Notes under the pieces: model-generated | What the model was told of the DNA's origin: nothing | Seen by the model: only the letters and a program-made list of their open reading frames with translations | Databases searched by the model: none | Program-made: the position numbers and the translations under genes | Assembly (NCBI GenBank): GCA_018985235.1 | Contig: JADGIG010000050.1 | Span: 1 to 31,136, forward strand | Direction: 5' to 3' | Length of the DNA stretch: 31,136 nt | From: Sanchytrium tribonematis | Lineage: Eukaryota > Sanchytriomycota > Sanchytriomycetes > Sanchytriales > Sanchytriaceae | Shown here: positions 1-31,136 of the stretch, in pieces | How the letters are laid out: each line of letters opens with the position of its first letter | Numbering within the stretch: the stretch's first letter is position 1

Positions 1-173
1 CCAGTTTAAATATTTTTCGTGATTATGTAACACTTGTGATGCGTCAAATAGATCGTAGCTGCTACTTTTGTCTGATAGTTTCAACTTAAATATACCATTG
101 GTAGACCGAAAATCGGGAATTCCCGCCGATATGGAACAACCGGCTCCATTAAAGAAAATATAACCCATTTTAA

Positions 174-200
174 TTTGACACAAGGAGTATCATTTTGACA
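174..200 (+). promoter_or_regulatory. TTTGACAC and TTTGACA boxes upstream of first gene
   Basis: TTTGACAC (174-181) and TTTGACA (194-200) lie about 75-100 nt before the ATG at 273. The same core recurs close to the starts of several other genes here. A role as a TATA-less promoter or initiator element is inference. The rest of 1-272 shows no gene, only a short ORF from 131. Confidence 0.3.
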
Positions 201-272
201 ATTAATTTAGATTATAATAGATACACAAAGCAACGGGAAATTTATAAATGTTTTAATTCGGAGCCACCTTTC

Positions 273-1142
273 ATGTCAAAAGCATTTGAAGATGTTGATG
301 TTGGATTTTATGTCGCATTTGGTTCTGCTATCTGTGCGAACATTCAAGGGCTTGTTCTAAGTCCCGCGTTGCTATACAAGTCCTGGAGAAGAAATGGACC
401 AGCAGTCTTTGCTAACGTCTGCTTTACGATTAGTAATTGGTTGAACTTTTATCAATTACACATGGAATGTAATACCGCAGCGTATTTAATCGAAACTTTT
501 ATGATACTGGGATCTATATTTGAAGTACTAGCACCGTTAACTCGCGCTTTTCCTCTTTTAAATTCTAGATTGAAAAAGGTAATGGTGGTGATGTGTGGAT
601 TATTGGTATGTGCTGAATTCACAACTTTAGCGGGTATGGATTACACTTGTGATGAGGAAGAGACCCAATTTGTAATGATGTCCTTGAACATTCCAAGTGA
701 GGTGATTTCTCATATTTTTGGTATCGGAATTTATTTGGTTGCATTTTCAAAAATAATCAAACTTGTCAATGGTAGTATTTTTGCAAAAGACAATGGGAAG
801 ATGCAGTTATTAAAGACAATTAGTCTGTTCAGTATGTGCGCTGCAATCGCAATTAAATGCGGGACATTACTCGGATTCTTATTGGATCGAGAGGACACTG
901 AAGTTGAAATGGCAATGAAGTCAAATCTTGTTCTGATCTTAATGGTATCCCAATTAACCTTAGAACTTGCAAACAAAGCAGCTGAGAAGCCAAGCAGCAG
1001 TCAAGAACAGCGACACTCTGATAAAGAAAAGAAGCGATCAACAAATATCGGAACATCAAATACAGAGTCTGATCCTAGTTTTCAAAAGACAATTACTATG
1101 AAGCAGTCTTTAAAGGAGTTGTCTATCGAAGAAGGTCACTAA
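273..1142 (+). CDS. 7-TM (GPCR-like topology) membrane protein, copy 1
   Basis: Unrecognised 289-aa integral membrane protein with seven hydrophobic segments at about residues 10-33, 45-65, 70-95, 105-123, 142-165, 184-210 and 222-242, then a hydrophilic Ser/Thr/Lys-rich tail of about 45 residues. Positive charges (YKSWRRNG after TM1, SRLKK after TM3, lysines after TM5) put the N-terminus outside and the tail in the cytosol. One Cys at the start of TM3 (HMEC) and one in the second outer loop (DYTC) match the usual GPCR disulfide arrangement. No DRY or NPxxY motif and no retinal-type Lys in TM7 is seen, so family membership is unproven. The ATG at 273 is chosen because it aligns with the start of the downstream paralogue; upstream in-frame sequence begins only with TTG. 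Both copies come out at exactly 289 aa. Confidence 0.85.
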   Translation: MSKAFEDVDVGFYVAFGSAICANIQGLVLSPALLYKSWRRNGPAVFANVCFTISNWLNFYQLHMECNTAAYLIETFMILGSIFEVLAPLTRAFPLLNSRLKKVMVVMCGLLVCAEFTTLAGMDYTCDEEETQFVMMSLNIPSEVISHIFGIGIYLVAFSKIIKLVNGSIFAKDNGKMQLLKTISLFSMCAAIAIKCGTLLGFLLDREDTEVEMAMKSNLVLILMVSQLTLELANKAAEKPSSSQEQRHSDKEKKRSTNIGTSNTESDPSFQKTITMKQSLKELSIEEGH

Positions 1143-1334
1143 AATGTAATTAAGTAAATAGTATATAAATCCTGAAAATTTTGGGGTCAAACATGTTGGA
1201 ATTATCAAGATATCGCGCTTGAAGCAGACTCATATTTTGAAAACAAAATCGCACTACATGTAAACAATCTGCCGCTCAGCAACAGTTGTTTGGCCAAACA
1301 ATAATCCGAATTCAACCTCGGAGCCATTTTGACC

Positions 1335-2204
1335 ATGACCAAAGCATTCGAAGAAGTGGACATTGGATTTTATGTAGCTTTTGGATCTGCTATATGCGCA
1401 AATATTCAAGCATTAGTATTAACTCCTGCTCTTTTGATGAAGTCTTGGAGAAGAAATGGACCTGCAGTGCTAGCAAATCTTTGCTTTACGATCAGCAACT
1501 GGATGAATTTTTATCAATTAGGGATGGAATGTAGTACTGCCGCGTACCTGGTAGAATTATTCATGATCTTAGGCTCCATTCTTGAAGTATTGGCACCTTT
1601 AACACGTGCTTTTCCTCTATTAAATTCCAAAGTCAAAAAAGGTATCCTTGCTTTGTGTTTTGTTCTAGTTGCTACAGAATTTACCTCTATGATCCAATTA
1701 AACTATGGATGTGATCAGGAAGAGTCTCAATTTGTTTTATTGGAAATCAACATACCAAGTGAAGTATTTTCTCATTGTCTTGGGATCATTGTTTATTTTG
1801 TCGCGTTTTCAAAAATTATAAAGCTTGTAAACGACAGCATTTTTGCAAAAGATAATGGTAAAATGCAATTGCTCAAGTCAATCAGTTTGTTTAGTATGTA
1901 TGCAGCCATTGCTATTAAATGTGGGACATTACTTGGATATCTATTAGATAGAGAAGACACTGAAGTTGAAATGGCAATGAAGTCAAACTTAGTCATGATT
2001 TTGATGGTATCGCAACTCACATTAGAACTTGCCAATAAAGCTGCAGAAAAACCATCCACCAGTCAAGAGCAACAATTTTCAGGGACTGGAAAAGACAAGA
2101 AAAAATCAACAACAAATATTATTTCCACCACAGACACAGAAAGTCAAAAAGGAAACTTAAGAAAGCCATCAACCAAAGAAATTACGATTGAAGAAGGAAA
2201 ATAA
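1335..2204 (+). CDS. 7-TM (GPCR-like topology) membrane protein, copy 2
   Basis: Tandem paralogue of the preceding gene, 289 aa, highly similar through all seven membrane segments and the ICL3 region (SIFAKDNGKMQLLK is shared). Both proteins end in IEEG plus one residue. The TM3-start Cys (GMEC) and outer-loop Cys (YGC) are conserved, which supports a structural disulfide. The Ser/Thr-rich cytosolic tail differs more than the core and could be a phosphorylation or interaction region (inference). The start is ATG at 1335, directly after TTTTGACC. The stop TAA overlaps an AATAAA at 2200-2205. The pair probably arose by recent local duplication with the reading-frame length preserved. Function is unknown; a receptor or transporter-like role is possible. 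Confidence 0.87.
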   Translation: MTKAFEEVDIGFYVAFGSAICANIQALVLTPALLMKSWRRNGPAVLANLCFTISNWMNFYQLGMECSTAAYLVELFMILGSILEVLAPLTRAFPLLNSKVKKGILALCFVLVATEFTSMIQLNYGCDQEESQFVLLEINIPSEVFSHCLGIIVYFVAFSKIIKLVNDSIFAKDNGKMQLLKSISLFSMYAAIAIKCGTLLGYLLDREDTEVEMAMKSNLVMILMVSQLTLELANKAAEKPSTSQEQQFSGTGKDKKKSTTNIISTTDTESQKGNLRKPSTKEITIEEGK

Positions 2205-2266
2205 ATATCATGATCTATTTTGTTTGAATTAAGGTGGTCTGCAAATTTCTTAACTCAATATTTAAT

Positions 2267-2349
2267 TCATGAACTTGAGATGGCTAGGATTATTCGATTG
2301 AATGTCATTAAAAGTAATTTTCACCTTTGTTACATTGTCAAGTTCATGA
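2267..2349. repeat. 12-bp perfect inverted repeat, 59-bp loop
   Basis: TCATGAACTTGA at 2267-2278 is the exact reverse complement of TCAAGTTCATGA at 2338-2349. It lies in the 207-bp gap between the second 7-TM gene and the DDAH gene. It could be a paired binding site or a hairpin in a transcript; neither is shown. Confidence 0.5.
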
Positions 2350-2411
2350 TTATTTTTGGCTTGTAAAATCAAAATTGTTTCATTTTTACTCCTAAATTTA
2401 TCATATCCACA

Positions 2412-3227
2412 ATGGATATCTCCTTTAAACTTGAACAAATGGAATTCAACAGAGCATTGGTGAGGCAACTTTCAAAATCGTTCGATCAGGCATTACAAAA
2501 AGAAAAAGTCAAGATTAATGCTGTAAAGGCTGAGCAGCAACACAACAACTACACATCTGTGTTAAAACAATATTTGGAAGTAACTGAATTGCCTAAATTA
2601 GACGACCATCCTGATGCATGTTTCGTAGAGGATACTTGCATAGTCGTGAAAAATCGAGCAGTGATAACAAATCCAGGTGCAGATTCTCGCAAAAATGAAG
2701 TGACATCAGCTCAACATGCATTACAATCTTTAGGATTTGAAATATATGTAATGCCAAGCCATATAAAGTGTGATGGCGGAGATGTGTTGTACACTGGAAA
2801 AAACTTGTACGTCGGTTTGTCAGAAAGAACCTCGCCAGACGCTATCAAATATTTGAGTGATAAATTGCAAGTACCAGCCTATGGAATCAAAGTGGAGGGT
2901 GCTTTGCATTTAAAAAGCATTCTCGGACTAGTAGCTCCTAGAACACTATCCTGTCACGATTCTGAAAGTGGTAAAAAAATGGTAACCGAAATTTTATCAC
3001 ATGAGGAATTAAATGTGGTATATACAAAGACCATGATTTTGTCAAATACTCTCTCTTTCATTTCCCGTGGCGAACTGATTGTGTTTGTTCAAGTGAATGA
3101 AGAAACAAACTCATTTATTGAAAAAATATCTGCCCTGTTTCCAAAAGCAAAATTTGAAAAAGTTGACATGAGTGAATTAGCACTAGCAGATGGGGCTTTG
3201 ACTTGCTGTAGTGCACTATTGCAGTAA
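2412..3227 (+). CDS. Dimethylarginine dimethylaminohydrolase (DDAH) family
   Basis: Predicted to hydrolyse N-omega-methylated arginines to citrulline and methylamines, in the cytosol. The 271-aa length fits the family. Visible signatures: D68 and FVED (71-74), the substrate-binding stretch of the guanidino-modifying superfamily; NPGA/SRKNE (87-96); CDGGDVL (120-126); VGLSERT (134-140); the catalytic His in LHLKS (H166); and the nucleophile Cys at the C-terminus in DGALTC (C265). The His and Cys needed for catalysis are both present, so the enzyme looks active. An arginine deiminase is the main alternative, but the length and C-terminal DGALTC favour DDAH. The start ATG at 2412 is the first in frame. 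No AATAAA lies close to the stop. DDAH is known from animals and some bacteria; its distribution in fungi is patchy, so a phylogeny would be informative. Confidence 0.85.
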   Translation: MDISFKLEQMEFNRALVRQLSKSFDQALQKEKVKINAVKAEQQHNNYTSVLKQYLEVTELPKLDDHPDACFVEDTCIVVKNRAVITNPGADSRKNEVTSAQHALQSLGFEIYVMPSHIKCDGGDVLYTGKNLYVGLSERTSPDAIKYLSDKLQVPAYGIKVEGALHLKSILGLVAPRTLSCHDSESGKKMVTEILSHEELNVVYTKTMILSNTLSFISRGELIVFVQVNEETNSFIEKISALFPKAKFEKVDMSELALADGALTCCSALLQ

Positions 3228-3633
3228 TAACTTTAAGCTGAGTAAATTGTTTTCAATTTTTTAAATACAACCACCAAATGTTACACTTCACTTGACAATG
3301 TGAATCAGAGCGTCTGTGCACAACATGGAAAATTTACGATTTTCAAACTAGTAGTCCGATAAAGCTAATTTGAGGAGAAATGGCTCTTGTTTTAAAAAAA
3401 CACGTTTTTACCGATCTGAACTGCAAAATTATTATTTTTTGCCAGCCATACCGCGGAAAATTGTGTTATCCACGCACAATATAATCATATTAGCCACTGT
3501 TATCTATTTTTGATTGATTGAAATTTCTGAGGCTTGACTGGCCTAAATGACAATGTTGATCCAATCAGCAATACCACATCAAAAAAGATGACACCGACGT
3601 TCATCTATAAATAGCTGAGCATCAATTCAAAAT
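3228..3633. other. 406-bp intergenic region with upstream sequence of secreted Thr-rich gene
   Basis: No convincing gene. A 34-codon ORF at 3380-3484 (+) has no recognisable features. The proximal 75 bp hold a CCAAT and a TATA box for the next gene. Confidence 0.5.
3561..3613 (+). promoter_or_regulatory. CCAAT (3561-3565) and TATAAATA (3606-3613) promoter
   Basis: CCAATCAG and a canonical TATAAATA box 45 bp apart, with the TATA starting only 28 nt before the ATG at 3634. If transcription starts about 30 nt after the TATA, as in most eukaryotes outside budding yeast, the mRNA has almost no 5' leader (inference). Confidence 0.6.
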
Positions 3634-4476
3634 ATGAAACTACTGGCTTTGTTTTTAGTTATAGCTTTCGCAGCTCCATACCCACAGAATAACCAAGGAG
3701 GAAATAATAACAATCAAGGAGGGAATAATAATAACCAAGGAGGAAATAATAACAATCAAGGAGGGAATAATAATAACCAAGGCAATAACAACCAAGGAAA
3801 TGGTAATAAAAAAACAACTACAACAAAAAGTACCACTACAACTATCAAGGCCACCACAACTGTAAAAGTGACAACTACTATAAATGTTACAACAACGATT
3901 AAAGCAACTTCAACTCCAAATGCGAGTGTCGTTGCAACATCTCCAGCCCAATCGACCACTGTTCAAAAAACTCAAGCTCAAGTGACGACCCCTGAGTTCT
4001 CTTCAATTGCTTCTTTAAATTCTGTGAAAACAACTCCAATGGAAACTCTCTCAGCATTAACATCCATTACTAAATCTTCAGCAGTTGCTCCAGCCACTAC
4101 TTATCAAGCTACGGAAATTCAAAAAACATCAGCGCCATTATATATCACCTCTGAGTTGACTTCAGAATCACTTCCATTCACAGCAAAAACGACAATGATC
4201 CAGGAAACAACAGCCCAGGCAATGACAACCAATGTCATTCCCCCTTCTGCGCTCCCAACAACCATTAAATCGACTGCAGTTCAAACAACAATTGCTCCAT
4301 TAACCACAACAGTTTCCTCACCAGTTGCTATCCCAACCACAACAACTGCTAAAACAACAAGTGCTGTTGTAATCACTTCAGTACGTTCATCCACTACAAG
4401 AACTGACATCGAAGCAACTGGAACAAATGATTTTGAGGAAGAGTATGACGATGAGTTGGTTGACTTGCTATTTTAA
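3634..4476 (+). CDS. Secreted Asn/Gly-repeat and Thr-rich mucin-like protein
   Basis: 280 aa. A signal peptide (MKLLALFLVIAFA, short n-region) is followed by QGGNNNN heptapeptide repeats (about residues 19-50), a Lys-punctuated TTTTIK/TTTVK/TTTINV region (about 60-92), then a long Thr/Ser/Ala/Pro region likely to be heavily O-glycosylated. It ends in an acidic stretch (FEEEYDDELVDLL). No hydrophobic GPI-type tail or membrane segment is visible, so it is predicted to be secreted or held in the wall non-covalently. No enzymatic domain is seen. Low complexity makes homology assignment unreliable. The stop TAA overlaps AATAAA at 4475-4480. The clear CCAAT/TATA promoter suggests strong or regulated expression (inference). 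Confidence 0.85.
   Translation: MKLLALFLVIAFAAPYPQNNQGGNNNNQGGNNNNQGGNNNNQGGNNNNQGNNNQGNGNKKTTTTKSTTTTIKATTTVKVTTTINVTTTIKATSTPNASVVATSPAQSTTVQKTQAQVTTPEFSSIASLNSVKTTPMETLSALTSITKSSAVAPATTYQATEIQKTSAPLYITSELTSESLPFTAKTTMIQETTAQAMTTNVIPPSALPTTIKSTAVQTTIAPLTTTVSSPVAIPTTTTAKTTSAVVITSVRSSTTRTDIEATGTNDFEEEYDDELVDLLF
3691..3774 (+). repeat. Two identical 42-bp tandem units
   Basis: 3691-3732 and 3733-3774 are identical. Each consists of two diverged 21-bp units beginning AACCAAGGAGG and AATCAAGGAGG that encode NNQGGNN. Partial copies follow. This is a coding minisatellite that is likely to vary in copy number. Confidence 0.9.
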
Positions 4477-4645
4477 TAAACGATATCTTATATTTAAGCT
4501 GAATATTTTGATAGAATTCTATTTTTGTGAAGTAAGAATTAATCCTGCGCGTAGCTAGTCATTTAAAAAAGTTGAAACAAACTCCAAATTTGACACGTCA
4601 ATTTTCGAAATAAATCATTTTTTACGACTTGAAATATAAATTTTA

Positions 4646-7600
4646 TTAATAAACCAATTTGCTCTTTTTCATAGTTTTGACTTGATCCAATTTATCTTGC
4701 AATTCCTTGGCAATTTCTTCAGCCTTCTTTGCGCTTTCAAATTCTACTGTGTTTGTTCTTCCTCCTACACTCATGATGATAACATTATTAGAATTGCAAT
4801 AGCATATTCCAACATCTTCAATTTTTTCACACCAATTTGTTTTAAAAACTTTTCTTCCTGTTAATAAAATATGAGAATCACTTAAAATGAGCATGAGCAA
4901 GTGATTTTTAGTTGTATAATGAATGATATAGTAATCATCATAATATTTCTCGTTATCGCAAACCCTCAAAATATATTGAGCTTCACTTTTATCTGGTGCA
5001 TATGGAATAATTGGTTCACTTTTTCCTATAAATCTAGGATATCTGATTCGCTCAATAGTGTCCTCGTCTGTTGTTGTACTTTTGATACCTTCTCCAATAC
5101 TTGTGGCCATATCTGTTAATCCGACCAATGGCTTGCTAATAGCACCCAACAAGCCTTGTCCAATTCCTTTAAAAAGTCCTTCTATTCCATTTTGCTGAGC
5201 ACCTTCAATTGGTTTGTCTACAATACCAGATATTCCACTAGCTACACTTTTACCAAGCATTTTAGCACCTTTCCCAAATCCATCCAAAGCATGTTTTGGC
5301 TTATTTCTGTTTTTAGTAATTCTTCGATGTTTTAAATACTCTTGATCTAATGTTATACTTCCTAAACCCTTTCCCAACGTCGTCGTAATTTTTGTAAATG
5401 AATCAGTAAATCCAAATACAGTCTTTTTGACAAACATTTCAGTTCCTTTGGCCAATCCAGAAATAATTTCTTCAGGATTTTCATTGATAATCCCCAAATA
5501 AGGCTCGTAAAATATGCTTAGTACACCACTAGATATGTTGGTAAACAATTTAATTGGATTACCCAACATGTCCACGCTCCCTACTACTTTGTATAATTGG
5601 CTCATTCCACTCTGAGTGTAATGTTCCACCAATTGATTTGAAATAACATCAAAATTACCATGAATTTTCTCCATAATAAGTGCATTCAATTTGATTTCTG
5701 CATCGTGAACATTGATAAATGCACTCAACGCATTCAAAACATTCCCACTCTCTCCTTTTTCAAAAGAAACGTGCAACAACATCGGATTGATTTGAAACAA
5801 TTCCATGTACATCATTGAGGGTTCTTGTTCTGTTTCATTTGGCTTACTTTCAGGCGCATATTTCATTAAATCATTAAAATAGCCAATAAGCATCATCAAA
5901 TGATCCATTTCCATATCAATACTGGTTTCTTGCAATGCCAAACTTAATAATTTAACAAAATAAATATTTTCCTTGTACACCATGGCTTTAATTGTAATTA
6001 AATTCACATCTTGCTGCTGAATTGATGGGTAGACCATGACAGGATTAACAGCATCCAATAATTGATTATCTACTTGTAAATATTTGATCATTAAAGATAA
6101 ATTATACAAATAATGCGTAATATCAAAATCGAATTGAATTCCACGTGCAATAACATATAACAATTCAGAATATTCTTGGACAAATGAAATTCCAATAGAT
6201 CTAAAATGCACTCTAAATTGATATAAAGGACTGTGAATATCCATTTTCAATGTTTTCGGAGATGCAATCATTTGATCGTTTTCTTGTCCCAAACTAATCA
6301 CATGTTTGTGCTGCTCTTGTAAACTAGAAATATGAAAGATTTGATTGTCCAACATCATTGACGTATTTAGAAATTCATTCACATCAATCTGTTTTGATGA
6401 TTCTTTGTAAGAAATAATCATTGATTTCTCGTCATTCGCAGTGAAATCCAAATTTGTTTTAGGCTTGACACTGTATTTTTGACGATCACAAATAATTTCT
6501 AGATTGTAATCTGTGTGATTCTGGAATTGGTATGGATATTCATGAATCATACTTAAATGAATTTGAAATTGTCCATTAATCAATTTGATTTTTAATAAAA
6601 ATAAATCATCATTATACGGAATGTAATACTCATTGATCGTATTGGCATGAAATGGCTGATCATATAAAATAAATAAAGGTGAGTCATTCGTTAATTGATA
6701 ATAAATGCTACTGCCTTTGGCTGGAATTGAAAAAATGTCCTTGTCGTGCACCATATTGACTTGGATATCTGAATGGTTGAAAAATATATATCTAGAAGTG
6801 ATATATAAAATATTGTCTTCCATATAAATACCATAAATATGCACCTTGTCATTTTTGAGTTTCAATTCACCGTGGATTCCATTATTCATTGTGAAATAAG
6901 GAGAAATGACTTTTCCCAATTGCAATTGTACTCTATTTTGGCTTAAAATACTTTTTTGACCCGCTTCCAAATAAAGTCTATCGTGGCTGTTGGAGATACT
7001 TAGCGCATCATCCGTTTGATTCACTATTTGATAATTGCTTTTAATTCTAATCTCAACTACGCCACCTTGCTCATCATTATAATTAATTTTCAAATTTGCT
7101 CTAAAAGCTTGCTGTCCATTAAAATGTACGGATGCATTGGTATGGACATAATCTATTAAAATCAAATCTGTAGAAACACCAAATGTTTCACAACTCAATT
7201 TCATACTAAATGGATCATGAAATAATCCATCATATACGCTAGTGACTTTATCACAATTATAAAAGTGTATTTTAGAGTTGATTTTCAATTGTATTCCTAT
7301 AGGGAATGGTAATTCATTATAAATCGTGATTGGAGCACTCAAAATGCATTTAAAGATTGGATATTTACATCTTTCAACTGTAAATTTGTCAAATTGACAA
7401 TGTGTGATTAAATATTGATGATTCGTAAATTCAATAGCTCTTGTTTGTCCCTGTAGATAATCCTTCCAATAAATTACGTGTAAACTAGGCGCATTCAATT
7501 TAAATTTCAGTCTATCTTCTACATGATCCAGAGGAATACAAATGGTTTCCATTGGCTTAATCGTGATTGTTCGCTTTGTCAATAAAATATCAACTGGATC

Positions 7601-10600
7601 TGATGTTTTATTTGTGTAATAATATGGGGTTTGGATATAAATTTGTTTGTGGTGATTGACAGTCATGATATTAATAATCAAATAAGCCTTGGATACGCCA
7701 TGACTGACAAGTTCAATTAAATGTTTCTTGTCCTTGTTGATTATAATATTTTGAATTTCTATTGGATTATCCTTGTATTTTAAATTCAATTGCATATAAA
7801 TGGATTCTGTATAGGTATTTAATAAAAGTTCGCTTTTATCAATGACTTCTAATACATATTTAGAAAACAAATCACTAGAAACAGTAATTGGAGATCCAAT
7901 CTGATTGTAGAGCATAAATGGAGCATTTGTAGTCTTGACATCCGTGGTAAGCAATTTTTGTATATCAAATAAACCACGCACGAGATTTGGACTCACATTG
8001 ATATTTAATAGTTTCTCATTGCTTAAAAATATCTTGTTGTCGTCCATTGTCAAATTAAATTCAGTAGACTCAATAAATGGTTCAAATGACCAGATGGAAG
8101 GATTAAATATAGCTAGATCTAATGATAGATTCAATTGAGCTTTAATATAAGATGTCATTGTAGCCTCTAATTGGCACGAAGACCCTATTTGAAATAGTGG
8201 AAATTGGTAGCCATTTACGTTATCATTGATTGTACAATGTACTTTATCAACAATAACTGCCAAGACAGTCTTTGTAGCAGGTCCTTGAGATTCAGTAGTA
8301 TGCTCCGAATATAGAGCATATTCGTGGGTCACAGTATTTTGAATCATTAATAATTCCGAGACATTTAAATCCAACAATATATTTGGAATACTTATTGTGT
8401 ATTTATCACTTAAATTCAAGATGATATTAAAATCTCTAAATACTTGGTGATCATCAATAAGACATTGGATATTTAGAGCACTTAATTGAAAAGATTTTTC
8501 ATTCTGATCGGTTGTAAATTGGTCAAAAGTAAGTGTCATATGTTCGTTTAGAACCAGTTTAAAGTCGTGCCAATTCAAAAGTAGTCCGCTAAGTGCAGAA
8601 TCGCCTTTGGAAGCTTCTGGGACAGATTCTTGACTTGAATTAGTTGGGGTCGGGAGAGTAAATATATCTAATATATTCAAATATAAGACTGTATCCAAAT
8701 AAGCAGTCATTTCATTCATATCAACGTCAATCATTGTGCCTTCATCACTCACATATTTCAAATTAAGTAATTTGCCCTTATTTTCAATAAATACTGAATC
8801 CAAATGCGTTCCTTTTAGCTTATCCAAAGTTAAGAGTATCTCCATTTTCTTAGTCATTGTAAGCAGCATTTTAAGATCTTCTAGAAACAATTCGCAAGTT
8901 TCGTTCTCTGTCAATAATTGCAATTCTAAATCTTTCACTCCTAGTTTAAATTTCATTTCGTCATCATTGGTTTCTTTTTTCTGATGAGGGTTGTTCAACT
9001 GTTCGGATATAGCAGGTAAAACGTCTAATAAATGCATAAAGTTGACATAAACATCATGATTCATCATTAATTTTGTAGGACCAAGTTCGACTGCAATCAT
9101 TAACGGCGTTATTGATAAATCTATTGTTGCCTGTAATTCTTCCCTGAATAAAGTTAATTTCTGGTTGTAGGTTTGAGCACCATTCATTTTAACAAAAAAC
9201 TTATTCAATTCATCTTCTTGATTTGCTATGGAAAGCAGACCAAAATCCAAAGTGAATTCACTCGAATCTATAGGAATTACAAAAGATGGGGATTTAAAAT
9301 CAAAATTAAGGCCATATTTTGTCTTTTCGCCATCGGAGGAATCAGAATCTGAAGCCGATTTCTCATCTCCAAATAAATCAACGAATCTCATTAATATACT
9401 CAAACTTGTCATCAGTTCAGGAGTAACATAAATTTTAGACTTGTTAAAATGACCATTAATGTCAATATTTTCTTTACCAACTTCTAATTTGCATTGTAGT
9501 AGGCCTTCATTAGGATTGTCCATTAAATAAAATTCGTCGAACATCATGATAAATTTATCGAGATCAATTTGAATCTTTGTAACTTCATCGAGTTTTACAT
9601 CCAGTTTAAATCCACTTGCTTTGAAAAAGAAAGTTTCAATAATACGGTCAGGCTCACTAAATGTTAGTTTCACGTCTTTCACGGTTGTGTTTAAAGCACC
9701 CTTTAACGCATTCTTGCTTTCCCCAGTTGCTTTTTTGGAATCAATTTGATACTGTTTTAGATATTTAAACAAATCTTGCAGGACTAAATAAGTCATATCA
9801 AAATGGATCCCTTCACAAACAAGGTCGCTCTTAAAATCATTATTTTCCAAGGAATATCGGATTTCACCAGTGAGAATTGTACCAGATGGTTTAAACGGAC
9901 AAGCCAAGACATGATCATTCAATTTCAATTGTAAAGAGGCCATTTTTGGATATATGTGGATTTCATTAGAATTTTGAATCAAAATTTCAAATTCGTCTAA
10001 TGAGACAAAGGAATATTTTTCAATATTTAGAATTTTCTCTTCTCTGTCAAAGTGACAAATAAAAGATTGTATTTTAAAATTAATGTCAAATTTCGGCAAT
10101 TTGCTCTTTTGTTCTTCCACGTCAATATTAGGTGACTTTGCATTTTCAATCTCAAATAACTTTTCAAACATTAACAAATACTTTAGTTTTAATGGCGACA
10201 TATGAACCTCTATTTTATCTAAATCGATGTTCATTTTATATTCGGGAGCCTTGTCCACATTAATAATGGCTTTTTGAAAATCAACTTTCAAAGTTGAAGG
10301 ATTTAAAATATTGCAGCTTTTGACATCATCATTCATAGCAGCATTTAAAGCTTTGTTTATATCCGTGTGATAGCCAAATTGAATGCCTTGTAATCCAAAT
10401 ATATAATGATCGTAAATCATACCCAAAAGCTCTTCTTCTTTCTGCTTGTTTAGATCCTCATCCTTGAAAGATGTTAATTTGGAATTAACTTGAAGAATAC
10501 CCATGTTTACAGCCATAAAAATGTCATTGTTGGGAATTAAAATGCATGGAGCAGACAAAGTAAAATCAATATTAAGTTGCCTATGTGTTTCAATGGCAAA

Positions 10601-12169
10601 TTGTAAACCCGCTTTGCTATAAGCTTTAAATTCATCAACGCTACTATCACTAATGGTGGGCAGCTGGGGCACTTTAAAAAATTGTGTCAAATTGTAAACC
10701 GTGCTTGGCTGAAAAATAACAACTAAAGCGGACGTATGAATGGACAAATCACTTGGAGTTTGCCTGTTTGGATCATATTTGTATTTCATTTCCAAAAGTT
10801 GCTCATTGGTGTCTTGAAGATTTGCCACCTTACCAGCAATCATTTTCTCTCTATAAGGGGTTACCATCATTGGATACTTGTTATTTTCTGTAAAATTGTC
10901 TATAACACCCATATCCATAAGAGTCACTTTAGCATCAATAATGTGATTCGCGTAATCTAGATCAAAAATAAAATTTCGACAATTGACTTCAAATGCCTTG
11001 TTATCTTGAATTAATTTCATCTTGAAAGTGATGATGTTAAAAGTGGCCTTGATCTTTTTTGCAGATGGTGGTTCGGCCTGTCTGGGATTCTTTGCAGCTG
11101 CCTTGTCTTTAGTAATGTCTGTAACGAGTGGCTGTGCTCCACTTATCCAAGCCAACCAACCTTGTGGCTCGGGATGTTGTCTACGCTGTAATTCAATATC
11201 AGCTTTAACCATATCTCTTATCCACAATATGACATCAGTGTCCATGACAGTTTCTAACAACTTTAATTGCTCAGCATCAAAGGCCAAATTTTGAGCCTTA
11301 TTTGTCCACAACTTTGAATAAGCTCTCCAGCGATCTCTAAAAAGCTTCATATTGTTGAAGTCCCACTCTTTCCTTTTCTTGTTAATCTTATGTGTCACTG
11401 TGACAAGGTAGTAAGTCCACCACTTCCTCGCGTTTCCTTTTATAGGTACCATCGGCCTTTCTTGAACAAATGGTTGAGCCTGTTTTAAAAACATCATATG
11501 TAAATGTTCTGTTATTCTCATTAACTCTACGTAAAAGTCTCTGGGTAATTTAAGATTAATGTCAGGCAGAGAAATATCCAAAGAATAGTCTTTAGTAATT
11601 CCCATTGTACCACTAGCATGAACGGGTTCTAAAATCATAATCTCTTCGTCTTTATATTTCATTTTAATAGAAAGGCCTTCCAAAGCTAATAATTTTCTTT
11701 CGTCGCTCGAATTCACGATGGCTAGTCTACTCAATTCTATTATGATAATAGATTTGCCGCTTCTAAACTCAATATATATTTTGTTAATATCAATGTGAAT
11801 ATTGTTGACTACATTCATCATCATGCCACTCAAGTAACCAGGTTGCTGTGGTTTTTGCATCATTTCGTGAGTATTAAGCGTATCAATCTTTTTTTGCTTC
11901 AATTCTTCATTTGAAACTTTTTTGATTGTAAATTCGTCAGCGACGACCATCTGCAAATCTTCTAAAATGATCTTGATGGGATTGCCGATATGCGCTTCGA
12001 AATTTTTAACGGATCCATCTACCAGCCTCAAGGGAGATAAAACATTTGGCTTGAGCTGAATATTTTTTAGTTTGATTTCACCTTGCATAAGTCCAAAACT
12101 AAGATCATTAATACTTAAAAAATCACCCAAAATTCGCTGTATAAGAGAAGTAATTGTAGATTCCAACAT
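4646..12169 (-). CDS. VPS13: VPS13-family bridge-like lipid transfer protein
   Basis: A single 2507-codon ORF without introns. VPS13 proteins form a long hydrophobic groove that moves phospholipids in bulk at membrane contact sites. Seen here: an N-terminal chorein region (about 1-120, with LGDFLSIN and GEIKLKNIQLKP); the VPS13 extension with KGNARKWWTYYLV (about 245-260) and GWLAWISG (about 335); a long beta-rich middle; and the C-terminal ATG2-C-like amphipathic region (DGFGKGAKMLGKSVASG, then GLFKGIGQGLLGAISKP). A PH-like segment ends the protein. It is about 20% shorter than yeast Vps13 (roughly 3100 aa), so internal rod repeats may be fewer; the VAB/SHR-BD region is divergent. The ATG at 12169 aligns with the family start. 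The upstream element TTTTGACAC lies at 12187-12179. AATAAA (4647-4642 on this strand) overlaps the stop. Confidence 0.95.
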   Translation of the reverse strand: MLESTITSLIQRILGDFLSINDLSFGLMQGEIKLKNIQLKPNVLSPLRLVDGSVKNFEAHIGNPIKIILEDLQMVVADEFTIKKVSNEELKQKKIDTLNTHEMMQKPQQPGYLSGMMMNVVNNIHIDINKIYIEFRSGKSIIIIELSRLAIVNSSDERKLLALEGLSIKMKYKDEEIMILEPVHASGTMGITKDYSLDISLPDINLKLPRDFYVELMRITEHLHMMFLKQAQPFVQERPMVPIKGNARKWWTYYLVTVTHKINKKRKEWDFNNMKLFRDRWRAYSKLWTNKAQNLAFDAEQLKLLETVMDTDVILWIRDMVKADIELQRRQHPEPQGWLAWISGAQPLVTDITKDKAAAKNPRQAEPPSAKKIKATFNIITFKMKLIQDNKAFEVNCRNFIFDLDYANHIIDAKVTLMDMGVIDNFTENNKYPMMVTPYREKMIAGKVANLQDTNEQLLEMKYKYDPNRQTPSDLSIHTSALVVIFQPSTVYNLTQFFKVPQLPTISDSSVDEFKAYSKAGLQFAIETHRQLNIDFTLSAPCILIPNNDIFMAVNMGILQVNSKLTSFKDEDLNKQKEEELLGMIYDHYIFGLQGIQFGYHTDINKALNAAMNDDVKSCNILNPSTLKVDFQKAIINVDKAPEYKMNIDLDKIEVHMSPLKLKYLLMFEKLFEIENAKSPNIDVEEQKSKLPKFDINFKIQSFICHFDREEKILNIEKYSFVSLDEFEILIQNSNEIHIYPKMASLQLKLNDHVLACPFKPSGTILTGEIRYSLENNDFKSDLVCEGIHFDMTYLVLQDLFKYLKQYQIDSKKATGESKNALKGALNTTVKDVKLTFSEPDRIIETFFFKASGFKLDVKLDEVTKIQIDLDKFIMMFDEFYLMDNPNEGLLQCKLEVGKENIDINGHFNKSKIYVTPELMTSLSILMRFVDLFGDEKSASDSDSSDGEKTKYGLNFDFKSPSFVIPIDSSEFTLDFGLLSIANQEDELNKFFVKMNGAQTYNQKLTLFREELQATIDLSITPLMIAVELGPTKLMMNHDVYVNFMHLLDVLPAISEQLNNPHQKKETNDDEMKFKLGVKDLELQLLTENETCELFLEDLKMLLTMTKKMEILLTLDKLKGTHLDSVFIENKGKLLNLKYVSDEGTMIDVDMNEMTAYLDTVLYLNILDIFTLPTPTNSSQESVPEASKGDSALSGLLLNWHDFKLVLNEHMTLTFDQFTTDQNEKSFQLSALNIQCLIDDHQVFRDFNIILNLSDKYTISIPNILLDLNVSELLMIQNTVTHEYALYSEHTTESQGPATKTVLAVIVDKVHCTINDNVNGYQFPLFQIGSSCQLEATMTSYIKAQLNLSLDLAIFNPSIWSFEPFIESTEFNLTMDDNKIFLSNEKLLNINVSPNLVRGLFDIQKLLTTDVKTTNAPFMLYNQIGSPITVSSDLFSKYVLEVIDKSELLLNTYTESIYMQLNLKYKDNPIEIQNIIINKDKKHLIELVSHGVSKAYLIINIMTVNHHKQIYIQTPYYYTNKTSDPVDILLTKRTITIKPMETICIPLDHVEDRLKFKLNAPSLHVIYWKDYLQGQTRAIEFTNHQYLITHCQFDKFTVERCKYPIFKCILSAPITIYNELPFPIGIQLKINSKIHFYNCDKVTSVYDGLFHDPFSMKLSCETFGVSTDLILIDYVHTNASVHFNGQQAFRANLKINYNDEQGGVVEIRIKSNYQIVNQTDDALSISNSHDRLYLEAGQKSILSQNRVQLQLGKVISPYFTMNNGIHGELKLKNDKVHIYGIYMEDNILYITSRYIFFNHSDIQVNMVHDKDIFSIPAKGSSIYYQLTNDSPLFILYDQPFHANTINEYYIPYNDDLFLLKIKLINGQFQIHLSMIHEYPYQFQNHTDYNLEIICDRQKYSVKPKTNLDFTANDEKSMIISYKESSKQIDVNEFLNTSMMLDNQIFHISSLQEQHKHVISLGQENDQMIASPKTLKMDIHSPLYQFRVHFRSIGISFVQEYSELLYVIARGIQFDFDITHYLYNLSLMIKYLQVDNQLLDAVNPVMVYPSIQQQDVNLITIKAMVYKENIYFVKLLSLALQETSIDMEMDHLMMLIGYFNDLMKYAPESKPNETEQEPSMMYMELFQINPMLLHVSFEKGESGNVLNALSAFINVHDAEIKLNALIMEKIHGNFDVISNQLVEHYTQSGMSQLYKVVGSVDMLGNPIKLFTNISSGVLSIFYEPYLGIINENPEEIISGLAKGTEMFVKKTVFGFTDSFTKITTTLGKGLGSITLDQEYLKHRRITKNRNKPKHALDGFGKGAKMLGKSVASGISGIVDKPIEGAQQNGIEGLFKGIGQGLLGAISKPLVGLTDMATSIGEGIKSTTTDEDTIERIRYPRFIGKSEPIIPYAPDKSEAQYILRVCDNEKYYDDYYIIHYTTKNHLLMLILSDSHILLTGRKVFKTNWCEKIEDVGICYCNSNNVIIMSVGGRTNTVEFESAKKAEEIAKELQDKLDQVKTMKKSKLVY

Positions 12170-12374
12170 TTCTTTCTTGTGTCAAAATTCCTCCCTGTTT
12201 AAAAAACATTGCAGATATTTAAATTTAGCGAACATATGGTCAAATTCTACACCAGTTTGAAAAACACTTGTAAGAATTGGAAAAATATCAGCAATTTATT
12301 ACACAAACGATTAAATCTAATTGTACTTGGGACTAGAACTTAACTGCACTAAAGTTTTTAAAACATCCTCCAGA

Positions 12375-13583
12375 ATGCCAAAGGTTGCAATAATTGGCGC
12401 GGGACCTGCTGGATTGACTCTTTTAAATATATTACAGAAGAAGAACATTGAAGCTGTTTTATTTGAGCGAGAAAAGACACTGAACAAGAGAGGTGGAACA
12501 TTAGATATCCACTCAGATTCAGGTCAATTGGCTTTGAAAGCGGCTGGTCTTTATGAAGGTTTTAAATTGAAAAGTCGCTCAGAAGGACTAGAATTTAAAC
12601 AGCTTGATAGCAAAGGTAGACCAATTCAGGTGTTTGAGTTTGGACCACCAATTTTAAGTTTCTTTGGCATTCTATACTATTTTGCTTTGCAGCCAATGGC
12701 TTATGTCGCCAGAAATTTTATTAAAATCTTGCTTTGTACATTATCTACTGTTGGAGTGAATCCAAATTGGATTTCCGCGTTAATAATGCATGAAAGTCGA
12801 CCCGAAATTGATCGATCAGATTTACAAGAGTTGCTTTTGTCAAATCTTTCTAAAGTAGCCATTTATTGGGATAGTAAAGTGATATCCATTCGATCTGATC
12901 AAGATGGTCGCTATGTTGTGTTGGAAAATAGTTCAAAAGAAACACAAGAGAAGGGGCCATTTGATCTTATAGTTGGTGCTGATGGTACTTGGTCCAAGAC
13001 TCGACTCAACTTAACAAAGCAATTGCCAGAATACACTGGTGTAAGTTTTGTTCAATGTTTTTTGTATAACGTTGACTCAAAACATCCCAATATGTCGAAA
13101 ATTGTAGGCAATGGCAGCGCGTTTATTTTCGGAAGAAAAAAGTTCATAACTGCTCAAAGACTGACTTCTGGTGGGATAATTGTATATTTGGGCTTTCAAG
13201 AAGACGAATACTTTTTAAAAAATTCTAATATTCCCTTTAATGAATCTGCCATTGCAAAGTCATTCTTACTAAAATATTTCGAAGACTTTGCTCCATTTTT
13301 GGACTTAATTGATAGTTCAGATTCAGAGTTCGCTCCTCTGCCAATATATCACTTTCCTGTCAATTTTCAATGGGAGCATCAACCGGGTATCACGCTAATT
13401 GGCGATGCAGCTCATGTTATGTCTCCATTTGGCGGCGAAGGAGTCAATATGGCTTTAGTTGATGCTCTTGATCTTTCAAATTCTTTGGATGATGTGATGG
13501 CATTCGAAGACAAAATGTTTAAACGTGCACGAGTTGCAGCCAAAGATACTCTCGACAATTTAAATACAATATTAAATCGATAA
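12375..13583 (+). CDS. TetX-like FAD-dependent monooxygenase
   Basis: Group A flavoprotein hydroxylase, about 402 aa, predicted to hydroxylate a small aromatic or polyketide-like substrate with NAD(P)H; the substrate is unknown. Motifs: Rossmann GxGxxG (IGAGPAGL, about residues 7-14), GGTLDIHSDSGQ (about 39-50), IVGADGTWSK (the DG motif), and the FAD ribityl motif LIGDAAHVMSPFGGEG. The order and wording resemble the TetX/PHBH class. Residues of about 92-138 form an unusually hydrophobic insertion (ILSFFGILYYFALQP) that might be membrane-associated. The ATG at 12375 starts MPKVAIIGAG right at the Rossmann strand; upstream in-frame sequence opens only at TTG. It is divergent from VPS13 with a shared 205-bp promoter region. 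The stop is one base from the stop of the convergent gene. Confidence 0.88.
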   Translation: MPKVAIIGAGPAGLTLLNILQKKNIEAVLFEREKTLNKRGGTLDIHSDSGQLALKAAGLYEGFKLKSRSEGLEFKQLDSKGRPIQVFEFGPPILSFFGILYYFALQPMAYVARNFIKILLCTLSTVGVNPNWISALIMHESRPEIDRSDLQELLLSNLSKVAIYWDSKVISIRSDQDGRYVVLENSSKETQEKGPFDLIVGADGTWSKTRLNLTKQLPEYTGVSFVQCFLYNVDSKHPNMSKIVGNGSAFIFGRKKFITAQRLTSGGIIVYLGFQEDEYFLKNSNIPFNESAIAKSFLLKYFEDFAPFLDLIDSSDSEFAPLPIYHFPVNFQWEHQPGITLIGDAAHVMSPFGGEGVNMALVDALDLSNSLDDVMAFEDKMFKRARVAAKDTLDNLNTILNR

Positions 13584-13589
13584 TTTATT
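13584..13589 (-). terminator. Poly(A) signal overlapping stop, at tail-to-tail junction
   Basis: TTTATT on the + strand (AATAAA on -) overlaps the stop codon (13585-13587) of the minus gene and begins one base after the plus gene's stop. Any 3' UTR of either gene must run into the other's coding sequence. Confidence 0.6.
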
Positions 13590-15114
13590 CATAATTAACC
13601 CATATATTTTTGTCGACCATTTCATTCATTACCTGCCAATGGTCAAATTGCTGATCAAAAGAATGATCATTTAGGTCAGTGGAAATGTCAGTGAGAACCA
13701 CATCTGGTACTAAATCTAGCATGACTTTAAATTCATTCATTCTCTCCAAAAACATGGTCCGCATTTTGGAATTTAAAGCATCTTCTGTATTGTAACTACG
13801 GTATTCAATAGGGAAATTCGTGCAGTAAAGAACTATGTTTTGCACATACTCTATGTCTAATGTGCCATCTCTATATCCATCAATATATTTGAAATGTTGC
13901 GCTAATGTAGAATATAATAGTCTAAGTGGAGCATCCTTACCGGGAACCAAATGGCTCACCAAGTTGACTGTCAATATACCATTGTCCTTTAATTTTCTCT
14001 TTGTCAAGGCAAAGAATTCAGTACTAAATAAAAATGAAGGAGAACTGCCGCCAGTGAAAACATCGTGACACAAATAGTCGATCGAATTGTCCTTTAATGA
14101 TTCTAAAAACTCCCTACCACCCTTAGATATTGTCTCTACACCACTTAATCCAAAGTAATTTTTTGCAAAAGAAATGACCACTGGGTCAATATCCACTGCA
14201 TACACTTTATAATCCAGTTTTCCAAAACTGTTGGCGGTCACACCAATACCTACACCAATTGATACAACAATTTTGGTATCAATTCCAGGTCTATTTATCA
14301 ACCTACTGAATTCATGAAAATAAAAACTACCCCATATGCAGTCTCCATTTCTGTACTGTCCACCAATGAGCGAATGGCCTGCACGTAAAGTGGTCATATC
14401 ATATTTTGGGTGATATAACACCTGAATTGCTCCAGTGTTGCTATAAGTAGAAGCTCTCAATATTATTTCAGAAGTTAAAATCCGAGGTATCACAATAGCC
14501 AAACATGATGCAAGAATTGGAATCAAAATTAAAATTCCATTAAAAATATATCGAACAGAATCGTCGCTTGTTTTGATTTTTAACTGGGTTTTTTGCTTAG
14601 ATTTAATAACTTTTGTGGGCTTAGATAAATAGTCCCACCACAAGGGACTAAAGAAAATGGGTAGTAAATGGAGGTATATTGGATTGAGTTCCATGGTAAT
14701 TGATAAACCCAAAGTATAAAATGCGATGTATAGAAGCTTGTTTCTTACCATGAACGCACTCAATATATAATGTAATACGAATAAAACGAATTGAAGAATT
14801 AACATTCCAAATATTCCTCTTGGGTTGTCTTCAGGTTCAGTCATGTCCATAAGAAAATATCCTGTGAATTTTATGATTGGAAACATAAAAATGAAGAGAA
14901 GATATTTCTTCCACTTGCTGCCATTTGACTTTATTGCTAAGAATGGCAATATTAATAATCCATAAAATATTGGTTTGGGAACTTTGAATATAAAATGGCC
15001 AAACGATGAATGAAAATTCGACAAATTGCCGTACATTGGGTTTAAGTAAGTAGAAAAGAGTGATGGCAAAAGGCCATCGAGTAGTCCAAGACTTGATGAA
15101 ATGAGACGATGCAT
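13585..15114 (-). CDS. Membrane-bound spermidine-synthase-like (SpeE-type) protein
   Basis: 509 aa. The N-terminal half has about six hydrophobic segments (roughly 40-61, 69-89, 100-122, 126-143, 147-163, 190-210). The C-terminal half is a Rossmann methyltransferase/aminopropyltransferase fold: RAGHSLIGGQY (substrate-binding start), VVSIGVGIGVTANSFG (motif I), YAVDIDPVVISFAKNYFG (acidic residue binding the nucleoside) and DYLCHDVFTGG (post-motif). It is typical of polyamine-synthase-like proteins fused to a membrane module; whether it makes polyamines or methylates something else cannot be decided from sequence. The ATG at 15114 is the first in frame. The stop TAA is embedded in GAATAAATT. 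Confidence 0.82.
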   Translation of the reverse strand: MHRLISSSLGLLDGLLPSLFSTYLNPMYGNLSNFHSSFGHFIFKVPKPIFYGLLILPFLAIKSNGSKWKKYLLFIFMFPIIKFTGYFLMDMTEPEDNPRGIFGMLILQFVLFVLHYILSAFMVRNKLLYIAFYTLGLSITMELNPIYLHLLPIFFSPLWWDYLSKPTKVIKSKQKTQLKIKTSDDSVRYIFNGILILIPILASCLAIVIPRILTSEIILRASTYSNTGAIQVLYHPKYDMTTLRAGHSLIGGQYRNGDCIWGSFYFHEFSRLINRPGIDTKIVVSIGVGIGVTANSFGKLDYKVYAVDIDPVVISFAKNYFGLSGVETISKGGREFLESLKDNSIDYLCHDVFTGGSSPSFLFSTEFFALTKRKLKDNGILTVNLVSHLVPGKDAPLRLLYSTLAQHFKYIDGYRDGTLDIEYVQNIVLYCTNFPIEYRSYNTEDALNSKMRTMFLERMNEFKVMLDLVPDVVLTDISTDLNDHSFDQQFDHWQVMNEMVDKNIWVNYE

Positions 15115-15168
15115 GAAAAATTAATTTTATTTAATAAAATCAATCGCCAATCTCTGATGAGCTACCTC

Positions 15169-16668
15169 TTATTCTTGCGGATCTTCGACATTATTGACCC
15201 AAGGTAATAAGGTTTGAAGTAGACCCTGGAGTGGATTTACATCGCTTCTCAAATTTGTGTGTTGTCCAAATAATTGTTTCTGCTGATCTAGCTGCGTCTT
15301 CAAATATTGCCCATAGCGCCCAAGTACTGGTGGTAATGGATCATGCGGTTGAGCAGAGTTTCTCAATTCGTTTGGAATGTATTTGAACAAATCATAATCC
15401 ATAATTATGGAGTGCCTGTATGCACTTTGTGGAATAAGCAAGGGTTCGGGTTCTTTAACAACATTTAGGGTCTTGAAAGTATCTAAGTATCTATCATGTA
15501 TCTTTTTTAGCCAATTAGAATTTTTCTGATCCGTCCACAACTTAGAATGCAATTGACCACTTAATTCAGCCAATAAGTCACTAACCTCTAGTCCTGCCAA
15601 TTTTTTACCGATTGAAGGATATTTTTGAAATGCCTTTAACAAAACATCATCCGCTTTAGAATCTTCTTGTATAAAATAGGACAAAGCTACCGAATAGAGC
15701 AAATTAGGATAACTGTCCAAATTATCAAAATTTTGAGCAAAAGATTGTAGCCAGTCATATTGCTTTGCCATAATTGCCTGGAAATCTATGATTCCAATTG
15801 CGTATAAAGGATCACTTGAATCCAGTTTTGCAAGAAATTTAGTCAATTCGAAACTAGCATTCCAACATCCCTTTCTGTTAACATAATATATGTGTTTCAA
15901 TAATAGTATGAAAAATGTTCTGTTTTCCTCAATATTGTAGTCCAAAGTAAAATTATTATAATTTGCAAATCTTTGTAAAACGTAAAGCCCTCTTTGGACA
16001 AAATCACTCGCCATCTCTACATCAGATGCTTTGTATTGCTCACTGATAAGCAAAAGAGTGTTTAAATGGCCTGAATGTATTTGACTAAGTTGTGCAATAG
16101 ATTGTATATCAGTTGTTACAAAAAAATTTAGAAATTGAAATTCAACCTCGGAATATTGCTTTGAGTGACTGATTTGATAATGATTATTAACAATCTGACA
16201 TAAAAGACCACTAGACTGAACTCTGGCCCAAGCCGGTTTGTTTTGTACAAGGTTTGGTTTCGAAAACCGAGGTTGTGCATTTCCAAAATTACGATTCAAT
16301 TCCGCCTCAAAATTAAAGAGTTTTGCATTGATAGGGAAAAATTCTAAGATTTCTTCATCTGATGATGACTGATTGCTTTCAATATTTTCCCATTGTTGTT
16401 TATCTAATAATTCAGATAGTTGCTTTTCCGACAAGTCATCGATATGCTTTTTGCTAAAGGATTTAGATTGATTCTGGACAATTGGTTCAGGAACTTCAAT
16501 TTCCAGGGAAGATTCTGATTCTTCGCTTGACAAATCATCGTTGTTTAACATTGCAAACGCGTTTACTGTATTTTCTATACTTGAACTACTGTCATCACTT
16601 GAACTTGATATAATTGGCTCTGGATTGCGACTTAGTTTTAGTTGCTTTTTTACTTGACGGCCACTCAT
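15169..16668 (-). CDS. TCF25: TCF25/Rqc1 homologue (ribosome quality control)
   Basis: 499 aa. Rqc1/TCF25 is the component of the ribosome-associated quality control complex that works with Listerin on stalled 60S subunits. The N-terminal 75 residues are Ser/Asp/Glu-rich and disordered (runs such as SSSSDDSSSS) with a basic start (RQVKKQLKL). The helical TCF25 domain covers about 150-495: YSEVEFQFLNFF, LNTLLLISEQYKASDVEMA, NRTFFILLLKHI, KGCWNASFELTKFL and DPLYAIGIIDF are characteristic. The C-terminus NPLQGLLQTLLPWVN matches the family ending. It is shorter than the human and yeast proteins (about 680-720 aa). The next AATAAA is about 35-40 nt past the stop. Confidence 0.85.
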   Translation of the reverse strand: MSGRQVKKQLKLSRNPEPIISSSSDDSSSSIENTVNAFAMLNNDDLSSEESESSLEIEVPEPIVQNQSKSFSKKHIDDLSEKQLSELLDKQQWENIESNQSSSDEEILEFFPINAKLFNFEAELNRNFGNAQPRFSKPNLVQNKPAWARVQSSGLLCQIVNNHYQISHSKQYSEVEFQFLNFFVTTDIQSIAQLSQIHSGHLNTLLLISEQYKASDVEMASDFVQRGLYVLQRFANYNNFTLDYNIEENRTFFILLLKHIYYVNRKGCWNASFELTKFLAKLDSSDPLYAIGIIDFQAIMAKQYDWLQSFAQNFDNLDSYPNLLYSVALSYFIQEDSKADDVLLKAFQKYPSIGKKLAGLEVSDLLAELSGQLHSKLWTDQKNSNWLKKIHDRYLDTFKTLNVVKEPEPLLIPQSAYRHSIIMDYDLFKYIPNELRNSAQPHDPLPPVLGRYGQYLKTQLDQQKQLFGQHTNLRSDVNPLQGLLQTLLPWVNNVEDPQE

Positions 16669-17056
16669 GGAATTAGATTGTACGGAAAATATAACACGGA
16701 GAAAACTTGTTAGTTATAATCAATGGAAAAAGTTTATTAGTTGCTATCACTCTTTAGCTCTCTAATATCAGCAATAGTTACTTGAAGCAAAAAAATGGCA
16801 TCCATGGCAAATTAACGTGTCGTCGAATTTGTTTAAATTTTTTGTTTCAATTACTTAACATAAAATTACGCCGGCGGTTTGACAGCAGATAGCAGATTTT
16901 ATCGTAAAATTCTCGTTATTTTCTATTTGATTTGAAAGGGCAATTTGTGTTGCTTGATTTAATCCATCGGGATATTTTAGCACATTTGAACAAAGACAAT
17001 AAGCTTGAATTATTCGGTTCTAAAATTTAACAGATTAAATCAAGACAAAAATAAAT
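16669..17056. other. 388-bp intergenic region, TCF25 upstream sequence
   Basis: No gene found. It contains TTTGACAG at 16878-16885 and a short GC-rich patch (ACGCCGGCGG) at 16868-16877. No clear TATA box near the TCF25 start. Confidence 0.5.
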
Positions 17057-17521
17057 TTACTCTGCCAAGGCCATAAGCCTCTTTCGCAAACTTACAATTT
17101 CTGATTTTAGCCATGGTTGCTTTGAGCTTGGTCTACAGTATTCCAATTGCAAATTTTCACCAATTTTACCCTTGATAAGTCCAACTTGCATTGCTTCTAA
17201 TACCAGACTTTCGTCAAGATCTTTCATTGATAAATTCTCGTTATTTCTCATTTTTTCATTTAGGTTGAATGTTAGAGCTAGCAACTTGGTCTTTTGAGAA
17301 ATGATCTCCTTCTTCAGTGAGGACTCTACAATACTGTTCTCCAATATACCTTTAACAACATCATTGTAATGTGGAAATGTTACTACGTCAAAATCGTAAA
17401 ATTTTGGGTGCTCGATTAGATATCCACATACCTCTTTGGACATCATCTCATTATTAGCAATTATTTTGTCTGTTATATCAGAAATTTCTAAAGACGAAAG
17501 ATCTTTTACTGAAAACGTCAT
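17057..17521 (-). CDS. PCI-domain protein, COP9 signalosome subunit 7-like
   Basis: 154 aa, helical. MSKEVCGYLIEHPKFYDFDV (about 28-47) resembles the CSN7 region preceding the PCI winged helix, and LSMKDLDESLVLEAMQVGLIKGKIGENLQLEYCRP (described here in two parts, about 98-116 and 117-132) fits the winged-helix pattern in which a loop and GKI/GKL strand precede a short beta strand. CSN7 is a scaffold subunit of the COP9 deneddylase. The protein is much shorter than animal CSN7 (about 265-275 aa), lacking the C-terminal tail and part of the N-terminal helices. eIF3m or another small PCI protein is the main alternative. It begins 27 nt after the GH114-like gene's stop on the same strand. Confidence 0.55.
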   Translation of the reverse strand: MTFSVKDLSSLEISDITDKIIANNEMMSKEVCGYLIEHPKFYDFDVVTFPHYNDVVKGILENSIVESSLKKEIISQKTKLLALTFNLNEKMRNNENLSMKDLDESLVLEAMQVGLIKGKIGENLQLEYCRPSSKQPWLKSEIVSLRKRLMALAE

Positions 17522-17548
17522 CTCCTTAAATTGTTGAAAATTGTATAT

Positions 17549-18418
17549 TTATTTTTTGCAGTATTCTGCGCCAGGCCCAAAGTCAGATGGCTTGGTGATT
17601 GCATAAAAGTTGAGAGAGTTTGCCTTTTCACAGAAAGCATCTGTCTTCAAGGTTGTTTCCATATCAAAAACTGGTTTCGCCTTACTAATAACCTGAGAAT
17701 AGTTAACACAATTATTCGTCATAAAGCAATTGATGGCAACAGCATAATCAAACGAGTCGATAGCAGCTAACTGAAGCACCGCGTTGTACATTCCAATAAA
17801 TAGACCCTTTGAGTGAGCTTGATCTGCTAACCATTTGGAGTACGAAAATTGGTCATCTAAAGTAATATCTAATCCATTGTCTCTACTATAAACGTTCATG
17901 TCTAAAGGCTCAAATCCGTCACATCCAAAGTCTTCTGCCTTTTGTATAAATTGAGAGACATAGTTTTTAACCGCATCTTCCTTGACATTTAAGGCAAAAA
18001 CGTTGGATTGAATTTCATTTCCCATATATTTCTTGTCTAAAGCAGGCTGTCCCTGTCTCCAGACACCGACAGAATACTGACATAAGACTTTTTTGCCTTT
18101 GGATTGTAATTGTTTAATTAATTCGCCTGAAAACAATGGAATGCTATAAATGGATACGTCCTCGTCCATTTTTATATCACCAGTCTCCTGATGATAGTAG
18201 CTAGCACCAGTATCTGGTTTAAACCAGTCTTTACTATCGGATCCTGGTGATGAAGAGGGTTGACGGTTAATTAGCACAACACATAAAATAAATATAGTGA
18301 CTAAAACAGCGATAATCCCAATCTTTTTCTTGCTTTTATAAAAGACTGGTTTGTATCTTTGCTCCCTCATATCGTATTCATATCCATTGTAAGAACCTTT
18401 GACCGACTCAAATCGCAT
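17549..18418 (-). CDS. GH114-like (TM1410) type II membrane protein
   Basis: 289 aa: a cytosolic N-terminus with basic residues (FYKSKKK), one membrane segment (about 33-50), a Ser/Pro linker, and an extracytosolic GH114 barrel (about 64-289). Family features: GKKVLCQYSVGVWR (109-121), FGCDGFEP (164-171), FSYSKWLADQAHSKGL (191-206), DYAVAINCFMTNNC (224-237), and paired cysteines. GH114 enzymes are endo-alpha-1,4-galactosaminidases, such as Ega3 of Aspergillus. The acidic positions I remember from the family (PDN after GCDG-E, and NEQC) read PLD and AIN here, so catalytic loss is suspected but rests on memory of the motifs. ATG at 18418; an upstream in-frame GTG is discounted. Stop TAA overlaps AATAAA. 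Two CE4-like genes lie immediately upstream on the same strand. Confidence 0.75.
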   Translation of the reverse strand: MRFESVKGSYNGYEYDMREQRYKPVFYKSKKKIGIIAVLVTIFILCVVLINRQPSSSPGSDSKDWFKPDTGASYYHQETGDIKMDEDVSIYSIPLFSGELIKQLQSKGKKVLCQYSVGVWRQGQPALDKKYMGNEIQSNVFALNVKEDAVKNYVSQFIQKAEDFGCDGFEPLDMNVYSRDNGLDITLDDQFSYSKWLADQAHSKGLFIGMYNAVLQLAAIDSFDYAVAINCFMTNNCVNYSQVISKAKPVFDMETTLKTDAFCEKANSLNFYAITKPSDFGPGAEYCKK

Positions 18419-18470
18419 TTCAAGGGGTTCTCCATAAATGTTTTTGTGTTCAATCACAAGGTCTAAATCA

Positions 18471-19385
18471 TCAAAACAAATTTATTGAAGCAAAAATCAG
18501 CACAAAATATATGGAATACAGTATAGCAGAGCTTTGGTTAGACTTTTTGTCTTTTTCATACGAGTTCTCATCTGGAGAATTTACTACGGGATTTGATTTT
18601 ATTTGGCTTTTAAAATCCTTTGCGTTACTGTTACTTGGCATAGTACAGTTATCCCAATATGGACTTACATCAAAGCACTCTTCCAATTTCACTATTTTTA
18701 CATTTGAGGAGTTAGCCAAATCATTTATAAACGATATGGTGTAAATATTAAAGCTGTCTGAAAATTCATTATGAATGGAAATGAAATCAGAACTTGCTGT
18801 CAAGTCTTCTTTGTATCGATCTTGAACTGCCACCAAAGAGCTGTGATAATCCTGAGTGTCTTTAGAATACATAAAAGGCACAAAATTGTTAATTAAAATG
18901 GTCTGACGTTCGGCTTCTTTCTCTTGCATAGAAGCTTCGGAGTCTGGCATTAAAATCGGACTTAAAATGTATTTTGGCACAACTCCCAAATTCCGAAGAA
19001 ATAACTTCTTGTTACTTTCTAGTTCTGTGGCAGAAGTCTTAATTGCGAAATTATGCAGGTCTAAGGCAATTAATGATACTAGATTCCAGTCAGTAACTTT
19101 TGATGGTGTCAATACAAAAGTAATTTTCAAGTCAAATTTTTTTAATGCACCTAAAATCTCTTGGGTCCTACTACCTGGATCAACATAAATTGCTATGGCG
19201 ATTTTTCCAGAATTAATGCATTTTGAATAATCAGAGTCTTTTTGAATGCATGTGCTATTTTTCATATTGACAGGCACTCTTCTGTTCTTTTCGTTGTTTT
19301 TGTGTGTTTCTAAGTCAATTAAGACATAGCCAATAATGCAAACAGATATTAACGTCAATCTAAAAAGGTTTAACTCGGGGAACAT
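18471..19385 (-). CDS. Degenerate CE4 (chitin/polysaccharide deacetylase-like) protein 1
   Basis: 304 aa. N-terminal hydrophobic anchor or signal (about 6-24), a NodB-like domain (about 50-235), and a hydrophobic C-terminus (about 283-304) like a GPI signal. The fold order follows fungal chitin deacetylases: IAIAIYVDPGS takes the place of the TFDDGP motif, ITFVLTP of the ATFF strand, KKLFLRNLGVVPKYILSPIL of the helix leading to RPPYG, and FISIHNE of the LSLNHE strand, ending with LEECFDVSPYW. The Asp-His-His metal site is not kept: the second Asp of motif 1 is Pro and the HxxxH region reads HNFAIKTSATE. It is therefore probably a non-catalytic carbohydrate-binding or scaffold protein (inference). 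The ATG at 19385 aligns with the neighbouring paralogue. AATAAA lies inside the last codons. Confidence 0.65.
   Translation of the reverse strand: MFPELNLFRLTLISVCIIGYVLIDLETHKNNEKNRRVPVNMKNSTCIQKDSDYSKCINSGKIAIAIYVDPGSRTQEILGALKKFDLKITFVLTPSKVTDWNLVSLIALDLHNFAIKTSATELESNKKLFLRNLGVVPKYILSPILMPDSEASMQEKEAERQTILINNFVPFMYSKDTQDYHSSLVAVQDRYKEDLTASSDFISIHNEFSDSFNIYTISFINDLANSSNVKIVKLEECFDVSPYWDNCTMPSNSNAKDFKSQIKSNPVVNSPDENSYEKDKKSNQSSAILYSIYFVLIFASINLF
18481..18486 (-). terminator. AATAAA inside coding sequence
   Basis: AATAAA on the minus strand, 7 nt before the stop codon (TGA at 18473-18471), read as part of the SINLF-stop codons. The next gene's ATG is 52 nt further. Confidence 0.5.
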
Positions 19386-19428
19386 CCTTGAATATCTGAC
19401 TAAAAGTTTTGTTTCAGACGTTTGATAT

Positions 19429-20367
19429 CTAAACAAAATTTATTAAGAAGAAAAAGTAATTTAGCAGCGCGGTACGTAATTGATTTTCACCACCCTGAAT
19501 TAAGATTCCTTCTTTTGTTGGCTTATAGTCAGGAGGCTGTGCGGATTTATTTAACGCCTTGGGCAGCAAGTCCGACTTTACATATTTGTAGTAATACTCG
19601 ATTGTTTCGTTCGAAGCAATAAGTTTGCTGCAGTCATCCCAATACGGCTTGAAATTTAGACAATTGTCAAGGGTTACTACGGAAACACCCGATTGCGTCG
19701 CCAACTTCGCTATAAAATCAATTATCGTACTATTAAAGCTATTTGAATACTCGTTGTGAATGGATATAAAATTAGAGCCACTTATTAAATTTTCTGTGTA
19801 TGATTCTTTTAGATTTTCATAAGTAGACTGATAATCTTGAAAATCCACTGTATACATAAATGGTATAAAATTATTTTCAAAAATGGTGTTTCTTTCATCA
19901 TCTACTTGAGACTGATTGAATTCGCTATTTGGAATCAATATTGGACTCAAAATAAACTTTGGTACCAATCCTAAATTTTCCATGAATAACTTCTTATTTG
20001 TTTCCAGATTCTCAGAAATAGATTTCATCGCTAAATTATGACCATGGGTCACTATATTAGCAACAAGGTTCCAGTCCGATACCAAATTTGGAGTTAGGAT
20101 GAATGAAGCTTTTATATTATTGGCCTTGAGACCCTCAAGAATATCCAAGGTTTTGTTACCTGGGTCTACAAAAATACTCAAAGCGATTGTGTTTTCTTTT
20201 TCGCAGTTCGTTATAATTCTTACATTTTGGACGCAATTTGTCTCCATCGAAACCGGTACTGGTACTCTTCTAAGTTTTGAGGTGCTGTCGCTTTGCATAT
20301 TTAAGTAGAAGTAGCTAATTAGACATACCAAAACTATTGTTACTCGAAAAATATTTAGCTCAGGCAT
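19429..20367 (-). CDS. Degenerate CE4 (chitin/polysaccharide deacetylase-like) protein 2
   Basis: 312 aa, tandem paralogue of the preceding entry with the same plan: N-terminal hydrophobic segment (about 6-22), NodB-like domain, and hydrophobic GPI-like C-terminus (NYFFFLINFV). Motif 1 reads IFVDPGN instead of TFDDGP. Motif 2 reads GHNLAMKSISE where active enzymes have GHxIxxHTxxH, so the zinc-binding histidines are missing. LVPKFILSPIL replaces the RPPYG loop, and FISIHNEY with LDNCLNFKPYW matches the C-terminal chitin-deacetylase pattern. Both copies share the same losses, so inactivation probably preceded duplication and the proteins have been kept as intact ORFs, which argues for a retained non-enzymatic role. 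ATG at 20367. The gap to the next gene's ATG is 43 nt. Confidence 0.68.
   Translation of the reverse strand: MPELNIFRVTIVLVCLISYFYLNMQSDSTSKLRRVPVPVSMETNCVQNVRIITNCEKENTIALSIFVDPGNKTLDILEGLKANNIKASFILTPNLVSDWNLVANIVTHGHNLAMKSISENLETNKKLFMENLGLVPKFILSPILIPNSEFNQSQVDDERNTIFENNFIPFMYTVDFQDYQSTYENLKESYTENLISGSNFISIHNEYSNSFNSTIIDFIAKLATQSGVSVVTLDNCLNFKPYWDDCSKLIASNETIEYYYKYVKSDLLPKALNKSAQPPDYKPTKEGILIQGGENQLRTALLNYFFFLINFV
19439..19444 (-). terminator. AATAAA inside coding sequence
   Basis: AATAAA on the minus strand, 7 nt before the stop codon (TAG at 19431-19429), the same placement as in the neighbouring paralogue. Confidence 0.5.
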
Positions 20368-20425
20368 CTTTTATTCGTCGATGCCGGAATCTGTTTCAAA
20401 TTTAAACTTTATTTATTATTGAACT

Positions 20426-21109
20426 CTAGGCTAAAATTTTGTTGATTTTTGCGATCTCTAATGTCCATTCGTAATCTTTTTCCGTTGCTTTGGCGATTTC
20501 TAAGAGAGACTTTTTTGGGGCGATAAATTTGGTAAAGATTGCCAGGTTTCTTCTAAGTAGTAATCCTTGTTCTGAGTCGCCAGTGAAAACTACCTTAGAT
20601 TTATCCTGTAAAACAACGATTTCCAAATTTTCAAAACAAGAATCCAGATATTCTCTGTTGCTGAATTTCCTTTCAGTGAATTTATCCGTTATTCCTAGAA
20701 AGTAGTTACATATGGATGAAAGTTGATCATGTTCTCCTTTAAGAAACACATCTGAGGATCTTCTGAAATTCTCTTGCAGCATAAAAGCGAGACCAAGATA
20801 CAGCGTAACTTCACTATCCTGTTCAGCTTTTTGTAACATCTCCACACAATTATCCACATCCCCAACTTTAAAATATAGTATCCCGAGGTTCTTTGGAAAT
20901 GAAGATATCATTTTTGCGATTGAATCAAGCGAAAAGATGCCATCATTAATACAATCATTATATTCTTCAGTCTCCTCCAAAATTGCCCATTCTAAATAAT
21001 GGCTGATAATGTTTTCTACAAGCTCAAGATTGATAGTCTCTTTTTTAGTAAACTTTCCTTGGTAATCCTCATATAAATCACAAAATTGGTCTAATGTCAA
21101 TTTTGTCAT
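20426..21109 (-). CDS. Unrecognised helical protein, possibly TPR-like
   Basis: 227 aa, acidic, predicted largely alpha-helical. Residues of about 95-145 (LGILYFKVGDVDNCVEMLQKA, split here as two helices, and VTLYLGLAFMLQENFRRSSDVF) have the helix-turn-helix spacing of tetratricopeptide repeats. No signal peptide or membrane segment. Family not recognised; a subunit of a larger complex is plausible but not shown. ATG at 21109 follows TTTGACAC (21125-21132, + strand orientation). AATAAATAAA lies 8-9 nt past the TAG stop. Confidence 0.75.
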   Translation of the reverse strand: MTKLTLDQFCDLYEDYQGKFTKKETINLELVENIISHYLEWAILEETEEYNDCINDGIFSLDSIAKMISSFPKNLGILYFKVGDVDNCVEMLQKAEQDSEVTLYLGLAFMLQENFRRSSDVFLKGEHDQLSSICNYFLGITDKFTERKFSNREYLDSCFENLEIVVLQDKSKVVFTGDSEQGLLLRRNLAIFTKFIAPKKSLLEIAKATEKDYEWTLEIAKINKILA

Positions 21110-21389
21110 TTTTCAAGGAGAAAATTTGACACTAATGAAAAATTAAGCAGTATTTATTCTCTGTATGCCTGTCAGTATGATCATGTTATTAAGGATTTTT
21201 AACTGGTAGCCCCTCGAACCGTATTTTAGTACTAGATTTGGAATTAATCTTTAATTGGGAAACTCCACAACTTTTTGGCTTCATTAATTCTCGGGAAGAG
21301 CTTTGGATATTAAATTATCGAGAATAGGCTGGGAATCTATTAGGACTACATAAGTTCATTAATGGATGGCCTTTCTCTCTTATAGACAT

Positions 21390-21992
21390 TTATTCGGTTG
21401 GTTTTCTTGGGGTGATTTGTAATTGGTTTCTTACAGTATCCAAAGGCTGACTGAGTAATTCTTCGTAATAAATGTTCATCATGAAAGAGCTTGTAAATCC
21501 TTGTTGTAAACCATAATGAATGTCATCCAAGGTCAAATTATAATAAATTCCGACTAATCCTGCAAATAAAGGCATTGTAATTTCCAATTGTTGGTATTCA
21601 ATCCATTTTAGTATTGCTTCACCGTACACCGTTGGAGGAAGATTAAATAAGACGTGATTGAAGTCATGTATTTGTCTATATCTAGTTATCAGATATGGGT
21701 GATTTAAATCAGTTGTTACTTTCGGCCTATTTAGATCAAATCCATTCTCATCTATAAATCGAACATAATGCCACCCAAAAGAATTTTTTGGGTAATCTTT
21801 TAGTATGCTAGAAGTGATAATCGGTTTGTCTATTAAAATTCTTCTTCCAGTTTCATTCGTTTTCATTTTTCGATAGATGATGTCCAATTTATTCTGATTG
21901 TAGCTTTTCATGAATAACTCACCTGTCTTAGCTACTGCGTCAGCCCTTCTTGGATTTGTCATTGCAATTAATGCCATTCTAAATGCCTCCAT
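21390..21992 (-). CDS. COQ4: COQ4, ubiquinone biosynthesis
   Basis: 200 aa. COQ4 acts in the mitochondrial matrix in the CoQ synthesis complex and is needed for C1 decarboxylation/hydroxylation of the ring. The diagnostic metal motif HDx2Hx11E is complete: H109, D110, H113, E125. Other family landmarks are TNPRRADAVAKTGE (12-25), GRRIL (49-53), RYRQIHD and YGEAILKWIEYQQLEITMPL (123-142). No mitochondrial presequence is visible and the N-terminus begins right at the conserved domain, so targeting may use internal signals or an unseen upstream exon; only 66 bp separates it from the divergent gene, which makes the latter unlikely. The stop TAA is embedded in GAATAAATG. It implies an aerobic mitochondrion with a quinone pool. 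Confidence 0.93.
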   Translation of the reverse strand: MEAFRMALIAMTNPRRADAVAKTGELFMKSYNQNKLDIIYRKMKTNETGRRILIDKPIITSSILKDYPKNSFGWHYVRFIDENGFDLNRPKVTTDLNHPYLITRYRQIHDFNHVLFNLPPTVYGEAILKWIEYQQLEITMPLFAGLVGIYYNLTLDDIHYGLQQGFTSSFMMNIYYEELLSQPLDTVRNQLQITPRKPTE

Positions 21993-22058
21993 CGTTTGAC
22001 AATATTATTTTTTGGTTCTCGAATCTAGATCACGCTTTATATCATTCAGGTCATTTCG
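21993..22058. promoter_or_regulatory. 66-bp divergent promoter, COQ4 / fibro-slime adhesin
   Basis: All control sequence for two divergent genes must fit in 66 bp or extend into coding sequence. It contains TTTGACA at 21995-22001 and TTTATAT at 22036-22042, the latter 23 nt before the adhesin ATG. Confidence 0.5.
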
Positions 22059-23778
22059 ATGTACTTTACTTTTATTTTCGGGTTGACTTGTGTACCAAGT
22101 ACCTGTAATGATCAAGAAAATCCGCCTTGTATCTCTTTCAAAGCTACCCTAAGGAATTTTCCTCAACACGCAATGGAATTCGAAGCTCCATTAGGCAGTG
22201 ATTATCGAAACTATCCATTATTAAACTCTACCCTTATGGACGAGCGACCAACATTTATTCCGTCTCATTTGAGAGCCTCTTTATATTATGGAAACACAAA
22301 ATTATCAAAAAATGCGGCTGTTGTGAACTATGGAAAATTTTTATTTGATCAGTACTTTATGGATGTCCCCAGGCTAAATATCCCGCAAGTAATCAATATC
22401 AATCTTACTAAGAGAAACAACGGTTTGTACATGTACGATAGTAATGAAAATAAGCCGGTGGGATTCTTTCCCTTGGATAAGTTTGGTTATTCAGAAGAAT
22501 ATATGGGACAATTTGGACATAAATTTTGGTTTACCACCCACATCAATTATCCTTTTTATTATCGTGGCAATGAGACATTTTCATTTAGTGGTGATGATGA
22601 TTTGTTTATTTTTTTAAACAAAACATTGGTCTGTGATTTGGGCGGAATTCATCCTCGTTTGGAATGTACAATCAATTTAAACACTCTTAACCTAATGAAA
22701 AATACAAAATACTCATTTGATGTTTATCATGCAGAAAGACATTCGAGTGGTAGTAATTTTAAAGTCACGACTAGCATCCTCCCTCGAAATGTGGCACCAG
22801 TCAGTGAAGATATCCAAGTGACAGTATCTGGTCCTAGTAACAATATTATTAAACTGCCTTTATTTGATGCAAATGATGATGATATGACAGTGACCATTAA
22901 ACCACCATATCCACAATTCGGTAAAATTTTGATTGAAAACAAGACAATTGACGTTAGCTACAACGGTTCTTTACCAGCCGTATCTAGAAATACTTTAAAT
23001 TATATCGCCAATGACATTGCATTTGGATTACAAGGCTTTGACACAATTTTCTATACAATTAAAGATCATTGTGTTGAATCTCAATTATATTCTGTGGATG
23101 TCACTGTAGTTGGTACTGTTCGCACAATTGTGAAATATGCACCTATTGTTAGAGATCCAATTCAAATAATATTGGATAGAGGCGAGTTGATTTCAATTAA
23201 TATTACAGCATGGGATATGTTAAATTATACTTTATATTACTTGGATGATAGCCTTTATCGTGATTTATGGATTGAGTGTATCAACGTTGTAAATTTGAAT
23301 CAAACGACTGGGATTTTGACCGTTCAGGGTATATCTGGATCATGTAATTATACTTATCTAGTTAGCAACAAAGTATTTGATCCTCCAAGTCGCGGCAGAA
23401 TAGAATTTCTGATAAGACCACCAATCCCAGATCCACCTGCTACTCAAATTATTGAGGTTTATCAAACAGAATCTGTGGTGATTAATGTGGATGATAATCA
23501 CACAACCCGTTATTTCATCTAATGTAGTTTCTAATGTCACTGTTGGTTTTGCAGTTAGTGGAACTTTCGTACTAATAATAGCTGGTGCTTTAATAGCATG
23601 GATCGTCTATAGCAGATTTTTGTGGAGTAAATTTGAGGCTAAATGGAGAAAAGAAATTTTGAGTGCGGAAATTAAAGAAAATCCACTTTACGCGCCAATG
23701 AGCAAGGAAACATTCAATCCTTTATACGAAAGTGGCACAACCATAACAAAATCGCACCAAACTGTTGTTAATAAATAA
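22059..23778 (+). CDS. Fibro-slime domain type I membrane adhesin with integrin-beta-like tail (two exons)
   Basis: Join 22059-23508 and 23528-23778, 566 aa. Signal peptide (about 1-13); fibro-slime domain (about 25-240) with GHKFWFTTHI, SFSGDDDLFIFLN, VCDLGGIH and YHAERHSSGSNFKV; then cadherin/VCBS-like beta repeats (about 245-470) with many N-glycosylation sequons. A Gly-containing membrane segment (about 489-511) precedes a cytosolic tail with SKFEAKW (517-523) and two NPLY motifs (535-538, 547-550) spaced 12 residues apart. The KFE-AKW region plus two NPxY motifs at this spacing is the layout of integrin-beta tails, which bind talin and related FERM proteins. No VWA or I-like domain is seen. 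Without splicing the ORF stops at 23522 and loses the membrane anchor. AATAAA immediately precedes the stop. Confidence 0.85.
23509..23527 (+). other. Predicted 19-nt spliceosomal intron
   Basis: GTTATTTCATCTAATGTAG. Removing it joins ACA-ACC-C to TT-TCT-AAT in phase 1, removes the in-frame TAA at 23520-23522 and continues into the membrane segment and cytosolic tail. Same length as the intron in the subtilase gene, with the shared pattern GTNATTTNNNNTNATNTAG. Confidence 0.75.
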
Positions 23779-23797
23779 CTTTAATGATGAATTTATT
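23770..23797. terminator. Facing AATAAA signals at convergent stops
   Basis: AATAAA at 23770-23775 (+) directly precedes the adhesin stop; TTTATT at 23792-23797 gives AATAAA on the minus strand overlapping the LPMO-like gene's stop. Only 18 nt separates the two coding regions. Confidence 0.55.
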
Positions 23798-24534
23798 TAA
23801 AAGTAATATCTGTGTCTGCGGCGATGTTTCCTTTTCTTTAAATGTGCAACTTCTGTCTCATATGCTTCAGTAGATTCTGCAACACCTGGCACTTCATATA
23901 ATGGTTCAACTGATGGGCTTGGTGTGCTTAGTGGATCTATTACAGGCGGGTTCGTAGGCGCGGAAGGTGTAGTAGGTGGAGATACTGGGGGAGCAGCTGG
24001 TGCAGATTGAGGTGGAGATACTGGTCCTGGTGCAGATGTGTCAGAAGTAGGAGTTATATCGGTCGACGCAGTTGCTGTATCTGCTGGTGCACTTGCACTT
24101 CCGTCAAATGTCACATCCAAACACGAGTCGTAATATTCAATTATGTTTTCACCCAAATGGTCGGCATCCACAGTTGCTTTGATGACGCAACTAGTACAAG
24201 AATGTTTGCTTAAATCTACTGTAAGTGCCTGCTTTGTACTTACACAATCATCTTCCTGTCCAACTAATTCTGAAGAACCAGTTTTAGTATCAATCAAAAA
24301 TGCTTTACACATTCCAACGTGATGTGCTCCATTTCCAATTTCCCAGTGAATTGTATAGGGTCCAGAAGGAACGGCTGTTGGTTTGGTAGCTGGTAATTGT
24401 AAACAATCCTTAACATCTCTAAGAGTACTACCACCGCCAATAGGCCAAAATCTTTCGTTATTAGACATTCCATATTTTGCTTGTTCTCTTGATCCGATTA
24501 AAGTAAAGTGTGCAACAACTGAAGTAAACAACAT
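23797..24534 (-). CDS. Secreted LPMO-like His-brace copper protein with Pro/Thr tail
   Basis: 245 aa. Very short hydrophobic leader MLFTSVVA, then His9 followed by FTL. Lytic polysaccharide monooxygenases and the related X325/Bim1 copper proteins have an N-terminal His that forms the copper brace with a second His. Candidates for that second ligand are H71/H72 in GNGAHHVGMC. The C-terminal part of the domain (SCTSCVIKATVD, then EYYDSCLDVTF, about 111-143) matches the LPMO pattern with a tyrosine near the copper and a final Cys. Then a Pro/Thr/Ala-rich linker (about 145-215) and a strongly basic tail (KKRKHRRRHRYYF). Substrate unknown; oxidation of chitin or a copper-binding role are both open. 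ATG at 24534 is preferred over an upstream GTG. The stop overlaps AATAAA. Confidence 0.6.
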   Translation of the reverse strand: MLFTSVVAHFTLIGSREQAKYGMSNNERFWPIGGGSTLRDVKDCLQLPATKPTAVPSGPYTIHWEIGNGAHHVGMCKAFLIDTKTGSSELVGQEDDCVSTKQALTVDLSKHSCTSCVIKATVDADHLGENIIEYYDSCLDVTFDGSASAPADTATASTDITPTSDTSAPGPVSPPQSAPAAPPVSPPTTPSAPTNPPVIDPLSTPSPSVEPLYEVPGVAESTEAYETEVAHLKKRKHRRRHRYYF

Positions 24535-25088
24535 ACCGATATTGCGCGCGAGCCTATTTATGCTCTTCAAAATGATCACGACCTAGATACGTATCGTAAT
24601 TGCCCGATGAAATGATTTGAAATTTTGGAACGTGTGACTTTTGCCCGATATAATGACTATGAAACGAAGCATCACTCACTTAAAAATTACGATTGATAGA
24701 CATTATAGTATGGTTTCCTAATGAATTTTTTTCAATATATTCATATATTATTCTGGTTTTGAAATCGGACCACAATATTGGAAGATAATTGCCAAAATCT
24801 AGTTGTGATTTAGAGAGCGTCGCAAAAAATCAGTTTCATCCTGCAAATACGTGACGTGAGACCTTGATCATGAGAGAAAATCGTCACATCAGCGACCGCC
24901 ACCGACGTTAAGCGGCAAATACGACCAAATTCCTTTGGTACTATCAGATTTGCGCATAGATAAATAAATAATAAAAAAATTAAAGGTTTCACCATAAAAT
25001 ACGCTCCTGAAAATGATTTTGCAAAATAACTGAAAAATTAATGGGAATGGTATTTGGGTTATAGAAATGACTATCTCCATGTTAACAA
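24535..25088. other. 554-bp intergenic region
   Basis: Holds the upstream promoter of the LPMO-like gene and the 5' flank of the tRNA gene. Small ORFs exist (for example 24810-24995 on -, with a hydrophobic N-terminus), but none has support from homology, composition or splice signals. Confidence 0.4.
24554..24562 (-). promoter_or_regulatory. TATA-like box of LPMO-like gene
   Basis: CATAAATAG on the minus strand, starting 28 nt before the ATG at 24534, the same spacing as for the Thr-rich secreted protein. Confidence 0.45.
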
Positions 25089-25161
25089 GCCTTTATAGCT
25101 CAGTTGGTAGAGCGCTGCACTTGTAATGCAGAGGTCTGTAGTTCAAATCTGCATGGAGGCA
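25089..25161 (+). tRNA. tRNA-Thr(TGT)
   Basis: A full cloverleaf without intron. Acceptor GCCTTTA pairs with TGGAGGC, with two G-T pairs; D stem GCTC/GAGC; anticodon stem CTGCA/TGCAG; loop CTTGTAA with anticodon TGT at 25122-25124; T stem TGTAG/CTGCA with TTCAAAT loop; discriminator A at 25161. Internal A box (TAGCTCAGTTGG) and B box (GTTCAAATC) are present, and a TTTT terminator follows at 25162-25165. Decodes ACA (and probably other ACN codons). Confidence 0.97.
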
Positions 25162-25327
25162 TTTTGTTTCTTTCGTTTGTCATTTAGTATCGTTTAAGAA
25201 ATTCTTTGGCTAATTTGAATTTTGATGTGTAGAAATTGAAATTTTAAATGTTACAAAATTCAAGTTTACCACTTGTTTGGGCAAAGTTTTTGGCAATTTC
25301 GATCCAGTTGCAATTTCCATGTGATGG

Positions 25328-25334
25328 TATAAAT
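25328..25334 (+). promoter_or_regulatory. TATA box of subtilase gene
   Basis: TATAAAT starting 26 nt before the ATG at 25354. Confidence 0.5.
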
Positions 25335-25353
25335 GGGATAATAGTGTGTGTTG

Positions 25354-26383
25354 ATGATGTTGTATCCATTGATATTTGCAGAATATATCGTACAATTTCG
25401 ACCAGATGCAAATGTTGAGGCAGATATTGTTATTGGTAATTTTAAAGCTTCCTTAGTAAAATCCAAAATTAAATACAGAAAAGACAAGCGAGTCTTAAGA
25501 ATAGATCCCAATGTTCCAATTGGATTGGGAATGCTTGACGGTACACAGGTCCGTCCAGTATGGAATTTGGACAGGATAGATCAAAGACGTGGCTTGGACC
25601 AGATTTACAAATATAGCGATAATGCTGGAGAGGGAGTTGTGGTATATATCATAGATTCTGGTGCTAACGTGAAGCACCAAGATTTAGTTGGAAGAATAAC
25701 TTTTGGTGTAGATACTACCAACGAAGGTTTGAAAGATACTGTTGGTCACGGTACTCACGTTGCGGGAATTATTGGTGGAAAAACTTTTGGCGTTGCCAAA
25801 AAGGCCGAATTAGTCGCTGTGAAAGTGCTCAGTTCCGGTGGTGGCACTGAATATACATTTTTAAAGGGACTGGAATGGGCTGTCAAGGACATGCAACAAA
25901 AAAAGAAAAAAGCGGTTGCAAACATTAGTATAGCTGCACCAAACCTGAAAAGCCTGAGTGATGCAGTTTCTGAAGCTATGAGATTAGGTTTGGTTGTGGT
26001 GGCGAGCGCTGGAAACAAAAATGCAGACGCTTGTTTACAAAGTCCAGCATCTATTCCAGGTGTAATTACAGTGGCCTCTTCTAGTTTTCGAGATCAAATT
26101 TCAGCTTTCTCAAATTACGGTAAGTGCGTGACAATATTTGCACCGGGAGAAAATATATTTTCCGCTGATGCCTTTTCGAATTCAGGCACAGTAGAAATGA
26201 GCGGGACCTCTATGGCAGCACCGCATGTGGTAATTTTGATTTATTTAGAGTGGGGTAGCCGCCATTTATTTAAGCATGGGTGTAGCAAATATTAAAGATG
26301 CAATCTTTCGAAAAGGCTCAACAGTAGTGGTAAACGGCCAACCAGATACAACCAATAGACTTGTATATAACAATCCTTATTAA
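25354..26383 (+). CDS. Proteinase K-like subtilisin serine protease (two exons)
   Basis: Join 25354-26229 and 26249-26383, 336 aa. S8 protease, predicted secreted. Very short leader (MMLYPLIFA), a reduced I9-type propeptide starting EYIVQFRPD (about 10-18), and a catalytic domain from about residue 65 (QVRPVWNLDRIDQR, like the mature start of proteinase K). Catalytic Asp101 (YIIDSG), His132 (GHGTHVAG), oxyanion Asn221 (SAGN) and Ser286 (SGTSMAAPHV) are all present, so it should be active. Exon 2 supplies the missing end: SGVAAIYLSMG follows PHV, and DTTNRLVYNNPY matches the family C-terminus. Without splicing the ORF runs out of frame after PHV and ends at 26295. The second in-frame ATG (25357) is equally possible as start. 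Stop TAA overlaps AATAAA. Confidence 0.92.
26230..26248 (+). other. Predicted 19-nt spliceosomal intron
   Basis: GTAATTTTGATTTATTTAG, phase 0 between GTG (Val of GTSMAAPHV) and AGT. Removal gives PHV-SGVAAIYL, the invariant subtilase helix, and 44 further codons to a natural C-terminus. This is the stronger of the two intron calls because the protein family is so well conserved across the junction. Confidence 0.85.
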
Positions 26384-26393
26384 TAAATTTATT
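26382..26393. terminator. Palindromic bidirectional poly(A) signal
   Basis: AATAAATTTATT carries AATAAA on both strands, serving the subtilase (stop 26381-26383, overlapping) and the convergent RING gene (stop 26397-26399, three bases away). Confidence 0.65.
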
Positions 26394-26396
26394 AGA

Positions 26397-27062
26397 CTAT
26401 TTGTAAAAGGGATTTCTGGATCTCATTGATGATCTACTAATTACACTCTGAGCAGGGGAGTCATTAAAACTGTCCATGTCATCGTAATTCTTCAGCGGGG
26501 TTGGCATTTCCTCAAAGTCTCTTCGAAATTTATTACTAATGGAATTTGAGATAGTACTAGACTTCAATTTGCTAAAATCTTTAGATGGAGAATTGTCATA
26601 TGTGTTTAAATTGATATCGTTAAGCAATTGATGAGGAGGTGGTACTGGTCCCTTTTTATTCAATTGTTGCCTAAGTCGCAATATTTCAGTTTGTAAAGTC
26701 TTTCTATCCACTAATTCTTGTTTGGCTTTTTCTACGGCTTGTTGCATTTCCAAATGCCTTCTCCTTAATCTCACCACTAGATCCTTATAATTTCTCAATT
26801 GGTAATTCATTGCTCTGATGTGGGATTGCATGTCATTAATTATTTTTTCTGATGGATTGAAAAATGCCTGCAGTTCTGGGACTATGCCTTGCTCATCCCA
26901 CAAACAATTTAGCGTAATTTCTTTATTACAGACTGGGCAAACAGAACTGACTTGCTGTATGCATTTTGAACAAAAAGAGTGACCACAACTTCCAATATTA
27001 GGTAGTCCTGGTCCTTGAAGATCCAGTTCATCCACACAAATATGACAATGAAACCATTCCAT
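26397..27062 (-). CDS. Zip3/RNF212/HEI10-family meiotic RING protein
   Basis: 221 aa. An N-terminal C3HC4 RING (C6, C9, C26, H28, C31, C34, C42, C45), followed by PELQAFF (about 61-67), a hallmark spacing of the RNF212/CCNB1IP1/Zip3 group. A coiled coil follows (about 70-135, KIINDMQSHIRAMNYQLRN onward), then a Ser/Pro/Asn-rich disordered tail with SR motifs (ISRSSMRSRNPF). These SUMO or ubiquitin E3 ligases mark and stabilise crossover sites at the synaptonemal complex, so the organism likely has meiosis. The ATG at 27062 is chosen: it gives MEWFHCHIC like RNF212, and starting at 27110 would overlap the upstream gene's coding end. 19 nt separates it from that gene's stop. Confidence 0.78.
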   Translation of the reverse strand: MEWFHCHICVDELDLQGPGLPNIGSCGHSFCSKCIQQVSSVCPVCNKEITLNCLWDEQGIVPELQAFFNPSEKIINDMQSHIRAMNYQLRNYKDLVVRLRRRHLEMQQAVEKAKQELVDRKTLQTEILRLRQQLNKKGPVPPPHQLLNDINLNTYDNSPSKDFSKLKSSTISNSISNKFRRDFEEMPTPLKNYDDMDSFNDSPAQSVISRSSMRSRNPFYK

Positions 27063-27081
27063 TTCTTGTTTTAAACTAAAT

Positions 27082-27711
27082 TTATTTGGTGAATTTATGA
27101 ATGTCACCATTTTCAAAAATGACTTGCGAGGATGGAGTTTTAATTAATTTAATCATACATTGAGCTACCTTGTCCACTGACACTGAAAAATAATCCTTGA
27201 AAGGCAAATAAGGGACTATCATGTTCATATAATTGTCGATCCATCTGTTTTCTGGTCTCTTTAGTGTTGTAACAAGCAAACCTGGCCGCATTATGTAACA
27301 ATTTTTGAATTTTATAGCTAAAAGATCATTTTCTGTCTTTCCTTTGCTACTAGGGTAGAGGAAATAGGAATATGGGTTTGCTCCTACACTACTTACATAG
27401 CTAAAGGTACATTCTGGATTTTGTTTGTGAAATGCTTTTGCCAAATTAACAACCAAGTCGTGATCTATCTTGATGAAATTTTCCGCCGATCCAGCGATTT
27501 TTCTAGTGGTTCCCAGGCAGCAAATTATATGATCTGGTGTAATATTGGGGACTGGTAAAAGATCCTTCTGGTGGTGCCATTTTCCTTTAAAATTGTCGGG
27601 CTGAGGTTTTCTAGCTAAGACGTGAAGTTCTACATCTGCCGTTTGTTCTAGCAATTTTAGTGCAGCTGACCCTGTAGCACCGCTAGCCCCTAACAGTAAT
27701 ACTTTGGTCAT
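27082..27711 (-). CDS. TIP30/HTATIP2-like atypical SDR (NmrA-like), copy 1
   Basis: 209 aa NAD(P)-binding Rossmann protein. Glycine motif LLLGASGATGSAALKLL (about 5-21), ICCLGTTRKIAGSAENFIKID (about 69-89, described as one conserved strand-helix), FSYVSSVGA, the YxxxK catalytic pair in YPSSKGK, and IMRPGLL. These match the TIP30/HTATIP2 branch of extended-type SDRs, which bind NADPH; the substrate is unclear. ATG at 27711 aligns with the paralogue; TTGACAC lies just upstream. The stop TAA is embedded in AAATAAATT. Confidence 0.85.
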   Translation of the reverse strand: MTKVLLLGASGATGSAALKLLEQTADVELHVLARKPQPDNFKGKWHHQKDLLPVPNITPDHIICCLGTTRKIAGSAENFIKIDHDLVVNLAKAFHKQNPECTFSYVSSVGANPYSYFLYPSSKGKTENDLLAIKFKNCYIMRPGLLVTTLKRPENRWIDNYMNMIVPYLPFKDYFSVSVDKVAQCMIKLIKTPSSQVIFENGDIHKFTK

Positions 27712-27733
27712 TGTGTCAAGGAGATTCAAATAT

Positions 27734-28363
27734 TTACTCTGCTAATTTGTGGATCTCTTTATTTTCAAAAATAACTTGTGATTGTGGAGTTTTTATCAGC
27801 TTGATCATGGCCAGCGCTACCTTGTCAACGGAGACTGACCAAATTTTTTTGAAAGGAGTAATTTTTATAAGAAAGTTCATAAGTGATTCCATCCATCTTT
27901 GGTCTGGTCTTTCTTCTGCTACTATTAAAAAACCGGGCCTCATTATATGACATTGCTTGAATCCAATGGCAAGCAAATCATTTTCAGTTTTTCCTTTGGA
28001 CCGTGAGTATAAAATCCGGCTATTCGCATTAGAACCAGCTGCGCTGACGTAGCTGAAAGTAGAACTAGGATTTTGAGTGTAGAATGATCTGGCCAAGTCA
28101 ATTACTAAATCGTGGTCAATCTTTATAAAATTTTCAGCAGAACCTGCGAGCCTCCTGGTTGTACCAATGCAACAAATTACATGATCAGGTTTGATTTCTG
28201 GAGGAGGGATCATGTTTTCTTGCTGGTACCATTTCCCAGTAAAATCAGCAGGCTGCGGTTTTCTAGCCAATACTGTAACACTGTATTCTGGAAATTTTTT
28301 GAGTTGTCTCAACGTAGCAGATCCTGTTGCTCCATTTGCGCCAAGTACTAAAATCTTGGACAT
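27734..28363 (-). CDS. TIP30/HTATIP2-like atypical SDR (NmrA-like), copy 2
   Basis: 209 aa, same length as its tandem neighbour 22 nt away. Glycine motif LVLGANGATGSATLRQL, ICCIGTTRRLAGSAENF, FSYVSAAGS, YSRSKGK (YxxxK) and IMRPGFL are all kept, so both copies look catalytically competent. The C-termini also match (QVIFENKEIHKLAE versus QVIFENGDIHKFTK). A TATA-like TTTTATATC lies about 70 nt upstream, with an ATG immediately followed by TAG (a two-codon uORF) in between. The start ATG at 28363 is chosen by alignment to the paralogue; TTG codons further upstream are ignored. Confidence 0.86.
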   Translation of the reverse strand: MSKILVLGANGATGSATLRQLKKFPEYSVTVLARKPQPADFTGKWYQQENMIPPPEIKPDHVICCIGTTRRLAGSAENFIKIDHDLVIDLARSFYTQNPSSTFSYVSAAGSNANSRILYSRSKGKTENDLLAIGFKQCHIMRPGFLIVAEERPDQRWMESLMNFLIKITPFKKIWSVSVDKVALAMIKLIKTPQSQVIFENKEIHKLAE

Positions 28364-28649
28364 TGGGTTACAAGGAGTTTTCAAAGATTCTGAAAGACTT
28401 TGTGCCTACATTTTGATGTGAAAATAAGATATAAAAACTAGCCAGTCATTTTATTACATAGCGGAAGAATATTTGCGAAATCTAAAGTAGTAGTAGAATC
28501 GATATCTAATTACAAAAAAAATTTCCGCCGTTTCCTAATACACTGCTGATTTACTAAAAGGCTTTTATATCCAGAAGTATAGTTTGACCACTCATTGGCT
28601 GAATCTAAAAAATAAATACATTCATAATCAAAACTTAGTGCTGTTGTTT

Positions 28650-29666
28650 ATGAACAATAGCACAGATTATCACGCAAGAAATCTAAGGGAATTGTCTATC
28701 GATGAATCGTACAATACTCTTGGAACATTTAGCAGCGTGCAAGTAAGTCCATTGTGCCTCGGTACCAGAAACTTTTCAATAGATGGTGGAGAGTGGAATG
28801 ATTATCCATTACTGAACTACAATGATAGCAAGGCAATAGCCCGAGGTTATATGGAGTTAGGTGGTAATTTTTTTGACACTTCTGCATCTTACTCCGATGG
28901 CTCTTCACAGAAATTTTTGGGCGAATTTTTTAGCGAAATGCAATGTCGAGAAGAGGTTGTTGTTGGATGTCGAATAGGTGGATTTGCAAGAGCTAAAAGC
29001 CCTAATTTGGCTGGTTGCGGAAGAAAATGCATTTCAAGACTACTCAAATCTAGTCTGCTGAGTTTAGAGACTAATTATATTGACATATTGTGGATAGATT
29101 ATTGGGATGGTTTAACTCCTGCAAGAGAGCTTATGCTTACATTGAATCATTTAGTTCAGACGGGCGCAGTCCTTCATTTGGGTTTGGCCAATTTTCCATC
29201 CTGGTTTGTCGCACAATGTCACCAATTAGCCATGGACAAAGGGTACGAGACTATTGTTGGAGTTCAACAAGATTATAATCTTTGCAATAGAATAGTCGAA
29301 GCAGAATACTTGCCAATGTGTAAGTATACTGGTATTTCATTAATGGCAACTTCACCACTAGCAAACGGATATTTGGCAGGAAAGCGTCATTTTATAAAAT
29401 CCGAACAAGATCCGGTCAAAATAGACCATAATTTAGCGATTCGCGAAAATCTAAATTTGGTCAGAAATAATTTAAAATGCACTCATTCCCAAGTTGCAAT
29501 TAGTTGGCTGTTGCATCAACAAAATGTCTCTTCTGTAGTAATATCTCCAATATCCACGGCCCAGCTTCTCAATGATGTTCAGTCTATTGACATCAAATTA
29601 TCGAATGAGAATCTTTCCAAGCTAAATTGTGATTTCAATGGCAATTTCGATCATCATGGTCTTTGA
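28650..29666 (+). CDS. Aldo/keto reductase family (AAD-like), catalytic residues altered
   Basis: 338 aa, similar in layout to yeast aryl-alcohol dehydrogenases. GGNFFDTSASYSDGSSQKFL (71-90) supplies the Asp (D76) and Tyr (Y81) of the AKR tetrad. Where the family has ATK, the sequence reads GCR (R108), and where it has the His of YVHWWD it reads WIDYWD (D150). Both the Lys and His of the tetrad are therefore replaced, which predicts loss or strong change of reductase activity. The NADPH-binding C-terminal part (SPLANGYLAGK, and a helix near the end) is present. It could be a regulatory or binding pseudoenzyme, comparable in principle to Kv-beta-type AKRs (inference). ATG at 28650 is chosen since the region from 28584 opens only at TTG. 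AATAAA is about 20 nt after the stop. Confidence 0.82.
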   Translation: MNNSTDYHARNLRELSIDESYNTLGTFSSVQVSPLCLGTRNFSIDGGEWNDYPLLNYNDSKAIARGYMELGGNFFDTSASYSDGSSQKFLGEFFSEMQCREEVVVGCRIGGFARAKSPNLAGCGRKCISRLLKSSLLSLETNYIDILWIDYWDGLTPARELMLTLNHLVQTGAVLHLGLANFPSWFVAQCHQLAMDKGYETIVGVQQDYNLCNRIVEAEYLPMCKYTGISLMATSPLANGYLAGKRHFIKSEQDPVKIDHNLAIRENLNLVRNNLKCTHSQVAISWLLHQQNVSSVVISPISTAQLLNDVQSIDIKLSNENLSKLNCDFNGNFDHHGL

Positions 29667-29831
29667 AAGTTAGCCTAGAATCCAATAAATATATCTAAGT
29701 TTAGACGATGTTAAAATGACCAAAAAGAATTCACCATAACCCGGATCAGAATTGTACTTTGCTGTATCCACCCATGACGTTTCAGAATTTTTAAGATGCC
29801 AATCAAACTAGATTACAGCCTCCTTCTTTAT

Positions 29832-29839
29832 TATAAAAG
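29832..29839 (+). promoter_or_regulatory. TATAAAAG box of Gly/Met-repeat gene
   Basis: Canonical TATA box starting 32 nt before the ATG at 29864. Confidence 0.55.
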
Positions 29840-29863
29840 ATAAAACGTTCCTTAAATTTCAAA

Positions 29864-30001
29864 ATGCTTTTACAATCTACTTTTATGGCTATTCCAATGA
29901 TGTACGGTGGAATGAACCGAATGGGAATGGGCGGAATGGGAGGAATGGGAATGGGTGGAATGGGTGGAATGGGCGGAATGGGCGGAATGGGAATGGGTGG
30001 C

Positions 30002-30036
<35 letters not shown>

Positions 30037-30079
30037 AGGAATGGGCATGTATGGCGGCGGTATGTACGGAGGATACTAA
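29864..30079 (+). CDS. Small Gly/Met-repeat protein
   Basis: 71 aa. After MLLQSTFMAIPMMYGGMNR comes a run built only of GM, GGM and GMGM units (about 20-60), ending MYGGGMYGGY. Nearly everything is Gly or Met, with Tyr at the end. A good TATA box upstream and AATAAA at 30088-30093 (8 nt after the stop) bracket it as a compact expression unit, which supports a real gene despite the low complexity. The N-terminus is weakly hydrophobic and not a convincing signal peptide. Function unknown; structural, adhesive or Cu(I)-binding roles could be imagined for a Met-rich peptide but none is shown. The opposite-strand Pro/Ile ORF is a shadow. Confidence 0.65.
29918..30050 (+). repeat. GGNATG-type simple repeat coding Gly/Met
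   Basis: Imperfect short tandem units such as GGAATGGGC, followed by five consecutive GGTATG hexamers around 30004-30034. A coding microsatellite prone to slippage in multiples of three. Confidence 0.8.
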
Positions 30080-30232
30080 TTGTATAAAATAAATATCAAA
30101 TTCAATTTAATTCGCCCCTGTTTGCAATCTGACCCTGCTCTAAATCCATTAATTTGTAACTTTAACACCCTTCATCCCATCATTAATTAGAAATGAATCA
30201 AACTTTTGAACGTATTTTCCTTCAAACGGCAC

Positions 30233-30730
30233 ATGTTCATTTTATTATTAACTTTTGTTTTCGTGTTTGCTCAAAATGTAGAAACGGTTGCTGACTGGGA
30301 TGTTAATTACACCAAATCAATAGATGTATCCCTAAAAGCATCGTGGTGTGGGAGACAAGTTTACGCTTGTAAAATGGTTTGTTACTCTTCTGATACCCCA
30401 GAACCAATTACTAATTCATGTGATGCAGATACTCTCAACTATAAATGCATTTGCGGAGATAAGATTGAACCGAAGCTTCTCATGTTTACAGATACAATTT
30501 TATATTTTGAATGTAATGAAGTCAAAACTAGGTGTTCTCAAAATTGTGGTGGTAAGGCAAATGAACAAGCCTGTAAATCTGATTGCTTAAACAAATACAA
30601 ATGTGCCACAACTGCGCCGGACTATAACTTGAGAGAACCTTTAAATGGAAAAAGTAGCACGGAATTTGGAACTGGTAATACCATTCAATCACTATCTGCT
30701 CTATCCATTTTTCTTTGGTCTTTAATTTAA
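30233..30730 (+). CDS. Cys-rich GPI-anchored surface protein (DUF7707-like)
   Basis: 165 aa. Signal peptide MFILLLTFVFVFA, a 12-cysteine domain (about 35-130) with WCGRQVYACKMVC, NSCDADTLNYKCICGD and a C-x7-C-x3-C series, then a short linker and a hydrophobic C-terminus (SLSALSIFLWSLI) typical of a GPI signal. The spacing and the NTCD-TL-Y-C-C motif resemble the fungal DUF7707 family, whose function is unknown. Six disulfides are predicted. The ATG at 30233 begins the signal peptide; the in-frame sequence upstream starts only at TTG. AATAAA overlaps the last base of the stop (30730-30735). Confidence 0.78.
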   Translation: MFILLLTFVFVFAQNVETVADWDVNYTKSIDVSLKASWCGRQVYACKMVCYSSDTPEPITNSCDADTLNYKCICGDKIEPKLLMFTDTILYFECNEVKTRCSQNCGGKANEQACKSDCLNKYKCATTAPDYNLREPLNGKSSTEFGTGNTIQSLSALSIFLWSLI

Positions 30731-30843
30731 ATAAATACAATCGGTCGTTGACTAATTTATGGTTAGAAAGTCTGCTCTCCTATTGTCAGAAACGGTGCCA
30801 AATCGCAATATTAGTCGATGGGGGTTTAAGTTTAAACTGAAAT

Positions 30844-31136
30844 TTATTCTTGGAGTATTTCTTTAATGTCATTCAACATCCAAACATCATCGTCTTCTGA
30901 GTTTGCGCTTTTTACCAGTATTGAAAATCCAAATTGAATCATGTATGCTCTGATTATAGGATGCTCGGCGAGCTCGTGTTCGTTTAAAAACAATCCTAAC
31001 ATTTCTAAATCTTCTGTTCCCATTTCCACATGATAAAAATAATGACAAATGCAAATTAATTGAGTGGTAGTAATACCAGAATACAAATACCCTGTGTAAG
31101 ATACAAGCATTTTCAACCCAACTTCTTTGAAGATAG
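30844..31136 (-). CDS. Unrecognised protein, C-terminal part (cut by window edge)
   Basis: The frame is open to the right edge, so the ATG at 31110 is not necessarily the start; at least 97 codons are present. The visible part contains TTTQLICICHYFYHVEMG and HPIIRAYMIQFGFSILV, then an acidic stretch (ANSEDDDVW) and a final helix. Predicted cytosolic and helical. No family recognised. The stop TAA lies within GAATAAATT. Confidence 0.6.
   Translation of the reverse strand, partial: IFKEVGLKMLVSYTGYLYSGITTTQLICICHYFYHVEMGTEDLEMLGLFLNEHELAEHPIIRAYMIQFGFSILVKSANSEDDDVWMLNDIKEILQE

Follow-up and report, generated by a model that had tools for sequence, protein, structure and literature searches.

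Uniformly tiny spliceosomal introns have been described in several distant groups of eukaryotes. In the ciliate Stentor coeruleus, the introns measure 15–16 nt, are bounded by GU–AG and most commonly start with GUAAUUUU, the branch adenosine mostly occupies position 10 of 15 or position 11 of 16, and the recognition sequences of U1, U2 and U6 are standard, whereas the branching factor Cwc25 is reported to lack a conserved motif (PMC9505925). Mikrocytos mackini harbors 224 introns in 179 genes, which are 16–17 nt long with a conserved sequence (PMC10245619), and chlorarachniophyte nucleomorphs possess introns of 18–23 nt, with 19 nt being the commonest length (70.3%) in Bigelowiella natans (PMC4494063). 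The microsporidian Encephalitozoon cuniculi carries introns of 22–76 nt with strict motifs (PMC3629993). The earlier note on the DNA studied here had listed chlorarachniophyte nucleomorphs and heterotrich ciliates as the groups with such introns; both belong on the list, to which the mikrocytids, with 16–17 nt, have to be added (PMC10245619). Its remark that introns of this size are not known from fungi agrees with the open-licence PMC papers and passages covered, where the shortest introns found for a fungal relative span 22–76 nt (PMC3629993) and no introns below 20 nt are reported for any fungus, sanchytrids included.

Here, 19 bases that interrupt a subtilase gene are almost certainly a U2-type intron cut from the subtilase pre-mRNA, and one member of a genome-wide class of introns (19 nt, with a minority of 20 nt) in a probable sanchytrid fungus; splicing at positions 26230–26248 is what we infer from the DNA sequence.

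Structure of the Subtilase Gene and Its 19-nt Interruption

The window, which is the whole 31,136-nt stretch of DNA analysed (contig C258), contains on its plus strand a subtilase (Peptidase_S8) gene, whose exon 1 extends from the ATG at 25354 to 26229, ends with ...GTSMAAPHV and matches Pfam PF00082 (E 5.4e-39, profile positions 1–246). A tRNA-Thr (TGT) is located just upstream of this gene, at window positions 25089–25161. The unspliced ORF continues from GTSMAAPHV into VILIYLEWG... and reaches a stop at 26295, and the Peptidase_S8 profile match stops at position 246 of 288, the last residue of exon 1, so that the loss of subtilase homology directly after GTSMAAPHV, as claimed in the earlier note, was confirmed with coordinates and sequence exact. 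The frame opened at 26249 reads SGVAAIYLSMGVANIKDAIFRKGSTVVVNGQPDTTNRLVYNNPY followed by a stop. Exon 2 occupies 26249–26383 of the plus strand (SGVAAIYL...YNNPY, stop TAA), where it is delimited by the reading frame and by alignment to the homologue P0003, and its frame runs from SGVAAIYL to DTTNRLVYNNPY before the stop. Between the exons lies the phase-0 intron GTAATTTTGATTTATTTAG (26230–26248, plus strand, 19 nt), which is identified by its exact sequence, the homologue alignment and its membership of the genome-wide class.

P0003, the nearest other protein with 62% identity overall, is uninterrupted and was used as the reference for the junction, with the two subtilase exons aligned to it as separate pieces. 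Exon 1 (25354–26229) covers residues 1–294 of P0003 with 63% identity, and exon 2 (26249–26380) starts at residue 295 with 59% identity (E 2e-13); with 44 residues, exon 2 is too short for a Pfam match of its own, and its alignment score against P0003 is 123, as compared with 42 for the top of 500 shuffles. Eight frame-compatible GT–AG pairs were found in the stretch scanned near the junction, three of which share the acceptor and would define introns of 19, 22 and 58 nt. The 22-nt and 58-nt donors were ruled out, as both cut residues that are kept in P0003. The boundary is fixed at 19 nt because the exons meet exactly at residues 294/295 of P0003 and the rival donors lose residues, and the earlier expectation that excision of exactly 26230–26248 restores the subtilase C-terminus is borne out by this abutment. 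The proposal of a 19-nt GT–AG intron of spliceosomal type is likewise strongly supported, by the junction together with the genome-wide class.

Other Subtilases and a Second Candidate in the Window

The genome (G000) displays 15 Peptidase_S8 matches on 13 contigs, which are many subtilase genes for a small genome; 11 of the 15 reach beyond profile position 246, and two end exactly there, namely the window gene and a second subtilase, L026, on contig C55. In L026, the sequence GTATTTCTAAATAATTTAG follows directly after the residue at profile position 246, and the junction, ...GTSMASPFV|AGVAAVMLS, is identical in site and phase to that of the window subtilase. Exon 2 of L026 matched no Pfam family and did not match P0003 (E 1.5), and its best score against the window exon 2 was 29 over nine residues, which is within the range of the shuffles (best 35). 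It is possible, judging by exon 1 and with little weight from exon 2, that the intron site is common to the window subtilase and this paralogue; if so, the site would be older than the paralogue split, and the intron sequence would have diverged since. A metagenomic subtilase, P0004 (44% identical), terminates with GTSMAAPHVVFYYLM, a protein end that could be explained by a short intron in a relative at the equivalent site.

A second 19-nt intron candidate, GTTATTTCATCTAATGTAG, is located in the window at 23509–23527 of the plus strand, with the branch motif CTAAT and its A at position 14. It would join exon 1 of a PA14-domain protein (22059–23508, plus strand, 483 codons; PA14 at the curated cut-off, E 3.6e-05) to an exon 2 (23528–23778, plus strand) that is delimited by its ORF and encodes a hydrophobic segment, read by eye as membrane-associated, and a short tail before the stop. 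The 5' splice site of this candidate begins with GTT, and the case, which comes from ORF joining, is weaker than that of the subtilase. Retention of 23509–23527 would omit the putative membrane anchor of the PA14 protein.

Genome-Wide Distribution and Length of the Introns

The searched genome comprises 6,336,753 bases in 311 contigs. The window 19-mer with up to three mismatches matched the genome 172 times and its reversed control 26 times, and a looser 19-nt pattern, GTANNNNNNRYTNAYNTAG, yielded 413 against 107, which corresponds to a surplus of about 300 sites over the control, spread over many contigs of the genome part searched. The view of the window intron as an isolated case was rejected on finding this class. 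A variable-length pattern, GTAWN{1,26}RYTNAYTTAG, spanning 15–40 nt, gave 374 matches in total against 424 for its reversed control, so that there is no overall surplus and the length peak alone stands out: among the first 100 of the 374 matches listed, which represent contigs C1–C78 in order and were not hand-picked, 58 measure 19 nt, 11 measure 20 nt and two measure 18 nt; none has 21 nt, and every other length between 15 and 40 nt is represented at most four times.

Similar length distributions were observed when reading frames were considered. In 249,238 bases, GT–AG pairs 14–90 nt apart were scanned for those linking two long ORFs such that retention would break the frame; at 19 nt, 42 GT–AG joins were found, whereas the six dinucleotide pairs that served as controls gave 18, 8, 13, 7, 12 and 11, and across the other lengths from 14 to 90 nt there was no clear GT–AG surplus over the controls, with 88 nt as a possible exception. 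The 88-nt joins are slightly high (35 against 9–31 in the controls), which may be accidental or point to a few introns of a longer class. When the 3' motif TNAY..AG was demanded in addition (258,969 bases), 35 joins of 19 nt were found, with two of 20 nt, one of 18 nt, one of 21 nt and 0–4 for each other length between 15 and 30 nt. Sixteen of these 35 joins, including L026 5672 and L027 9660, either represent the original finding or prompted the selection of their locus, and the remaining 19 do neither; among the latter, L021 2960 also appears in the mismatch-search listing, its locus having been selected for another match. There may be an avoidance of intron lengths that are multiples of three. 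The genome-wide peak at 19 nt, foreseen in the earlier note for spliced alignments, is present in these DNA-level length counts.

Restored Reading Frames in Unrelated Genes

Fifteen exon pairs, out of 29 candidates listed, were given to Pfam with their exons kept apart. In six of the 15 pairs, a single Pfam domain is continuous across the gap in exact register, the split codon being counted: Cation_ATPase_C (profile positions 99 to 103), ABC2_membrane (157 to 160, at the third residue), RasGEF (152 to 154), Chitin_synth_2 (487 to 489) and the PI3_PI4_kinase domain of TOR (197 to 201), each across a 19-nt gap; and Cation_efflux (151 to 153) across a gap of 20 nt. The exons of four further pairs carry domains that belong together, such as Cation_efflux with ZT_dimer, Peptidase_S8 with P_proprotein, TFIIB with BRF1, and two parts of an ABC protein; and five of the 15 pairs were uninformative by Pfam. 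In two of these five, L020 and the minus strand of L021, exon 2 showed weak Pfam matches, none of them a continuation of the domain in exon 1, and a comparison of TCF25 with solved structures gave no match. Joining the split codons also yields conserved residues: G|TA of TOR gives the valine that is found in all eight other TORs compared, and AC|C of chitin synthase gives a threonine at a position holding S or T in 5/5 relatives compared.

Intron Anatomy and Splicing Machinery

The introns follow the consensus GTA(A/T)TTTT, then RYTNAY at positions 10–15, then (T)TAG. The search pattern itself prescribed GTA, RYTNAY and TAG; it did not prescribe the T-rich stretch at positions 5–8 or the missing G at +5. 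The consensus was drawn from 99 of the 100 places listed among the 413 looser-pattern matches, and none of these 99 listed 19-mers has G at +5. A second set comprises 33 of the 42 ORF-joined 19-mers, which were picked by eye for carrying the motif, so the invariance of T12 and A14 in this set is partly a matter of choice. The branch-motif adenosine occupies position 14 of the 19-mers and position 15 of the 20-mers, 5 nt from the 3' end in both, which implies a variable spacer upstream and a constant distance from branch to 3' end. In the window subtilase, the 5' splice site GTAATT lies at 26230–26235, without G at +5 as in the class survey of 19-mers; the putative branch site ATTTAT, a form of RYTNAY, lies at 26239–26244, its presumed branch A being nucleotide 26243, position 14 of the intron; and the 3' splice site TAG, evident from the sequence and the class consensus, lies at 26246–26248, all on the plus strand. 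The earlier objection that such an intron has no room for a conventional separate branch site and polypyrimidine tract did not hold for the branch site, as RYTNAY is found at intron positions 10–15 with A at 14 and a T-rich stretch upstream.

Components of a U2-type machinery were detected in the same genome, including a U2 snRNA (115.9 bits, over the cut-off) with intact GUAGUA; a U6 snRNA (61.8 bits, over the cut-off) with ACAGAGA; a U1 candidate whose 5' end, AUACUUACCU, would face the 5' splice site (43.7 bits, which falls short of the 69.5 required for the family); and the U6-binding domain of Prp8 (E 3.1e-84, over the cut-off). U4, U5 and the SF1-HH domain found no match in the genome part searched, and no control genome matched either; the searched genome seems to be without small contigs, none below 10,011 being present among 20 contigs listed, and given this probable missing part and the silent controls, these misses are not evidence of loss. 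A G at +5 is the normal pairing partner of U1 and U6. It is missing from the introns although the 5' end of the U1 candidate and the ACAGAGA box of U6 are canonical.

The anatomy and the machinery also bear on other explanations of the gaps. If the gaps were passed by translational bypassing or frameshifting, all 19 bases would be kept in the mRNA and ribosomes would hop over them, for which the byp elements of some yeast mitochondria offer a precedent, and the gaps are indeed short, uniform and frame-shifting; it is very improbable here, as GT...AG ends and a branch-like motif whose A keeps a constant distance of 5 nt to the end are what splicing, not hopping, predicts, and as the genes concerned are nuclear and U2, U6 and U1-like snRNAs are present in the genome. 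Equally little credit is due to the idea that the 19-mers are IES-like elements or short repeats removed at the DNA level, or assembly artefacts of single-cell amplification, since the surplus of about 300 sites on many contigs displays common GT–AG ends and an internal motif. Ciliate IESs have TA boundaries, and the 19-mers are without them. What speaks for artefacts is that the published sanchytrid genomes were obtained from amplified single sporangia (PMC8371127). Least credible of all is a decayed subtilase pseudogene with a chance frameshift, in keeping with the direct ORF being without homology after PHV, because exon 2 is 59% identical to P0003 beginning exactly at the next residue and similar gaps interrupt other conserved genes, TOR kinase and chitin synthase among them.

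Under spliceosomal removal, the preferred reading, all splice signals would be packed into one composite motif, with GTA(A/T)T(T) at positions 1–6, the T-rich stretch at 5–8, RYTNAY at 10–15 with its A at 14 (15 in 20-mers), and TTAG at the end. U1, and then U6, would pair with positions 1–6, and U2 would pair around A14, reading positions 10–15, which would leave three bases only between the two duplexes; branching at A14 and ligation at AG19 would follow, likely through ordinary two-step splicing. As 19 and 20 are not multiples of three, retention would always shift the frame.

Gene Position, Turnover and Host Lineage

The 3' half of the gene holds 21 of 23 motif-defined 19-nt introns with both exons of at least 60 codons (binomial p 7e-5), a count covering loci L001–L029 plus the window, where some loci were fetched for a match and introns in the first codons would escape the scan. 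In intron-poor genomes a 5' bias is usual, the opposite of the 3' bias observed here. Relatives read through several of the intron sites, such as P0124 and P0125 at the TOR site; P0244–P0246 at the chitin synthase site; and P0003 at the subtilase site. EukProt relatives were called as ORFs, so read-through means that there is no intron at that site; for the ENA relatives, which may have been called differently, it need not. By these protein comparisons, the presence of the 19-nt introns seems to vary among close relatives, and the phylogenies fit a gain in this genome as well as a loss in the others.

In trees built from 23 rows for TOR and 9 rows for chitin synthase, the host groups with metagenomic relatives and another EukProt assembly; their clade has a long stem and lies near Blastocladiomycota, although long-branch and letter make-up warnings leave the deep placement unsure. 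EukProt includes the two sanchytrids. The sanchytrid genome paper likewise describes the sanchytrids as long-stemmed and near Blastocladiomycota, with GC contents of 34.64% for Sanchytrium tribonematis and 36.27% for Amoeboradix gromovi (PMC8371127); the GC of the genome analysed here is 35.0% (258,969 bases). The host is very probably a sanchytrid, and probably S. tribonematis. The published sanchytrid proteins are uninterrupted ORFs from contigs, derived with SPAdes and TransDecoder, and in the paper's main text the word 'intron' occurs once, in a reference title (PMC8371127). The public EukProt TOR (P0122) and chitin synthase (P0243) continue into the 19-nt intron and then stop, because this proteome was called as uninterrupted ORFs. 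Gene models that ignore the 19-nt introns are truncated, which may bear on the numbers of genes and the losses of domains that have been published.

Comparison with Known Tiny-Intron Systems and Significance

The length feature that defines uniform tiny-intron systems, i.e., introns below about 25 nt within a narrow range genome-wide, is observed here at the DNA level. Features in common with Stentor are uniform tiny GU–AG introns, the GUAAUUUU start, a branch A, putative here, that lies 5 nt from the 3' end (in Stentor mostly so), and standard recognition sequences of U1 (a candidate here), U2 and U6 (PMC9505925). The two differ in length (15–16 nt against 19–20 nt here) and in host (a ciliate against a fungus); Stentor shows no strong branch consensus, whereas RYTNAY is recognisable here, and it possesses thousands of introns against probably a few hundred here (PMC9505925). 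The mikrocytids share a low-GC parasite genome with a few hundred introns of nearly one length (PMC10245619), but their introns measure 16 nt against 19 nt here, and they belong to Rhizaria, not Fungi. As in Bigelowiella natans, 19 nt is the commonest length; nucleomorphs, in contrast, are relict endosymbiont nuclei of algal origin with 1.6–3.2 introns per gene, where U1 is reported missing in three genomes and U4 in all (PMC4494063), whereas a U1 candidate is present here. Encephalitozoon cuniculi resembles the present case as a fungal-side parasite having short introns with strict motifs (PMC3629993), and differs in that its introns are longer and variable in length, those found here being almost uniform at 19–20 nt.

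A wider interpretation, which we offer as speculative and consider rather unlikely as a whole, is that splicing as a whole has been reorganised, in a zoosporic parasitic fungus, around one 19-nt composite module, converging on the Stentor geometry (GUAAUUUU start, no +5 G, branch A 5 nt from the 3' end) with canonical U1, U2 and U6 recognition sequences; the introns, being mostly 3' and turning over between relatives, may have been gained recently, and retaining them could serve to switch C-termini, as in a PA14 protein made without its hydrophobic anchor.

Taken at its own level, the class of 19-nt introns suggests that this fungus has shrunk its introns to near the smallest size known, like a few unrelated protists. 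Introns of this uniform, tiny kind would then have arisen independently in Fungi, a kingdom in which splicing is well understood both genetically and structurally. The distance of 5 nt from the branch point to the 3' splice site, common to Stentor and this fungus, suggests that the lower limit of intron length is set by this distance and not by lineage.
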